DNA of 64,000 nucleotides from Indolivaga macrotermitis (GTDB lineage: Bacteria > Bacteroidota > Bacteroidia > Bacteroidales > Dysgonomonadaceae): NCBI RefSeq assembly GCF_900128985.1, contig NZ_FQUC01000004.1:124001-188000 (forward strand), in the 5' to 3' direction. Below are positions 1 through 64,000 of the stretch, piece after piece. Positions within the stretch are counted from its first letter, which is position 1; every line of letters begins with the position of its first letter. The notes beneath the pieces are model-generated. The model was not told where the DNA came from, did not search any database, and saw nothing but the letters and a program-made list of their open reading frames with translations. The translations under genes were made by a program, and so were the position numbers.

Positions 1-194
1 TTAAGGCAAGTATTGGAGCTCCGGCTAGTATTCCTTATTTTCCTACAGCAACGGACTTATATTACTATATAACATACTATTCTAAAGATGTTTTTCAGAT
101 AGTAAATATCAGTAATGCAGGTATTCTGGAATATAAAGTTATAGGAGCTGCCACTGATGAAACTCTCATAAACGTTGTATTCGTTTTAAAATAA
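1..194 (+). CDS. C-terminal end of an exported cassette-type protein (partial)
   Basis: A reading frame enters from the left edge; the first whole codon is at 3 and the stop TAA at 192-194, so 63 residues are visible. The chain ends INVVFVLK, a short hydrophobic last strand like the C-termini of the other cassette proteins in this window (LIYWKI, VTIYNI, MLYWKF). No domain can be named from the fragment. Only 32 bp and no terminator separate it from the large gene at 227, so the two are probably co-transcribed. By position I infer it is the last gene of a further cassette (C0) whose leader lies outside the window. Confidence 0.6.
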   Translation, partial: KASIGAPASIPYFPTATDLYYYITYYSKDVFQIVNISNAGILEYKVIGAATDETLINVVFVLK

Positions 195-226
195 GGTTAT
201 TAACAAAACTCAGGGAGCAAAAAAAA

Positions 227-3200
227 ATGAAAATATACAACTATCTGATATTGTCTTTGTGGATAATATTAGCTTCATCATTTGTTAACGGTATGTATGC
301 TCAGACACCCGGTGGCACAGCTCTAACAATAGAGCTTTGGCTACAGGCCGACAAAGTACAGAATACGATACCTGCTGATGGAAGCAATATTACACAATGG
401 TTAGACAAATCATCTAACAATATTCACTTTAAGCAGAATGCAGCGTTACTGGTTCCGAGAATAAAATATTCGGCAATGAACTATAATCCATCAATAGAAT
501 TTTACACTGATGTTGAAGAAGGTAATGCGAGCACTGCAGAACGGAACCGGAGCATGATCGCCGAAACAGCAATGACCGTAACATCCAATAAGGCTTATTA
601 CACTTTCTGGGTATCGGTAATGGATGATACTCAGTCAAGCTCTTTGGCAACCGTTATTAACTATGGTGGTAGTACTTCGGACAATGATGGATGGCGAAAT
701 GCCACCAGCAATAAAAATATTTGGATGCAGAACTATAGAGGAAGCTCCTTTTATCATTCCACAGGGATAGGAAAGCTTTATGGAATAGGAACTTCAATCA
801 GGCCAAACGACTATGTCACTGCTAATCCTATCAGGTTATATCATAACGGACAACTAGGTACAGCAACTACCGGCCGGGCACAACTCTCTCCGGGAAATAC
901 TTTCCCCATCATTGGTAAATCGAGCAGTACTGCCACAACCAACTATTTTTTCGGCGAAATACTGGAGGTCATTGTAGTATCAGCAGATGCAGGAACATAC
1001 ATAAGTGATCTGGACCTTGAAAAGATTCATTCCTATTTAGCTATCAAATATGGAATTACTTTAGAGAACCAAAATATTATATCATCGGATGGAACTGTTG
1101 TATGGGATGGAACCGGAACATTAAATGATGGATATAAAAATAATGTTTTCGGGATAGGTAAAGACTCCGGATCGGGATTAGACCAGAAACAATCTAATAG
1201 CTTTGACAAGAAAGTTGCAACCGTTTTTGTTGACGAGCTGAAAGACCTGAACTCAAACAATGCAGGAACAATTGCCGATGGGAACTTTCTTATGTTTGGT
1301 TCAAATACGGGCTCCGAAGTATCTGCTTACACACAAGCCAAAGGGACAGCTTATCTAAACGGATCAATCGTCGAAGAATTAAATGCCGTACAAAACATAG
1401 TATTAAAAGCCCAAACGACCGGGCAATCGAGCTACACTGTTAATATTAAGCCACATGTCGGTTCAAAATACGTTTTAGTGTCACCGGACGATCCTACTTT
1501 TGCTCCCAACAAAACCCGAATATACCTTGTTGAAAATGAAGTTGCTAAAGATGTACTGATTAACGATGGAGACCTCGTAGGTTTCGCCACATTTATAACT
1601 GCACCGGGAGGGGTATTTCAGAATCTAAGAGTATGGCTCAAAGCGGATGATCCCGCTAGTATAGTTCTGGCAGGCGACAATAATGTCTCTGTTTGGAAAG
1701 ATCAGACGTATAATGGCAACGACTATAGTTACGCAGATGTAGCTTATACAGGGAAAACATATCCGCAATATGTAGAATGCGACGAAAAGATGAACTTTCA
1801 CGCAGCTGTAGACTTTTCCATAACCTCTTATTTAGCCCGGAAAGAAGGCCCCATGAAGGAGGATGCTCCGACTGATTTCACTTCGTTCGTTAGCTATTAT
1901 GCAACAGCATATGCCAGTAACGACAGGCTATACACGCATGGATTCGGTTCTAATAATCCGAGAGCTATTACGACTCGTACTCCGGCCATGGGCTTTGCTC
2001 CCGGAGATGGAGTAGGACGTGTACGTAACAGTAATGGTGCACCCGGACAAACGGACGTGGATGGAACTTTGGTCGGATTCGAAAAATTCACGACCGCACT
2101 CCAAATGATAAATACCCATAGTGCAGGAACGGTTAATAACAGTGGTTATGCGATACACGATTTTGGCGGATGGCAAGAAAAAGTATCTGCTACCGGATTA
2201 TTTGGTACGGGGTTCAAGATGGCATCAGGGGGAACTCTTGGCGGAGCGAGTATAACATCCGGAAGCTTTCAGGGTTTAATCTCTGAAGTATTTTTTTATG
2301 AGCAGGCACTTACCGAACCGGAACAAGATAAAATAAGAACTTATCTGGGTATCAAATATGCGATAACCCTTGATGCGGATGACAACAATCCTGATCTGAA
2401 TTACAATTATATTCTATCCGATGGTTCTACTATAGTTTGGAAAGGTAACTCTTCGCCTAACAAAGGATTTCATAACAACATTGCAGGATTAGTACGTGAC
2501 GATAATTCAATCTTCATCAATAAAGCTAAGTCAACCAGTAAAGAAGGTATTATCGGAATGATGGTGGAAGGACATGATATTTGTGGACAAGGAGATGCTG
2601 TATCAGAAAGTTTCACTAATAATCTTAGCGGCCTGTTCTGGGGTGATAATCAGATCAATAATACAATAACATATACAGAAGAGGACTGTTATGCTTTTTC
2701 AACACGAACTTCCCGCGTATGGCTTGTCCAAAAAACAAACCTGAACCAAATGACCGTAACCATACTCGCGGGTGCTGCCGGGGGTAGCTCTCTGGACAAC
2801 TATATGAATAATGGATATCAGGCATATCTTTTGGTTGCGGATAACGAAAGTGATTTTGATAATGATGCATGGAAACTAGTAATTCCAGGTACTTTCAAAG
2901 ATGGTTATCACAGGTTTGATTATACATTTACCAACGAATATACATATTTTGCCTTAGCATTCGAAGCTTTACCGGGCAATTGCGAATCGTGTACATTCAA
3001 AGGGGATGATGGGTTTAACCTTACCAGAAGTAATCTGGGTGCGAGCAGTGTTACAATCACATCGCCTAGCAGCCCTGTTATTAAAACAGGACTGGCAACC
3101 GACAACGGAAACCTTACGATGGATGTTGAATTTAAAATAGCATCCGGTGTTAATCGTATGCGTATCCGTCCGGGAGGCAACCGGGGAGCGGTAAATCTCA

Positions 3201-4615
3201 ACTCCAGCGGATCAGCTAATGCTTTATCTACAATCACATATACTTTATCGATGCCCGCTAACGTATCGTTTGCAATAGGAGATATCGATCTTTATGAGAC
3301 TGCCGAAGTATACGGTTATTGTAACGGAGTCAGAGTATATCCGGCCAATGTCTACAGAGAGCCGCTCGCAGGAGCTAATAAAAGGCGGGGCTATACATTT
3401 GATATTGTTGGAAACAGTAAGGCTGTTGGTAATGGTAAACAATCGCCCGGACGGGGAAATCCAAGAGCAATGCTACATTTCGACTTTGGATTTGCCGTAG
3501 AACAAATCGTTATCGAATATTCGAGTTCCAGAGCTTCGACTCGCTACCTAGACTTATTTGCTATGCAGTTTTCGTGCCCACAACCACTCCCTCCACCTAA
3601 TGAGGCCGGGTATTCGATGCAAAAGAAAGGCACTCTCGAAACACATGTATGCGGTATCGTTGATTACACCTTTACTATATTAAATGCAAATAACGAATGT
3701 GATTCCGCACGTGTGTATTTTGAAGACATCTTGCCTATCGAGATGGAATGGCTGGCAAATTCACTGGCCATTGATGCAAATCTGGTTGATACAACTATAG
3801 AAGAATCCGGTGGCAACAGTATCATTCTTGAAGATAATAGAATGATAATCGATAAATTAAAACTTCCCGGTAACGGAAAAACAATTACTTTCCGGGCTCA
3901 GGCTATTTTCAAGGAAGATGCACCGATCAATCAAACGTATTACAACCAGAGTAAAATAACTTATGTTCGGAAAGACAATCAGGAAAGCGAATCGCTGCTC
4001 AGCACCGATGCCTATTTCATAGAAGGTGTTGATACAGATAAGCGTACACCGACATTCGTTATTGATGATGCCCGCGACTATAAGTACCTATCTGCACAGA
4101 TGGAACTAAAACCGTCTGACTGTTTTAGAGAAAATAATGAAATAGAAGTAACTCTAAAAATCGATAATCCGAATGCGAGTATCCCCGATATGTTTCTGGA
4201 AATAGGTTATAATGAGAATTTTCATTATAAAGCGGGTTCTTTCAAAATAAATGGAACTGTTGCTGCAAATGCGACTGAATATGTAGAGATCGAAGATGAC
4301 GGAAGCAATACTCCGATACCCGGATACACAATAGTGAAAGGATTTACCTTGCCCGGAAATGCAACTGGCAGCCCGACGACTATTACTTATACAATAGTAG
4401 CACCGGGATTATCGGATTTGGAATTTGAGACAGTAGATGGAAATCCGATATATTACCCCATGGGTATCGGGTTTGACCTGAATACTGAAGCCGAAGATGG
4501 TATTTGTCTTCAAAACGCATTTCTGAATACAATAGGAGATAATGAACTACCTTACTGTTCCAGTAAAAAGTATATTATAACGAATAAAAATGTTACAAAC
4601 AGAATAAAGAAGTAA
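227..4615 (+). CDS. Large exported surface protein with two LamG-like modules
   Basis: 1462 residues, starting with a signal peptide (about residues 1-26, ending MYAQ). Two similar long modules follow, about residues 30-285 and 470-720. Each ends in the motif K-I-x-x-Y-L-x-I-K-Y-x-I-T-L and then an S-D-G-T-x-V-W segment, which is typical of concanavalin/LamG-like modules in Bacteroidota surface proteins. About residues 1140-1260 (FEDILPIEMEW, followed by a beta-rich stretch) resemble a DUF11-type beta-sandwich repeat. The chain ends in a basic tail (NVTNRIKK); I see no clear type IX sorting domain. An adhesin or glycan-binding role is inferred only. It follows the end of cassette C0 by 32 bp and is closed by a terminator. 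Confidence 0.75.
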   Translation: MKIYNYLILSLWIILASSFVNGMYAQTPGGTALTIELWLQADKVQNTIPADGSNITQWLDKSSNNIHFKQNAALLVPRIKYSAMNYNPSIEFYTDVEEGNASTAERNRSMIAETAMTVTSNKAYYTFWVSVMDDTQSSSLATVINYGGSTSDNDGWRNATSNKNIWMQNYRGSSFYHSTGIGKLYGIGTSIRPNDYVTANPIRLYHNGQLGTATTGRAQLSPGNTFPIIGKSSSTATTNYFFGEILEVIVVSADAGTYISDLDLEKIHSYLAIKYGITLENQNIISSDGTVVWDGTGTLNDGYKNNVFGIGKDSGSGLDQKQSNSFDKKVATVFVDELKDLNSNNAGTIADGNFLMFGSNTGSEVSAYTQAKGTAYLNGSIVEELNAVQNIVLKAQTTGQSSYTVNIKPHVGSKYVLVSPDDPTFAPNKTRIYLVENEVAKDVLINDGDLVGFATFITAPGGVFQNLRVWLKADDPASIVLAGDNNVSVWKDQTYNGNDYSYADVAYTGKTYPQYVECDEKMNFHAAVDFSITSYLARKEGPMKEDAPTDFTSFVSYYATAYASNDRLYTHGFGSNNPRAITTRTPAMGFAPGDGVGRVRNSNGAPGQTDVDGTLVGFEKFTTALQMINTHSAGTVNNSGYAIHDFGGWQEKVSATGLFGTGFKMASGGTLGGASITSGSFQGLISEVFFYEQALTEPEQDKIRTYLGIKYAITLDADDNNPDLNYNYILSDGSTIVWKGNSSPNKGFHNNIAGLVRDDNSIFINKAKSTSKEGIIGMMVEGHDICGQGDAVSESFTNNLSGLFWGDNQINNTITYTEEDCYAFSTRTSRVWLVQKTNLNQMTVTILAGAAGGSSLDNYMNNGYQAYLLVADNESDFDNDAWKLVIPGTFKDGYHRFDYTFTNEYTYFALAFEALPGNCESCTFKGDDGFNLTRSNLGASSVTITSPSSPVIKTGLATDNGNLTMDVEFKIASGVNRMRIRPGGNRGAVNLNSSGSANALSTITYTLSMPANVSFAIGDIDLYETAEVYGYCNGVRVYPANVYREPLAGANKRRGYTFDIVGNSKAVGNGKQSPGRGNPRAMLHFDFGFAVEQIVIEYSSSRASTRYLDLFAMQFSCPQPLPPPNEAGYSMQKKGTLETHVCGIVDYTFTILNANNECDSARVYFEDILPIEMEWLANSLAIDANLVDTTIEESGGNSIILEDNRMIIDKLKLPGNGKTITFRAQAIFKEDAPINQTYYNQSKITYVRKDNQESESLLSTDAYFIEGVDTDKRTPTFVIDDARDYKYLSAQMELKPSDCFRENNEIEVTLKIDNPNASIPDMFLEIGYNENFHYKAGSFKINGTVAANATEYVEIEDDGSNTPIPGYTIVKGFTLPGNATGSPTTITYTIVAPGLSDLEFETVDGNPIYYPMGIGFDLNTEAEDGICLQNAFLNTIGDNELPYCSSKKYIITNKNVTNRIKK

Positions 4616-4625
4616 TAACACCAAC

Positions 4626-4659
4626 AAAAAAGGTTGACAACTAGTTAACCTTTTTTGTT
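4626..4659 (+). terminator. Intrinsic terminator after the large surface protein gene
   Basis: A 10-bp stem (AAAAAAGGTT at 4626-4635 with AACCTTTTTT at 4647-4656) and an 11-nt loop, ending in a T-rich tail. It separates the C0 operon from the promoter of cassette C1. Confidence 0.85.
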
Positions 4660-4710
4660 TACTAAACAACCATTATTTTTTCAAATTCTTTCTATTATAA
4701 AAATAATCCC

Positions 4711-4718
4711 TATATTTG
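4711..4718 (+). promoter_or_regulatory. Promoter -7 box of cassette C1
   Basis: TATATTTG matches the Bacteroidota TAnnTTTG box. The same octamer stands 40-41 bp before the conserved hairpin block in all four intact leaders. The -33 region is not a clear TTTG in this copy. Confidence 0.75.
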
Positions 4719-4750
4719 CTGCATCAATGCGGTTCTTTTACAAACTAAAT

Positions 4751-4880
<130 letters not shown>

Positions 4881-5041
4881 CGCATTAATTTTACAAAATA
4901 AAAATAAAGAAGCGCGTAACGCGTTAATTTATATTTTTTTTCCTTATCAAATATTACACCTAAATTTTATTGTGTCAGAAAAACGCTATACATTTGCGGT
5001 GTACATGTGTCTCAATATTTTTTATATATCAAACAAAAATT

Positions 5042-5169
5042 GGCAGGGTAAGTTATATCTGGTAGAGTCATTGTTGTTTTGTTGTCGTTCGAATTCAAAG
5101 CCTTATTACAACTTACCCTTATGCCATATTTCATACGTAGCAGAATACAATATATGCACTTTGTATTCT
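5042..5169 (+). promoter_or_regulatory. Structured leader element U2 of cassette C1
   Basis: The outer stem pairs GGGTAAGTT (5046-5054) with AACTTACCC (5110-5118), and GGCA (5042-5045) with TGCC (5122-5125). It encloses the invariant core at 5068-5094, which contains TTGTTGTTTTGTTGTCG. A second hairpin pairs AGAATACAA (5142-5150) with TTGTATTCT (5161-5169). The stems differ in sequence between cassettes but stay paired. A small GGTCT/AGACC hairpin (5216-5226) lies 26 nt before the start codon of the first gene. Confidence 0.75.
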
Positions 5170-5251
5170 CTATTTACATCATGCAGACACTTCACTAATA
5201 TAAAAACAACCAACTGGTCTAAGACCCTAAAAACAACAACTCAAAACAATA

Positions 5252-6112
5252 ATGAAAAAAAAGATTCTTTTACTGATGGGTATATTCGCTTTCGGAATAA
5301 CCTTTGCTCAAATTGGTATTCATACGGAAAACCCATTAGGAGTATTCCATGTTGACGCCGGACGGGATAATTCGGCTACACCTACCACTACCCAATTATT
5401 AAACGATGTGGTTGCGAAAGTCAGCTCGACAGGCAGTATCAACCTCGGTATAGGCGGAGTACCCTCCGATAATACTCAACTTGACTTACTTGCTCCGAAT
5501 AAAGGACTGTTATTTAACAAAGTGGCTTTGACATCGCTTACCGATATCATAACTGTTCCCAATCCTGAGAAAGGTACGGTCATATACAATACGGCATATA
5601 ATAACAATATGAACGAGGGTTATTATTATTTTAATGGAAGCAGTTGGCATATAATGCGGTCGAGTAAGATGGGGACAACACGGCTCAATCTGCTTTCGAA
5701 TGGTGCTTCAACATCTGTTACAACGGCAACAGTTAGTGCCGGAGGATACGGTGGTACACGGCTATCCTTTACTTCAGGCGGCTCTATTACAATCAGCAAT
5801 ACAGGGAGATATGTGTTTATGGTCAACTTGTATGGCAGTTCTGCCGGAGGAGGAGTACCCGGCTTATACTATTTATTTCTTGTTAAAAAAGGAAGCCCTT
5901 CAACCCTATTAGATGGAATGACCATGACTCCGTTTTTAGAACCCACTTTTTCTCAACCGGGTTGTCTGGCCGGTACCTTCGAAGAGGGAGATGAAGCCGA
6001 AATATATCTGGCACATAACTCTGCTAATGCAGTACCATGGACCCTTATTGCAAATACCAGTATTCCGAGTGTGATAGCCGCAACTTCCATGTTCTACTGG
6101 AAATTATATTGA
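5252..6112 (+). CDS. Exported cassette protein, first gene of C1
   Basis: 286 residues. A signal peptide (about 1-19, ending TFA) is followed by the family motif GIHTENPLGVFHVD and a low-complexity, beta-rich stalk-like region to about residue 90. The segment NKVALTSLTDIITVP is shared with the next two genes. The C-terminal 140 or so residues look like one beta domain with alternating hydrophobic strands, ending MFYWKLY. The GIxTxxP motif is common in Bacteroidota surface and fibre-like proteins; the function here is unknown. The first 13 codons are nearly identical in DNA to the first gene of C3 and C4. It is followed 38 bp later by a paralogue. Confidence 0.8.
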   Translation: MKKKILLLMGIFAFGITFAQIGIHTENPLGVFHVDAGRDNSATPTTTQLLNDVVAKVSSTGSINLGIGGVPSDNTQLDLLAPNKGLLFNKVALTSLTDIITVPNPEKGTVIYNTAYNNNMNEGYYYFNGSSWHIMRSSKMGTTRLNLLSNGASTSVTTATVSAGGYGGTRLSFTSGGSITISNTGRYVFMVNLYGSSAGGGVPGLYYLFLVKKGSPSTLLDGMTMTPFLEPTFSQPGCLAGTFEEGDEAEIYLAHNSANAVPWTLIANTSIPSVIAATSMFYWKLY

Positions 6113-6150
6113 TCTTTCAATTTCCCTGAATAATAATTACTTATAACAAC

Positions 6151-7029
6151 ATGAAAAAAAATTTATTATATATATTTTGCCTCGCTCTATCGTCGATGGT
6201 ATATGCCCAGGTAGGGATCAGGAGCCTGAATCCTATCGGTGCATTCCATATAGACGGGTTAGGGAATACTCCTGCAAGCCCAATAACATCTGAGTTAACT
6301 GACGATATTATTATCCAAAATGACGGTGCAGGAGGTGTAGGAGTTGGAATCGGTAAGATACCAAGTACTAATGCACAACTCGATTTACAATCGAGCACCA
6401 AAGGATTCACTTTAAATAAAGTAGCACTCAGCAGCCCTACTGATATTACTACTGTGCCAACGCCCCGTTCAGGAATGTTAGTGTATAACACCAATACCAA
6501 TACCTCGGCATCCATATCGGAAGGGGTCTTTTTTCATAATAATAGCCAATGGTTAAGGGTAGATACTAACACTTCCCTACCCGAACTAACGTTATCAACA
6601 TTGCTGAATAATACCCCTACTACTACAATTTCTTCAACAAGTACACACGTTGGCACAGCATTACTCAAATTTAAGTCCGCTGACGGTGCAATCAAAGTTC
6701 CGTCTACATCTGCTTATGCTTTTTGTATTCGCCTATATGGTAGTGTACCGGCTTTTACTATTCCAGTTGGAAGGGACAACCCTGTATACCACTACTATAT
6801 ATACCTTGTTAAAAAAAGCGATCTGACAATTCTGGATAGTGCCGAATTAGATTTGAGTGTATTTAGTACAAAAGAAATGGCTTATATGGTAACCCTTGGA
6901 GCTTCGTTGCAAGCGAACGACGAAGTTTATATTTATCTGGGCAACGCTAAGGATCATCCAGTGTGGACTTTATATGGAGGAAGTACCACTTCTGCCAACT
7001 TAACAAGCTTAATATATTGGAAAATATAA
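6151..7029 (+). CDS. Exported cassette protein, second gene of C1
   Basis: 292 residues. The signal peptide (about 1-19, ending VYA) precedes VGIRSLNPIGAFHIDG. A region with GVGIGKIPSTNAQLDLQSS recalls the VGIGTxxPxxxLDI motif found in trimeric fibre and adhesin proteins. NKVALSSPTDITTVP is shared within the cassette. The C-terminal beta domain ends LIYWKI, much like its two neighbours. The start ATG lies in an A-rich context without a Shine-Dalgarno sequence. The gap to the next gene is 13 bp, so an operon is very likely. The function is not recognised. Confidence 0.8.
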   Translation: MKKNLLYIFCLALSSMVYAQVGIRSLNPIGAFHIDGLGNTPASPITSELTDDIIIQNDGAGGVGVGIGKIPSTNAQLDLQSSTKGFTLNKVALSSPTDITTVPTPRSGMLVYNTNTNTSASISEGVFFHNNSQWLRVDTNTSLPELTLSTLLNNTPTTTISSTSTHVGTALLKFKSADGAIKVPSTSAYAFCIRLYGSVPAFTIPVGRDNPVYHYYIYLVKKSDLTILDSAELDLSVFSTKEMAYMVTLGASLQANDEVYIYLGNAKDHPVWTLYGGSTTSANLTSLIYWKI

Positions 7030-7042
7030 ATAATCAAGAAAA

Positions 7043-7894
7043 ATGAAAAATCTATTGATATTATCCGTGCTTTTTTTCTTAGTGCTTAATTCTTATTCTC
7101 AGGTTGGAATTAATACAAGCAACCCGAGAGGGGTATTTCATATAGACGGAAACGGAGACAATGCCTCCACCCCGACCGTCGCGCAGTTAAAAAATGATCT
7201 GATAGCTCAGGTTGATGCTAATGGAGAGATGTATGTCAATATGGGTTCCGAAGGGCATACATCCAGCCAATTTGGGCTCTATGATACCAATAAAGCATTA
7301 GGGCTTAATCGAGTTGCGTTAACTTCAACAACAGATATAACAACTGTACCTTCTCCCGGAAAAGGACTTTTCGTCTACGATACTAATACCAATTATATGC
7401 ATTATTACTCGGGATATATGTGGTTACGTATAGAGGATACTCCTTATGAAAACACTTCAGTACGCACTAATAATTTATTAGAGCGTGCCTATAGTCTTCC
7501 TCATACTCCGACTGGGATAGCAGAAGGTACTCTATTGAAATTTACCTCAACAGGAACGATTACTATCGACGAAAAAGGCTCTTACGGTTTTTCCATTCGT
7601 TTATATGGAGGACCCGGAACATTTACACCAACACCTGCTAATAAAACATATTATGTGTACATGACTAAAGCGGGTTCGACAAGTATCCTTGATTGTATTC
7701 AGATAGATCTTTACGTATATACGGGACGCCCAATATCCTATACTGCTACATTTTATGCTGATTTGGAAGCGAATGATGAAGTATGTTTCTACTGGGCACA
7801 TGATCAAGCTACAACAACAACATGTTATCTTGTACATTCCACTGAAGGAGCCATTAACTCAAATAGGGCAAGTATGCTTTACTGGAAATTCTAA
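7043..7894 (+). CDS. Exported cassette protein, third gene of C1
   Basis: 283 residues. The signal peptide (about 1-19, ending SYS) is followed by QVGINTSNPRGVFHIDG. NRVALTSTTDITTVP and the last strand MLYWKF match the two genes before it, so the three proteins of this cassette resemble each other more than they resemble those of the other cassettes. It closes the cassette and is followed at once by a strong bidirectional hairpin. It may form a hetero-oligomer with the other two (inference). Confidence 0.8.
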   Translation: MKNLLILSVLFFLVLNSYSQVGINTSNPRGVFHIDGNGDNASTPTVAQLKNDLIAQVDANGEMYVNMGSEGHTSSQFGLYDTNKALGLNRVALTSTTDITTVPSPGKGLFVYDTNTNYMHYYSGYMWLRIEDTPYENTSVRTNNLLERAYSLPHTPTGIAEGTLLKFTSTGTITIDEKGSYGFSIRLYGGPGTFTPTPANKTYYVYMTKAGSTSILDCIQIDLYVYTGRPISYTATFYADLEANDEVCFYWAHDQATTTTCYLVHSTEGAINSNRASMLYWKF

Positions 7895-7896
7895 AA

Positions 7897-7936
7897 AAGA
7901 AAGACTGCTGATTTATTTGAATCAGCAGTCTTTCTT
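7897..7936. terminator. Bidirectional terminator between cassette C1 and cbpM
   Basis: A perfect 17-bp stem, 7897-7913 with 7920-7936 (AGAAAGACTGCTGATT side), and a 6-nt loop. It lies between convergent genes and has A-rich and T-rich flanks on both sides. Confidence 0.9.
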
Positions 7937-8245
7937 CTATTCTATATCTTCCCATAAGTCATCCTTATGTCCGAACAATTTTCGTAAGCTATATAGTTCC
8001 TTTTCCAAACCGTTTATGCGCTGCAATAAGTTATGTATAACATCTATACCCTCTATATTAATCGAGAGATCGTAATACATATTAGCAAACCTATCTAAAT
8101 CGGCTAATTGAGACTCATGTATATACATCGTCTCCTCAACAACCTTAATGTCGATAAGCCCTTCCCTTGCAAGTAAAGAGACGAAAGACGATTCGATACG
8201 CGAGTTCCTGCAATATTCTTCTATAATAATTAGTCCTGTTTCCAT
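7937..8245 (-). CDS. cbpM: Chaperone modulator CbpM-like protein
   Basis: 102 residues. A MerR-like winged-helix start (GLIIIEEYCRNSRIESSFVSLLAREGLI) is followed by a helical C-terminal half with a coiled-coil look (INGLEKELYSLRKLF). CbpM-type proteins bind and restrain the J-domain protein CbpA. The gene lies 7 bp downstream of a cbpA-like gene on the same strand, the usual arrangement. It acts in the cytoplasm. Confidence 0.8.
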   Translation of the reverse strand: METGLIIIEEYCRNSRIESSFVSLLAREGLIDIKVVEETMYIHESQLADLDRFANMYYDLSINIEGIDVIHNLLQRINGLEKELYSLRKLFGHKDDLWEDIE

Positions 8246-8252
8246 AGCCGTA

Positions 8253-9170
8253 TTATTTAGATTCTGCCAATTTTTTAAATAATGCTTTTTGTTCGTCAGT
8301 CAACCCTATCGGCACTTGCACCGAATAGGTTACATACAGGTCCCCGAAGCGACCATCTTGTTTATATACAGGGAAACCTTTGCCTTTGAGGCGGACTTTG
8401 GTGCCATTCTGGGTTTCGGGTTTTACTTTCAGTTTTACTTTTCCCGATAATGTGTCAATCATTGTATTTCCTCCCAAAACCGCTGTATATAAATCCAGAG
8501 GAGCATTCAGATATAAATCATCCCCTACCCTGTTAAATACAGAATCATTTTCTATTACAAATGTAATATACAAATCTCCATCGGGTCCTCCATTGGCTCC
8601 CGGTCCTCCTTGCTTGGGAAGCTTAATTACTTGCCCGTCTGCTATTCCGGCAGGTACAGTTATACGGATAGTTTTCCCGTTAACGGTTAAAGTTTGTTTG
8701 TGCGTTTGCGCTGCATCCCGTAATGTCAAATGTAACTCGGCGCCGAAATCCTGACCTTTGAATCCCCGGCTACGCCCTCCGGTTCTCTGTCCTCCCCGAC
8801 TTCCGAACAATGACTCAAAAAAATCGGAGAATTCGCCATCATCACCTCCGGAGAAGCTATACGAATACCCTCCGCCACCATCGCCAAATCCGGCAAAGCC
8901 TCCATGCTGCGATTGTTGCTGACGGGCTTTCTCGTATTCTTCGGCATGCTTCCAGTTTTCTCCGTACTCGTCGTATTTTTTTCTTTTTTCGGGATCACTA
9001 AGAACCTCATTTGCTTCATTTATCTGTTGAAACTTCTGATGAGCTTCTTCGTTGTTGGGATTTACATCCGGATGATATTTCCGGGCTAGTTTTCTGTAAG
9101 CCTTCTTTATATCATCAGCAGTAGCTGTTTTTGTCAGCCCAAGCACACTATAATAATCAATAAAAGCCAT
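8253..9170 (-). CDS. cbpA: J-domain co-chaperone CbpA-like (DnaJ class, no zinc finger)
   Basis: 305 residues. The N-terminal J domain (about 5-70) has the HPD motif at 33-35, which stimulates DnaK ATPase activity. A glycine-rich linker (about 88-135) is followed by the two-part DnaJ C-terminal substrate-binding domain. The four CxxCxGxG zinc motifs of true DnaJ are absent, so this is the CbpA type. The start [11 protein letters not shown] fits the family. It is probably translated with the cbpM-like gene 7 bp downstream. Confidence 0.9.
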
Positions 9171-9244
9171 ATGTTTATGTTTTTCTATTTAACGTTTTTA
9201 TAACCTGTTTGTTTAGGCATTTCAGCCATAAAGTCGAGAACAAG

Positions 9245-11614
9245 CTATTTTACTATAAAGCGGATCGATACCGAATTTCCGGCTTCATCCACCACCGTCA
9301 ACCTATGATTGCCTTTGAGTGGAGATAATTCTTTCTTATGAAAATTTTGTGTTTCTCCGATATAATCTTCATCCAAATGCCAGAACACTTTAGATTGCGG
9401 GTTACGATGTGCCAATTCAAATATTATCCGCCCTTGGGTTCCGTCCAACTGTTTGGGAATACTTACTACGGCATTATTCACCGGATAAATAAACTCCATT
9501 ACTTTTGTATTATCGTCTGCCTGACATTCGGGTGAAAATGGCGGCAATGAACGGTAAGAAGGATGATGCTCTTTATAAAACCACTCCCACGATGCAGGCA
9601 ACACAAACCACGATGTTTGTACTATCCCTCTGCCTCCGGCACAATCCTCGTAAACCCTATACTTAAAATCTTCCGATACATTTACCTTTATGTGGTATGA
9701 ACAAACCGGAGCTTCCAATGCTTTCTTCGTTACCCACAATGTGTCTTTCGAAGATTCAGGGCAATTAACTCCTGTCAAAAATCCACTTTCCCTGCAAACT
9801 TCCGTTTTAACCAAATCGCGAATAGGAGCAGTAAACCATTTAGAGGACGGTAGTGCGTTGAAAATATCGAACATTACCATTCCGGCAGTACGAGCTCCTG
9901 TCAATCCGGGGCGACCTTCCCCATCCGAATTACCAACCCATACTCCTACCGTATACTTAGGATTGACACCTACAGCCCATCCATCACGAAACCCGAAACT
10001 GGTTCCGGTTTTCCATGCGATCTTCTGGATTGAAGGGATAGAACGCCAGTCTATCTCTTCCGGACGATTCAGATTTGTAAGCGCATCCAGAGTCAACCAG
10101 ATAGCTCCAGCTTTGAATAAAGGGTCGGTAATATGTTCTTCAGTTTTGTCATTGTCTTCGTCATATATATATGAAACCGGCTTGCGTTTCCAATAACTTT
10201 GTTCTCTGTTATAATCGTTCAAAGATTGTGCCATATGCGCATACATCTGGCTTATATCCCAAAGTTTACCTTCTGCCCCTCCCAATATAAGCGAAAGCCC
10301 GTAATTATCGGGCGAACGTGACAGTGTTGTCATCCCTGCATCTCTCAACAGGTTGTAAAATTTAGTAACCCCATATTTACGGAGAGATGTCACAAAAGGA
10401 ATATTAAGTGAACGGGCTAAAGCCTCGGATGCCGGAACAGCTCCATCGTAATTCAAACTGAAATTTTTAGGTGTAAATCCGTTTATATTAATAGGAATAT
10501 CTGCTAATAACTGATTGGGAAGTAACTGTCCGTTATCCATCATTGCACAATAAAGGAACGGTTTGAGGATACTCCCTGTACTTCGGGGCGATTGTAAGAT
10601 ATCAACCTGATTGGCCGATATTGATTTATCGAAATGCACATTGCCACAATAAGCAATCACCTCATTCTTTTCTACATCTATAACAATGGCTGCTATATTT
10701 TTAATTTCGTTTTGTGCAAACTCGGCATTCCATCTCGATAAAATATTCTCAATGAGTAATTGCCGCTGCTTATCTATTGTGGTACGTATTTGCTTTCCTC
10801 CTTGTTCTTTATAGATTTTGGTAACCAAGTGAGGCGCTATCTGTGGTAAGGCGTAAGGTTCGAAGGGAAGTGGTTCTGCCAGAGCCAACTCATAATCGGT
10901 TTTATCCAGTATTTCCCTTTCGTATAATTTTTTCAGGAGGTTGTTACGCTTACTCAATAGCTTCGACCTGTTCCGTCCGAAGTGCATCATAGCCGGCGAA
11001 TTGGGTAAAACAGCCAATGTTGCAGCCTCAGCCCACGACAAAGTTGAAGACTGATGCCCGAAATATCTCCATGATGCAGCTTCTATACCTACTACATTAC
11101 CTCCCATTGGTGCATGTGAAGCATATAGGTTGATAATCTCATCTTTCGAATACGAAAATTCGAGGCGGGTGGCCATAATCATCTCAAGGAATTTTTCTCC
11201 GAACGTTCGGTTTTCTTTCCTTGCCAGACGGATCGTTTGCATAGTAATAGTACTGGCTCCACTAACAATTCTTTTCTCCGAAAAATTCTGTTTAACCGCC
11301 CTAAGTATAGATCCTGGATTAATTCCCCAATGATACCTGAAATACTGGTCTTCGAACTCAATCAGGCATGTTTTATATTTTTCCGGAACTGAATCTACTG
11401 TCGGAAAACGCCACTGCTGATCGTCGGCAATACGTGCTCCGAGTAGCTCCTCGTGCCGATCGGATACCACAGTGCTATATGGCACATCGAACAAAGGTGA
11501 AGGCAAGCAAAAGATATACCAGATACTAAGTATCAGCATAACAGGGATACTAATCCGGTATTTCAGTTTAGCTGTCCTGTATCGGTCTATCCATTTTAAG
11601 AAAAATCGCTTCAT
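9245..11614 (-). CDS. pbpC: Penicillin-binding protein 1C
   Basis: 789 residues from ATG at 11614. One membrane segment (ISIPVMLILSIWYIFCL) lies near the N-terminus. The glycosyltransferase domain has EDQYFRYHWGINPGSI and GASTITMQ. The transpeptidase domain has the serine motif STGSILK and the KTG motif (AWKTGTSFGF), and a C-terminal PBP1C-type domain follows. It polymerises and may crosslink peptidoglycan at the inner membrane. A longer frame starts at 11704, but it would overlap the upstream gene and run through a terminator hairpin (11636-11659), so I prefer the inner start. The alpha-2-macroglobulin gene that often neighbours pbpC is not here. Confidence 0.92.
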   Translation of the reverse strand: MKRFFLKWIDRYRTAKLKYRISIPVMLILSIWYIFCLPSPLFDVPYSTVVSDRHEELLGARIADDQQWRFPTVDSVPEKYKTCLIEFEDQYFRYHWGINPGSILRAVKQNFSEKRIVSGASTITMQTIRLARKENRTFGEKFLEMIMATRLEFSYSKDEIINLYASHAPMGGNVVGIEAASWRYFGHQSSTLSWAEAATLAVLPNSPAMMHFGRNRSKLLSKRNNLLKKLYEREILDKTDYELALAEPLPFEPYALPQIAPHLVTKIYKEQGGKQIRTTIDKQRQLLIENILSRWNAEFAQNEIKNIAAIVIDVEKNEVIAYCGNVHFDKSISANQVDILQSPRSTGSILKPFLYCAMMDNGQLLPNQLLADIPININGFTPKNFSLNYDGAVPASEALARSLNIPFVTSLRKYGVTKFYNLLRDAGMTTLSRSPDNYGLSLILGGAEGKLWDISQMYAHMAQSLNDYNREQSYWKRKPVSYIYDEDNDKTEEHITDPLFKAGAIWLTLDALTNLNRPEEIDWRSIPSIQKIAWKTGTSFGFRDGWAVGVNPKYTVGVWVGNSDGEGRPGLTGARTAGMVMFDIFNALPSSKWFTAPIRDLVKTEVCRESGFLTGVNCPESSKDTLWVTKKALEAPVCSYHIKVNVSEDFKYRVYEDCAGGRGIVQTSWFVLPASWEWFYKEHHPSYRSLPPFSPECQADDNTKVMEFIYPVNNAVVSIPKQLDGTQGRIIFELAHRNPQSKVFWHLDEDYIGETQNFHKKELSPLKGNHRLTVVDEAGNSVSIRFIVK

Positions 11615-11635
11615 CCGATATATCGTAAAGTAAAA

Positions 11636-11659
11636 ACGAAGCCTAAAAATCAGCTTCGT
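11636..11659 (-). terminator. Hairpin between the carbonic anhydrase gene and pbpC
   Basis: On the minus strand ACGAAGC pairs with GCTTCGT and a TTTTTA tail follows. It lies 27 bp after the stop of the upstream gene and helps to fix the pbpC start at 11614. Confidence 0.7.
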
Positions 11660-11685
11660 CTTTAAAATATCTATTGTATTTTTTC

Positions 11686-12204
11686 TTACTCCTCTTTGAA
11701 CCATCCCGAATACATCAGGTAATTCTTGGCTATTTTCTGATTCATTTCTTTTGCCTGTTCGGGATCTACTTTCTTCACAAATTTAGCTGGTACTCCCGCA
11801 TAAATACTTCCCGGCTCTACTATAGTACCACTTAGAATTACCGATCCGGCAGCAACAATAGAGCCTTCGCCTATAACGGCATGATCTAGAACAATCGCTC
11901 CCATACCGATCAAAGCTCCACTTTCGATTTTCGCTCCGTGTATTACCACATTGTGACCGATGGAAACATCATCGCCTATTTCGACTGTCGACTTTTGATA
12001 TAAAGTATGCAAAACGCTTCCGTCCTGAATATTAACCCGATTGCCTATGCGGATCGAATTAACATCACCACGCAGTACGGCGTTAAACCATACACTGCAA
12101 TCGTCTCCCATAATAACATCGCCTATAATAGTAGCGTTATCTGCAAGAAATGCATTTTTTCCTATTTGTGGTGTAAAGCCTCTAACTTCTTTTATTAAAG
12201 CCAT
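11686..12204 (-). CDS. Gamma carbonic anhydrase family protein
   Basis: 172 residues forming a left-handed beta-helix of hexapeptide repeats (IGDVIMGDDCSVWFNAVLRGD, then IGDDVSIGHNVVIHG and IGMGAIVLDHAVIGEGSIVAAG). The histidines that bind metal in this family are present (SVLHT, IGHNVVIHG). The family forms trimers and includes carbonic anhydrases and YrdA/PaaY-type proteins; whether this one hydrates CO2 cannot be told. A C-terminal helix ends in YLMYSGWFKEE. It lies 35 bp after the aminopeptidase P gene on the same strand. Confidence 0.88.
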   Translation of the reverse strand: MALIKEVRGFTPQIGKNAFLADNATIIGDVIMGDDCSVWFNAVLRGDVNSIRIGNRVNIQDGSVLHTLYQKSTVEIGDDVSIGHNVVIHGAKIESGALIGMGAIVLDHAVIGEGSIVAAGSVILSGTIVEPGSIYAGVPAKFVKKVDPEQAKEMNQKIAKNYLMYSGWFKEE

Positions 12205-12239
12205 CTTGTTTTTATATGATATCTAAAATATGAGTATTC

Positions 12240-14024
12240 TTAAATCGCTTTTGTCTTTTCTTTCAACCAAGCCTTTTCCTCTTCTGTAAGGCTAGGCGAA
12301 AGACGGTCAAATACAAATTGATGATAGTTATTAAACCAACTTATTTCTTTGTTTGTCAACATTTCCTTTATAATAGGGGCTGTATCTATCGGACAAAGGG
12401 TCAGTGTTTCGAAAGAATAAAACGCACCAAATTCTGTCACGCATTCTTCTTTTGCCAGTATAAGGTTTTCGATACGGATTCCGTATTGATTTGCCCTATA
12501 TAATCCCGGCTCGTTAGATGTAACCATACCTGGTTGTAATGTTGTCGGATTTTCATTCATCCGTATATTTTGGGGTCCTTCGTGCACATTCAGAAAATGT
12601 CCGATACCATGTCCTGTTCCATGCAGATAATTCAAACCATTATCCCACAATGTTTTTCGGGCTAAGATATCTAACTGGCTACCACGTGTTCCCTGAGGAA
12701 AAATAGCCGTAGCCAAATTAATGTGCCCTTTCAGTACCATTGTGTAGTCTTTCTTCATCTGTTCGCTAATAGTGCCTACAGCTACAGTACGGGTAATATC
12801 AGTAGTTCCGTCAAAAAACTGAGCTCCCGAATCAATAAGTAATAAACCTTCCGGTTTTACTTTTAACGAACTTTCGGGTGTTACGTGATAATGCACTATA
12901 GCTCCGTTAGGCATATAACCTGCAATAGTATCAAAACTTTCACCAACAAACAAGTCTTGCTGGCTCCGGTATTCTACAAGTTTTTCGACAATAGTAAGCT
13001 CTTCTACTTCGCCTGCGGGGACAGCTTTCTCAAGCCACATGAAAAATTTCACTAATGCTACTCCATCACGTTCCATAGCATTACGGAAGCCTTGTTTTTC
13101 GGTCTCATTCTTAACGCTCTTCATCAAATCGACAGGAGACGGAATGTCTATAATACGACATGATTTGGGTATTCTATTATAGAGGCTGAAAGATATTTTA
13201 GTACTCTGTAAACAGATTTTCGAATCTTCTGTTATATTCGACACATAATCCTCAACCTTGGTATAGTCTGCAATAGCAACTCCCTCTTGTTGAAAATGTT
13301 GTACGGTTTCCTGAGTTAATTTCTTCGGATCAATAAAAATTACAGCTTCGTTATTCGAAACATATGCATGGCATACTGCAACAGGATTACAATGCACATC
13401 GTTTCCGCGTATGTTGTAAAGCCATGCAATAGTATCCAGTGATGATATAAGAATAGAGTCAGCCCCCTCTTTTTTTAAGAACTGACGGACTTCTTTTATT
13501 TTATCCGAAGCCGAAACTCCGCTGTATTTTGTAGGTAGTTCGAATATTGTGTTTGTCGGTATTTGCGGCCTATCCTTCCAGATCTGTGTAAATGGATCAT
13601 AATCGGCAATCAGATGAAGTCCTTTGCTATTCAATCGTGCAGTCAACTGATAAGCATCATGTGCAGCATATACATTGCCATCGATACCAACATTATTCCC
13701 TTCTGATAATTCGCTTAACAGCCATTCTTCAATTGTTGGAGTTGTGGGTAAACCTTCTCTAAAAAGATCTATACCCGAATTGTTTAGCTGTTGTGCTGCC
13801 TGAAGAAAGTATCGCGAGTCTGTCCAAAGTCCGGCTTTATCTCTTGTTACTACTATCGTTCCGGCAGAACCTGTAAATCCGCTTATCCATTCGCGCGAAG
13901 CCCAATGAGATGCAGGATATTCACTCAAATGCGGGTCGGTACTCGGAATAATAAATGCATGTAAATCTTTCTCCTCTAAAAATTGTCTCAACGAGGACAA
14001 TCGACGATGTATAACGTTTGCCAT
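12240..14024 (-). CDS. pepP: Xaa-Pro aminopeptidase (M24B, aminopeptidase P)
   Basis: 594 residues. Two creatinase-like N-terminal domains precede the M24 catalytic domain. Metal ligands are visible: D and D in LLIDSGAQFFDGTTDIT, H in HGTGHGIGHFLNVHEG, E in NEPGLY and E in IENL. It removes N-terminal residues that precede proline, probably in the cytoplasm, since no signal peptide is seen. The start MANVIHRRL at 14024 is chosen over an upstream in-frame ATG at 14063, because that extension lies inside repeat copy E. Confidence 0.93.
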   Translation of the reverse strand: MANVIHRRLSSLRQFLEEKDLHAFIIPSTDPHLSEYPASHWASREWISGFTGSAGTIVVTRDKAGLWTDSRYFLQAAQQLNNSGIDLFREGLPTTPTIEEWLLSELSEGNNVGIDGNVYAAHDAYQLTARLNSKGLHLIADYDPFTQIWKDRPQIPTNTIFELPTKYSGVSASDKIKEVRQFLKKEGADSILISSLDTIAWLYNIRGNDVHCNPVAVCHAYVSNNEAVIFIDPKKLTQETVQHFQQEGVAIADYTKVEDYVSNITEDSKICLQSTKISFSLYNRIPKSCRIIDIPSPVDLMKSVKNETEKQGFRNAMERDGVALVKFFMWLEKAVPAGEVEELTIVEKLVEYRSQQDLFVGESFDTIAGYMPNGAIVHYHVTPESSLKVKPEGLLLIDSGAQFFDGTTDITRTVAVGTISEQMKKDYTMVLKGHINLATAIFPQGTRGSQLDILARKTLWDNGLNYLHGTGHGIGHFLNVHEGPQNIRMNENPTTLQPGMVTSNEPGLYRANQYGIRIENLILAKEECVTEFGAFYSFETLTLCPIDTAPIIKEMLTNKEISWFNNYHQFVFDRLSPSLTEEEKAWLKEKTKAI

Positions 14025-14035
14025 AACAGAAATTT

Positions 14036-14127
14036 TAAATAACAGCAAGTATGGATAACTCATTACAAAAACACTTCCGCTTTGTAAACACTACTTGCCT
14101 ATACAATAAAAAGGCCTGCGACCTTTA
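14036..14127 (-). repeat. Dispersed structured repeat, copy E
   Basis: 92 nt on the minus strand. It begins with TAAAGGTCGCAGGCCTTTTTA, where TAA is the stop codon of the bactofilin gene, and ends ATACTTGCTGTTATTTA, 11 nt before the pepP start. The inner stem pairs GCAAGTA with TACTTGC. It is one of five copies, 91-97 nt long, in this window. Confidence 0.7.
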
Positions 14128-14475
14128 ATTTTTCATTCTACAAGAACCTGAGAATCTGGCTCCCGGCTCTATCTCTATAGTTTGGGTTGTAATATCTCCT
14201 ATAAGGTTTGCCGTAGCTCTCAGTACAATAGTATCTTCACACACAACATTTCCCGAAACTTTACCGAGAAGATCGAGGTTGGTACACTCTACATCACCCG
14301 ATACATGGCCGTTATTACCTATTATGATTTTTCCTTTACTTATTATATTGCCTTCTATAACGCCATCTATACGAATGTCATCCTGAGTAACAAGATTTCC
14401 GGTTAAAACTGTTCCGGCTGAGAGAACGTTATGCATGCCACTAGGGGTAGGCACGACTTCCTTACGATTCAACAT
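14125..14475 (-). CDS. Bactofilin (polymer-forming cytoskeletal protein)
   Basis: 116 residues. The core (about 20-112) is a run of short beta-helix repeats (GNLVTQDDIRIDGVIEGNI, GNVVCEDTIVLRATANLIGDI), typical of the bactofilin/DUF583 fold. Bactofilins polymerise without nucleotides into filaments at the membrane and often guide cell-wall enzymes; which one is used here is unknown. It is transcribed towards pepP, and its stop codon is the first triplet of repeat copy E. Confidence 0.9.
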   Translation of the reverse strand: MLNRKEVVPTPSGMHNVLSAGTVLTGNLVTQDDIRIDGVIEGNIISKGKIIIGNNGHVSGDVECTNLDLLGKVSGNVVCEDTIVLRATANLIGDITTQTIEIEPGARFSGSCRMKN

Positions 14476-14568
14476 ATATCAATTTTCTAAATGAGGTTAT
14501 TAAGAATAACAAATGTAAAAAAAAAACTTAGCTTTGCACCTCTATTCTATCATTAATATATTCGAAGT

Positions 14569-14931
14569 ATGGAAACTTACATATTACTCGAAAACCTGAG
14601 ATTATACGCTTATCACGGGGTAGGAATACAGGAGACCCGTGTCGGAAACCATTTTTTGATCAATCTGAAAATCAAAATAGACATTGCAAAAGCCGTTCAA
14701 TCAGACTGTTTAGAGGACACAATCAGCTATGCAACCGTTTTTGAGATAGTAAAAAAGGAAATGGAAATACCATCTAAATTATTAGAGCATGTGGCCGGAC
14801 GTATCATTTTGGCTTTAAGAAAGGAATTTCCCGCAATCGAGACTATCGAGTTGAAATTATCGAAAAACAATCCTCCGATGGGGGCAGATCTAGATTCTGC
14901 AAGTGTACTATTGATAGATGAAAGGAAGTAA
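14569..14931 (+). CDS. folB: Dihydroneopterin aldolase
   Basis: 120 residues, the usual length. It has the N-terminal motif LRLYAYHGVGIQE, the dimer core ISYATVFEIVKKEM, and the C-terminal K-L-S-K-N-N-P-P with the catalytic lysine region. It splits dihydroneopterin to hydroxymethyl-dihydropterin and glycolaldehyde in folate synthesis. Its stop codon TAA is the first triplet of repeat copy A, which supplies a terminator-like hairpin. Confidence 0.93.
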   Translation: METYILLENLRLYAYHGVGIQETRVGNHFLINLKIKIDIAKAVQSDCLEDTISYATVFEIVKKEMEIPSKLLEHVAGRIILALRKEFPAIETIELKLSKNNPPMGADLDSASVLLIDERK

Positions 14932-15021
14932 GGTCTCAGACCTTTTTATTGACTTTGTAAGCATAACAACAAGAGGCTACTATCCTTTGTTAATGTAACA
15001 TTAAATACTTACAGTTACTTA
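14929..15021 (+). repeat. Dispersed structured repeat, copy A
   Basis: 93 nt from the folB stop codon to 4 nt before the start of the next gene. The first hairpin is AAGGTCTCAGACCTT followed by TTTATT. The inner stem pairs GTAAG with CTTAC. It ends ATACTTACAGTTACTTA. Confidence 0.75.
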
Positions 15022-15025
15022 AAAA

Positions 15026-15556
15026 ATGAAGAAACTAAAAATAACAGAACTGAACCGTATCTCTGCAGAAAAGTTCAAAGAAAGCCCTAAAATACCTTTA
15101 ATAGTTATACTGGATAATATACGCAGTTTGAATAATATAGGGTCGGTATTCAGGACTTCAGATGCATTCCTTGTAGAATCGGTCTATCTCTGTGGAATAA
15201 GTGCCACCCCACCCCATGCCGAAATTCATAAAACCGCACTAGGCGCAGAATACTCTGTGGATTGGAAGTATTTTGACGACACCGTACAAGCTGTGAAAAG
15301 CCTTCAGACTGGAGGGTGTCATGTATTTGCCATTGAACAAGTCCGGAATAGTGTCATGTTGGATGAATTAAAGCTCGATCCTTCCGGAAAGTATGCTATA
15401 GTTATGGGAAACGAAGTAAAGGGTGTACAGCAATCAGTTGTAGATGCATGTAACGGATGTATCGAAATACCTCAATTCGGAACAAAGCATTCGCTAAATG
15501 TGTCTGTAACGGCAGGAATAGTTATCTGGGATTTTTTCAAACAACTACATACATAA
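15026..15556 (+). CDS. TrmH-family (SpoU) RNA 2'-O-methyltransferase
   Basis: 176 residues. All three SPOUT motifs are visible: LDNIRSLNNIGSVFRTSDAF (motif 1), IVMGNEVKGV (motif 2) and IPQFGTKHSLNVSVTAGI (motif 3). It uses S-adenosylmethionine to methylate a ribose 2'-OH in tRNA or rRNA. It lacks the N-terminal L30-like domain of 23S rRNA enzymes, so a tRNA target is more likely (inference). Repeat copy A forms its whole upstream region. Confidence 0.9.
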   Translation: MKKLKITELNRISAEKFKESPKIPLIVILDNIRSLNNIGSVFRTSDAFLVESVYLCGISATPPHAEIHKTALGAEYSVDWKYFDDTVQAVKSLQTGGCHVFAIEQVRNSVMLDELKLDPSGKYAIVMGNEVKGVQQSVVDACNGCIEIPQFGTKHSLNVSVTAGIVIWDFFKQLHT

Positions 15557-15583
15557 TACTTGTCCGGTTAAAGAGTTGAAGAT

Positions 15584-16468
15584 TTAATCACAATTAACCT
15601 CTATAAAATCTTCCACGTCTTCATTATATTCGACACAGGTCTTTTTTACTAAAACCATTTGATTGTTTACCAATTTGTATTCAGCATTCATATGGTTTCG
15701 ACCGGCACAACACTGATTATGTTCATAAATTCTCTTCTTTTCGTGATCAAAGTCTAACGAAACACCTCCGATATCACTTAAAAAGTATTCTCCTGTTTTA
15801 GGATCGAAGAGAAAATATAATCTGGAGGTATTAGGTCCGGCATAACTTGCCTCAAATACCGAAAAATCTGCTACGCCATCAAAATTGTAATCATCTACTT
15901 CAAGACAGTTAATCCCCATAAGCTGGCATTCAAGCTCTATATATTGAAGTAATTTATCGGTTCTCTTTTCAAATATTTTCAGCCCCGATACGTGTGCATA
16001 GAAATCGTCTTTTTGCTTCGATATTATTATTTTAAAATATTTATCATATAAAGAAACAGATTGTAGTAATTCCTTTGATTCCCATTCGAGTTCTTCTCCA
16101 TAGCCGATATCAAAGCTCTTGGTCAATTGAATATTCAATTCATTTCCCGTTTGGGTATCCTTCCATGTTCCGGATAATACAGCACTACCTTCGCTATAAT
16201 CTTCGAAAGTCAATGTTGCCCGTACTCTCCCTTCTTTATCCTTTTCTTTTAGAATTAGTTCTTCTGACTCCGTATCAAATCTGCCGTCAGCAATGATTGG
16301 TTCGTCATATTTGTCATAAGCATAAAAGGCATTTACGACCCCATCCGAATAGGGATACATAACCACTTGTATGGGATACTTATGAATAAAACCGGAATAA
16401 CTTATCTGAGAAAAAAGTGAACAAGTAGTAAAGACAGTTACCAATAACAATAAAAAAAACTTTTTCAT
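15584..16468 (-). CDS. Exported protein with XAC2610-like C-terminal domain
   Basis: 294 residues from ATG at 16468, with a signal peptide (MKKFFLLLLVTVFTTCSLFSQ). The middle part is beta-rich. The C-terminal half has DDYNFDGVADFSV and YFLFDPKTGEYFLSDIGG, the pattern of XAC2610-like proteins, some of which inhibit lysozyme. The pair CC in EHNQCCAGRN is notable for an exported protein. A start at 16507 would overlap the kdtA stop and would put residues before the signal peptide, so it was not used. Confidence 0.65.
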   Translation of the reverse strand: MKKFFLLLLVTVFTTCSLFSQISYSGFIHKYPIQVVMYPYSDGVVNAFYAYDKYDEPIIADGRFDTESEELILKEKDKEGRVRATLTFEDYSEGSAVLSGTWKDTQTGNELNIQLTKSFDIGYGEELEWESKELLQSVSLYDKYFKIIISKQKDDFYAHVSGLKIFEKRTDKLLQYIELECQLMGINCLEVDDYNFDGVADFSVFEASYAGPNTSRLYFLFDPKTGEYFLSDIGGVSLDFDHEKKRIYEHNQCCAGRNHMNAEYKLVNNQMVLVKKTCVEYNEDVEDFIEVNCD

Positions 16469-16499
16469 TATCATTATATATATCGGGAGAGGCAAAGAC

Positions 16500-17735
16500 C
16501 TAGTCAAATTTAACGATCTTCATCACGCGGTCAACCACTCCGGCATTACGTTCGACATACTCGCCGGCATGGTTACCAGCAGCTTCCAACACTTTAGGAT
16601 ATTCGAGAAATTCATCCATAAGGCTTTCAAAGGTCTCAGCATCGTGGATAGAGTATCCTCCTCCTGTTTCCAATAATTGGTTAGCTTCTCTGAATTTTTT
16701 AAAGTTAGGTCCGAATATAACCGGAATGTTATAGACTGCCGCTTCGAGTACATTATGAATACCGACCCCGAAACCTCCACCGACATAGGCCATTGAGCCG
16801 TACCGATAAAGTGATGATAACAGACCAAATGTATCTACGATAAGGCAATCGAACTGCTGTACATTTTCCGGTGTAGCTTTGGTATATCTGACAGAAGGGC
16901 GCTTCAGTATACTTTCGATATAGCTGAGATGAGCCTCGTGTATTTCGTGAGGAGCTATTATTAGCTTAAGGTTAGGATTATTATTTAAATACTCAACAAA
17001 GATATCTTCATCTTTAGGCCATGAACTACCCGCAACGAGGGTCAATTGCCTGTTTCCGTCTTTATCTTTAGAAAAAGCTTCACCTATAGGCAGATATTTT
17101 GCTTTGGATTTGATATCAAGCACCCTGTCAAATCGGGTGTCTCCGCATACTTCTACATTGTTAACACCAATACCGGCAAGTAATTCTTTCGAGTTATCAT
17201 CCTGAACACAGATACACTCGTAGAATGACAATATTTTCCCGTATGCTTTTCCATACCATCTGAAAAATATCTGGTTCGGGCGAAATATGGCCGAAATCAT
17301 ATATGTCGGTATATTCCTCTTATGTAACTGATTTATATAATTGTACCAAAATTCGTACTTTATAAATACTGCTATAGCCGGATTCGCCAGATTCAAAAAC
17401 CGCTTTACATTGCTTTTTCTGTCGAAAGGCAGATAACAAACTATATCCGCTAAATCATAATCTTTACGAACTTCATATCCGGAAGGAGAAAAGAAAGTCA
17501 ATAGAATTTTATATTCCGGATGATCAGCCTTTATTCTTTCCAGTATCGGCCGGCCTTGTTCAAACTCTCCTAATGATGCAGCATGCAGCCAAATGTATTT
17601 GGCATTAGAATCTATTTTATCCTTTAGTTTATGGTATACCTCTCTATGTCCTTTGACCATCAGGCGCGCTTTGCGATGGAATGGCGATATCAGATTGACA
17701 ATAAGCGCGTAAAGACCTATTACAAAATTATACAT
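16500..17735 (-). CDS. kdtA: 3-deoxy-D-manno-octulosonic acid transferase
   Basis: 411 residues. An N-terminal membrane anchor precedes a GT-B fold: the acceptor domain has WLHAASLGEFEQGRP, and the donor domain has GGGFGVGIHNVLEAA and PVIFGPNFKKFREA, both conserved in KdtA/WaaA. It moves Kdo from CMP-Kdo to lipid A precursor on the inner face of the inner membrane. It starts 2 bp after the gltX stop, so the two genes are probably co-transcribed. Confidence 0.95.
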   Translation of the reverse strand: MYNFVIGLYALIVNLISPFHRKARLMVKGHREVYHKLKDKIDSNAKYIWLHAASLGEFEQGRPILERIKADHPEYKILLTFFSPSGYEVRKDYDLADIVCYLPFDRKSNVKRFLNLANPAIAVFIKYEFWYNYINQLHKRNIPTYMISAIFRPNQIFFRWYGKAYGKILSFYECICVQDDNSKELLAGIGVNNVEVCGDTRFDRVLDIKSKAKYLPIGEAFSKDKDGNRQLTLVAGSSWPKDEDIFVEYLNNNPNLKLIIAPHEIHEAHLSYIESILKRPSVRYTKATPENVQQFDCLIVDTFGLLSSLYRYGSMAYVGGGFGVGIHNVLEAAVYNIPVIFGPNFKKFREANQLLETGGGYSIHDAETFESLMDEFLEYPKVLEAAGNHAGEYVERNAGVVDRVMKIVKFD

Positions 17736-17737
17736 GC

Positions 17738-19261
17738 TTATGCTTTATATTCTATGGTTGAAACGGCTGTCTTCAATCGGCTCAAAGTCTCCTCTTTTCC
17801 TATTGTAGCTGTGATATCGAACATATGCGGACCTTTCGACTCGCCTACTATTGCCAGACGAAAAGCATTCATAATATTACCTAGATGATAACCTTTATCT
17901 TCAATCCATTTTTTCACGATGGTCTCCTGATTCTCTGATGAGAAATCAGATATACCTGACAACACCTCACCCAATTCTGTTAATTGAGCCGGAGTTTCTT
18001 CTTTCCAGCGCTTTTTGACAGTCTTTTCGTCATATGCGGATGGGGCAACAAAGAAAAATGATGATTGCCCCCAAAGCTCCGGTAATAAACTCACGCGTTC
18101 TTTGACCAAGCCTACTACTTTTTCTACATAGTCCGGTTGAGAATGAATACCTTCCTGCAGAAGATATTTTTCAAAATAACGGGCTATTACTTCATTAGAC
18201 GCTGACTGTATATACTGATGGTTGAACCACTTTCCTTTCTCGAAATCGAATTTAGCCCCGCTTCTACTACACTTTTCAATATTAAAAACCTTTATCAGTT
18301 CGTCGATAGACATTAATTCCTGATCATTTCCGGGATTCCACCCGAGTAAAGCCAGAAAGTTGACTACTGCTTCGGGCAAGTAACCGCTTTCTCTATATCC
18401 TGACGATATTTCGCCGGACTTGGGATCTTTCCATTCCAGTGGAAATACAGGAAAACCAAGACGGTCGCCGTCACGTTTACTCAATTTACCTTTGCCATCC
18501 GGTTTCAACAGCAATGACAGATGTGAAAACTGAGGCATAGTATCGGCCCAACCGAAAGCTCTGTATAATAAAACATGTAAAGGTGCGGAGGGTAACCACT
18601 CTTCGCCTCTGATTACATGTGTGATCTCCATTAAATGATCGTCGACAATATTCGCCAAATGATAGGTAGGTAGCTTATCGGCTGATTTGTACAGCACTTT
18701 ATCATCGAGTTCCGATGAGTTAATAACGACCTTCCCTCTGATCAGGTCATTTACCGCAACATCCTCATTGGGCTCTATCTTAAAGCGGACTACATAATTC
18801 GTTCCGTTGGCAATAAGAGATTGTACTTCATCGTTCGATAATGTAAGGGAATTGCGCATCTGATTTCTGGTAGACGCATCGTACTGAAAGTTTTCAACTT
18901 CCTGTCTTTTCTGTTCCAATTCCTCCGGTGTATCAAATGCAATATAAGCTGCGCCTTTTTCGAGTAGCTGATCTACGTATTTCCTATAGATATCTTTTCT
19001 ATCCGACTGGCGGTATGGCCCATATGCACCTCCGACATGAGTTCCTTCGTCGAAGTTTAACCCCAGCCATGTTAAAGCCTCTATTATATATTCTTCGGCA
19101 CCGGGAACAAATCGTTGTGAATCGGTATCTTCGATACGGAGTATAAAATCTCCGCCATGTTGTTTTGCAAAAAGATAGTTGTACAGTGCAGTTCTCACAC
19201 CCCCTATATGTAAGGGACCGGTAGGACTGGGAGCAAAGCGTACTCTGACTTTGGGGCTCAT
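17738..19261 (-). CDS. gltX: Glutamate--tRNA ligase
   Basis: 507 residues, typical length. The class I signature is [20 protein letters not shown] (HIGG form) and the KMSKS-type loop is [10 protein letters not shown]. It charges tRNA-Glu with glutamate using ATP. The C-terminal anticodon-binding helical domain is complete. It is followed by kdtA, separated by 2 bp. Confidence 0.97.
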
Positions 19262-19323
19262 ATGTGAAAGATTTAAAAAAATGCTTACAAAGCTATATAA
19301 AAAAACTCAGAAACAGATATATT

Positions 19324-19362
19324 AATACCGAAATGTGTGTGATAGCCACACATCCCGGTATT
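19324..19362 (-). terminator. Hairpin after the C1 peptidase gene
   Basis: A long stem: AATACCG (19324-19330) with CGGTATT (19356-19362), and inside it ATGTGTG with CACACAT. It lies between the peptidase stop and gltX. The tail is AT-rich rather than a pure U run. Confidence 0.6.
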
Positions 19363-19389
19363 TTAATCCTTGTCTAATAAACTGCGATT

Positions 19390-20580
19390 TTACAGTTTCA
19401 GTTTATTTGCAATATCTTTAGGCAAAGCATCTTTATTTATAACAAAACTTATGGTCTTATATTTCACAAAAGTCTCGGACACGTACCAGATGCCCTTGTA
19501 TTTTCCGGTTTCGCCCCATGAGTTTTTCACCATGTAATATTTAGTTCCGTTTTGGTCTTTTGCAATTCCATAGATTTGCATTCCATGATCATCAGTCGTT
19601 TCCTGATTATCGAATCCGGCCTGACGTATCTCCTGAGTAACTGTTATTTCTTTAACAGGCCCCTCTTCTATTTTCTTTCTCATAGACGATACTTTCTCTG
19701 TTGCAGAAAGCCCCAGCCAGTGTGCCTGATCAGATCCTATATTTTCCGGCGCATTATCATCCGGATATACACCAATGCCATTACGGGTAAATCCTGTTTC
19801 ACTCACATCTGTAGCCCATGCTATAGTATATCCTTTTTCGATAGCATTATCCATAATCTGAATCATTTCATCCATAGGCACATTATAGGACAGTGCCCAT
19901 CGCCAGTTGTCAGGAACTTCTACTGCGAAAGGCGCGTAAAAAGGATGATGGGTAAATGATGAAAGAGAAATATAATTATTACTGTCCAAACCTAATTCTT
20001 TAGCCAGGCTTTGTGGTGTATAGCTCTTTCCGTTATATGTAAACGATTCGGGCTTCTCTCCGAGATATGCATCCAGAATCCCTTTAAATCCGGCAAACCA
20101 AGCTGTCGAGAATTTCTTATTTCCTTTTTTATGAATACCTTCCAGATAACCGGTAAGCCCATCTGCCATTTCGCCATGCTTATGACCTGTTTCGCCATAA
20201 TTTGTTCCCGGCATTACACTGTTAGGCACAACACCATATTCGTTGATGGTTTCTATAACATCGGCAAACGAACCTCCCTGTGAAAAATTAAGGGCACCAT
20301 CCAGACGGATATACTTCTGGGCTTTGTCTTCGTAGTTACGGCGAACTATGTACATCTCAGACAAATCGTGTTCACCTTTTCCTGCTTTCAGTAATTCCGA
20401 TTCGAGGAAACCTACTCCTGAAAAACTCCAGCAAGTACCACTGCTTCCCTGATTTTTAATAGATGTGATCGGATTTTCTTTTACCACCGAAAATTGATAA
20501 CCTGCCTGTTCTGCTTCTGTTTGAGCAGATAGCGAAAATGCAGCCACCCAAGCGACTGACGCAATAAATAATTTCTTCAT
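19390..20580 (-). CDS. Exported C1-family cysteine peptidase (aminopeptidase C/bleomycin hydrolase type)
   Basis: 396 residues. A signal peptide (MKKLFIASVAWVAAFSLSAQ) is followed by the papain-type catalytic cysteine in NQGSSGTCWSFSG, the histidine in DDHGMQIYGIA and the asparagine in VKNSWG. The family forms peptidases of the PepC/BLMH type. Export to the periplasm is seen in many Bacteroidota members and is supported here by the signal peptide. The ATG at 20580 is chosen over 20601 because it begins the signal peptide. Confidence 0.9.
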   Translation of the reverse strand: MKKLFIASVAWVAAFSLSAQTEAEQAGYQFSVVKENPITSIKNQGSSGTCWSFSGVGFLESELLKAGKGEHDLSEMYIVRRNYEDKAQKYIRLDGALNFSQGGSFADVIETINEYGVVPNSVMPGTNYGETGHKHGEMADGLTGYLEGIHKKGNKKFSTAWFAGFKGILDAYLGEKPESFTYNGKSYTPQSLAKELGLDSNNYISLSSFTHHPFYAPFAVEVPDNWRWALSYNVPMDEMIQIMDNAIEKGYTIAWATDVSETGFTRNGIGVYPDDNAPENIGSDQAHWLGLSATEKVSSMRKKIEEGPVKEITVTQEIRQAGFDNQETTDDHGMQIYGIAKDQNGTKYYMVKNSWGETGKYKGIWYVSETFVKYKTISFVINKDALPKDIANKLKL

Positions 20581-20688
20581 AAGATCTGTTTTATGAAGCA
20601 AAGTTAACCAAAAAGCGAAATATAGGATTACAGAAAGGTATTAAATGTTCGAAAATCGGATAGATTAACTAAATAATGATAGTTTTCT

Positions 20689-21786
20689 TTACTTATTCCA
20701 GAAATCAAGATATTGGCGGGAGATCATAAAGGAGTCGTGATGTTTTTCAACAAACTTCCTGCTGGCAGCCGATTGTTCCGGTAACCTTTCTTTTTGGAGG
20801 ACAATCTTTTCCAGTTTATCAAAGATATCCTGTTCATCCGGATGTACATTGACTATCGGCATATTTAGGGATTCACCCAACAATGTATACATTTCGGGTT
20901 CGGCACCGCTAACAGCAACCAGCCCTTGTGCCATTGCTGTCAAAGCATTCATTCCGGGAGTATAAGAATATACCTGATCTAACAAAACATCCGATTGGGC
21001 CATTAACTTCAAATACTCTTTGTTAGGAACATTTTCTGCTTTATTGATCAAAACTTCCCTCGGATACTTACGATGAATTTCTTTCAGGCATTTCATCAGT
21101 AAATCCGTCCCTTTCAATTGATGCCGATCGGACTGTATACCTATAAAAAAGCGGATTTTGTCGTCTACCACACTCTTCTCTATAAATGTGAGTTCTTGTG
21201 TGTTTACGGGCTCGGAGATATATGTGAGTTTTCCGTCGAACAAAGGTTTGTAAGCTGCATAATACTCATACAAACAAGCTATAATTCCATCACATGTATC
21301 GGCGATATATTCATTTAGCTGCCTTTTCTCTTTGCTTTGCCATTCTTTGGCAAGCTGTACTGCTATCTCGATATTGTTCGGTTCATTACCAATAAAATAA
21401 TCAGAATACCGGAATGTCTTACGATCGAAACAAGCGCTTACCCAATAATAATCAGTGCCGAATGCTCCTAAAAACACTTTTCCGTTATTCCGTTTCAGAT
21501 ACTTATATAACCATAGGTTACGGTCGGCTTTCATATCAATAAATAAAGGGTTCTTTATCTGTACAATATCATATCCCTTCAGTTTATCTAAATTCCGGAA
21601 TAAATGCCATATATATCGCAACGAATCCTTAAAGCTATATCCATTACGGGTTAAGTCCAGATCGCGGTTATTTTCCATCCATTTACTACCGTCAGAAGCA
21701 ACTGTTACATCATGCCCCGATTGCCGCAAAGCTTGTGCCAGCGTCCAGTGCATGTTACTACATTCTCCTAATAGAAGTATTTTCAT
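20689..21786 (-). CDS. Glycosyltransferase of GT-B fold (GT4-like)
   Basis: 365 residues. A Rossmann start (KILLLGECSNMHWTLAQALRQSGHDVTVAS) and a C-terminal donor domain with SDVLLDQVYSYTPGMNALTAMAQG are seen, as in GT4-type enzymes. The sugar and acceptor cannot be told. It starts 27 bp after the stop of the upstream endonuclease/phosphatase-fold gene on the same strand. A role in surface glycan synthesis is only inferred. Confidence 0.75.
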   Translation of the reverse strand: MKILLLGECSNMHWTLAQALRQSGHDVTVASDGSKWMENNRDLDLTRNGYSFKDSLRYIWHLFRNLDKLKGYDIVQIKNPLFIDMKADRNLWLYKYLKRNNGKVFLGAFGTDYYWVSACFDRKTFRYSDYFIGNEPNNIEIAVQLAKEWQSKEKRQLNEYIADTCDGIIACLYEYYAAYKPLFDGKLTYISEPVNTQELTFIEKSVVDDKIRFFIGIQSDRHQLKGTDLLMKCLKEIHRKYPREVLINKAENVPNKEYLKLMAQSDVLLDQVYSYTPGMNALTAMAQGLVAVSGAEPEMYTLLGESLNMPIVNVHPDEQDIFDKLEKIVLQKERLPEQSAASRKFVEKHHDSFMISRQYLDFWNK

Positions 21787-21813
21787 CCCGATGATGTGTT
21801 TATGTGAAAGTTT

Positions 21814-22953
21814 TTACTTGAAACTAATCCACGACCAGATAGGGTAATGGTCGGAATACTTAACAGTACCTACCGTACAATTATAAGCCTGTAGATTAAG
21901 GCTATGCATAATATAATCGATCCGGAAATAGAATCCGTCTTCGTGGTATGTAATCCCGATACCCGATCCGGTGTATTTATAGGCATCCAGAAAGTTGCCC
22001 TTTATTTTTTGATAAGCATACGAAATAGGAGGCTCATTAAAATCGCCACAGACAATCATGGCATCAGTCTTTCCTCTTTGTAGCCGTATACAGTCTGCAA
22101 TAATATTAGCTTGAAGAGCACGGGTTTTAAATGCAGGATCAAGATGGCTACGGATATTTTCGGTTACGGCACCTAACCTATCTCTTCTCTGATCTACAAC
22201 CAGCTCTTTATAGAGTTCTTTATCCTCAGCAGTCAGCCTGTTGGATTCCAAGTGATTATTCACTATAGTTATATACTTCTTTCCTATCTTTATCTCATAC
22301 ATAGCCGATCCGTTAAAAGCACTCTCTATTGGAATCCGGGCAACTCTTTCGATCGGATATTTTGAATAACAGGCAAGACCATACATCGTAGAACTGATCG
22401 TATCTCCCAACCGGATAATGGTACGGTAAGGATAATCTACCATGACATCATCAAATTCAGCCAGGGATATAATCTTTTCCATATCCTTTTTAGTGTCTAC
22501 GGCAAATTCCTGCATACAAATAATATCAGCACCACTATGTACTATATATGGCAGAATCGGGTTTTCCCGGGCTTCTTCCCCGGTTAACCAATTAAAACCA
22601 CGCACATTATAAGACATTATCTTAAATGCTTTTTCGGGAACGTCTTCAACCCGCGAATTTGTCGGTATGTATGTATCTATTGATTGCCAGCAAAACAGGA
22701 ATACCACAATTTGCAGGATAGCAAATTTCCACTTAAGAAAAATGCACCATAATAACAGGTAACAAAAATTGATAAGCAACAAGATAGGAAATCCCATGCC
22801 CAGATAGGATACCAGTACATAGTCGAAGGGAGAAACCGAAGTAGCATAAGTAGATAATATAAGCAGCAGCATAAACAGAATATTAGAAGCTAATACTGTA
22901 TATTTTACCCCCCTACCGACATGTATCGCTAAATGCTTTCGACTTAGTTTCAT
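21814..22953 (-). CDS. Membrane-anchored endonuclease/exonuclease/phosphatase-fold protein
   Basis: 379 residues. Three hydrophobic segments (about 18-37, 45-70 and 73-92) precede a DNase I-like domain with MSYNVRGFNW, ICMQEF (catalytic E), VNNHLES, CGDFNEPP and the terminal YSDHYPIW. The family cleaves phosphodiesters in nucleic acids or lipids; the substrate is unknown. The catalytic domain probably faces the periplasm (inference). Confidence 0.85.
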   Translation of the reverse strand: MKLSRKHLAIHVGRGVKYTVLASNILFMLLLILSTYATSVSPFDYVLVSYLGMGFPILLLINFCYLLLWCIFLKWKFAILQIVVFLFCWQSIDTYIPTNSRVEDVPEKAFKIMSYNVRGFNWLTGEEARENPILPYIVHSGADIICMQEFAVDTKKDMEKIISLAEFDDVMVDYPYRTIIRLGDTISSTMYGLACYSKYPIERVARIPIESAFNGSAMYEIKIGKKYITIVNNHLESNRLTAEDKELYKELVVDQRRDRLGAVTENIRSHLDPAFKTRALQANIIADCIRLQRGKTDAMIVCGDFNEPPISYAYQKIKGNFLDAYKYTGSGIGITYHEDGFYFRIDYIMHSLNLQAYNCTVGTVKYSDHYPIWSWISFK

Positions 22954-23048
22954 ACAACTCCAAAACCTTAATTTCTCTAATTAACAACAAAGATACAATG
23001 TAAGGTTCAATGCGTCTTCGTCCTTTAAGACTCTTTAATAAATTAAAT

Positions 23049-23080
23049 AACCGGAAGAACTGTATAAAAGCTTTCCGGTT
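23049..23080 (-). terminator. Terminator after the small membrane protein gene
   Basis: AACCGGAA (23049-23056) pairs with TTCCGGTT (23073-23080). On the minus strand it is followed by ATTTAATTTATT. Confidence 0.75.
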
Positions 23081-23103
23081 GCATATCGAATAGTCTTCGA
23101 TTC

Positions 23104-23556
23104 TTAATCATTTTTATAAGGGATGTTCTTCGATTCGCAGAGTTCAACAACTTTACTTTTTATCGATTTCAGGTCATTGTACTTCAAACCACTGATATCT
23201 ACGGTATAGATTTTACCATCCGTTTCTGACATTTTCAGGTAACTGATGCCAAACGCAACTTCTTTAATATTGATCCATTCCGAAAGATATGCTGCTTTTT
23301 GTTCCGGCATCTTTACATAGATTGACTCTGAATTTAGCTTTAAAACAGGCTTCGATGCCCAGATTGTTACATTCAGAACGAGAACTATCCCTAAGACTAT
23401 AGCCAGTAACCCGGCATAAAAATCAAATAAAAATACGTTGGAGATTGCCTGCTTTACACATATATATAGCCCAAATAAGGCAATATAACCTCCAACTATC
23501 AGAAGTAAAGTCTTTTGTGCTTTCGAATCATTATAATTTATTATTATTTCATTCAT
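23104..23556 (-). CDS. Small membrane protein, function unknown
   Basis: 150 residues. Two hydrophobic segments (about 16-33 and 44-64) are followed by about 85 residues with a beta-rich, PH-like look (VLKLNSESIYVKMPE, INIKEVAFGISYLKM). No named family is recognised. Repeat copy B begins 18 bp upstream of the start, on the other strand. It has its own terminator. Confidence 0.6.
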   Translation of the reverse strand: MNEIIINYNDSKAQKTLLLIVGGYIALFGLYICVKQAISNVFLFDFYAGLLAIVLGIVLVLNVTIWASKPVLKLNSESIYVKMPEQKAAYLSEWINIKEVAFGISYLKMSETDGKIYTVDISGLKYNDLKSIKSKVVELCESKNIPYKND

Positions 23557-24006
23557 AACTTTATGTTTTTAATTAAGTCCTCAATCCTAATCTATTCTTT
23601 TGGTAAGTACAACAACAAACAGTTATAGTTCAGAAAAGTATTATTAAATATTTATTACCGCTTAGATTTAATCACAAAGATAATATATCAAGCGGTTTTT
23701 TGATTTGAAACGCATCAAAAAATAAACCAATGTATAATATGAAACCCAAAACGGACAAACATATGACAAAAGTGTATTTTTTTACACTAAATAACCGGAT
23801 TAAATACAAAAAAGAAAAAGATAAATAGCCGGAATACGAAAAAAAATTTATTAATTTGTGTTATTAGAATTTAAAGAAACGATCTGTATTTTTGGATATT
23901 GATATTTTATTATAAGAACAACCTGTTTTTATTTCCGAAAATTATATACAAATAATAGGAATTGTTTCTTCAACGAAGTGGAATACCGAACCTAATTTAC
24001 TCTATT
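23557..24006. other. AT-rich intergenic region with repeat copy B
   Basis: A divergent intergenic stretch of 450 bp between the small membrane protein gene and the DUF349 gene. It holds repeat copy B (23574-23664) and a TATTTTTG box at 23887-23894 that may serve the rightward gene, without a clear -33 partner. Nothing else is seen. Confidence 0.6.
23574..23664 (+). repeat. Dispersed structured repeat, copy B (divergent)
   Basis: 91 nt. The first hairpin is degenerate (TAAGTCCTCAATCCTAAT), but GGTAAGTACAACAACAA in the middle and the closing TATTACCGCTTA follow the pattern of copies A and C. GGTAA can pair with TTACC. Confidence 0.55.
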
Positions 24007-25824
24007 ATGAACGAGAATCTTGATCCTGCATTAAACTCTGAGGAAGAGGCAAATGTAATTGCCAGCACAGAGCAAGCAGAAACTACTAATGATCTTCAAA
24101 CGCCGGACTACCAGTCTTTGACTAAAGAAGATATTATAACTAAACTCCAAGAACTATCAAAACACGAGCATGTGCCTCCCAGAAACGAAACTGAGGGTTT
24201 AAAGCATGCATTTTACAAACTTAAATCTAGCGAAAACGAGAATCTCAAGAATCTGTTCATAGCGGATGGAGGCGAATCCGACTCCTTTATTGCCCCATTG
24301 GATCCACTGGAAGAAGAATTGAAAACACTCCTGAACCAGATCAAAGAAAAGAGAGCTCTGGCATTGGCCGAAGAGGAAAAAGAGAAGGAAGAAAATCTCG
24401 CTAAAAAGTACCGGATTATAGATTCTCTGAAGAATCTGACTGAAAGTACCGACGATTTTAATAAATTATATAAAGAGTTCAAGGATCTGCAACAGCAGTG
24501 GAACGAAATAAGGCAAGTTCCGGCAGCGAAAATAAATGAACTGTGGAAATCATATCAAACATATTCCGAAAAATTTTATGATCTGATCAAGATCAATAAC
24601 GAATTCAGGGATTATGATTTCAAAAAGAACCTTGACCTAAAAACTGCCATTTGTGAGGCTGTTGAGAAATTGCAAGACGAACCGGATGTTGTTTCGGCAT
24701 TTCACCAGCTACAAAATTTCCATCAGCAATGGAGAGAAATAGGCCCGGTTGCCAAGGAATTGCGCGAGCAAATTTGGGAGCGCTTTAAGACCGCTTCTAC
24801 TGAGATCAACAAAAAACACCAGGCTCATTTCGAACTACTTAAAGGTCAGGAAGAAAACAATCTGGCTGAGAAAACTGCAATTTGCGAAACGCTGAAAACA
24901 ATAGATTACTCTACTCTCAACTCATTTAAAACATGGGACGAAAAGAGTAGAGAGGTTATCGACCTGCAAGCCAAGTGGAAAACCATTGGCTTTGTTCCCC
25001 GTAAATTCAACAACCAGATATTTGAAGAATACAGGGCTTTATGCGACACATTCTTCGAAAAGAAAGCAGAATTCTTCAAACACCAGAAAGATGAAATGGA
25101 TGCTAACCTTGAAAAGAAACGGGCTTTATGTGAAAAAGCTGAATCTTTGAAAGATAGCACTGACTGGAAGAAAACGGCTGATGAACTTATTGCGATACAG
25201 AAAACATGGAAAACCATCGGGCCTGTACCCCGAAAATATTCGGACGTTATTTGGAAACAATTCGTATCGGCTTGTGACTATTTCTTCGAACAAAAGAATA
25301 AGAACTCATCGTCTCAAAAAGAAGAAGAAACCACTAATCTTGAGCTGAAAAAAGCCATTATCGAAAAAGTTAAGAATCTGGAGCAAGCAGGTTCTTCGGA
25401 CGAGATGTCAACTCTTCGTGAATACATGAATGAATGGCATGCAGTTGGTTTTGTTCCATTCAAAGAAAAAGACAAGATTTACAAAGAATACCAAGCTGCA
25501 TTAGATGTTCAGTTCGACCGTTTAAAGATGGGCAAGTCCGAAAGACGCTTCCAGTCTTTCAAGTCAAACCTTGATGATATTACCAAATCGGATAAACCTA
25601 AAGGTCGCCTATATAAAGAACGTGAGAAACTGATGTATCAGTTCAATAAAGTTAAATCCGATTTACAGACATACGAAAATAATATGGGATTTTTATCTGT
25701 ATCGAAAGGCTCCGGAGGCTTACTTAAAGATATGGAACATAAAATTCAAGATTTAAAGAATGAACTTGACTTAATTGTTCAAAAAATAGATACAATCGAT
25801 AATAGTTTAAACGAGATCGATTAA
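24007..25824 (+). CDS. DUF349 repeat protein
   Basis: 605 residues from ATG at 24007. It is acidic at the N-terminus and then almost wholly helical and highly charged. Repeats with the DUF349 core are visible at least five times (LQQQWNEIRQVP, HQQWREIGPV, QAKWKTIGFVPRKFNNQIFEEYRALCDTFFE, QKTWKTIGPVPRKYSDVIWKQF, MNEWHAVGFVPFKEKDKIYKEY). The family is widespread in Bacteroidota; its role is not settled. A coiled coil closes the chain. A TTG/ATG extension to 23962 is not needed. It is monocistronic, with a strong terminator. Confidence 0.85.
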   Translation: MNENLDPALNSEEEANVIASTEQAETTNDLQTPDYQSLTKEDIITKLQELSKHEHVPPRNETEGLKHAFYKLKSSENENLKNLFIADGGESDSFIAPLDPLEEELKTLLNQIKEKRALALAEEEKEKEENLAKKYRIIDSLKNLTESTDDFNKLYKEFKDLQQQWNEIRQVPAAKINELWKSYQTYSEKFYDLIKINNEFRDYDFKKNLDLKTAICEAVEKLQDEPDVVSAFHQLQNFHQQWREIGPVAKELREQIWERFKTASTEINKKHQAHFELLKGQEENNLAEKTAICETLKTIDYSTLNSFKTWDEKSREVIDLQAKWKTIGFVPRKFNNQIFEEYRALCDTFFEKKAEFFKHQKDEMDANLEKKRALCEKAESLKDSTDWKKTADELIAIQKTWKTIGPVPRKYSDVIWKQFVSACDYFFEQKNKNSSSQKEEETTNLELKKAIIEKVKNLEQAGSSDEMSTLREYMNEWHAVGFVPFKEKDKIYKEYQAALDVQFDRLKMGKSERRFQSFKSNLDDITKSDKPKGRLYKEREKLMYQFNKVKSDLQTYENNMGFLSVSKGSGGLLKDMEHKIQDLKNELDLIVQKIDTIDNSLNEID

Positions 25825-25845
25825 GCCTGTTTTTCAACAGTATAT

Positions 25846-25878
25846 AAGGGGTAGATTAATAAATCTACCCCTTTTTTT
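25846..25878 (+). terminator. Intrinsic terminator after the DUF349 gene
   Basis: The stem GGGGTAGATT with AATCTACCCC and an AATA loop is followed by a run of seven T. Confidence 0.95.
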
Positions 25879-25994
25879 GTCCGTAATCCGAAAATTTTCT
25901 GAAATGCAAAACTAATCAATAACTTTGTTGTTATTATTTGAAATCAATCTAAATAACAGTATTTTTTTATAAAGACTAAAAAACAAATTAAATC

Positions 25995-26489
25995 ATGAGC
26001 AAAATAGCAATAGTTTACGGAACCTCAACAGGAGCGACTAAAGATATAGCTGAGAAAATTCAGAAAGCATTAGGTGCAGCTGATTTGTATGATATTGCAA
26101 ATCTAAACCTTGATCAATTAAAGCCTTACGATCTCTGGATTTTGGGAGCTTCTACAACCGGTTACGGAGATCTTCAGGATGACTGGGATTCTATACTTAC
26201 TAAATTTGCAGCATTAGACTTTTCAGGTAAAAAGGTTGCTTTATTTGGTCTGGGAGACAGTTCTTCTTATTCAGACACATTTGTAAACGGAATGGCGCAA
26301 ATATATAATGCTATCCAGGAGAAAGCGGAGATTGTAGGCGCTGTATCTACTGACGGTTATACATACGATGATTCGGAAGCTGTTGTAGATGGTAAATTTG
26401 TGGGTCTGGCTATTGACGAAGACAACGAATATGATCAAACTGACTCACGTATAACTGCTTGGGTTAATGACCTGAAACAATATATCTAA
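25995..26489 (+). CDS. fldA: Flavodoxin
   Basis: 164 residues. The N-terminal phosphate loop YGTSTGATKDIA binds FMN. ILGASTTGYGDLQDDW and FGLGDSSSYSDTFVNGM are the two loops that stack on the flavin. It is a soluble low-potential electron carrier, long-chain type. Monocistronic, with terminators on both sides. Confidence 0.95.
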   Translation: MSKIAIVYGTSTGATKDIAEKIQKALGAADLYDIANLNLDQLKPYDLWILGASTTGYGDLQDDWDSILTKFAALDFSGKKVALFGLGDSSSYSDTFVNGMAQIYNAIQEKAEIVGAVSTDGYTYDDSEAVVDGKFVGLAIDEDNEYDQTDSRITAWVNDLKQYI

Positions 26490-26538
26490 AACATTTAAGT
26501 AAGCGTACACTCTTACTAATAAAACTTATATGACACAA

Positions 26539-26568
26539 ATAGCCTCTGATCAAAAGATCAGAGGCTAT
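26539..26568. terminator. Bidirectional terminator between fldA and the thioesterase gene
   Basis: A perfect 13-bp stem (ATAGCCTCTGATC with GATCAGAGGCTAT) and an AAAA loop, then TATTTTATTTTA. It lies between convergent genes. Confidence 0.92.
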
Positions 26569-26572
26569 TATT

Positions 26573-27022
26573 TTATTTTATATCTAGCCCTTCGTAATCT
26601 ATTATCGATTCCTTCCATATCTGAGGAACCTTCATCGCAACCAGCTCCTTCGGATTGTATGTCACAACCACTGAGTTGCAACGGCATTTGATCTCATTGG
26701 TAAGACTATTTCGTATTTGTTGCAAAAGGGTCACACTCTTATTTCCGACTCTTACTATTTTTGTATCCACTACAATATCCTCTTTATAGAAGACCGGTGC
26801 TATAAAATCAACTTCAATACGCGCAATAACAATAATGCCGTCGATCCAACTTACATAAGACGCTTTGAGATTTTCGAAATAATTGATTTTCCCTAAATCA
26901 AAATAACTAAAATAAATATTGTTATTAATGTGCCCTATCGAATCCACATCATTAAACCGAATCTGAATGGGCAATGTATGCCGAAATGTCTCTTCGGTGA
27001 TTTCTCTTTCTGTTGTTATCAT
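26573..27022 (-). CDS. Hotdog-fold acyl-CoA thioesterase
   Basis: 149 residues. The pattern IRFNDVDSIGHINNNIYFSYF carries the aspartate of the 4HBT active site (RFNDVD, then GHINN). It probably hydrolyses acyl-CoA or acyl-ACP; the chain length is unknown. The gene follows recF and the DUF721 gene on the same strand (23 bp gap), which suggests one transcript without implying a shared function. Confidence 0.85.
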   Translation of the reverse strand: MITTEREITEETFRHTLPIQIRFNDVDSIGHINNNIYFSYFDLGKINYFENLKASYVSWIDGIIVIARIEVDFIAPVFYKEDIVVDTKIVRVGNKSVTLLQQIRNSLTNEIKCRCNSVVVTYNPKELVAMKVPQIWKESIIDYEGLDIK

Positions 27023-27045
27023 TTATAATTAATCTTATATTCTTT

Positions 27046-27339
27046 TTATCTAAATACAATGTCTTGTACAACATCCATGCTGACATGGGTATTCAGATTT
27101 TGTATTATCCGTTCTTTATTCATCATAAGTTCAGCCCTTAATACCGACGAAGAGAGTTGCACATATAATATATTGTTCTTGAAATAGATATTCGTTGTAT
27201 AAGATGAAACCGAAGTACCTAATATTTTACCCCATCCGGAGATAACACGGCTTTCTGCCAATTTTCTTCGGATAAAAGGATTTTCCTCAAAAAACTGCCT
27301 GATGACTTCTCCTAAACTTTCGGTATTACGTTTTCTCAT
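27046..27339 (-). CDS. DUF721 (DciA-like) protein
   Basis: 97 residues. The N-terminus LGEVIRQFFEENPFIRRKLAESRVISGWGKILG and a KH-like beta part (LYVQLSSSVLRAELMMNKERII) fit DUF721/DciA. DciA proteins help load the replicative helicase. Its place 11 bp after recF is the usual one in Bacteroidota and suits a DNA-replication role. Confidence 0.85.
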   Translation of the reverse strand: MRKRNTESLGEVIRQFFEENPFIRRKLAESRVISGWGKILGTSVSSYTTNIYFKNNILYVQLSSSVLRAELMMNKERIIQNLNTHVSMDVVQDIVFR

Positions 27340-27350
27340 TTCTCATTACT

Positions 27351-28448
27351 TTACAAACGGCTGATTTCTCCTCCTTTTACTTCATATAAATGATGGTCGC
27401 TATTAATACCTTTCAATATCTCATCCAGATGCTCCCGGTTGGTATCTGTAATAAATATCTGCCCGAAATTTTCTCCTGAAACTAATTTTACAATTTGCTC
27501 TACTCTGGATGAATCTAATTTATCAAAAATATCATCGAGTAAGAGAATAGGTGTTATCTGTTGCGACTTCTGCAAGAAATCGAACTGAGCCAATTTCATC
27601 GCTACAATGTAAGTTTTATTTTGACCTTGCGATCCTACTTTTTTTATAGAATATTCGCCAAGACGCATATCCAGATCATCCCTATGGACGCCTACTGTTG
27701 TATACCCGAGTATCTTGTCTCTCTCTCGCTTCTGTTTCAATAAACCAAGCAAGCTTCCTTCCGATAGCTGGGATTCGTATGCCAATGACACCTCTTCATT
27801 AGATTGGCAGATAAAACTGTAATAATACTGAAATGTGGGAATAAACTCTTGTATAAATCGCTGACGACGGGTATATATAATCTGACCTTCTGCTGCGAGT
27901 TGCTCTTCCCAGAGCTCATATAATGATTCGTCAGCCTGAATATCGGATTTCAATAAGGCATTACGTTGCTGCAAAGCTTTATTATAACGGATAAGGGATT
28001 GGAGGTATTCTTTATCGAATTGAGACAATACTACATCCATAAATTTACGCCGCTCTTCACTGCCTCCTGTTATAAGTTCCGAATCGGACGGTGATATCAT
28101 AACCAAAGGAAGCCGTCCAATATGATCAGAGAACTTTTCGTACTCCTTTTTATTATACTTAAACTGTTTCTTTTGACGGCGGCGGAGGCTGCAAAAGAAT
28201 TCGTCGACCTTCCCTTCGTTCTCTAAATAATATCCTTGTATAAGGGCAAAATCGGCATCATGCTTTATATTCTGAGAATCTATCAGGTTATTGTGGCTCT
28301 TACAAAATGAGAGATAATAAATAGCATCCAGAAGATTAGTCTTCCCCATCCCGTTATTGCCTAAAAAGCAGTTTAATTTTGATGAAAAAGACAGATCTGC
28401 CTGTATTATATTTTTATAATCGAGTATTGATAGCCGCTCTAATATCAT
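27351..28448 (-). CDS. recF: DNA replication and repair protein RecF
   Basis: 365 residues from ATG at 28448 (MILERLSILDYKNI). The Walker A motif is FLGNNGMGKTNLLDA, the signature near the C-terminus is GSQGQNKTYIVAMKLAQF, and Walker B is PILLLDDIFDKLD. RecF binds gapped DNA and helps load RecA. The frame extends to 28541, but those residues are not RecF-like. The DUF721 gene follows at 11 bp. Confidence 0.95.
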   Translation of the reverse strand: MILERLSILDYKNIIQADLSFSSKLNCFLGNNGMGKTNLLDAIYYLSFCKSHNNLIDSQNIKHDADFALIQGYYLENEGKVDEFFCSLRRRQKKQFKYNKKEYEKFSDHIGRLPLVMISPSDSELITGGSEERRKFMDVVLSQFDKEYLQSLIRYNKALQQRNALLKSDIQADESLYELWEEQLAAEGQIIYTRRQRFIQEFIPTFQYYYSFICQSNEEVSLAYESQLSEGSLLGLLKQKRERDKILGYTTVGVHRDDLDMRLGEYSIKKVGSQGQNKTYIVAMKLAQFDFLQKSQQITPILLLDDIFDKLDSSRVEQIVKLVSGENFGQIFITDTNREHLDEILKGINSDHHLYEVKGGEISRL

Positions 28449-28579
28449 TCGTATTACCCTGTATATATGGATATGCAAAGATAACAAAATAGCCCTGAGA
28501 AAATAAGATATTAACTTTTTATCTACTGAGTAAAGAATCAATCAAGACTTAATAAAAATGACCTTCTCTTATAAACAAC

Positions 28580-28613
28580 AAAACCGGACACTTAAAAAAG
28601 GCGTCCGGTTTTT
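28580..28613 (-). terminator. Terminator after the carboxyltransferase gene
   Basis: AAAACCGGAC pairs with GTCCGGTTTT. It lies 23 bp beyond the stop codon on the minus strand and has a T-rich tail. Confidence 0.85.
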
Positions 28614-28635
28614 ATTTAGATATATAAAACTTCGA

Positions 28636-30417
28636 TTAGTCTATAAATGCTAATATCTGGTTCTTTTGAACTTTATCACCTTGTTTGGTTTCAATCTGAA
28701 CAATCTTACCCGATTTTAAAGCTTTCACTTCTTCAATACCATAATAAGCCTGAATGAAACAGATAATATCTCCTTCCTTAACCGGAGTTCCTACAACCGG
28801 AGCTGTAGATGCATCTGCCAAATCGATCTGCCAGATAACCTGACCCGAAACCGGAGTCTGAACAGGTTGAGCATTCGGATATTTCTCTGTTACCTTCTCT
28901 ACATCGAAGTTAGGAACTTCAACTACAGGACGCACAGAGATAATAGGTGCATTGGCTTTCTCTTTCTCTTTCTCTAATTCGGCATTGAAACGTTCTTTTG
29001 CCAAGCCCGACTTATAGTCGCGATACTGACGGTCATGCATAGCTAATTCGAACAATTCTTCATCGTCTTGTCCGTATTCCCATCCATTTTCATCCATTTC
29101 CTTACGGAATGAATCAAGAGCGTCAGGATACTCATCTTGTGGGTTACCTGTATAGAACTCCAAATTTTTAGATTTTGCCAGTTCCATAATCTCATCATCC
29201 AGTTTGCCCGGAAGCTGACCGGCTTTTCCTAAGATCATGTTCCAGCTATCTTTGTCGATATTAGAGAAGCGAGGTTGTCCCTGAGCCATTGAGAAGATAT
29301 TCATCAAAGCAATATTCTTAGTGTATTGGCTGAATGGAGTTACTAATGGAGGATAACCGAGTTTAGGCCAAATATATGCAACTTCATCAAACAACTGGAT
29401 AACCAGGTCATTTAACGAAACTTCTGCTTTACCATTGTTACGAAGAGCCATATTGATAGCCGAGTGCATTCCTCGCAAGTCTGCCATCATAGATCCCATC
29501 ATACCTCCGGGTAGACCACAACCGATAAGCAAAGAATTCATCAACTTGTTTGAAGGGTCAATGAAGTATCCCAAAAAGTCGTCCATAAATTCTTGTGTCA
29601 GAGCACGGGCTTCCATATAAGCTTTCATATTCACTTCTGGCACAGAAAAACCTGCATCCTTCAGCATGGCTTGCAATGTAATGATATCCGGATGGATCAT
29701 ACCCCAAGATAGAGGCTCAATAGCTGCATCGAGATAATCAGCTCCGGCACGGGCAACTTCCAACATAGAAGCCACTGAGAAACCGGGACCTGTATGTCCG
29801 TGATATTCGATAGGTATATTAGGGTGTCTGTCTTTAAGAGCTTTGGTCAGTTTGCCTAAGAAAGCAGGACGTCCAACACCTGCCATATCTTTCAAACAAA
29901 ATTCATCTGCTCCAAAATCTACCAGCTTATCAGCAAAATTCACATAATAATCTACCGTATGTATAGGAGAGTGAGTTATACAAAGAGCCGTTTGGGAAAT
30001 CATCCCGGCTTCTTTTGCATATTTCACTGAAAGCTCTAAGTTACGGGCATCGTTCAATCCGTCGAACGAGCGAGAAATGTTAGTTCCTTGTGCACACTTT
30101 ACCTTAAACATCAACTGGCGTACATCTTTCGGTACGGGATTCATACGCAAACCGTTTAATCCACGCTCAAGCATGTGTGTCTGGATACCTACTTCGTTGA
30201 AAGGAGCAGTCCATTCACGTACGGCCTTATTCGGGTTTTCGCCGTACATAAGATTTACTTGTTCAAAAGCACCCCCATTGGTTTCAACACGCGCAAAACA
30301 GCCCATATCAATAATCACCGGAGCAATACGGGTCAATTGGTCAACACGTGGTTGATATTTACCTGACGATTGCCACATATCACGATAAACGAGACTGAAT
30401 TTGATTTCTCTTCCCAT
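28636..30417 (-). CDS. OadA/PycB-like carboxyltransferase with a biotinyl-type domain lacking the biotin lysine
   Basis: 593 residues. The N-terminal HMGL-like TIM barrel has YRDMWQSS, CLKDMAGV (the lysine that is carbamylated in the family) and EYHGHTGPG (metal ligands), then the conserved post-barrel domain with LPGGMMGSM. The last 80 residues have the biotinyl/lipoyl fold. Where the family has EAMKM, this protein has QAYYG: aligned by the following spacing (A-L-K-S-G-K), the biotin lysine is a tyrosine. Biotin cannot be attached there, so its role as oxaloacetate decarboxylase or pyruvate carboxylase subunit is open. No partner subunits lie nearby. Confidence 0.85.
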   Translation of the reverse strand: MGREIKFSLVYRDMWQSSGKYQPRVDQLTRIAPVIIDMGCFARVETNGGAFEQVNLMYGENPNKAVREWTAPFNEVGIQTHMLERGLNGLRMNPVPKDVRQLMFKVKCAQGTNISRSFDGLNDARNLELSVKYAKEAGMISQTALCITHSPIHTVDYYVNFADKLVDFGADEFCLKDMAGVGRPAFLGKLTKALKDRHPNIPIEYHGHTGPGFSVASMLEVARAGADYLDAAIEPLSWGMIHPDIITLQAMLKDAGFSVPEVNMKAYMEARALTQEFMDDFLGYFIDPSNKLMNSLLIGCGLPGGMMGSMMADLRGMHSAINMALRNNGKAEVSLNDLVIQLFDEVAYIWPKLGYPPLVTPFSQYTKNIALMNIFSMAQGQPRFSNIDKDSWNMILGKAGQLPGKLDDEIMELAKSKNLEFYTGNPQDEYPDALDSFRKEMDENGWEYGQDDEELFELAMHDRQYRDYKSGLAKERFNAELEKEKEKANAPIISVRPVVEVPNFDVEKVTEKYPNAQPVQTPVSGQVIWQIDLADASTAPVVGTPVKEGDIICFIQAYYGIEEVKALKSGKIVQIETKQGDKVQKNQILAFID

Positions 30418-31079
30418 AGTTATGTATATAAAGTTAAAGACCGAAAACGAATATTTTCTTAGCCGAAAACGGTCTTAAAATATAATGAATTCTATTGTAT
30501 TTTTTAGCCTTACAAAAGGTACTACAAATTTAAAATTTTACTTTCAATTAACAGAACAATTTAAGATATTAAAATTATCAATTTGTCATAAAAAATTATG
30601 ATAATCCCCTAAACTGCACAGTAAGTTTAAAAGTGTGTAATTAAAATACATTATCATTATATTATATTGCTTTAGTTATTTTATATTTATTCATTATGGA
30701 AGGTGACAAAAGGGTGACATCCGTGTCACTTTTGTCACCCTGCTTACAACCTGTTATACAGGCAATTATTCACCATAAAGTGACAAGTGACACAAAATTT
30801 ACTTTTTTTATTTTTCATTCTTCGTTTCTGTTTCTTTATCTCTTTAGTATAGATAAATATATTCGGCACATCCCTGCAAACACATAATCAATAGGCGTAA
30901 GCATATTTCCTCGTGATTTCCATTCCATCACCATAACATTGATTATTTATAACCTAAACCTGCTTTCCATCCGAATACTTTTTGTGTTTTCTACAAAGCC
31001 TATCCGTTTTGTTATAAAATAGTGAATAGTTCCGGATTTCTACATCCTGTTAATTTGTATTGTTTTTATTTTTTAGTGT
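30418..31079. other. AT-rich intergenic region with GTGACA repeats
   Basis: 662 bp between two minus-strand units. CAAATTTA at 30525-30532 is a -7 box (TAAATTTG) for the leftward carboxyltransferase gene, with a weak -33. A GACCG/CGGTC pair lies at 30440-30475 in its leader. The strongest structure is the inverted repeat at 30702-30739. No convincing gene is seen. Confidence 0.55.
30702..30739. repeat. Inverted repeat of GTGACA motifs
   Basis: Left arm GGTGACAAAAGGGTGACA and right arm TGTCACTTTTGTCACC, a 4-nt loop and a 2-nt bulge. Two further direct GTGACA units lie at 30780-30793. There is no T-run after it, so an operator or structured site is more likely than a terminator. Confidence 0.7.
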
Positions 31080-31916
31080 TTATATGTTATATATTGTGAC
31101 AATACAAGGCTTATCACTAGTAACTGCATAATTTCCATCGAGCTCATAAGCTACTGCAGTTCTAAATACAATATATAAATAATCGTTCGGGTGGCAGTAT
31201 CCCGCATACAGTGCTGTTGAAAATGCCATATAATCGCCAGTCACTCGAGTTATCGCCATATAATGCTCTATGACATCAACCTCTTCTGTTGTTCCGGTTG
31301 ATGCATTGTACCTATATAAGTATATGTATATACTTGCCTGGACCGGAAGCGGATATGTGGCAAACCCTGAACCTAAAGTTGTTAATCCCATCATATCAAG
31401 ATTCAGGAGGAAACGCCCCTCCGTTGGTATCACTATCTTATCACTTCCAGATAATGATAGGGATCCGTCTAACTTAGTCAATAGAACTGTTTCATACGTA
31501 GCATACGGAAACACAGTTGGTTGTACCTGAAACTGGGCATATTGCCCCAAAGATGGGTTAGCCTCCCACTGCACGGTTTGTCCGTCGTTTTCTAAAACGA
31601 GTATTGCAGGGCCTCCATACCCGGGGGTTAACTTTAAGCCATATTCATCTCCCGTTATATCCTTGCTGTGCTCTATATCCAGTTTTGCTTCCGGTGATAT
31701 AGTACCTACACCCAACCTTCCGTTACTATCGATAACTATATCATTCTGTTGCTGCGCCACCGTTATGGCAGAGTTTGAATTTTGTGGATTATCCTTTGCT
31801 CCGTCTATATGAAACAGCGTTCTTGGAAAATCAGTCTGTATTCCTATCTGAGACCGGATAAAAGTACTATATATAGAAGAGGCAATCACGGTTGCCCAAA
31901 AGAACATAATTCGCAT
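31080..31916 (-). CDS. Exported cassette protein, third gene of the reversed cassette Cm
   Basis: 278 residues. A hydrophobic N-terminus (about 1-23) is followed by IGIQTDFPRTLFHIDGA and GRLGVGTISPEAKLDIE. The C-terminal beta domain ends VTIYNI, like the first gene of this cassette. It lies 13 bp after the second gene. The function is unknown. The frame is intact even though the first gene is broken. Confidence 0.75.
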   Translation of the reverse strand: MRIMFFWATVIASSIYSTFIRSQIGIQTDFPRTLFHIDGAKDNPQNSNSAITVAQQQNDIVIDSNGRLGVGTISPEAKLDIEHSKDITGDEYGLKLTPGYGGPAILVLENDGQTVQWEANPSLGQYAQFQVQPTVFPYATYETVLLTKLDGSLSLSGSDKIVIPTEGRFLLNLDMMGLTTLGSGFATYPLPVQASIYIYLYRYNASTGTTEEVDVIEHYMAITRVTGDYMAFSTALYAGYCHPNDYLYIVFRTAVAYELDGNYAVTSDKPCIVTIYNI

Positions 31917-31929
31917 ATTAATAGAATCT

Positions 31930-32763
31930 TTATAATTGATAAAAAATAACAGAACTCATATTGAAGGCCTCGTGGCTATAAGAGCTGTAAGTGGTATTAT
32001 AATCGAGTAGCAAATACAAGGATGAAGAATCCGTATCTGCATTCCCTAAGAATGTAATACGGATATACAGGAAATCTCCTTTTAGTATATCCGTAGCAAT
32101 CAAAGACACATAAAGTGTCGTATAATCAAATATCTGCATAAATGGTTTGGCATCCACCGTTTGACAAATCACATCGGCTACTCCGGTTCTGCTTCTGACT
32201 AGTTCATAACGGACATCGACTTGTCGCGACCGCATGGTAGTGTTGTCTGTTTCCAACATTCCTGTCTTCATCAGCATTACATTGCTCCGGAACATAAAAG
32301 CGTATGAGCCGTCATTGGATATTGCTATTTGATTGCCAGTTGTATTTAAAGGAAACCTTACCGCTGTCCCGTTGGGAAAAGTATATGTTCCCTGAGCCAG
32401 ATTAATGATATAACCTCCGAGCCCTTTTGTGATACCCCACCATGCGTTACCATCTGCATCTCCCATGAGTATTTTGTTTTCGCCTTGTGTTCCGTCTGTC
32501 AAGCGGAAAGCCTCTCCCGGAGCGGTCGATTTCAGATGTAAGCGGGCTGTTGGTGCAAGGGTTCCGATTCCGACATTTCCCGTATTGTCGATCAGTATAT
32601 CATTCACCGATTGAGCAGCGGTAATTGTTCCGGATGCGGCATCGTCTCCTGTGGCATCGAGATGGAATATTCCCTGTGTATTCTGTGTATTAATCCCTAC
32701 CTGAGCCGGGATGTATAATATTGTAAAAAACAGGGAGCATGTGAGTAGTATATATCTTTTCAT
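31930..32763 (-). CDS. Exported cassette protein, second gene of Cm
   Basis: 277 residues. Signal peptide (about 1-20, ending YIPA), then QVGINTQNTQGIFHLDA and NVGIGTLAPTARLHLKS. LTDGTQGENKILMGDADGNAWW resembles the DGT...LxSDxxGxxTW module of cassettes C2 to C4. The C-terminal domain ends VIFYQL. It is 6 bp from the first gene and 13 bp from the third. Confidence 0.78.
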   Translation of the reverse strand: MKRYILLTCSLFFTILYIPAQVGINTQNTQGIFHLDATGDDAASGTITAAQSVNDILIDNTGNVGIGTLAPTARLHLKSTAPGEAFRLTDGTQGENKILMGDADGNAWWGITKGLGGYIINLAQGTYTFPNGTAVRFPLNTTGNQIAISNDGSYAFMFRSNVMLMKTGMLETDNTTMRSRQVDVRYELVRSRTGVADVICQTVDAKPFMQIFDYTTLYVSLIATDILKGDFLYIRITFLGNADTDSSSLYLLLDYNTTYSSYSHEAFNMSSVIFYQL

Positions 32764-32769
32764 ATCATT

Positions 32770-33622
32770 TCAAATATTATAAACCATTACACTCGGAAAA
32801 TAAATAACATTATCGAATTGGCCTGTAGGCGCGTCCAGTCCAAGCCCAAGTATCCAATCTGTAAATGGATTAACAAGGATACAATATAAATCGCCCTTCT
32901 TTAAATTGGAAGCAAACATGGATATAGTAAAAGAAAATCGGGGATTGCCAGCAGAAACACCTTGAATATTCGGAAATATCATAATATTTTCGATATTTTC
33001 AGGCTGGATAATACCACTTACTACTTTGCGAATTTTAAGGTTGGCCGGAATAACATTGTACTTCATATTGGCTCCTGATATAGCAGATGATTGAGCTGCT
33101 CCCCACCAGCGAAAAGTAAAGACATAACTGCCATCGTTATCGATCCGGATATATCCTGCATCCGGATTATCGACAATAGAACCGGTATCGGGTTTCAACT
33201 TATTGAAAAGCAGAGGGGTATCCGTATTGGCAGGAAAAAGAAATGACACTTGTGAAGGAGAAGTCATACGGTATACTTTCCCGTTCAACGATACACGCGG
33301 TATCCATGTGCCATCGCCATCAGCATCAGAAGCCAAAAACTTATCGCCTGTGCCTTCGCTGGTATCCTCGATACGGATAAAAGAATTTGCATTTCCTTTA
33401 TCAATATGTACCTGATCATCGGGGTCTAGAGTTCCTATACCCAGATAACCTTTATCATCTACATATACATCATCTGTATAGCCACTGGTTCCGGCAGTGG
33501 AGGTATCACCTAAGGGGGTCCACCTGAAATATACCCAAAGGATTTTGTGTATTTATTCCTACTTGCGCCGGGGATATACCGAAAGAAAATATACCCAAGA
33601 GTAATAATAGTTTCTGTTTCAT
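32770..33622 (-). pseudogene. First gene of Cm, broken by a one-base frameshift
   Basis: From ATG at 33622 the frame gives a normal cassette start (MKQKLLLLGIFSFG, then QVGINTQNPLGIFQVDPL) and meets a stop at once. Reading on in another frame gives GDTSTAGTSGYTDDVYVDD, GYLGIGTLDPDDQVHID and an intact C-terminal domain ending VMVYNI. The break is at a run of five G on the plus strand (33514-33518); removing one base restores a frame of 283 codons, the family length. It may be a true mutation, a slippage switch or a sequencing error. A shorter frame from 33336 is only the C-terminal part. Confidence 0.85.
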
Positions 33623-34261
33623 TGATTATTTACATTGATTTGCCATTTCAGGGTTATAGACCCTTTTGTTTTTCTTATTGAGTGAGTATTTTTTTACTGG
33701 TTAGGAATAGAGCAACAACTCTATTATCCGGTATAAACGGTCCAACCAGCCTATAATTAGGTTACGGATATATCACGAGAACTTTTTCATAAATTCAAAA
33801 TACGAATATCATGTATATGATAGACACTGATACCCATAGGCTCCGCTCGATAAAATATTACCGATAAAACCTTAGATATAATAAATGTAAAATAGGAGTG
33901 TTCTGGGGATCTTTATTTATTGTTTTCCCATTTAGCAAATGTTAGCTTGTAGGTGCACACGTTTAGCTCTCTCTGTCTCTCTGTTTGTCTCTCTCCATTT
34001 AGTATTTCAATGCACAAAACGAAATCTAAATTTAATAAATCTAGATTACTATTGGCGTTGTTTTTATTCCTAATACTACTAATCATCTGAATGAGAGATC
34101 AATTCGGATGTAAATGTAGTGTGTTTGTTTTTTTTTAGAAAATTTTTTTTCAAAAAAAGATAGAGAAGTAAAATATTTTTAAATTTTTTATGGAATTTTT
34201 TGAACTATCTACTCTATTAGATAAAAAGAAAAACAATATAAACCTTTTAAAACTTAAAACT
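33623..34261. other. Leader region of reversed cassette Cm, degenerate
   Basis: About 640 bp. The minus strand carries a small hairpin AGGGTCTATAACCCT (33650-33664) 28 nt before the cassette start, as in C1 and C2, and a worn copy of the U1 plus GA block (33967-34065). I find neither the U2 core nor a TAnnTTTG box for the cassette. The stretch 34130-34250 is extremely A/T rich and leads into exbD. Confidence 0.6.
33967..34065 (-). repeat. Degenerate U1 block and interrupted GA tract of Cm
   Basis: On the minus strand TAAATTTAGATTT, TTTTGTGC and TTGAAATACTAA match the right half of U1, then GGAGAGAGACAAACAGAGAGACAGAGAG (33969-33996) is a GA tract broken by C and A interruptions. Such interruptions stop slippage. 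Confidence 0.7.
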
Positions 34262-34891
34262 ATGGCAGCAATCGATACAGGCTCCAATAATGGCAGCAAT
34301 AAAAAAGGTAAACCAACCAAACTTAACCTTCGGGTAGATTTTACTCCAATGGTGGATATGAACATGTTGCTGATAACATTCTTTATGTTCTGTACAACAC
34401 TTTCTATGCCACAGGTTATGGATGTGGTTATGCCGGCAAAAACAAATGAACCCGGTACCCAAACTCCGGAATCAAGAACAGTAACATTGCTTCTTAGCGA
34501 AAACGGAAGGGTATTTTACTATTGGGGAATCCCCGATTACTCGGATCCGCTTACCCTGAAAGAAACAAATATCGATAACGGATTGCGTAATATTTTACTC
34601 GAAAGGAATACTGATGTAACCGCTCAAGCAGCAGAATTAAAGCAACTAAGGCGCAACAAGCAGATTACAGAAAATGAATACAAAGCAGGTATTGCCGAAA
34701 TAAAGAAATCGAAAGACAACCTGACTGTTATTGTAAAACCAACCGGCAAGGCAAATTACAGCACATTAGTAAAAACTCTGGACGAAATGCAAATATGTAA
34801 TATCGGAAAATATGCAATTGTTGATGTTGCCGACGGTGATCAATATTTATTGGATAACCTGAATAACAATCAACTGGCACAGGCTAAATAA
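34262..34891 (+). CDS. exbD: ExbD/TolR-family biopolymer transport protein (orphan)
   Basis: 209 residues from ATG at 34262. One membrane helix follows the conserved aspartate (VDFTPMVDMNMLLITFFMF), then a periplasmic domain. ExbD with ExbB passes proton-motive force to TonB; no exbB or tonB is next to it. The periplasmic part has an insert with NKQITENEYKAGIAEIKKSK, a charged helix reminiscent of SHOCT motifs, within the usual beta fold (TVIVKPTGKANYSTLVKTLD). The in-frame ATG at 34190 lies in AT-rich leader and is not used. Confidence 0.88.
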   Translation: MAAIDTGSNNGSNKKGKPTKLNLRVDFTPMVDMNMLLITFFMFCTTLSMPQVMDVVMPAKTNEPGTQTPESRTVTLLLSENGRVFYYWGIPDYSDPLTLKETNIDNGLRNILLERNTDVTAQAAELKQLRRNKQITENEYKAGIAEIKKSKDNLTVIVKPTGKANYSTLVKTLDEMQICNIGKYAIVDVADGDQYLLDNLNNNQLAQAK

Positions 34892-34930
34892 TTATAACAG
34901 AACAACCTCTTTATTACTACTTTTGATTGT

Positions 34931-34968
34931 GAGCCGTACTGATACATTTAGTTGTAGATGTACGGCTC
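34931..34968. terminator. Bidirectional terminator between exbD and gldD
   Basis: GAGCCGTAC (34931-34939) pairs with GTACGGCTC (34960-34968). It overlaps the gldD stop codon by one base and lies between convergent genes. Confidence 0.75.
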
Positions 34969-35570
34969 TATTCTATTGTTTTTTCCCACCGCAATGTCAT
35001 CATCAGGTGACTGACATCCTTTTTTACCATCTCGGTTATAGGGGTTACCGAGTCTGTCTCTATTTTAGAATCGACAGATGTTACGGACTCATAATACAAA
35101 GACCCTCTTACAAAATTAGCGACACTATCTGTCACAAAAAACTGTACCGGAGTAGCAACGTCTCCCTCAATGGTATACAGAATTCCGGAGACTTTATTTT
35201 CTGTATCCTCATATACTTTCTGATCTATCGCATCTGCCATAGAAACATGGCTGTAAACCAGCCGGTGGTTGTCGTCCAGTACTTTCGATAACGATTTTCT
35301 ATCTATCGCCAGATAGGTACAATGCAACACCGCATTATAATCCGGATAACGGATATCGAACCAGACCTCTTTATTTCCCGGCTTTTTCTCTTTAACTATA
35401 ATCTTTGCCAGAGCTGAATATTCAAACGTAAAATCCGAAATATCGCCTTGTAAATATTTATAGACGGGAATATCTATCCGGTTATATCCTTTAGGTCTCG
35501 GCACAGGCTGATTATCACAACCCGTAAAAAAGATACAACACAAACCCAATACCACTATTAATTGTTTCAT
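34968..35570 (-). CDS. gldD: Gliding motility lipoprotein GldD
   Basis: 200 residues. Lipoprotein signal with the lipobox ending FFTGC (cysteine 18), then the family start PVPRPKGYNRIDIPVYKY and the conserved WFDIRYPDYNAVLHCTYLAID. GldD is an outer-envelope lipoprotein needed for gliding in flavobacteria; in non-gliding Bacteroidales it probably serves the type IX secretion apparatus (inference). It follows ssb, as is usual, but no gldE stands between them. Confidence 0.9.
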   Translation of the reverse strand: MKQLIVVLGLCCIFFTGCDNQPVPRPKGYNRIDIPVYKYLQGDISDFTFEYSALAKIIVKEKKPGNKEVWFDIRYPDYNAVLHCTYLAIDRKSLSKVLDDNHRLVYSHVSMADAIDQKVYEDTENKVSGILYTIEGDVATPVQFFVTDSVANFVRGSLYYESVTSVDSKIETDSVTPITEMVKKDVSHLMMTLRWEKTIE

Positions 35571-35642
35571 TTAGATTCTCCGAATAAAAAATGCAGATAA
35601 GAATGTATCTTCTTTATCTGCACTTATCATATTTTATATTTT

Positions 35643-35661
35643 AGAGGATAAAGAAACCTCT
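35643..35661 (-). terminator. Short hairpin after ssb
   Basis: AGAGG pairs with CCTCT, followed on the minus strand by AAAATATAAAATATG. A second inverted repeat (TGCAGATAA with TTATCTGCA, 35592-35622) lies just beyond it. Confidence 0.5.
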
Positions 35662-35676
35662 CTTATCAGATCTTAT

Positions 35677-36147
35677 TTAGAAAGGTAAGTCATCGACCTC
35701 GTCTGCCGAAGTTTGTTGCGGCATACCCATTGATGGTGATGAAGATTGAGGTGCAGACGGTTGTTGCTGACCATAACCTTGATTATTCATATCCGGAGAA
35801 CCGGAGGCTTCCCCTCTCCGTCCAAGTAATTCCAGATTGTCGGCAAATATTTCTACAACATATCGTTTAACGCCATTTTGATCGTCATACGAACGGGTTC
35901 TCAGTTTCCCTTCGACAAAAAGCTGGGTCCCTTTTTTTACGAATTGCTCCGCTACTTTAGCAAGCCCTCTCCAACATACTATGTTATGCCATTCGGTACG
36001 ATCGGGTATTTGCGTTCCATTGGCAGCAGTATATCCCCTTTCAGTTGTTGCCAAAGTAAAGTTTACAACTGCACTACCGTTATCAAAATACCTGACATCG
36101 GGGTCTTTTCCTACATTTCCTATCAATATTACCTTATTTACCGACAT
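35677..36147 (-). CDS. ssb: Single-stranded DNA-binding protein
   Basis: 156 residues. N-terminal OB fold (VNKVILIGNVGKDPDVRYFDNG, TEWHNIVCWRGLAKVAEQFVKKG), a flexible Q/S/P-rich linker and the acidic tip DEVDDLPF that binds partner proteins. It coats single-stranded DNA in replication and repair. The leader carries repeat copy D about 70 nt upstream. Confidence 0.97.
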   Translation of the reverse strand: MSVNKVILIGNVGKDPDVRYFDNGSAVVNFTLATTERGYTAANGTQIPDRTEWHNIVCWRGLAKVAEQFVKKGTQLFVEGKLRTRSYDDQNGVKRYVVEIFADNLELLGRRGEASGSPDMNNQGYGQQQPSAPQSSSPSMGMPQQTSADEVDDLPF

Positions 36148-36215
36148 ATATTTCTTTTTTAGATTTTAACCTGAATTCTGAAGAATAACAAATATAAAAA
36201 TATTTTTTCAGATAT

Positions 36216-36308
36216 TAAGTGGCTGTAAGTGGTTTATGATATTTCCTAGAATCATAACGAACTATATTTGTTTCACTTACCAAAGAAACAAATAGGCCTC
36301 AGGCCTTA
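36216..36308 (-). repeat. Dispersed structured repeat, copy D
   Basis: 93 nt on the minus strand. AAGGCCTGAGGCCT forms the first hairpin, just after the mscS stop codon. GTAAGTG pairs with CACTTAC. It ends CACTTACAGCCACTTA. Confidence 0.7.
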
Positions 36309-36309
36309 C

Positions 36310-36843
36310 TTATTCGTCTGTTTCTTCATTCCATGTATCAATACGTAGGATCATCACTCCTTTTTGAAAAAACAATGAATTAGGGTAAGTAACCAGCTCC
36401 CCTTCTTTTGTACGCAAGTGAGTATGGAATGCCAGAATATCTTCCACCTTCGCATCGAAAGGGATATCTTTATCTACGATCCGTATACTATCACCTATCT
36501 TGAAAGGTGTTGTGAAAAAGATTATAATACCTGCGGTTATATTACTCAGCATCGACCATTGAGCAAATAAGGCAACTCCGATAACGGCAAATACCGAAGA
36601 TATGGCAACCAACAGGTTATGCGGATCTACCCCCCATATCACAATCAGGATAATAACTGCCAATGAATTAACTATTACTGCAAACAGACGTACAACCTGC
36701 CCGGTCCGGTTTTCGGTTTTACCTTTCATTACAGCATACTTCCGCAGAACAGTTTTGGTCAAATGCCTGATCACCGGGGTAGCTATAAGCACCAATACTG
36801 TTGCTATAACCTGAATAAAGTGTTGGTTTATAAGATCCATCAT
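36310..36843 (-). CDS. Small mechanosensitive channel (MscS family)
   Basis: 177 residues. Two or three membrane segments; the pore helix region is VGVALFAQWSMLSNITAGIIIF, followed by the beta domain start PFKIGDSIRIV and VTYPNSLFFQKGV. It is shorter than E. coli MscS (286 residues), lacking most of the cytoplasmic cage. It opens under membrane tension to release solutes. The stop codon abuts repeat copy D. Confidence 0.88.
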   Translation of the reverse strand: MMDLINQHFIQVIATVLVLIATPVIRHLTKTVLRKYAVMKGKTENRTGQVVRLFAVIVNSLAVIILIVIWGVDPHNLLVAISSVFAVIGVALFAQWSMLSNITAGIIIFFTTPFKIGDSIRIVDKDIPFDAKVEDILAFHTHLRTKEGELVTYPNSLFFQKGVMILRIDTWNEETDE

Positions 36844-36867
36844 GATATTAAAATCTTTTTTTTATAC

Positions 36868-36900
36868 AAAAAGGACAGATCAATACAATCCATCCTTTTT
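36868..36900 (-). terminator. Terminator after ferritin gene
   Basis: AAAAAGGA-CAGAT pairs with ATC-CA-TCCTTTTT across a 7-nt loop; on the minus strand it ends in TCCTTTTT. Confidence 0.75.
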
Positions 36901-36920
36901 TAGATTATTCTCTGTTTTCT

Positions 36921-37427
36921 TTAGAACGAAAGCGGAGTGTATTCTCTGGATTTCAGTTCCTTGTCTAAAGTATAAATACCGAATCCATTGTCTTTAATCA
37001 TTTCGAGGCTATCGATATAGTCCTGTGCTGTAGCTTCTTCTTCTACCTGTTCGTCTACGAACCATTTCAGCATAGAGGCTGTCGCATAATCTTTTTCTTC
37101 ATTAGCAAGAGTCATCAAGCTATCGATCAGAGCTGTAACATGTTTCTCGTGAGCCAAAGCAGCTTTAAATGCGTCCAGTGGAGAAGCCCATTCATGAGGA
37201 ACTTCTTTGATAGGAAGAATCTTCACTTCACCACTTCTGGATACGATATAATTGAAAAATCTCATAGCATGGTCATTTTCTTCTAAAGCCTGTACTTTGA
37301 ACCAGTTTGCAAAACCGTTCTTTCCTTCTTTTGCGAAATGAGCAGACATGGATAAATATAACTGGGCAGACCAAAACTCTGCATTAATTTGCTTGTTTAA
37401 AGCATCCTGAACTTTCTTACTTAACAT
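36921..37427 (-). CDS. ftnA: Ferritin
   Basis: 168 residues, a four-helix ferritin. The ferroxidase ligands E17 (INAEFWSAQLYLSMS), E50 and H53 (ALEENDHAMRFF) and the later VDEQVEEEATAQ are present. No haem-binding methionine of bacterioferritin is seen. It stores iron as a 24-mer in the cytoplasm. Monocistronic. Confidence 0.95.
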   Translation of the reverse strand: MLSKKVQDALNKQINAEFWSAQLYLSMSAHFAKEGKNGFANWFKVQALEENDHAMRFFNYIVSRSGEVKILPIKEVPHEWASPLDAFKAALAHEKHVTALIDSLMTLANEEKDYATASMLKWFVDEQVEEEATAQDYIDSLEMIKDNGFGIYTLDKELKSREYTPLSF

Positions 37428-37548
37428 AATGACAAATTTAGTAAGTGAATAATATATGACTTTTGACTATTTGCAAAGATATACGATTTTAACACAAACA
37501 GATATATGTTTTCCTGTAAAACAGATTTCTTTTCATAGAAATTTTCTA

Positions 37549-38307
37549 TCACCAACTACGTCCGGCACCACCACCGCCAAAGCTACCGCCTCCGCCACCT
37601 CCGAAACCACGTGATCCTCCGCCAAAACCTCTACCAAAGCCACCTCCAACAATAGGAGGAAAGAAAGTTCCTCCCCGCGAAGAACGGTTTCCCCTATTAT
37701 TCCGATTGATCTTATTCATAAAATAAATGAATAATAATATGAAGATGATGCTGATAATAGTTTCGCCTGTACTCGGCGAATCATCATCCTTTTCGTCGGC
37801 TTGAAATTGTCCGGAAAGATATCCTATCATTGCACCAATCGCTGCTTTTGTACCCGAATAATAATCATTTTCCCTGAAATGAGGCAACATATAATTATCA
37901 ATGATACGTCCGACACGGGCATCGTTCAGTTTCTCTTCCAATCCATATCCAGTTGCAATAAAGACATCTCCCCTGCTATTTCCGATCTTGGGCTTTATCA
38001 ATATTACAGCCCCGTTATTTTTTCCTTTCTGGCCTATTTTCCACTTTTCACCTAAGCGAAAAGCATAATCCGAAGCCGCATATCCTTCCAGATCTTTTAA
38101 CGTTACTACATATATCTGGGTAGATGTAGTATCATTATATGCCAAAAGCATACGTTCCAGATCATCCCGTTCTGCCTGATTGAATATTCCGGCAAAGTCG
38201 TTGACCAGACGGGGTGGAGACATCGGTTCCGGTATATTCTGCCCGAAAACTGTATTTCCCGAAAATAACAGGAAGGAGAAAACTATAATCTGCCAAATAT
38301 GTCTCAT
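37549..38307 (-). CDS. TPM-domain (YgcG-like) membrane protein
   Basis: 252 residues from ATG at 38307. Signal peptide, TPM domain (about 25-165: VNDFAGIFNQAERDDLERMLLAYND, TQIYVVTLKDLEGY, FIATGYGLEEKLNDARVGRIID), one membrane helix (ETIISIIFILLFIYFM) and a long glycine-rich tail ending GGGAGRSW. TPM domains of this type occur at the inner membrane, periplasmic side; the role is not settled. lemA lies upstream on the same strand, a frequent pairing. Confidence 0.9.
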   Translation of the reverse strand: MRHIWQIIVFSFLLFSGNTVFGQNIPEPMSPPRLVNDFAGIFNQAERDDLERMLLAYNDTTSTQIYVVTLKDLEGYAASDYAFRLGEKWKIGQKGKNNGAVILIKPKIGNSRGDVFIATGYGLEEKLNDARVGRIIDNYMLPHFRENDYYSGTKAAIGAMIGYLSGQFQADEKDDDSPSTGETIISIIFILLFIYFMNKINRNNRGNRSSRGGTFFPPIVGGGFGRGFGGGSRGFGGGGGGSFGGGGAGRSW

Positions 38308-38327
38308 AAAAACAGAAATTCGAAACA

Positions 38328-38357
38328 ATAGGTTCGGCATGCTATACCGAACCTATT
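38328..38357. terminator. Hairpin between lemA and the TPM gene
   Basis: A strong stem: AATAGGTTCGGCAT with ATACCGAACCTATT and a GCT loop. It may reduce read-through from lemA. The T-rich tail is on the plus side only. Confidence 0.55.
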
Positions 38358-38388
38358 TTATTTATTGATTTAAATCTTTATCGGATAA

Positions 38389-38970
38389 TTAAAATTGTAC
38401 CGTAGGCGCAGTCTGGCTAGCTGCCTCAGCCTCGAAGTATCCTTTCTTCGAAAAACCAAACCAACCGGCCCATATGGTCTGAGGGAATTGTCTGATATAC
38501 TGGTTATAATCTTTCACGATCTCATTATACTTATTTCGCTCCACAGATATACGGTTTTCCGTTCCCGCCAGCTCATCCTGTAATGCCAGAAAGTTCTGGT
38601 TTGCTTTCAGGTCGGGATATTGTTCCTGCACCATCAGCAATTTACCCAATGCCGCGCTAAGCTGCCCTTGCGCCTGTTGGTATTTTTGTATATTCTCTTC
38701 GGTCAGATCATCTGCATTTATAGTTACTTGTGTAGCCTTAGCCCTTGCTTCGACAACAGCTGTCAGCGTATTTTCTTCGTGAGATGCATATCCTTTAACT
38801 GTCGCAACCAGATTGGGTATTAAATCGGCTCGGCGTTGATACGCATTCTGAACTTGTCCCCATTGGGCGGATGACGCCTCTTGTTTTTCAACCATCGTAT
38901 TGTACGAACAGCTCGAAAATAAAGTAGATACCAAAATGGCTAATAGAAAGATAATGTTTACTCTTTTCAT
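38389..38970 (-). CDS. lemA: LemA-family lipoprotein
   Basis: 193 residues. Lipoprotein signal (lipobox ending LFSSC, cysteine 21), then long helices with AYQRRADLIPNLVATVKGYA and the conserved PDLKANQNFLALQDELAGTENRI. LemA proteins are membrane-bound helical proteins of unsettled function, often next to TPM proteins, as here. Confidence 0.92.
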   Translation of the reverse strand: MKRVNIIFLLAILVSTLFSSCSYNTMVEKQEASSAQWGQVQNAYQRRADLIPNLVATVKGYASHEENTLTAVVEARAKATQVTINADDLTEENIQKYQQAQGQLSAALGKLLMVQEQYPDLKANQNFLALQDELAGTENRISVERNKYNEIVKDYNQYIRQFPQTIWAGWFGFSKKGYFEAEAASQTAPTVQF

Positions 38971-38994
38971 GTATTTTACAATTTAAATCCTGAT

Positions 38995-39091
38995 TAAGGT
39001 CCCAGACCTATTTATTACTTTAGTAAATAAAACAACAATAACCGGTTATATTTCGAGAATATATCAATCATCAAATACTTGCTGTTGCTTA
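38995..39091 (+). repeat. Dispersed structured repeat, copy C
   Basis: 97 nt, lying antisense to the flanking dnaA and lemA genes. AAGGTCCCAGACCT, then ACTTTAGTAAATAAAACAACAA, very close to copy A; it ends ATACTTGCTGTTGCTTA. Confidence 0.75.
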
Positions 39092-39160
39092 TATACTTCT
39101 TAAACACTTAATGTAAAAAGTTGTTTAGCTAGAAGTTAATAAAACAAAAGTTGTGCCATA

Positions 39161-39187
39161 AAAAAAGCCGACTCTCTGAATCGGCTC
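39161..39187 (-). terminator. Terminator after dnaA
   Basis: AGCCGA pairs with TCGGCT and seven U follow on the minus strand. It lies 8 bp after the dnaA stop. Confidence 0.88.
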
Positions 39188-39194
39188 TTCTATT

Positions 39195-40595
39195 TTATTT
39201 TTTCAAAATCTTTTCTATTTCTTCCAGATCATCCCTGAAGGTCTTGTCAACCTCCAACTGATCTTTCACTGTTTTACAGGCATGTAATACCGTTGCATGG
39301 TTTTTCTTTCCGATTACAGCACCAATCTGTGCCAGCGATAACTCGGTATACAGCTTAGACAAATACATGGCAACCTGTCGTGCCTGTACGATTTCCCTCT
39401 TTCTTGAAGCAGTCTGCAACAATTCTGTCTTTATATTGAAATGCTTACAAACAACCTCCGATATACTGTCTATTGTGAGTTTCTTTTTCTCTATTTTGCG
39501 GATGGCCTGCCCGATTACTCTTTTGGCTAAAGCCATATCTACTTCTTTGTTGTAGATAACAGAATAAGCCATCAAAGATACTATCACACCTTCCAGATCC
39601 CTCACGTTTTCTGTTACATTGTCTGCTATAAATGTAACGACATCTTCGGGAATAGAGAGTCCGTCTTGCAATATCTTATTTTTCAGAATCTTTGTTCTGA
39701 GTTCAAAATCCGGGTTTTCCAGTTTAGTTGTCAATCCCCATCTGAAACGGGTAAGTAACCTCTCTTCCACACCTTGCAATTCGGCAGGTGCCTTATCCGA
39801 TGTCAGAATCAACTGCTTATTATTCTGATGCAGGTGGTTGAATATATGGAAAAATGTATTTTGTGTTTTTTCCAGTCCTACCAATTCCTGAATATCATCG
39901 ATAATCAGTACATCAATACCCTGATAAAAATTAATGAAGTCGTTTACCGTATTGAAACGGGTAGCATCCGTATACTGTACTTTGAACAGGTGAGCTGATA
40001 CATACAGTACCTTTTTGTCTGGATATTGATCCAGAATACGTGTGCCGATAGCATGGCAAAGGTGAGTTTTACCTACGCCAGATGTTCCGTGTAGGAACAA
40101 TGGGCTGAACGCTGTTTTCCCAGGATTGTTAGCTATGGTTTCACCGGCTGTTCTTGCCAGTTTATTGCTCACGCCTTCAAAGAAATTATCAAAAGTATAC
40201 TTCGGATTCAGTTGAGAATCGAAATCCGTAGGAACTACTTTTTGGAAAGGATTCGGAATTTTATTTGCTTGTTTAGGGGTGATTTTTTCAACGCTTAACG
40301 ATTTAGCATCACCTCTGTAATCAACATGCGTATTAGTAGTATTTTCTACCAGAATCCGGTAATTAAGAATAGTATCCTTTCCTATTTCGCGATGCAGAGT
40401 CATTCGTAGAAGATCCACGAACTTATCTTCCAAATATTCATAGAAAAACTGGCTTGGAACCTGAATTGTAAACACATTACTTTCATAAGAATGTGGTACA
40501 ATAGGCGAAAACCATGTTTGAAATGTAATATCGGATACATTATCCTTGATTACATTCAGACATTTATTCCATAAAATATTTACACTATTATTCAT
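39195..40595 (-). CDS. dnaA: Chromosomal replication initiator DnaA
   Basis: 466 residues. Domain I (1-80), linker, AAA+ domain III with Walker [11 protein letters not shown] (about residue 170) and Walker [11 protein letters not shown], and the domain IV DNA-binding helix with the signature [20 protein letters not shown] and [11 protein letters not shown]. It starts replication by melting oriC and also regulates transcription. I see no cluster of DnaA boxes on either side, so the origin may be elsewhere. Confidence 0.98.
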
Positions 40596-40893
40596 CGTAA
40601 AAAAAGTCGAAACTCTATTTTAATTTTCCTCTTAACTATATCGTAATGCAAATTTTGGAAATATTTTCAGTTTAAACAAACCTAAATAAATTTGCATTTT
40701 AAAATCTAAATCAATCATCTAAAAATCAACCACTTACCAATTACAGTTATTCTATCTATGTAAGTTTTTATACTTCAAGCAATTAACAGACATCAGCCTA
40801 AAATAGAGTTCTTATAAACAGCAAATATCTTGCTGTTAAGGTGTAGTTACACTTTTATACTATTTAGAATCATTCTAGATAATTAGTTTTTCT

Positions 40894-41787
40894 TTAGAAA
40901 ACTTTTACGTTGATATATCTAGACGGATTTTCTTTGACGTCTTTTAATAACAACGAAGCATTGCTCATTGTTGAGACCAAACTATCATATAATTGACGAT
41001 CGTTCATCAGAAGCCCTACAGAGTTATCTTTACTGTTAAGTTTTGTTGTCAGCAGCTCCATATTTTTCAGGGTAGAGTCTATAGATTGATATGACTTCTG
41101 GAAATCCATTGCCTTGAATTGACCCGATACCTGAGCCAGATCAGATGTGACAGTTGTCATATTATTAGAAAGCTTGGGAAGGTCGCGGTTCATCAGAGAC
41201 ATCATCTGATTCAATTGTTTAGAGGCAGTGGTCAGTTCTGTTGTGATTACAGTCATATTATCCAATGATTGCACCAAAGCCGGACTACTAACTAACAATT
41301 GTACTGCCATGAGTATAGAATCGATCTTAGGTACCAAATTGCCTACCTGAGGTAATACCTCCTGACTCATAGATTCCATCATGCCCAATTGCCGTGTCCC
41401 GGGAATCCTGTCATCCGAAGAGTAATACTCTTGTGACTCGGGGTTCTTATCTATGATAACAGTAGCATTACCCATCAGTGATACATCCAATTTTATTTTG
41501 CTGCCTTTTGGAATTTTCACTCCTTTATCAAGATTAAGCACTACCAGTACTTTACTATCTTCTTTCTCGTCCAATTCCATAGAATATACCAGTCCTACCT
41601 GATAGCCATTGAGTGAGACCGGAGTAGAAAGAGCCAGACCGGTTACATCGTCAAATACGACAGTAAAAGAGTTAGCCGGTTTGAATATATTTATTCCTTT
41701 CAAAAAATTTATCCCGGCATATAACAAGAATAGTGCTACAAGAAAACCTATTCCAATTTTTACTTCTTTCGAAAACACTTTTTTCAT
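40894..41787 (-). CDS. mlaD: MlaD/MCE-domain lipid transport protein
   Basis: 297 residues. One N-terminal membrane helix (VKIGIGFLVALFLLYAGINFL), the MCE domain (about 38-115: FTVVFDDVTGLALSTPVSLNGYQVG) and a helical C-terminal part. MCE proteins form hexameric rings that move phospholipids between the membranes. The partner ATPase and permease genes are not here. It follows the amidase gene on the same strand (109 bp). Confidence 0.9.
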   Translation of the reverse strand: MKKVFSKEVKIGIGFLVALFLLYAGINFLKGINIFKPANSFTVVFDDVTGLALSTPVSLNGYQVGLVYSMELDEKEDSKVLVVLNLDKGVKIPKGSKIKLDVSLMGNATVIIDKNPESQEYYSSDDRIPGTRQLGMMESMSQEVLPQVGNLVPKIDSILMAVQLLVSSPALVQSLDNMTVITTELTTASKQLNQMMSLMNRDLPKLSNNMTTVTSDLAQVSGQFKAMDFQKSYQSIDSTLKNMELLTTKLNSKDNSVGLLMNDRQLYDSLVSTMSNASLLLKDVKENPSRYINVKVF

Positions 41788-41896
41788 ATGTAATATTCTT
41801 TATTTCTTTAACTGTTGATTTATTAAGTAATAGCTGGTACCAAAAAACAGAACCTGCTACTGTTATTTTGCCTAAAAAGCAGTAAAAGTCAATACT

Positions 41897-43255
41897 TTAT
41901 TTAACCCGAACATTGTCTCTGAAACGGACAATAAAAGCATCACTGAATTTCGGTTTAGCTTCTCTCAGCAAACGACCGGCTTCCGCTTCATCTGTTGTAG
42001 ACCCATAAGTATATTTAAATACACCTCCGTCGACATAAGAATCGACAGGAGACAGGCCTTTAAATGCCGACGAATTTTTAGGCAGGTTTGATCCGGCTGT
42101 TAAAAATTGTACGCGATACTCTAACACTCCTGCCGCAATTTTTGTTTCGGCCTTAGTAGAAACTTTTGTCTCTGCTTTTTTCACAGGAGCTGCTTCCGTT
42201 TTTGCTGTATTCTTTTTGGGAGCCTCCGATGCTTTATTAGCCGATGGTTTGGGCTGGTTAGTCGCTGCTAATTTATTAACATCGTTATTTTTGGATATAA
42301 ATGCGTTTTTAGAAGTGGTAGTCTCCGGCTTACTGTTAGTTGTATCCGGTGTTCCGGTTGAGGATACCGTAACCGGTACAGGTTCCGGATCCTTATTAAC
42401 CTTACTTGGTTCTATTTTAGTTTGTGTTTCCTTCTTGGGTGTGTCTCTCTTAGGTGTTTCATCTGCAATCGCTACGCGCCCCTGTTTCTTATCAAAATCT
42501 TTTTTATATTTCTCCAATGCAGAATAAATAGCACTCGCCATAGACCTTTGTCCTAATGAAGATGTCAGATATTTAGCTTCTGCCGGATTATTTATAAATC
42601 CCAACTCGATCAACACACTGGGCATACCCGATTCTCTAAGTACCAAGAATCCTGCCTGAAGCACTCCCCTATCGACACGCTTTGCGACTTTCGAAAATCC
42701 ACTTTGTACATGGGTCGCAAATTGTAAACTTTGTTCCATATACTTATCCGTCATGAATTCGAATATAATATTAGATTCGGGTGAATTCGGATCAAAGCCT
42801 TCGTATCTTTTATTATAATTATCTTCAAGAAGGATCACCGAGTTCTCTCGTTTCGCTACTGCCAAGTTTTCTTCGCTTCGGGCTAACCCCAGAATATAGG
42901 TATCTGCACCCGATGCAGTGGTTGTTTTTGCTGCTGTAGAATTGGTATGAATCGAAATAAATAAATTAGCCTTTGCTTTATTTGCTATTTCGGAGCGCTT
43001 ATATAAATCGACAAAAACGTCCGTCTTACGGGTATATACCACTTTCACATCGCTCATATTCGCTTCGATAAGCCTTCCCAGAGCTAATGCCACACCGAGG
43101 TTTATTTCTTTTTCTTTGTATGTTCCCCGGACAGCCCCGCCATCTTTTCCTCCATGGCCGGCATCTATAACTACTACAAATTTATCTGCCGGAAATACTG
43201 AAAAATTTATACTTACGAGCAGCAATAAAGTACAAATTATAATTATTTTTTTCAT
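41897..43255 (-). CDS. amiC: N-acetylmuramoyl-L-alanine amidase (AmiC type) with SPOR-like end
   Basis: 452 residues. Signal peptide, then an amidase_3 domain (about 25-235) with zinc ligands in VVVIDAGHGGKDGG (H34), the E of EKEINL and H of SIHTNS, and the catalytic glutamate in VLIELGFINNP. A long K/T/P-rich linker (about 250-375) leads to a SPOR-like domain (YRVQFLTAGS, DGGVFKYTYGSTTD) that would guide it to the division septum. It cuts the amide between MurNAc and the stem peptide. Confidence 0.94.
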   Translation of the reverse strand: MKKIIIICTLLLLVSINFSVFPADKFVVVIDAGHGGKDGGAVRGTYKEKEINLGVALALGRLIEANMSDVKVVYTRKTDVFVDLYKRSEIANKAKANLFISIHTNSTAAKTTTASGADTYILGLARSEENLAVAKRENSVILLEDNYNKRYEGFDPNSPESNIIFEFMTDKYMEQSLQFATHVQSGFSKVAKRVDRGVLQAGFLVLRESGMPSVLIELGFINNPAEAKYLTSSLGQRSMASAIYSALEKYKKDFDKKQGRVAIADETPKRDTPKKETQTKIEPSKVNKDPEPVPVTVSSTGTPDTTNSKPETTTSKNAFISKNNDVNKLAATNQPKPSANKASEAPKKNTAKTEAAPVKKAETKVSTKAETKIAAGVLEYRVQFLTAGSNLPKNSSAFKGLSPVDSYVDGGVFKYTYGSTTDEAEAGRLLREAKPKFSDAFIVRFRDNVRVK

Positions 43256-43378
43256 ATCAAGTCACTGAATACCTATCGACTTATTCTATTTTAGTACTAA
43301 AAAAATTAAGCAGAGAATCAGTACCTGCCTGATTATACTTACCTATATTATCCCTAATATAATATTAGATCCGCTGTT

Positions 43379-44386
43379 TTATTTACCTTGGAAAACAACT
43401 TCATTCTTCAATTCCTCACCCGAAAAGTAATCCGAAATATTTCCCATAGTCGTATGGGCAATATTAGACATAGCTTCCTCTGTAAAGAATGCCTGGTGCG
43501 ATGTTACGATTACGTTATTGAACGACAGCAGACGTGCTAATACATCGTCTGTCAAAACACTGTCCGAACAGTCTTCATAGAAATATGCACCTTCTTCTTC
43601 ATAAACATCGAGACCGGCATAACCTACCTTGCGGCTGATAAGCCCTTCTATCAAATGTTTTGTATGGATTAGTTTTCCACGTCCGGTATTAATAATCATT
43701 ACACCATCTTTCATTTTGGCAATCGATTCTTCCGAAATCATATATTCGGTTTCTTTTGTCAATGGACAATGTAAAGTTATTACATCCGAATTGCGGTAAA
43801 TCTCATCCAGAGTCACATATTTTATGTCATTCTTTTCGGCAAAAGCATTATCCGGATAAAGGTCATAAGCGAGAATATTCATACCTAAGCCTTTCAATAC
43901 TCCGATAACCGTTCTACCTATCTTTCCTGTACCCACTACACCAACAGTTTTCTGGTTCATATCGAATCCCATAAATCCATTCAGCGAGAAATTCCAGTCA
44001 CGGGTACGAAGAAATGCCCGATGAACTTTACGGTTCAGGCACAACATCAAAGCCAATGTATGCTCTGCAATCGCATGGGGCGAATATTCAGGCACACGCA
44101 CCACCTTGATTTTTCCGGCAGCATATGCTATATCTACATTATTGAATCCGGCACAACGCAATGCAATCAGTTTTACTCCCATTTCACAGAGTTTATCAAT
44201 TACATATTTGTCTACGTTTGCATTTACAAAGATACATACGGCATCCGAACCTCCGGCCAATACTACATTATGCCTGTCTAAATGTTCTTTATGGTAAATC
44301 AGCTCGAAACCATATTCCTCATTCACTCTGTTGAAAGTTTCCTGATCATAGGGCTTAGCATCAAAAACAGCTACTTTATATGCCAT
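43379..44386 (-). CDS. ldhA: D-2-hydroxyacid dehydrogenase (D-lactate dehydrogenase type)
   Basis: 335 residues. NAD-binding motif VGVVGTGKIGRTVIGVLKG, the arginine and glutamate of the active site in INTGRGKLIHT and GLDVYEEEGAYF, and the catalytic histidine in VIVTSHQAFFT. The sequence style, with AYFYEDCSD, matches fermentative D-lactate dehydrogenases. A promoter is suggested by CAAAAATA at 44426-44433 (TATTTTTG on the minus strand) with TTTAG 19 bp upstream. Confidence 0.88.
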   Translation of the reverse strand: MAYKVAVFDAKPYDQETFNRVNEEYGFELIYHKEHLDRHNVVLAGGSDAVCIFVNANVDKYVIDKLCEMGVKLIALRCAGFNNVDIAYAAGKIKVVRVPEYSPHAIAEHTLALMLCLNRKVHRAFLRTRDWNFSLNGFMGFDMNQKTVGVVGTGKIGRTVIGVLKGLGMNILAYDLYPDNAFAEKNDIKYVTLDEIYRNSDVITLHCPLTKETEYMISEESIAKMKDGVMIINTGRGKLIHTKHLIEGLISRKVGYAGLDVYEEEGAYFYEDCSDSVLTDDVLARLLSFNNVIVTSHQAFFTEEAMSNIAHTTMGNISDYFSGEELKNEVVFQGK

Positions 44387-44425
44387 AATTTTTATATTAT
44401 TGGTGATAAAACTTGATTATCTGTA

Positions 44426-44456
44426 CAAAAATAAGAAAATATGCTTTAATCCTAAA
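44426..44456 (-). promoter_or_regulatory. Likely promoter of ldhA
   Basis: -7 TATTTTTG on the minus strand (44426-44433), 19-bp spacer, near-match -33 TTTAG (44452-44456). It lies about 40 bp before the start codon. Confidence 0.45.
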
Positions 44457-44518
44457 CTTTATAGAACAGATTACCTGCTCGAAAGTATATGAAAATATTT
44501 ATGGGTTATCTACAAAAC

Positions 44519-44548
44519 AAAGAGATTCCTACAAAAGGAACCTCTTTA
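44519..44548 (-). terminator. Terminator after rny
   Basis: On the minus strand AAAGAGGTTCC pairs with GGAATCTCTTT, with one G-U pair, and TGTTTTG follows. Confidence 0.75.
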
Positions 44549-44569
44549 TTAGTATATTTATTTTAACTT

Positions 44570-46099
44570 TTATTTCGCAAAACTTACTGCTCTTGTTTCA
44601 CGTATTACAGTAATTTTAACCTGACCGGGATATGTCATCTCATCCTGAATCCGTTTTGCTATTTCTGAAGACAGCTTTTCGGTTTCGACATCATCGACCT
44701 TGTCTGCTCCGACAATTACGCGAAGCTCGCGTCCTGCCTGAATAGCATACGTTTTCAATACACCCGGATAAGACATTGCCAATTGCTCAAGATCATTCAG
44801 ACGCTTGATATATGCCTCTACAATCTCACGGCGTGCTCCCGGACGAGCTCCTGATATAGCATCACACACCTGAACAATAGGAGCCAGAAGACTGGTCATC
44901 TCTATTTCATCGTGGTGGGCACCTATTGCATTACAAATATCTGGTTTCTCTTTGTATTTCTCAGCCAGTTTCATACCCAGCAGTGCGTGTGGCAATTCGG
45001 GCTCATCGTCCGGCACTTTACCTATATCGTGTAATAATCCTGCACGTTTTGCCTTTTTCACATTCAAGCCAAGCTCTGCTGCCATAATAGCACATAGATT
45101 AGCTGTTTCGCGGGCATGTTGTAGTAAGTTCTGTCCGTATGACGAACGGTATTTCATTTTACCGATAAGGCGGATCATCTCAGGATGCAAACCATGTATA
45201 CCTAAGTCGATAGCCGTACGTTTACCGGTTTCTATTATTTCTTCTTCGATTTGTTTTTTCACCTTCGATACAACCTCTTCGATTCTCGCAGGATGGATAC
45301 GTCCGTCAGCCACCAGTTGGTGAAGTGCCAGACGGGCAATCTCGCGCCTTACAGGATCGAATCCCGAAATTACAATTGCTTCAGGGGTATCGTCTACTAC
45401 AATTTCGACACCTGTAGCCGCTTCCAAAGCACGGATATTACGCCCTTCACGTCCGATAATACGTCCTTTAACTTCGTCCGATTCTATATGGAATACTGTG
45501 ATGGCATTTTCGATAGCGGTTTCTGTTGCTACACGCTGAATAGATTGGATAACGATTTTCTTGGCTTCTTTATTAGCCGTCATTTTCGCTTCCTCCATTA
45601 TTTCGCTGATGTATGACTGGGCATCTGTTTGCGCCTCGTCTTTCAAAGCTTCGATAAGTTTGTTTTTGATATCTTCGGCTGACAGCCCCGATAAAGCTTC
45701 AAGGCGTTCGACCTCTTGCTTGTGTAGTTTATCTAAATCCAGTTTTTTCTTCTCTATAATTTCGAGCTGACTATCCAGATTCTCTTTGATAGTATCCACT
45801 TCCGTTTTACGGCGTTGAGCTTCTTCTATCTTCTGGTTTAATGTCTGCTCACGCTGTTTTACCTTATTCTCGGCAACCTGCAACTTTGAGTTTCTGCTAT
45901 TGACTTGTTTTTCGAACTCGGCCTTCATTTGAAGAGCCTGTTCTTTTACTTCGAGCAACTTATTTTTCTTTATTACTTCGGCATCCCGTTCAGCTTCTTC
46001 AATGCGGCGCTTTACGTTCGCATTCGTCACAAAATTGAGGACTAGCCAAGCGACTACTGCTCCAACGACCAGTCCGCCTATTACTAATATTATGTCCAT
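44570..46099 (-). CDS. rny: Ribonuclease Y
   Basis: 509 residues. N-terminal membrane helix ([21 protein letters not shown]), long coiled coil (about 28-190), KH domain ([25 protein letters not shown]) and HD domain ([12 protein letters not shown]). It is a membrane-bound endoribonuclease that starts mRNA decay. Residue order and length are standard. Confidence 0.97.
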
Positions 46100-46171
46100 A
46101 TTGTTCTATTTAATTTCACATTTATAAAATACCATCTTTTGGTATTGTTTTGTTATCTCGAGTCAAACAAT

Positions 46172-46222
46172 AAAAAAACTAATCAAAAGCGACCGGAACC
46201 AATGCCGATTACTTCCAATTAG
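46172..46222 (-). terminator. Structured hairpin with U-run between zapA and rny
   Basis: On the minus strand CTAAT and GGAA pair with TTCC and ATTAG, followed by TTTTTTTATTG. It may end the zapA transcript or be the 3' end of a small RNA. A second small hairpin (ATACCA with TGGTAT) lies at 46130-46146. Confidence 0.5.
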
Positions 46223-46259
46223 TGCTTACTATTTTACTATTAATTATATTTTCCGAAAA

Positions 46260-46562
46260 CTACCTGTTTTGTTTCAGATATACATCCAACTCATCGATCA
46301 GAGATTGTATCTTATCTTCAAAAAGCTTGTTTTTAGCCTCCAAAGCCTCCGTTTCCGACAAAGCCTGAATAGTTGTCATAGCCAGATAATCGCGGTCTAA
46401 TAAACTCTTCGATTCGGCTCCGGCAAAATGAGACCTATATTGATTTGTTTTCTTCTCAATAGCAACTGCTGCATCCCTGAATTTTTTTTCGTCCTTACGG
46501 TGTATTTTCAACCGGTAAACCCTATCCAGAATACGCAACGTTATGACAAAATGCTCTTTCAT
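46260..46562 (-). CDS. zapA: Cell division protein ZapA
   Basis: 100 residues. The N-terminal beta part (FVITLRILDRVYRLKIHRKDEKKFRDAAVAIEK) and C-terminal coiled coil fit ZapA, which crosslinks FtsZ filaments in the Z ring. A coiled-coil gene precedes it by 13 bp. Confidence 0.85.
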   Translation of the reverse strand: MKEHFVITLRILDRVYRLKIHRKDEKKFRDAAVAIEKKTNQYRSHFAGAESKSLLDRDYLAMTTIQALSETEALEAKNKLFEDKIQSLIDELDVYLKQNR

Positions 46563-46575
46563 TGCTTATTTGTTT

Positions 46576-46872
46576 TTAAATTTTCAACAATGCAATGCAT
46601 TTATCAACCTCTTGCACTAACTTGGTCAACCTGTTCTTTGCCATCTCTATTCCTTCCATATCCGATCCGGAGAGTGTATTGGCAAACGTCAGATTATTGT
46701 ATTTTTGACTCAACTGCTCTAACTCAGTATTCACACGAATTATCTCACTATTCTTCTCCTCCAATTGAGCTTTCAGATTCTGATTCTCAGACTTCAAGGA
46801 ATCGCACAGATACATTAACTGGTGTAATCTGAATTCAAGATCAGCGAGCAATTTTTCATGCTTTTCTGTCAT
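46576..46872 (-). CDS. Small coiled-coil protein upstream of zapA
   Basis: 98 residues, nearly all heptad-like helix (LEFRLHQLMYLCDSLKSENQNLKAQLEEKNSEI). Composition and place resemble ZapB-like partners of ZapA. No family can be named with certainty. It is translated with zapA (13 bp gap), which supports a divisome role by context. Confidence 0.7.
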   Translation of the reverse strand: MTEKHEKLLADLEFRLHQLMYLCDSLKSENQNLKAQLEEKNSEIIRVNTELEQLSQKYNNLTFANTLSGSDMEGIEMAKNRLTKLVQEVDKCIALLKI

Positions 46873-46981
46873 AAAATAATTAAATCAACACAAAAATACG
46901 GATTATTGCGAATAATCAAAAAAAAATGCTGTTTCTTTTTGTATTAAGAATATTTATCTACCAAACATTCGTTAAATATTT

Positions 46982-46989
46982 TATCTTTG
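46982..46989 (+). promoter_or_regulatory. -7 box of rlpA
   Basis: TATCTTTG fits TAnnTTTG, 25 bp before the start codon. No clear -33 box. Confidence 0.55.
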
Positions 46990-47014
46990 CCTCGTACAAA
47001 GTCAAAAAATAACG

Positions 47015-47527
47015 ATGAGAACAATTCTATTTGTATTCTTATTCCTGTTTTTTAGCTCTGCGTTTATGTTTTCGCAAAACAAAAAAAAGCCGGAAACCGG
47101 TGCCGCAACTTATTATGCACGTAAGTTTCATAACAGACGTACTGCCAGCGGAGAAATTTATAATAGGGAAGAATTGGTATGTGCACACAAAAAATATCCC
47201 TTCGGGACGCTGCTTAGGGTAAAAAACACTGACAACAATAAAGAAGTTATTGTTAAAGTTATAGACAGAGGACCTCATATCAAGAGCAGGGTCATAGACC
47301 TGTCTTTCGCTGCTGCCTCGGCTATAGATATGGTCAGAAAAGGTGTGGTGAATGTAGAAATAACAGAATATATCAAGGCGGAACCCCTTCTGAAAAAGAT
47401 TGAAAGTATTGGAGTCCTGACATTGCAGAATCTGGCCCAGCTATCGGAAATAAGGGAGCAGTTGGATACAGAATTGAAACTCAATCCTTACCACACTAAA
47501 AGCCACAAATACCAAACGCTCAAATAA
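47015..47527 (+). CDS. rlpA: RlpA-like septal/peptidoglycan-associated protein
   Basis: 170 residues. Signal peptide (about 1-20), then the double-psi beta-barrel domain with GAATYYARKFHNRRTASGE, CAHKKYPFGTLLRVKN and VIDRGPH, then a helical end. RlpA proteins bind or cleave denuded glycan strands in the periplasm. There is no SPOR domain, so it is the short type. Confidence 0.88.
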   Translation: MRTILFVFLFLFFSSAFMFSQNKKKPETGAATYYARKFHNRRTASGEIYNREELVCAHKKYPFGTLLRVKNTDNNKEVIVKVIDRGPHIKSRVIDLSFAAASAIDMVRKGVVNVEITEYIKAEPLLKKIESIGVLTLQNLAQLSEIREQLDTELKLNPYHTKSHKYQTLK

Positions 47528-47591
47528 CACAAATCATTACCATGCCTACACTAAACTGTATAACATTTAATTTTTATCGTTATTAAATTTT

Positions 47592-50519
47592 ATGGAATCA
47601 AAACACCATTACACCGGTTTAACCGATGACCAAGTCAAAGAGAGTCGCCTAAAGCATGGCGAGAACATCTTGACTCCCCCTGAAAAAGAACCATTGTGGA
47701 AGCTTTTTCTCGAAAAATTCGAAGATCCCATTATTCGTATTTTACTTATAGCAGCATTCATCTCTTTAGGGATCGCTATTGTAAATCATGTGACCGGAAA
47801 GGGACTTCATTACGAAGAAACAATTGGTGTTTTCTGTGCTATATTTTTAGCTACGGGTGTTGCCTTTTGGTTCGAAGTTGATGCTAACAAAAAGTTCGAT
47901 GTGCTGAACCAAGTCAACGACGACGACCTAATAATGGTAATCCGCAATAACAATGTTTGCCAGGTTCCGAAGCGTGAAATTGTTGTAGGTGATATCGTAC
48001 TGCTTGAAATAGGAAACGAAGTGCCTGCCGACGGAGAGTTACTCGATGCGGTAACCATGCAAATGGATGAGTCGTGCCTTACCGGAGAACCGAGTATCGA
48101 CAAAACAACTGATCCGAACGAGTTCGAAGAAGGGGTAACTTATCCATCCAACTGGGTTTTGCGTGGAACGAAAGTTATCAACGGACACGGAACTATGCGT
48201 GTAAGTAAGGTAGGTGATGCGACCGAATTCGGGCAAGTTGCCGAAAAAGCAGCCGAAATGGTTGAAGGCGAAACACCTTTGAACCGTCAGCTCGACTCTC
48301 TTGCTAAGTTTATCGGAGTAGTAGGTATGGTTCTGGCCGCACTTACTTTTTCGGTACTATTCATTAAGGATATATTTCTGGGGACCAACGACTATTCTTT
48401 AGGTCAATTAGGTTTAGTCGGCGCTGTTATTATAGGGGGTATTGTTGCACTTATCAAAGTATGGATGCCTATTCTTTACGATGCATACGACCTGATGGGT
48501 AAAGATAAAGAAATGCCCGCCAGTGTTGAAAACGGCGGCTGGCTTAAATGGATCGGTATCGGCGCGATAACCTTTGCTGTTCTGGCCGGTGTAGGATTTC
48601 TATTCGGAGTGAATCCTCTGCTACCCGAATCGTGGGTATCGTTGGAAACGGCAGGGCACATCCTTCAATACTTCATGGTAGCAGTAACCTTGGTAGTGGT
48701 TGCCGTACCCGAAGGATTACCGATGAGTGTAACCCTTAGCCTTGCCTTAAGTATGCGCCGCATGCTTAAAGCGAACAACCTTGTACGTAAAATGCACGCC
48801 TGCGAAACAATGGGTGCCACTACTGTTATTTGTACTGATAAAACGGGTACATTGACTCAAAACCAAATGCAGGTTGCACAAACTAATTTTTATGGGTTGA
48901 ACGAGCAATCAATCGATGACAGCGATGCCTGTAAAATGGTTGTAGAAAATATTGCAACAAACTCTACTGCCTTCCTTGATTTTTCTGACCCTGCGAAAGC
49001 CAAAGCTTTAGGTAACCCTACCGAAGGGGCTTTACTTCTATGGCTAAACAGTAAAAACATCAACTATCTGACAGAGAGAGAAAACACACCGATTGTAGAA
49101 CAACTACCCTTCTCTACCGAACGTAAATACATGGCAACAATCGTAAGATCGAATGCTTTGGGCGGCGGAAAGAAAATTGTATATATAAAAGGTGCTCCCG
49201 AAATTGTTTTGGCCAAATGTTCTCATATACAAACATCGACAAAAAATGTTCCTCGAGAAGATATGCAAAAGCAGATCGAAGAGCAATTGCTCCAATACCA
49301 GAATCAGGCTATGCGTACTTTAGGTTTCGCATACCAGATTGTGGACGATAATACATCTATCGATTCTCTTTCCAACGATTTAATATTTCAGGGTATTACC
49401 GCGATATCCGATCCTGTCCGTCCGGACGTTCCGGATGCGGTTAATGACTGTTTGAATGCCGGAATCGGTGTGAAAATTGTTACAGGCGACACATATGCTA
49501 CCGCCCGTGAAATTGGCCGTCAGATCGGAATCTGGAAGGATTCGGAAGATTCGGATCTGAATATTATAACCGGACCCGACTTCGAAGCATTGTCTGACGA
49601 AGAAGCCTTGAAGAGAGTGACACACCTCAAAATAATGTGTCGTGCACGTCCTACGGACAAGCAACGATTGGTTTCGCTATTGAAACAATCAGGTGAAATT
49701 GTGGCCGTAACAGGTGATGGAACAAATGATGCTCCGGCCCTTAACCATGCCGATGTAGGCCTTTCGATGGGATCGGGAACTTCGGTTGCTAAAGAAGCCA
49801 GTGATATTACCCTGCTCGACGATTCATTCAGCAGTATTGCTACAGCTGTAATGTGGGGACGTTCTTTGTATAAAAACATACAACGGTTCATCTTATTCCA
49901 ACTCACGATTAATGTGGCTGCATTACTTCTTGTATTCTTAGGATCGATATTCGGTCACGAGCTTCCTCTGACTGTAACACAAATGCTTTGGGTCAATCTG
50001 ATCATGGATACATTTGCTGCAGGAGCATTAGCTTCATTGCCTCCTAATCCGAACGTAATGAAAGAGAAACCGAGAAAAAATACGGACTTTATCATATCTC
50101 CTCCAATGCGTAAACATATTCTCTTTACCGGAATTTTGTTTGTAATCGTATTGATGGGTATGTTATTCTACTTCAACAACCCGGTTAATCTGGATTCATT
50201 CTTTGGCTATGTTGATGGAGACAAGTTCAAGTATTTCCTTTCGTACTTCTTTACAGTGTTCGTGATCCTTCAATTCTGGAACATGTTTAACGCAAAAGCT
50301 TTCGGCACAGGTAAATCTGCTTTCGCCGGCATGGGGCAAAGCCTCGGCTTTATCTCGGTAGCATGTATCATTCTGGTAGGTCAGATACTTATCGTTACAT
50401 TTGGTGGAGATGTATTCCGTACTGTTCCTTTACAAATCAAAGATTGGCTGATCATACTTGGGGTTACATCTGTAGTTCTTTGGGTTGGCGAGTTTTTCAG
50501 ATTATTCAGCAAAAAATAA
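47592..50519 (+). CDS. Calcium-translocating P-type ATPase (PMCA/SERCA-like)
   Basis: 975 residues. N-terminal cation ATPase domain, actuator motif LTGEP, phosphorylation site DKTGTLT with D416, membrane motif VAVPEGLP (type II calcium pumps) and hinge motif TGDGTNDAPAL. It exports calcium at the cost of ATP. Between membrane helices 3 (about 238-262) and 4 (about 355-380) there is an insert of about 90 residues with two more hydrophobic stretches (LGLVGAVIIGGIVALIKVW and IGIGAITFAVLAGVGFLFG), which is long for the family. Monocistronic. Confidence 0.92.
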   Translation: MESKHHYTGLTDDQVKESRLKHGENILTPPEKEPLWKLFLEKFEDPIIRILLIAAFISLGIAIVNHVTGKGLHYEETIGVFCAIFLATGVAFWFEVDANKKFDVLNQVNDDDLIMVIRNNNVCQVPKREIVVGDIVLLEIGNEVPADGELLDAVTMQMDESCLTGEPSIDKTTDPNEFEEGVTYPSNWVLRGTKVINGHGTMRVSKVGDATEFGQVAEKAAEMVEGETPLNRQLDSLAKFIGVVGMVLAALTFSVLFIKDIFLGTNDYSLGQLGLVGAVIIGGIVALIKVWMPILYDAYDLMGKDKEMPASVENGGWLKWIGIGAITFAVLAGVGFLFGVNPLLPESWVSLETAGHILQYFMVAVTLVVVAVPEGLPMSVTLSLALSMRRMLKANNLVRKMHACETMGATTVICTDKTGTLTQNQMQVAQTNFYGLNEQSIDDSDACKMVVENIATNSTAFLDFSDPAKAKALGNPTEGALLLWLNSKNINYLTERENTPIVEQLPFSTERKYMATIVRSNALGGGKKIVYIKGAPEIVLAKCSHIQTSTKNVPREDMQKQIEEQLLQYQNQAMRTLGFAYQIVDDNTSIDSLSNDLIFQGITAISDPVRPDVPDAVNDCLNAGIGVKIVTGDTYATAREIGRQIGIWKDSEDSDLNIITGPDFEALSDEEALKRVTHLKIMCRARPTDKQRLVSLLKQSGEIVAVTGDGTNDAPALNHADVGLSMGSGTSVAKEASDITLLDDSFSSIATAVMWGRSLYKNIQRFILFQLTINVAALLLVFLGSIFGHELPLTVTQMLWVNLIMDTFAAGALASLPPNPNVMKEKPRKNTDFIISPPMRKHILFTGILFVIVLMGMLFYFNNPVNLDSFFGYVDGDKFKYFLSYFFTVFVILQFWNMFNAKAFGTGKSAFAGMGQSLGFISVACIILVGQILIVTFGGDVFRTVPLQIKDWLIILGVTSVVLWVGEFFRLFSKK

Positions 50520-50537
50520 ATCAAGAAAATCATAGAA

Positions 50538-50573
50538 TAAAAACGAGATTGTCAGATGGCAATCTCGTTTTTG
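50538..50573. terminator. Bidirectional terminator after the calcium ATPase gene
   Basis: AAAACGAGATTG (50540-50551) pairs with CAATCTCGTTTT (50560-50571), with T and A runs on either side. It lies between convergent genes. Confidence 0.92.
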
Positions 50574-50586
50574 TTTCATCCTTTAT

Positions 50587-51621
50587 TTAGTTTTTATCGG
50601 ATTCCAGCTTTTTAATATACTCTGACGGGGTAATACCTTCGGTCTGTTTAAATACTTTATTAAATGTAGACTGATGCTTAAAACCCGAAGATGTATAAAT
50701 GTGTCTCATCGTATATTTATTGTGATAGTCATCCTGTAGCATATTCTTAACTTTATTGACCCTGTGTGTATTTATAAACACATTAAAATTGACTCCCTCT
50801 TTTATTTTTATAGCTTTAGAAATATACGTTACATTGGTATTGAGAACTATAGCTAATTGGGATATGGTAAATTCTGAATCGCAATAAGGTTTCGTTTTTT
50901 CAAAATAGCGTATTATATTCTGATATATTTTGTCATACTTTTCTTTGTCTGTCTCCTTTCCCTCTTCTATGACCTGATGCTCCTGAATATGGACAGGTTC
51001 TGTATTTACTAGCTCTTTTATTCTTATCTGATAAATCTTATTCATATAATACGAGAAAAAGAACACCAGATACAAGCAACTCAATATAGTCATCATATTA
51101 ACTATAAGCAATTGCTTCCGGGTGCATACTAAAGTAAATCTCTCTGGAACCATGGGGACTACAACGAATATCATACAAATAAAGAACAGCACATATATAC
51201 ACCAATATATGGTAGTACGGTTTGTAAAAAATAATCCGGAAGCGAGAAGAAGCAATAGATACCAAAAAAACGCCGTAACCCGTCCTATTTGCCAAAACAG
51301 TGTCACCATTGGAAACAGGGCTATCGATATAAATATAAAATATATCGGAATCAACGAACGTATCGATTCATATTTTAACCTATACGGTATAAAAAACAAG
51401 AACAAATGAAACATAGTATAGAAGCCTGTAAGATAGTTAAGCGGCTCTATATTCTCATAAAAATACAAGACAGTAAATGAGAAAAGAATAACTATAATAG
51501 AACAAACATATTTAAAGCAAACTTCCTTTAGTAATTCGTTCGAAACAGAATATACCTCAAAAAGCCTGCCATCTTCGGGCTCCGACAATAAGTGTTTTAT
51601 TTTATTTACAAAATGTTTCAT
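50587..51621 (-). CDS. Membrane-bound AraC-family transcription regulator
   Basis: 344 residues. Five or six hydrophobic helices in residues 35-205, a linker, then an AraC-type double helix-turn-helix domain (about 240-340: FTISQLAIVLNTNVTYISKAIK and GFKHQSTFNKVFKQTEGITPSEYIKKL). The membrane part suggests that it senses an envelope or small lipophilic signal. It lies next to a surface protein gene, a likely but unproven target. An inverted repeat stands about 70 bp upstream. Confidence 0.85.
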   Translation of the reverse strand: MKHFVNKIKHLLSEPEDGRLFEVYSVSNELLKEVCFKYVCSIIVILFSFTVLYFYENIEPLNYLTGFYTMFHLFLFFIPYRLKYESIRSLIPIYFIFISIALFPMVTLFWQIGRVTAFFWYLLLLLASGLFFTNRTTIYWCIYVLFFICMIFVVVPMVPERFTLVCTRKQLLIVNMMTILSCLYLVFFFSYYMNKIYQIRIKELVNTEPVHIQEHQVIEEGKETDKEKYDKIYQNIIRYFEKTKPYCDSEFTISQLAIVLNTNVTYISKAIKIKEGVNFNVFINTHRVNKVKNMLQDDYHNKYTMRHIYTSSGFKHQSTFNKVFKQTEGITPSEYIKKLESDKN

Positions 51622-52035
51622 CCACTAGCAGTTCTATTATGTGAGGTGAAAAATATTTATGAATGCTCTCTAATCGCTATAAAAAAATCTTCCCCTGAAC
51701 TTTTTCAGTAAAGAAATTAAGTTCTAGGGAAGTTTAATATTCTCAGTAAAAAATATACTCGTTTAATTCTATACGCTTATTTTCTTTTAAGAAGGAATAA
51801 CGTCTATATTTTTTCATCTATCCTATTTTTTATCGGGTCTAGCTTTTGGTTAGGTATAGAAATTCATCGAAATACAATTAATCAAAAATCACAGACTAAC
51901 CTAAAAGCAAACGAAACAAATAAAAAAATATGAATACACAAAATTAAACAGATTCTTTTAGCTATAATTTTAACATTTATAAGACAAGAGATTGTTAATT
52001 AACTTTTTTTCAAATACTAGCAGAATGAAATATCA
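51622..52035. other. Intergenic region with an inverted repeat
   Basis: 414 bp, AT-rich. TCCCCTGAAC (51691-51700) pairs with GTTCTAGGGA (51721-51730) with two mismatches, about 70 bp before the regulator start. It could be an operator or leader hairpin. No gene is seen. Confidence 0.45.
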
Positions 52036-53814
52036 TCAATGCGGGTTTATCCCACTGATTGCGGCTTTCTTTACAGCCCATGCCACAGCATTCAATTCTA
52101 AAGCCGCATTATACACTAATTGATTATAACCTGTAGATGTACCCGGACCATACGATTTTGATCTGGGGAATCCCGAATTGGTATACAATGCCGGCCAACC
52201 ATCTGATCCCATATATGTATAAGTAGAAGCTACACTATCTCCAATGTAGAAGAAGTTTTTACCTTCATTATACCACACAATAGAATAAGCTGTATCTACG
52301 GGACTTGACAATGATGATTTTTTCGCTGAAGCGGCGGTACAAACCTGTACAGAGTTAGGAGGCAGTGAAGTCATAATAACTGAGCCTGACGATGCATTAT
52401 CCTCTCCCCAATATTTTCCGGACAGATTACCAAAGGGGCCATTTATAACCGGATCACCCGGACTTACAGCAATCAGATACACATCATCATCTCCATCTGT
52501 TACTTGAGCCTGGGCTGTAGCCATGTTAAATACACCGCTCATTAGAATATTTACGGCAGATGCTGTATTATCAGAAGATCCGTATATTACGCATCCACCT
52601 TTGTTAATATAGTTAATCAATGCACTGGTAATTTCTGCCGTAGGTGCTGCTCCATAAGCAAAGTACAAAACCACATCAGGCTGCTTTCCTCCATATCCGT
52701 TATTAAGATAACCTGCTGCTGTACCAACAGCAGCCGTAGACCATAATTGGGTAAATGATTCTATCTTTACAGTACCACCTGTACCAAAACTGACCCCGCC
52801 GTTAGTTAGAGCATTGATACGATGATCACTGGCCCAAGAGTAGTCACCGGTTCCAATAATAGCATAAGTCATAGCCGGCAATGTCATAGGGATAGTAACC
52901 GAACACGTATTGCTTCCTTCGGGTGTATTGGCATTGATAGTCATTTCAAAGTTGGTATTAACAGTAGGCGTACCTGTTCCAACCAATGTAACCTGAGTAT
53001 TTCCTGCAACGGTAAAATTTCCGGAAGCACTAAAGCTGATGCCATTAATTTTAGGAGTAGTTATCAAATAAGACCCTGGTGTAGTTACACTTACATTTAA
53101 CGTTACTGTTTGTCCGGTCAGAGCCGTACCTTTCAGATACTTTCCGTTTGCCAGGGCACTGGAACAATTCAATGCATATATGGCAACCGCCGACCCTACT
53201 GTAATTGTCGGTGTACATCCTGTTTCCAAGGTTATGCCATCAAAAGAAAGAATATCTGTCCCTACATTTACAGGCTTACCCTGACAAGGAATATTTATCT
53301 GTTGCAGGCCTGTTTCGAGAACTACTGATGAAAAGAAGAAGTTGTATCCATTCCCTGTTGTTACAGAAATAGTATATGATCCGGCTTTTTGTACATCAAC
53401 TACGAGCGATAAGTAATGGCTTGCATCTACAGACACTCCTTCAATATAGTTTCCATATACTGTAATATTCGAACAAAGCAGAGGTTTAAATTCTGCTTTA
53501 CCCATAGCGCCACAGACACTCTTCCATTCGGTTTCGTTTATATTCCAGAAATTATAACAATCCTCGTCTGTGTTAAATACAAGAATACTGTTCACTTCCT
53601 TTTTCTCAGCGTCCGACATCCCCGTCAGAATAGCATCTCTTTCGTCTTGGGTTACTCTCGGAATCATTATTCCTTTACTTTTATCCGTAGAAAGTGTTGT
53701 CGCGTCCAATACTGTTTTCGGGTGGGGCGTTTCGGTATTTATCCCTACTTGAGCATTAAGTAATGTGATTGATATAAACAACCAAGCAAAAAAAACAATT
53801 AATCTTTTTTTCAT
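52036..53814 (-). CDS. Large exported protein with QVGINT start and GATase-like C-terminal region
   Basis: 592 residues. Signal peptide (ends LLNA), QVGINTETPHPKTVLDA and then KGIMIPRVTQDERDAI, a start common to many Bacteroidota surface proteins. Residues about 110-315 look like two or three beta-sandwich modules. Residues about 315-590 alternate strands and helices (PDVVLYFAYGAAPTAEI, INYINKGGCVIYGSSDN, KNFFYIGDS) and recall a glutamine-amidotransferase-like Rossmann fold; this is a weak call. The gene has its own promoter and is near a membrane AraC regulator. Confidence 0.7.
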   Translation of the reverse strand: MKKRLIVFFAWLFISITLLNAQVGINTETPHPKTVLDATTLSTDKSKGIMIPRVTQDERDAILTGMSDAEKKEVNSILVFNTDEDCYNFWNINETEWKSVCGAMGKAEFKPLLCSNITVYGNYIEGVSVDASHYLSLVVDVQKAGSYTISVTTGNGYNFFFSSVVLETGLQQINIPCQGKPVNVGTDILSFDGITLETGCTPTITVGSAVAIYALNCSSALANGKYLKGTALTGQTVTLNVSVTTPGSYLITTPKINGISFSASGNFTVAGNTQVTLVGTGTPTVNTNFEMTINANTPEGSNTCSVTIPMTLPAMTYAIIGTGDYSWASDHRINALTNGGVSFGTGGTVKIESFTQLWSTAAVGTAAGYLNNGYGGKQPDVVLYFAYGAAPTAEITSALINYINKGGCVIYGSSDNTASAVNILMSGVFNMATAQAQVTDGDDDVYLIAVSPGDPVINGPFGNLSGKYWGEDNASSGSVIMTSLPPNSVQVCTAASAKKSSLSSPVDTAYSIVWYNEGKNFFYIGDSVASTYTYMGSDGWPALYTNSGFPRSKSYGPGTSTGYNQLVYNAALELNAVAWAVKKAAISGINPH

Positions 53815-53991
53815 AAAAAATATACAATGTTGACTTTACTAAAAAATCTAGTTTTACAGAATATTACAAAAATTTACTTACAAGCTTAATTGATTGTTGC
53901 AAACCAAGGTATTGCCTCAACATATTTACACATATTATTATTCATACCAAGTTATTATAAAAGAGACTGTGAATCATTATAATTGATGTTA

Positions 53992-54024
53992 CAAACGTAT
54001 ATAAACCATTTTATATGTCAAAAA
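53992..54024 (-). promoter_or_regulatory. Promoter of the 592-residue exported protein gene
   Basis: On the minus strand TTTTTG (-33), exactly 19 bp, then TACGTTTG (-7). The untranslated leader would be about 170 nt. Confidence 0.7.
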
Positions 54025-54394
54025 TTTAAAAGTTGGAAACAGATGCTTTTTTCAAAATATCAAATTCAACTCATTGCATTCTCTTGCACACTCAAACAGC
54101 ACAAAATCAAATACTAAAATAAGTGAAATACGCAATATCGCTTATCAATATATTTTTAAGAAAAGGAGATAGAAGATAAAAAACAGCCCACCTAACACCC
54201 TATTATAGCATACGACATAAACAGACACATGCGCAGCTTTTCATCCTAAGCAAATAGATACTAAAATAGAATACATTAAATCATTTAGAGATATTTATAC
54301 AACAAACACAATCATTAAGAAACAAATACAGCCAAACACAAACTTTTTAACAAAATTATTTTATGAAATATTTTCATATAAAAAACAAATAACA

Positions 54395-54402
54395 TACATT
54401 TG
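54395..54402 (+). promoter_or_regulatory. -7 box of the OMP-PII-Amt operon
   Basis: TACATTTG fits TAnnTTTG. A weak -33 (TTTTC) stands 19 bp upstream. It lies 92 bp before the first start codon. Confidence 0.55.
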
Positions 54403-54494
54403 CATAAAAATAAGTCATTTTGATAACTTATTTTAAATTAAACTTTCAAAAAGACAGTATAATTAATATATTAACATCTTTAAGCACAATTAAA

Positions 54495-55217
54495 ATGAAA
54501 AACAAAAAGGCTGTTTTAGGTTTGGTTATTTTATTTATTCTATCAGTTGGGAAAACGTCTGCACAACCAGATTCCCCAGTTAGTGTTAATTTATCAGGCG
54601 ACCTCGTCAGTAGCTATGTCTGGCGAGGTTTTAAACAAGCAGGAGCTAGTGTACAACCTGCTTTATCTGTGTCAGCCAAAGGTTTTACATTAGGTGCATG
54701 GGGTTCGACAGATATTGCCGGAAACGATAAGAAAGAGGTCGACTTCTATCTGTCTTATGCCGCTTCGGGATTCGCCTTAACAGTTACTGATTACTGGTGG
54801 GATGGCGAAGGAGCACACAGGTATTTCAGCGGTCCCAACGATGGTTATACAGGACATTCTCTCGAAACAAGTCTGGCGTATACCTTTCCTCAATCTTTTC
54901 CTTTAAGTATTGCATGGAATACATTTGTTCTTGGCAAGGGTAATAAAAAAGCAAATGGCGACAATGCATTTTCTACCTATGTCGAAGTAGCATATCCCTT
55001 TTCTGTTCAAGGAGTCGATTTCAAAGTCGCCACAGGTTTTACACCTTGGGAGAGCCCTATTTATCCTACCGACAAGTTCAAATTCACATCTATTCAGGTA
55101 GGAGCATCCAAAGTAGTCCAGATTAACGACCGTTTCAGTGTTCCTGTTTTCGCTAATATTATAGCCAATCCGGCACAAGAAGATATACATTTTGTATTTG
55201 GGATCACTATCCGGTAA
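54495..55217 (+). CDS. Outer membrane beta-barrel protein linked to ammonium uptake genes
   Basis: 240 residues from ATG at 54495. Signal peptide (ends TSA), then an alternating-strand pattern (SYVWRGFKQAGASVQPALSVSAKGFTLGAWGS, VDFYLSYAASGFALTVTDYWW) and a terminal strand FVFGITIR typical of outer membrane barrels. It lies 35 bp before a PII gene and then amt. This suggests a channel made when nitrogen is scarce (inference from context). Confidence 0.8.
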   Translation: MKNKKAVLGLVILFILSVGKTSAQPDSPVSVNLSGDLVSSYVWRGFKQAGASVQPALSVSAKGFTLGAWGSTDIAGNDKKEVDFYLSYAASGFALTVTDYWWDGEGAHRYFSGPNDGYTGHSLETSLAYTFPQSFPLSIAWNTFVLGKGNKKANGDNAFSTYVEVAYPFSVQGVDFKVATGFTPWESPIYPTDKFKFTSIQVGASKVVQINDRFSVPVFANIIANPAQEDIHFVFGITIR

Positions 55218-55252
55218 CTTTTTGTAATTCATAAACTAAAAATAAAATCCGT

Positions 55253-55606
55253 ATGAAAAAAATCGAAGCTATTATCCGCAAATCGAAATTTAATGAAGTA
55301 CGCAAGGCTCTGCACGAAGCAGATATTGACTTCCTTTCGTGGTGGGATGTTAAAGGTCAGGGTGATGCCAAACAAGGCCTCATATTCAGAGGAATCGCTT
55401 ACGATATTAATGCTATCGACCGTATTTATATCTCTTTTGTGGTAAGGAATATAAATGTAGAAAAATCGATCAAGGCAATTCTGGATTCTGCCTATACCGG
55501 CGAAAGTGGTGATGGACGAATATTCGTTTCCAGTATCGAACAGTCTATCCGTATCCGCACAGGAGATCATGGAGATGAATCGCTTTACAACAAGGACGAA
55601 GAATAA
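55253..55606 (+). CDS. glnK: PII-family nitrogen regulator
   Basis: 117 residues. PII fold: KKIEAIIRKSKFNEVRKAL, the T-loop GLIFRGIAYD with Y50 at the place of E. coli Y51, then TGESGDGRIFVSSIEQSIRIRTG. The T-loop after this tyrosine is shorter and unlike the usual MVDFLPK. It senses 2-oxoglutarate and ATP/ADP and typically blocks Amt. It stands 57 bp before amt, the classical pairing. Confidence 0.93.
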   Translation: MKKIEAIIRKSKFNEVRKALHEADIDFLSWWDVKGQGDAKQGLIFRGIAYDINAIDRIYISFVVRNINVEKSIKAILDSAYTGESGDGRIFVSSIEQSIRIRTGDHGDESLYNKDEE

Positions 55607-55663
55607 AATTCCGTAAAATATCAAGTTATCATATCCATTTTTAGAAAAATACAATTAGTTATT

Positions 55664-57013
55664 ATGAAAAAAAGACTCGCTAAATATATCGCCTTAGGCG
55701 GCTTATTACTGTGTTCGCCCCTATTGGCTGCACAAGAAGTTATTACGGAAACTGCACCTACTTTAAATTCGGGTAACACAGCATGGATTATTGTTGCTAC
55801 TGTACTGGTACTGATGATGACTATACCGGGACTGGCATTCTTTTACGGAGGACTTGTCCGTCAAAAAAACGTACTGAGTATTATGATGCAATGTCTTATA
55901 CTGACAGCCGTTATCAGCATCGAATGGGTTATTATTGGTTATAGCTGGGTTTTCGGTACCGGATTTATGGACGGCAGTAGTTTAGGTGCTATCATAGGTG
56001 GGCTCGACAAAGTCTTTTTACGGGGAATTACGCTCGACACATTGACAGCCGGAGACATTCCCGAGTTGCTTTTTGCTATGTTTCAGTGTATGTTTGCAGT
56101 TATCACGCCCGCTCTTATTATCGGTGCATTTGCCGAAAGGATAAAATTTTCGGGATTCTTACTATTTTCGGTACTATGGGCTCTGTTCATCTATAACCCA
56201 ATGGCACACTGGGTGTGGGGCGGCGGTTGGATGCAACAAATGGGAGCTATAGACTTTGCCGGAGGTACTGTAGTACATATCAATGCCGGTATTTCGGCTC
56301 TGGTTATGGCTATTATGATCGGGCGGCGCAAAGGCTACCGTACTACAGGTCATCCTGTTACACCTCACAACATTCCGTTTGTAGTAATAGGCACTTCTTT
56401 GCTTTGGTTGGGCTGGATCGGATTCAATGCCGGTAGCGGACTCGCTGCCGACGGATTAGCTGCCAATGCATTGCTAGTAACACATTTTGCGACTGCGGCT
56501 GCCGCCGTTACATGGATGTCACTGGAATGGATTATCAATAAAAAACCAACCATAGTTGGCATTTGTACAGGAGCTGTAGCTGGTTTGGTAGCCATCACAC
56601 CGGCAGCAGGCACAGCTGATGTATTCGGTGCATTATTTATAGGACTTATAGCTTCAGCCATCTGTTATATTATGGTTGCTTATGTTAAACCTAAATTGAA
56701 ATATGACGATTCTCTGGATGCATTTGGTGTACACGGTATAGGTGGACTCGTCGGAGCTATTCTTACTGGAGTATTTGCTACCCAATTTATTACCGGAGCA
56801 GAAGGTGTGCAAGGTGCGTTATATGGCGACTGGCACCAGCTTTGGATACAGGTTATTGCTAGTGCTGCATCAATAGCATATAGTGCTGTAGGTACAATTA
56901 TCTTATTCTTTATTGTAAATAAGACTGTTGGGCTAAAAGTCACTAAAGAAGAAGAAGCAATCGGACTGGATATTTCTCAACATGGTGAGATCGCTTATAG
57001 TGAAGATGAATAA
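55664..57013 (+). CDS. amt: Ammonium transporter
   Basis: 449 residues. Signal peptide, then 11 membrane helices. The pore histidines are in GGTVVHINAGISAL and DAFGVHGIGGLVGAIL. The signature AHWVWGGGWMQQMGAIDFAGG is intact. It is a trimeric channel for ammonium at the inner membrane, controlled by the adjacent PII protein. Confidence 0.96.
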   Translation: MKKRLAKYIALGGLLLCSPLLAAQEVITETAPTLNSGNTAWIIVATVLVLMMTIPGLAFFYGGLVRQKNVLSIMMQCLILTAVISIEWVIIGYSWVFGTGFMDGSSLGAIIGGLDKVFLRGITLDTLTAGDIPELLFAMFQCMFAVITPALIIGAFAERIKFSGFLLFSVLWALFIYNPMAHWVWGGGWMQQMGAIDFAGGTVVHINAGISALVMAIMIGRRKGYRTTGHPVTPHNIPFVVIGTSLLWLGWIGFNAGSGLAADGLAANALLVTHFATAAAAVTWMSLEWIINKKPTIVGICTGAVAGLVAITPAAGTADVFGALFIGLIASAICYIMVAYVKPKLKYDDSLDAFGVHGIGGLVGAILTGVFATQFITGAEGVQGALYGDWHQLWIQVIASAASIAYSAVGTIILFFIVNKTVGLKVTKEEEAIGLDISQHGEIAYSEDE

Positions 57014-57104
57014 AGCTGATGCGGAAATTACGTTTATGATCATTTCGCATTATTAAAATATCCGCTTTGGTGTTAATATAGCGAATTTTAAGTTAATCAG
57101 CTGG

Positions 57105-57141
57105 GGCAGCGTGCAAGTGATTGTACGCTGCCTGTTTTTTT
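57105..57141 (+). terminator. Terminator after amt
   Basis: GGCAGCGTGCAA pairs with TTGTACGCTGCC around a GTGA loop, followed by a T-run (57134-57141). Confidence 0.9.
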
Positions 57142-57194
57142 AGATCTCTTTACCTGAAATTAATTAAAAGGATGCCACAATTAAAATAAATTCC

Positions 57195-57202
57195 TATATT
57201 TG
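57195..57202 (+). promoter_or_regulatory. Promoter -7 box of cassette C2
   Basis: TATATTTG, 40 bp before U1 as in C1. The -33 box is not recognisable in this copy. Confidence 0.7.
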
Positions 57203-57234
57203 CCACATCAAACAACCCTTTACAAATAAGGAAT

Positions 57235-57369
<135 letters not shown>

Positions 57370-57489
57370 GCATCACTTGCGTTAACTAAACAGAATTTTT
57401 CTAAAATACAAATTTTTCTATTGTGTCAAAACGACGGGACATTTTTTTATGCCTTCGTTTACATCGTCATATATATCCATTTTCTAATA

Positions 57490-57619
57490 AGTTGGCTGGG
57501 CAGACTGTGTCCGGTAGCATCATTGTTGTTTTGTTGTCGTTCGAATACTATTGCGGATAACAGATCATGCTTTGGTCAACTGACTTATGCAGCAGGGTGC
57601 AGTAGATGCACTTTGCTGC
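57490..57619 (+). promoter_or_regulatory. Structured leader element U2 of cassette C2
   Basis: AGTTGGC (57490-57496) pairs with GTCAACT (57575-57581). The invariant core is at 57520-57546. Hairpin GCAGCAGGGTGCA with TGCACTTTGCTGC at 57589-57619. A further hairpin (57661-57677) lies 27 nt before the start codon. Confidence 0.78.
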
Positions 57620-57703
57620 TTTATTTTACACAAAACAAACAACTCTTTATAAAAACAACAAGGGAGCCTATGGCCCTAAAAACAACAACTCAAGTAAATG
57701 ATA

Positions 57704-58564
57704 ATGAAAAAGAAAGCTCTTTTACTACTGGGCATATTCTCCTTCGGGGTTATCTATGCCCAAGTAGGAATAAACACACAAAGTCCGTTGGGTATCTTTC
57801 ATGTAGATCCGCTGTCGAATACCAATACTGTCGGCACAGTAAATGTTACGGACGATGTTATAATTAATCAAGCAGGAAACATCGGAGTAGGACAATTACC
57901 GCGAACAGATGTCAAAATTAATCTTTCGGATGGAGGGACCGTCAGTAATTACAAACCGGTTTTTCAGTTACAGGATGGCAATGAAGGTATCGGTAAACTA
58001 TTAGTCTCTGATGCTTCAGGTAATGCAACATGGAAGAACTACATGGATTTCGGATTGACTATCGGTAAGTTCGGAGCCGGAATTTATTTTTCGCCTGATC
58101 CTACTTTGGTAAACTCTACTTACGGTATAACGGCCAGGGCATCGAACAATGGAGTGAAAACAACCGGACAAATTACTTTAGGAAAAGGCCTCTGGTGGGT
58201 AAGATGTAGTCTGTATGTTTCGGCTATAGCGACTACTATAGATGGAAGACAGATATGGGCACGTACAACTTTAGCGGACGATTCTTCTTTTGGCATAGCT
58301 GGAGGAATGGCCTATCAGATGTCCACTGATTTGTTGACAAATCATACTTTGGCATCTACATTACTATGGCTATATGGATCATGTGGAGTCATTTACGGAT
58401 CTTTCCTTTTAGATAACAGGTCTATGGCTGCGTCTTCGAAAACGTATTATTTAGTGATCGGCTGGATAGACTCCTATGACGGAGCAACGCCTCAGACTAT
58501 TTTAAGAACAGGGTTAAGCACTTCGGGCGAAAACTCTATTTATGCATACCGTGTAGAAGAATGA
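57704..58564 (+). CDS. Exported cassette protein, first gene of C2
   Basis: 286 residues from ATG at 57704; an ATG two codons upstream is less like the other cassettes. Signal peptide MKKKALLLLGIFSFGVIYA, then QVGINTQSPLGIFHVDPL and IIINQAGNIGVGQ-type repeats. LQDGNEGIGKLLVSDASGNATW is a module shared with the other C2 and C3 proteins. The C-terminal beta domain ends YAYRVEE. Its stop codon overlaps the next start (ATGA), so translation is coupled. Confidence 0.8.
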   Translation: MKKKALLLLGIFSFGVIYAQVGINTQSPLGIFHVDPLSNTNTVGTVNVTDDVIINQAGNIGVGQLPRTDVKINLSDGGTVSNYKPVFQLQDGNEGIGKLLVSDASGNATWKNYMDFGLTIGKFGAGIYFSPDPTLVNSTYGITARASNNGVKTTGQITLGKGLWWVRCSLYVSAIATTIDGRQIWARTTLADDSSFGIAGGMAYQMSTDLLTNHTLASTLLWLYGSCGVIYGSFLLDNRSMAASSKTYYLVIGWIDSYDGATPQTILRTGLSTSGENSIYAYRVEE

Positions 58565-59418
58565 TTATTATGAGAAACAGAATATATATATACTTGGTTT
58601 TTACTTTTTGCCTATCTGTACTAAGTAAGACATATTCGCAGGGAATAGGTATTAACTTGTCGAATAAAGTTAGTGGTATGATGCTGCATATTGATGGGGC
58701 GAATGATAATTCGACTACTCCATCAACAGCTCAGGCTCAGAATGATGTGGTTATAACTAATGCCGGACGAGTTGGAATTGGAACTACATCTCCGGGTACC
58801 CGGCTTCACATCAAATCGGCGGCATCACAGGCAGCTATTCGTATTGACGATGGTTCACAGAAAGATGGATATGCCCTTTATTCATCATTAGATGGAACTT
58901 CGCAATGGTATCCGTACGGAACTTATACCCTTAAGCAAATAAATCTTGGAACACAGCTTTCTTTTACGGTGGCTCAAGCTCAGGCTGCTACCGGCTCTAT
59001 GCTGAATGCTAACATTCCGGTCTCTTTAGATCCCGGTATCTGGATGATCGATGTACAAATGCTTGTCTTTAGAAATACGGCTACCGGAACCAACAGTACA
59101 ACCTTTAACAACAGGGCTTGGTTTAAACTTGGCTTAAGCGACTCTGCCTCTACATGGGGAATATCATCCGACCACATACCCAATACGGCTTACCTGATTT
59201 GCGACTTTTTGTATAGTGTAAATGCTTCCTATAATATGCTGTCGGGGGTATTTTTTATAAACAATAAGACAAAAGCTTCAAAGACCTATTATCTCTGGTA
59301 TGGCGGTTTAAGTATCTATGGCACTATACCGACAGCTACCCAGTACAAACTAGGAGGAACGGGTAATGAGTCTATTGTTACAGCAACCTATTTAGGAACA
59401 AATTATAACAGCAATTGA
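58561..59418 (+). CDS. Exported cassette protein, second gene of C2
   Basis: 285 residues; the ATG at 58570 is an alternative start. Signal peptide (ends KTYSQ), GIGINLSNKVSGMMLHIDGAND, NAGRVGIGTTSPGTRLHIKSA, IRIDDGSQKDGYALYSSLDG. The C-terminal domain ends TYLGTNYNSN. It overlaps the first gene by 4 nt and lies 2 nt from the third. Confidence 0.8.
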   Translation: MIIMRNRIYIYLVFTFCLSVLSKTYSQGIGINLSNKVSGMMLHIDGANDNSTTPSTAQAQNDVVITNAGRVGIGTTSPGTRLHIKSAASQAAIRIDDGSQKDGYALYSSLDGTSQWYPYGTYTLKQINLGTQLSFTVAQAQAATGSMLNANIPVSLDPGIWMIDVQMLVFRNTATGTNSTTFNNRAWFKLGLSDSASTWGISSDHIPNTAYLICDFLYSVNASYNMLSGVFFINNKTKASKTYYLWYGGLSIYGTIPTATQYKLGGTGNESIVTATYLGTNYNSN

Positions 59419-59420
59419 TT

Positions 59421-60260
59421 ATGAATATTGTAAGTCTTAAAAATACCGTAACAGGCTGCTTGGTCTGTTTATCGGGCTTGTGCTCGTTTGCCCAGATAGG
59501 AATCAATACCGAAGTACCACAAGCTCTTTTGCATATAGATCCTTTAGGAAACAACAATGCTTCGGGAGCGCCAACCGATTCACAAGCATTAGATGATGTA
59601 GTGATAACATCAGCCGGAAATATGGGAATAGGTACTATTTCTCCTAAACGGAAGTTACATATAGTAACCGGAGGAACCGAAACCTCGCCACAGGTTGGCC
59701 TGCGTTTAGAAGATGGCGATCAGGGATTGAACAAAGTATTGATTTCGGATGTGAATGGAATTGGTACTTGGAAAAACGCTCCGACTCCTTCGGCTTTGGT
59801 CGCTTATCGTAACCCCAGTGCCCCGGGTATAGCAACCAATGTTGGGGCATTTTATAATACAGGCAGCTATATTGACCTTCCTCCCGGCAAATGGTATGTA
59901 ACGGTTAATACTTTGCTGGTAGGTACTAGCGGGCTTCCGGCCGCAACAACTATTCAGGATAAGCAATTTTGCCATGCCTCATTTACCGAAAGTTCATCTA
60001 TGGGTACAGCTTTGGCGGCCGCTAACATATCCGCAGATGTGAAGGATGCAAAACAAATAGCAAAGCTTATTACCAAACGCACATATAATGTATTGGTTGG
60101 TAGTTTTATAATAATAAATACAACAACCGCAACCAAACGCTATTACTATATGTTCGGGGCATTAGTCCAGATAAGCACCAGTCAAGGGAATGGAACTTTT
60201 ACGAATGTAGCAGGTACAGCTAATGCTGAGAATACAATGGTAGGAATACAGTTTCAATAA
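59421..60260 (+). CDS. Exported cassette protein, third gene of C2
   Basis: 279 residues from ATG at 59421; an in-frame TTG at 59415 is not needed. Signal peptide ending CSFA, QIGINTEVPQALLHIDPLG, GNMGIGTISPKRKLHIV, LRLEDGDQGLNKVLISDVNG. The C-terminal domain ends MVGIQFQ. Two nucleotides separate it from the gene before. Confidence 0.8.
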   Translation: MNIVSLKNTVTGCLVCLSGLCSFAQIGINTEVPQALLHIDPLGNNNASGAPTDSQALDDVVITSAGNMGIGTISPKRKLHIVTGGTETSPQVGLRLEDGDQGLNKVLISDVNGIGTWKNAPTPSALVAYRNPSAPGIATNVGAFYNTGSYIDLPPGKWYVTVNTLLVGTSGLPAATTIQDKQFCHASFTESSSMGTALAAANISADVKDAKQIAKLITKRTYNVLVGSFIIINTTTATKRYYYMFGALVQISTSQGNGTFTNVAGTANAENTMVGIQFQ

Positions 60261-60276
60261 AGAAGCTTCCAAATAG

Positions 60277-60333
60277 AATTTAAAAGAGAAGAACCGTTTT
60301 TTTATAATAATTGCGATTCTTCTCTTTTAAATT
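60277..60333 (+). terminator. Long-stem hairpin after cassette C2
   Basis: A perfect 17-bp stem (AATTTAAAAGAGAAGAA with TTCTTCTCTTTTAAATT) and a 23-nt loop. No U-run follows directly. Confidence 0.7.
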
Positions 60334-60366
60334 GAAAACACTATAAAATACAAGGTTAATTGTGAA

Positions 60367-60399
60367 TTTTTGTATTTATAAAAACAATTCCTATATTTG
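60367..60399 (+). promoter_or_regulatory. Promoter of cassette C3
   Basis: TTTTTG (60367-60372), exactly 19 bp, TATATTTG (60392-60399): a full Bacteroidota promoter. U1 begins 40 bp after the start of the -7 box. Confidence 0.85.
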
Positions 60400-60431
60400 A
60401 TCCACCAAACAACCCTTTACAAATAAGGAAT

Positions 60432-60556
<125 letters not shown>

Positions 60557-60662
60557 GCATCACAGGGCGTTAACTAAACAAAAAATTCTATTGCGTCAAA
60601 ATAACGGGACATTTTTTTATGTCTTCGTTCGCTTCGTTATATATATCCATTTTCAAATTATA

Positions 60663-60792
60663 AGTTGGCTCGGTAAGCTGTACCGGGTAGAGTCATTGTT
60701 GTTTTGTTGTCGTTCGAATACTATTTCGGATAACAGTTTATGTTTTGGCCAACTAATCCATGCAGCAAGGTGCAGTGTATGCACTTTGCTGC
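60663..60792 (+). promoter_or_regulatory. Structured leader element U2 of cassette C3
   Basis: AGTTGGC (60663-60669) pairs with GCCAACT (60748-60754). The invariant core is at 60693-60719. Hairpin GCAGCAAGGTGCA with TGCACTTTGCTGC at 60762-60792. Confidence 0.78.
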
Positions 60793-60804
60793 TTTATTTT
60801 CAAA

Positions 60805-60945
60805 TGGTTAATAGCATTTTAAACACAAAGGCGCAAAGATACAAAGGGTTTACACAAAGGTTCCTTGCAAGGGTAAGGCTCTGCTTTATCTCCAAAAAGT
60901 TATTATCGGCAGAACTCTGCTACTACAACGAATACATTCAAAAAC
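60805..60945. repeat. Insert-like segment in the C3 leader
   Basis: About 100 nt more than in the other leaders between U2 and the start codon. It contains ACACAAAGGCGCAAAG, ATACAAAGG and TACACAAAGG, a short-repeat style often seen between genes in Bacteroidota. Its origin is unknown. Confidence 0.45.
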
Positions 60946-60968
60946 AATCACTCTTAATAAAAACAACA

Positions 60969-61784
60969 ATGAAAAAAAAGATTCTTTTACTGATGGGAGT
61001 ATTCTCATTAGGTATACTCAATGCACAGGTAGGAATAAACACCCTGAATCCGTTTGGAATATTCCATGTCGATTCTAAAGGGAATACCGGAGGAACAGCA
61101 TCTTCACCGTCTAACGACTCGGATGACGTTATTGTTACTAATGAAGGAAAAGTCGGTATAGGCACTGCTGCTCCTACAGAGAAACTAGATGTGAGGGGCA
61201 AAATACGCATTGCAGATGGAACCCAAAGCGATGGTTATGTACTGAAATCGGATGCTTCCGGCAATGCATATTGGGGACCTACAACAGGGCGCAGTTTAGT
61301 AGTTGCGAATGAAGCCGATGATTCTTCGGGAAAACTGCAAAACGTATTTACTAATTTATCATCCAACATCGCTAACTATTTTTGTATTTATGGGGGACAA
61401 ACTAAATATACGGGAGTTTCGCTCACATTAGGTGAAGGTACCTGGCAGGTAATTTATAATGCCACTTTCGGCGGGAGAAAGAAGACGGGAGCGACAGAAG
61501 AACTCCCTCCGGCTAATCTGATCTGGTATCTATCAACTTCCCAGACCATACTAAGCCCGAGTACAATTGTCGGTAAAAGGTTTAGTTCATCGGGTCTCGA
61601 ACAATCTAAAGTCTATAATAACAATCAAATATACATGCCTACTACAGGGTTATTTGTTCTTGAGAATACAACTCTTTCACCTCAAACATTCTACGTACAT
61701 GTTGAGTGTCTCAATATTCCGGCTACAGATTCCCTAAGATATACAGGCGAAGCCCGGATGTGGGCATTACCTGTCACCAAATAA
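60969..61784 (+). CDS. Exported cassette protein, first gene of C3
   Basis: 271 residues from ATG at 60969. The open frame extends upstream into the leader, but MKKKILLLMGVFSLGILNA is the signal peptide common to first genes. QVGINTLNPFGIFHVDSKG, GKVGIGTAAPTEKLDVRG and IRIADGTQSDGYVLKSDASG follow. The C-terminal domain ends MWALPVTK. The next gene starts 10 bp later. Confidence 0.82.
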   Translation: MKKKILLLMGVFSLGILNAQVGINTLNPFGIFHVDSKGNTGGTASSPSNDSDDVIVTNEGKVGIGTAAPTEKLDVRGKIRIADGTQSDGYVLKSDASGNAYWGPTTGRSLVVANEADDSSGKLQNVFTNLSSNIANYFCIYGGQTKYTGVSLTLGEGTWQVIYNATFGGRKKTGATEELPPANLIWYLSTSQTILSPSTIVGKRFSSSGLEQSKVYNNNQIYMPTTGLFVLENTTLSPQTFYVHVECLNIPATDSLRYTGEARMWALPVTK

Positions 61785-61794
61785 AATAATCGCA

Positions 61795-62529
61795 ATGAAA
61801 CACATATATATCACAATATTGATTTTTTCGATAGCCAATAGCTTATTCGGTCAAGTCGGAATAAACATAATGGATAACTCAGCAAAAGGAGTTTTCCATA
61901 TTGATCCTAAAGGGGACACTAACGGAACCTCGAATACTTCGGATGATATTGTCGTATTAGCCAATGGTAGTGTGGGCTTAGGAACTATTACCCCTACACA
62001 AACACTGGATATTAATGCAGAAGGGCAATCCATTCGTATAGATGACGGAACGGCAACAAAAAATTTCATGCTTACATCCGATAATAACGGTGTTGGAACA
62101 TGGAAGCCGAAGAACATCGGCAACCGGATTGAGGGTTCTATTAATGCTCTAAATCAAACAAATGGACTCGGAGCCGCTTCTTTTAAATATTCGGGAGCTT
62201 ATATCACCATTCCTCCTGGACAGTGGGAAGTTCATTTTGTTTGTACGCATACTAATCTTTCGGCATACAGTTATTGTATATGGTGGGATCTGGATGATTC
62301 GGATACTACTAAAAACTCTACTGCTGTAGGAGGAAGGGTTCTTAGTTATATGGCTGTATCAGGGAGTTTAGTACAAACATCTGCTATGTATTTTGTAGAT
62401 AATGATACCTCCACCGATAAAACATATTACTTATGGGGAAACATCCTTATAATACCATCTACAATAACAGGAGATTATATTAAGTATTATGGAAATGCCT
62501 TATTGTGGGCGATACCGGTAAATAGTTAA
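61795..62529 (+). CDS. Exported cassette protein, second gene of C3
   Basis: 244 residues. Signal peptide ending SLFG, then QVGINIMDNSAKGVFHIDP, GSVGLGTITPTQTLDINA, IRIDDGTATKNFMLTSDNNG. The C-terminal domain ends LLWAIPVNS, close to the neighbours. The start ATG lies 10 bp after the first gene. Confidence 0.82.
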   Translation: MKHIYITILIFSIANSLFGQVGINIMDNSAKGVFHIDPKGDTNGTSNTSDDIVVLANGSVGLGTITPTQTLDINAEGQSIRIDDGTATKNFMLTSDNNGVGTWKPKNIGNRIEGSINALNQTNGLGAASFKYSGAYITIPPGQWEVHFVCTHTNLSAYSYCIWWDLDDSDTTKNSTAVGGRVLSYMAVSGSLVQTSAMYFVDNDTSTDKTYYLWGNILIIPSTITGDYIKYYGNALLWAIPVNS

Positions 62530-62546
62530 ACAAATAATTATCTAAA

Positions 62547-63299
62547 ATGAAAAAAACAGTAATAATCTTCTGTTATATTATATGTTATAGCTTTAATATA
62601 AGTTATGCCCAGATAGGTATATTTACAGAAACACCATTCGGTATATTTAATATAGACGCAGGTAGCGACAATGTCGAAACAGCTAATACAAACCGTTTCA
62701 ACAACGATATTGTCATAACTAATGATGGTGCAATTGTAATTGGCAATACCACACCGGCTACTAATACTAGATTGGATATTAACGGAACTTTCAGGCTGAA
62801 TGACAACTATCAAATGCCTGATAAAGTTTTAGTTACAAAAGATGTCGCAGGTACTGCGAATTGGGCCATAGAACCATATCCTCAATTATACATTGAACCC
62901 GAACTGAGTTCTATTTTATCTCCATTCAGGGTAACCAACAGCCGTAAATATAGCGGTGTAAATATTACAGTACCGGGAGGTGCTTATGAGATAACCTTTG
63001 TTACAGCTTTTAAGAATCCGGTAATAGGGAAAATAGCGAATATCGAATGTGACCTTTCCGAATCGTCAACTGCTTTTGGCAGTCTGGGACAGGTTTGCAG
63101 CTCTGCTTCTATCAGTACAACCAATGCTATAACTTATGCTACGATAGCAGCAGTATATGCAGTTCCGTATTCTACTACGGCGCGAACATTTTATATCTGG
63201 CTCAGGGCGGTAGGAGATTTATCTTCTTCCGATTATTTAGAATATGATGTAAGTAATACCGAGTCTTACATCTGGGCTGTAGCAGTGGGTGGAAATTAA
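62547..63299 (+). CDS. Exported cassette protein, third gene of C3
   Basis: 250 residues. Signal peptide ending SYA, QIGIFTETPFGIFNIDAG, GAIVIGNTTPATNTRLDING and FRLNDNYQMPDKVLVTKDVAG. The C-terminal domain ends YIWAVAVGGN. It closes the cassette; a terminator follows. Confidence 0.82.
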   Translation: MKKTVIIFCYIICYSFNISYAQIGIFTETPFGIFNIDAGSDNVETANTNRFNNDIVITNDGAIVIGNTTPATNTRLDINGTFRLNDNYQMPDKVLVTKDVAGTANWAIEPYPQLYIEPELSSILSPFRVTNSRKYSGVNITVPGGAYEITFVTAFKNPVIGKIANIECDLSESSTAFGSLGQVCSSASISTTNAITYATIAAVYAVPYSTTARTFYIWLRAVGDLSSSDYLEYDVSNTESYIWAVAVGGN

Positions 63300-63413
63300 T
63301 ACAAACAATAAAAAACGGAATATAATCCATAGAAAATTCTCTTTACCAAATTAACATTATGTCATCCGATAATCCCCTTAGCATAATCACATTTATGGGG
63401 ATATAAACAGAAA

Positions 63414-63457
63414 AAGCAGGAAAAACTTCATTTTAGATTATTTCCTGCTTTTTTGTT
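63414..63457 (+). terminator. Terminator after cassette C3
   Basis: AAGCAGGAAA pairs with TTTCCTGCTT, and a T-run follows that almost touches the -33 box of C4. Confidence 0.85.
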
Positions 63458-63460
63458 AAA

Positions 63461-63493
63461 TTTTTGCTAAAATAAAAACATTCGTTATATTTG
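63461..63493 (+). promoter_or_regulatory. Promoter of cassette C4
   Basis: TTTTTG (63461-63466), 19 bp, TATATTTG (63486-63493). It has the same spacing as C3. U1 begins 41 bp after the start of the -7 box. Confidence 0.85.
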
Positions 63494-63526
63494 TCGTGCA
63501 AAAACAATTCTTCGTGAACACTTGAT

Positions 63527-63643
<117 letters not shown>

Positions 63644-63784
63644 GCACACGTATAAATGATATAACAAATAATTTGATTTTTTTAGTTGCAGGTTATTATA
63701 TTTTCTTCTTATTGTGTTTTATTTACACAATATATTTTTATATAAATACATCTCTAATCATATATATCAATTTGACTAAATGTA

Positions 63785-63910
63785 GGCAGGGCAAACCGGA
63801 CCGGACAAAATCATTGTTGTTTTGTTGTCGTTCGAATTTTAGTCCTGAACAAGGTTTGTCTAACTGCCAACTTATTTATGCGGCAGGATGCAGTGATTGC
63901 ATCTTTCCGC
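63785..63910 (+). promoter_or_regulatory. Structured leader element U2 of cassette C4
   Basis: GGCAG and GGCAAACC (63785-63797) pair with GGTTTGTC and CTGCC (63853-63868). The invariant core is at 63811-63837. Hairpin GCGGCAGGATGCA with TGCATCTTTCCGC at 63880-63910. Confidence 0.78.
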
Positions 63911-63961
63911 TTTTCCGGACAACTCATAAACAACATAAAACAACAACTCAAACAAGTAACA

Positions 63962-64000
63962 ATGAAAAAGAAAATTCTTTTGCTGATGGGTATATTCTCT
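63962..64000 (+). CDS. Start of first gene of cassette C4 (cut by window edge)
   Basis: 13 codons, MKKKILLLMGIFS, the signal peptide start common to first genes of the cassettes, in the same A-rich context. The rest lies outside the window. Confidence 0.8.
   Translation, partial: MKKKILLLMGIFS

Follow-up and report, generated by a model that had tools for sequence, protein, structure and literature searches.

The window, the stretch of 64,000 nucleotides that was analysed, contains a carboxyltransferase gene (CT) whose product ends in a biotinyl-type domain without the biotin lysine, and genome comparison suggests that this protein probably functions as the 5S-like subunit, the one acting on pyruvate and oxaloacetate, of a split transcarboxylase (EC 2.1.3.1) that would be soluble and resemble the Propionibacterium enzyme, with MmdA as the 12S and MmdC as the 1.3S component. 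What is proposed is a likely 5S-type function and not descent from the 5S family; this wording was chosen because CT falls outside the curated 5S family, most of the genomes with the lysine-less form of the protein (form B below) encode OAD_beta, and the window's genome encodes a biotin carboxylase. The features of CT are collected in Table 1.

Table 1. Features of CT and of the short ORF between mmdA and mmdC (window coordinates unless a locus is named)
Feature	Coordinates	Strand	Evidence
CT, carboxyltransferase gene, 5S-like subunit with lysine-less biotinyl domain	28636..30417	-	593-aa ORF, ATG to stop
TIM-barrel carboxyltransferase and PYC_OADA conserved domain, residues 1-472	29002..30417	-	Pfam; 2nx9 Z 40.8, 1rqb Z 39.2
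D13	30379..30381	-	identical in 102/102 aligned rows
K176 of LKDM	29890..29892	-	identical in 102/102 aligned rows; pairwise alignment
H206 and H208 of HGH	29794..29802	-	both His in 43/43 form-B rows
T360 of PPLVTP	29338..29340	-	identical in 102/102 aligned rows
Linker, residues 481-516	28870..28977	-	fastest-evolving part, pN/pS 0.274; pLDDT <50 at 492-502
Biotinyl-type domain, residues 517-593, biotin lysine missing	28639..28869	-	Pfam, alignment, pN/pS, structure prediction
QAYYG hairpin tip replacing EAMKM, residues 556-560	28738..28752	-	DNA read directly; alignment; model
Y559, in the biotin-lysine column	28741-28743	-	alignment
58-aa ORF between mmdA and mmdC, window's genome	L090 10203-10379	-	aligns with soluble delta-subunit tail, membrane part missing

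Three Pfam domains are found in CT, all above the cut-off (HMGL-like, residues 126-233; PYC_OADA, 335-469; Biotin_lipoyl, 542-591, E 1.2e-6). The protein scores under the cut-off of every listed NCBIfam model, including those for OadA, pyruvate carboxylase B and transcarboxylase 5S, so that the curated models give it no name. The best-scoring of these models is that of pyruvate carboxylase subunit B; the curated 5S model (NF008984) gives 159.9 bits against the cut-off of 827, and the OadA model (TIGR01108) 230.9 bits against 756.5, so that CT belongs to neither family by these measures. Among solved proteins, sequence comparison puts PycB (5ks8), the 5S subunit of Propionibacterium and Vibrio OadA closest, and the AlphaFold2 model of CT (mean pLDDT 86) matches 2nx9 and 5ks8 (Z 40.8 each) as well as the 5S subunit, 1rqb (Z 39.2).

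In OadA, PycB and their relatives, biotin is carried by the lysine of the AMKM motif. A preliminary description of this DNA held that CT has QAYYG in place of EAMKM, which is right, and the substitution is general: the lysine is missing in all of the best 80 of at least 595 confirmed matches and in CT itself (0 of 81 rows), the pattern [QE]xxYG is present in 80 of these 81 rows and EAFFG in one, and QTYYG accounts for 43 of the 81. These 80 homologues are the top matches to a form-B query, not chosen by motif, so that the set leans towards the query's own form; by their record titles, they come from Bacteroidota, bar one ‘uncultured bacterium', and the best matches are the ground for the name Dysgonomonas. 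A sequencing or frame error is excluded by the lack of the lysine in all 80. A substitute biotinylated lysine at the tip was also considered and rejected, there being none at the aligned site, and the sole nearly invariant lysine of the domain, K585, is located near the last strand, away from the tip. In the AlphaFold2 model, strands 551-557 and 560-565 are joined by a turn that contains Y558-Y559, and this is the biotin-bearing turn of true carriers.

The domain is far from being a degenerate remnant. Folded alone, it is predicted to adopt the biotinyl fold (pLDDT 88.3), with E. coli AccB (1bdo) as the best match (Z 13.5 over 80 residues), in agreement with the earlier observation that the rest of the fold is intact. 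In 36 pairs of nine Dysgonomonas-type sequences, pN/pS is 0.161 for the biotinyl-type domain and 0.076 for the carboxyltransferase part, with synonymous sites near saturation, that is, the domain evolves about twice as fast as the carboxyltransferase half and is clearly constrained. Among the 37 rows of the close clade, W529 and G560 never vary, and Y559 and E562 hardly do. Decay of the domain is ruled out by the pN/pS values and by the conserved tip residues: this is a new conserved tip and not a wreck. The previous suggestion that the domain is kept as structure would fit both the predicted fold and the purifying selection.

Strong homologues of CT in 295 genomes of the order were sorted by the C-terminus into three forms. 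In the 34 form-C loci of the tree set, AMK[TV] or SMK[TV] is kept, and a homologue of OAD_beta adjoins the gene in all 34; form C, which is 53-58% identical to CT, is by motif and gene context the ordinary oxaloacetate decarboxylase OadA. Form A (21 loci) consists of open frames of about 720-780 aa with a longer C-terminus that ends in a true carrier domain with AMKMEN or SMKMEN. Form B, a lysine-less orphan gene, is represented in 43 genomes, including that of the window, and, given that the forms were assigned by the tail motif, the lack of the lysine in these 43 is a matter of definition. The homologues in G245 (L157) and G287 (L189) were classed as ‘truncated/other', and several frameshifted or cut sequences, namely, the strong matches in G069 and in G179, the fragments from G202 and the second G287 fragment, were left out.

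The tree of the carboxyltransferase half, a quick one with SH-aLRT as the sole support measure, an outgroup that includes a long branch and L157, L184 and L189 left out, places form C at the base and joins A and B (SH-aLRT 100), with weak support for A against B (81-86); two changes are needed in all, and the topology fits a single loss of the lysine followed by the gain of a new carrier domain in form A.

The forms also differ in genomic context. OAD_beta is found beside none of the 122 form-B loci, 96 of which have at least 1 kb on both sides, and Mmd genes are found near CT in two of the 122, G090 and L011; the flanks of L091-L119 are about 1.5 kb or less. Across the order, there is no clean anti-correlation between form B and OAD_beta (C vs B, Fisher p 0.03): OAD_beta is found in 37 of the 43 form-B genomes, so that CT cannot be seen as a general substitute for the pump, and in these 37 genomes it would act alongside the pump or in some other way. 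Biotin carboxylase is missing in 27 of the 43 form-B genomes, of which 25 reach a completeness of 90% or more, compared with 84 of the 252 others (Fisher p 3e-4, without correction for relatedness). Here and below, OAD_beta or biotin carboxylase is called absent when a six-frame search gives no match at E 0.001.

The form-A loci resemble clusters for leucine degradation. An MccB-like carboxyltransferase is present in 16 of the 21, the label MccB resting on context or length with no family model passed, together with enoyl-CoA hydratase (19 of 21), acyl-CoA dehydrogenase (18 of 21) and, in several cases, HMG-CoA lyase; the five loci without the MccB-like gene include four short ones and L142, 17.5 kb long. 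The leucine-type loci are L131 (G216, 5976-14050), L106, L119, L123, L129, L130, L132, L134, L136, L137, L144, L146, L147, L149, L150 and L153. An AccC-like biotin carboxylase was not detected in any of the 21 form-A loci, and in four of the 21 the genome as a whole gives no biotin carboxylase match. In these clusters, the fusion of the carboxyltransferase with a carrier seems to take the place of biotin carboxylase, so that they are candidates for an ATP-free 3-methylcrotonyl-CoA transcarboxylase. Such a role in a leucine cluster was rejected for CT of the window because only the fused form A is seen there. The distant CT homologues in L193, L194 and L196 (28-29% identical, open frames of 504-526 aa) adjoin an MmdC-like carrier gene and are, by gene order, another split arrangement. 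The homologue in G245 (L157, 7927-9597) is 69% identical over residues 3-489 and has no biotinyl domain; the resemblance of its tail to a delta subunit is weak and not consistently above that of shuffled sequences.

The carboxyltransferase half of CT (Table 1) looks active, given that the aligned active-site residues are kept. D13 aligns with the metal-ligand aspartate of the 5S subunit and pyruvate carboxylase, K176 with the carboxylated active-site lysine, H206 and H208 with the metal-ligand histidines, and T360 with the proton-shuttle threonine of pyruvate carboxylase. H206 is identical in all 102 aligned rows and H208 in the 43 form-B rows, and all five residues, which make up the expected 5S active site, are kept in each of these 43. 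The RDxHQS motif of known relatives is changed to RDMWQS in CT and in nearly all rows; the tryptophan in place of histidine is also present in form C, the OAD_beta-linked form.

The genome of the window (4,659,322 bases, 99.99% complete) encodes four proteins with a Biotin_lipoyl domain above the cut-off, namely, a 442-aa frame that, judged by length, is taken for a lipoyl E2, a 177-aa BCCP, the 149-aa MmdC, and CT. The BCCP (LEAMKMQN) belongs to an acyl-CoA carboxylase operon on contig C24, together with a PccB-like subunit and the genome's one biotin carboxylase. A separate carrier was to be looked for, according to the preliminary description, and MmdC (LEAMKMEN) is the candidate: this protein is encoded beside the 519-aa MmdA on contig C18, which is not the contig of CT, with the epimerase in the same group. 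Both methylmalonyl-CoA mutase subunits and two CoA carboxyltransferases are found as well, so that the genome has both the 12S-type partner (MmdA) and the separate carrier (MmdC) that a 5S subunit needs.

The CT gene itself has no adjacent partner genes among the window neighbours that were read, as previously stated. The neighbours RecF, DUF721, thioesterase and flavodoxin were considered as partners and dropped; among the loci searched, the window and G133 are the only ones with RecF near CT, and in G224, G126 and G008, which belong to another family, RecF is found near mmdA. Between recF and the CT gene, an inverted repeat rich in GC (window 28580-28613) was spotted by eye; it is absent from the terminator-scan list. 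Elsewhere in the window (31080-33336) and in L089 (15029-18983) and L090 (7079-9652), there are paralogous secreted-looking proteins, many starting with ...AQxGINT..., with several copies in the genome.

The component that does not turn up is the pump. OAD_beta has no match in the window's 99.99% complete genome, although the control, Bacteroides ihuae, was matched, and none was found in any of the 11 Dysgonomonas-type genomes with CT that were examined (G000, G133, G019 and the eight behind L009-L012 and L014-L017, the latter with no completeness figure and with CT known from the homologue search rather than from a whole-genome search). Among the 16 genomes behind named loci, OAD_beta is found in five and in none of the eight Dysgonomonas-type ones. 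Conversely, G230, a member of the same family, has OAD_beta and no close CT homologue was found in it. The MmdA of the window's genome is 80-82% identical to that of seven OAD_beta-bearing genomes. MmdA loads biotin from methylmalonyl-CoA, and with the pump subunit not found, something else must unload it.

This argument is tightest in a few genomes that appear to be closed cases. G019 (99% complete; CT 88% identical to that of the window) has MmdA, MmdC and the mutase, no OAD_beta or biotin carboxylase match, and no PF00364 matches found other than MmdC and CT; provided that no gene escaped the searches, CT is there the only means of unloading MmdC, and MmdC the only means of loading CT. In G090 (98% complete), form-B CT, MmdA, a 66-aa ORF and MmdC are encoded in one row, again with no match to OAD_beta or biotin carboxylase in the genome; G090 also carries a form-A locus and further PF00364 matches. 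OAD_beta and biotin carboxylase likewise have no match in G008 and G277. The G277 contig ends just past mmdC, so that mmdB could sit in a gap, and G008 has MmdA and MmdC but no methylmalonyl-CoA mutase match. In G008 (L249) and G019 (L248), 99-100% complete, the lack of a biotin carboxylase match suggests that malonyl-CoA may have another source.

The gene between mmdA and mmdC points in the same direction. In the OAD_beta-bearing relatives, this position is occupied by an ORF some 300 aa long (five were read, at 294-335 aa, one of them cut), which in G224 contains a lamin-tail domain and an OAD_gamma region (Pfam), compared with a longest ORF of 58-72 aa in all six OAD_beta-lacking genomes examined. 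The alignment of these short ORFs to the tail of the G224 protein, at its C-terminus, outscores 500 of 500 shuffles; Pfam gives no match for the 58-aa ORF of the window's genome, so that the link to the delta tail consists in alignment scores compared with shuffles. The apparent loss of the membrane part of the delta subunit in genomes lacking OAD_beta agrees with the transcarboxylase reading without proving it. The same arrangement of mmdA, a short gene and mmdC is found in two genomes that encode OAD_beta elsewhere, G219 and G189, and, in the available text of PMC11575231, a 50-aa gene is described between mmdA and mmdC of X. ruminicola.

In the cycle that we infer, including the partnership of CT with MmdC, the direction of the reaction and the role of the remnant domain, MmdA would move the carboxyl group of methylmalonyl-CoA onto the biotin of MmdC, yielding propionyl-CoA, the carboxybiotin would swing into the active site of CT, and CT would pass the carboxyl to pyruvate to form oxaloacetate. 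Oxaloacetate would then return via malate, fumarate and succinate, closing a Wood-Werkman-type propionate cycle without the sodium-pumping OAD_beta, and the biotinyl domain of CT, itself unable to carry biotin, would be kept for another role, perhaps docking. The genomes thus support the earlier idea that the enzyme uses biotin on a separate carrier (MmdC encoded beside MmdA, the sole other PF00364 protein found in G019, the G090 row); its companion, that the reaction is different, appears to be partly right, inasmuch as carboxyl transfer between two substrates would replace ATP-driven carboxylation or pump-linked decarboxylation. Counted against the transcarboxylase reading are OAD_beta in 37 of the 43 form-B genomes, the biotin carboxylase and second carrier of the window's genome, the RDMWQS motif, the missing mutase of G008, the short gene between mmdA and mmdC in OAD_beta-bearing genomes, the propionate-negative strains described below and the low score with the 5S model.

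According to the available text of PMC12816885, propionate is made by several Dysgonomonas, being a major product (20.3 mM) in D. macrotermitis and listed also for D. alginatilytica, D. mossii, D. termitidis and D. capnocytophagoides. For D. oryzarvi, the products given are acetate and lactate alone, and in PYG no propionate was formed by two strains of this group from termites, of which one is a Dysgonomonas (PMC12816885). D. alginatilytica is the species of locus L009, with CT present and OAD_beta not found.

The chief rival, owing to the biotin carboxylase and the second carrier in the window's genome, is a split pyruvate carboxylase, in which AccC would use ATP to charge the BCCP of the acyl-CoA carboxylase operon and CT would turn pyruvate into oxaloacetate. 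The biotin carboxylase, the separate 177-aa BCCP and the PccB-like subunit on C24 make this scheme conceivable, as does the top NCBIfam model, pyruvate carboxylase subunit B, even if under its cut-off. It is nevertheless an unlikely solution, considering that 27 of the 43 form-B genomes, including G019 with its 88% identical CT, have no biotin carboxylase match, that MmdA and MmdC would be left without an outlet where OAD_beta is missing, and that the sole form-B row with carboxylase partners combines CT with MmdA and MmdC and not with a biotin carboxylase.

An enzyme that shares the pump with methylmalonyl-CoA decarboxylation seems quite improbable. CT would then be an OadA that borrows MmdC and MmdB, with oxaloacetate and methylmalonyl-CoA on one sodium pump, as the presence of OAD_beta in 37 of 43 form-B genomes would allow and as might be expected from the nearest lysine-bearing relative being OadA (form C), with the same architecture; this scheme is excluded in the 11 Dysgonomonas-type genomes if the OAD_beta searches missed nothing, and OAD_beta adjoins none of the 122 form-B loci. 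Still a little less probable is an enzyme that has dispensed with biotin, such as an aldolase, a lyase or a plain decarboxylase acting on oxaloacetate or pyruvate, with the biotinyl domain a fossil. The lack of a carrier gene adjoining CT, the place of its barrel in the HMGL-like superfamily and the tryptophan in place of the usual histidine of RDxHQS would all suit such an enzyme, but not the identity of the carboxylated-lysine, aspartate, first histidine and threonine positions in all 102 rows, the true carrier domain in the closely related form A, or the Y-G-x-E tip that is conserved rather than drifting.

If a split transcarboxylase is at work in Dysgonomonas and its relatives, these bacteria would differ in energy balance, in CO2 balance and in how they respond to the carbon source, and any pathway prediction in which MmdB is required would wrongly class them as unable to make propionate. 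CT is also a clear case of a swinging-arm domain in which the cofactor site is lost and selection retained, with MmdC as the probable biotin-bearing partner. More speculatively, and doubtful as a whole, an oxaloacetate-driven carboxyl-transfer module might have become widespread in Bacteroidales, taking the place of biotin carboxylases without the use of ATP, paired with MmdA for propionate, carrier-fused and combined with the MccB-like protein for 3-methylcrotonyl-CoA in the leucine clusters, and maybe serving as a source of malonyl-CoA, which in G019 and G008 would be made from oxaloacetate and acetyl-CoA for fatty acid synthesis.

In the open-licence PMC literature, as far as its available text goes, no report was found of a transcarboxylase in Dysgonomonas or other Bacteroidota, or of the lysine-less family. 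For Xylanibacter ruminicola, a relative from the rumen, the final carbon step that yields propionate is attributed to a sodium-pumping decarboxylase ‘rather than' a transcarboxylase (available text of PMC11575231), and a survey of gut genomes places the two-subunit 5S/12S transcarboxylase only in two actinobacterial genera (available text of PMC9403272).

Compared with the 5S subunit of the Propionibacterium transcarboxylase (1rqb/1rqh), CT has the same carboxyltransferase fold (Z 39.2, 453 residues, 25% identity), has no biotin of its own and would work together with a CoA carboxyltransferase of the 12S type and a small biotin protein encoded separately; unlike 5S, it keeps a C-terminal, lysine-less biotinyl domain, its gene is usually away from those of the partners, and its score is far below the cut-off of the curated 5S model (159.9 vs 827 bits). 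In the tree, which held no Propionibacterium 5S sequence, CT groups with the OadA-like forms of Bacteroidales. With OadA (form C; 2nx9), CT shares the combination of a carboxyltransferase domain and a C-terminal biotinyl domain, but form C keeps AMK and adjoins OAD_beta in 34 of 34 loci, and form B does neither; CT of the window has neither the biotin lysine nor an OAD_beta partner found in the genome. The whole-length architecture is that of PycB (5ks8, Z 40.8), which, however, bears its own biotin, whereas the corresponding lysine is gone from CT and biotin carboxylase is not found in 27 of the 43 form-B genomes. With the MmdABCD pump of other Bacteroidales, Dysgonomonas shares MmdA and MmdC; MmdB and the membrane part of the delta subunit were not found, and pyruvate would replace the pump as the carboxyl sink.
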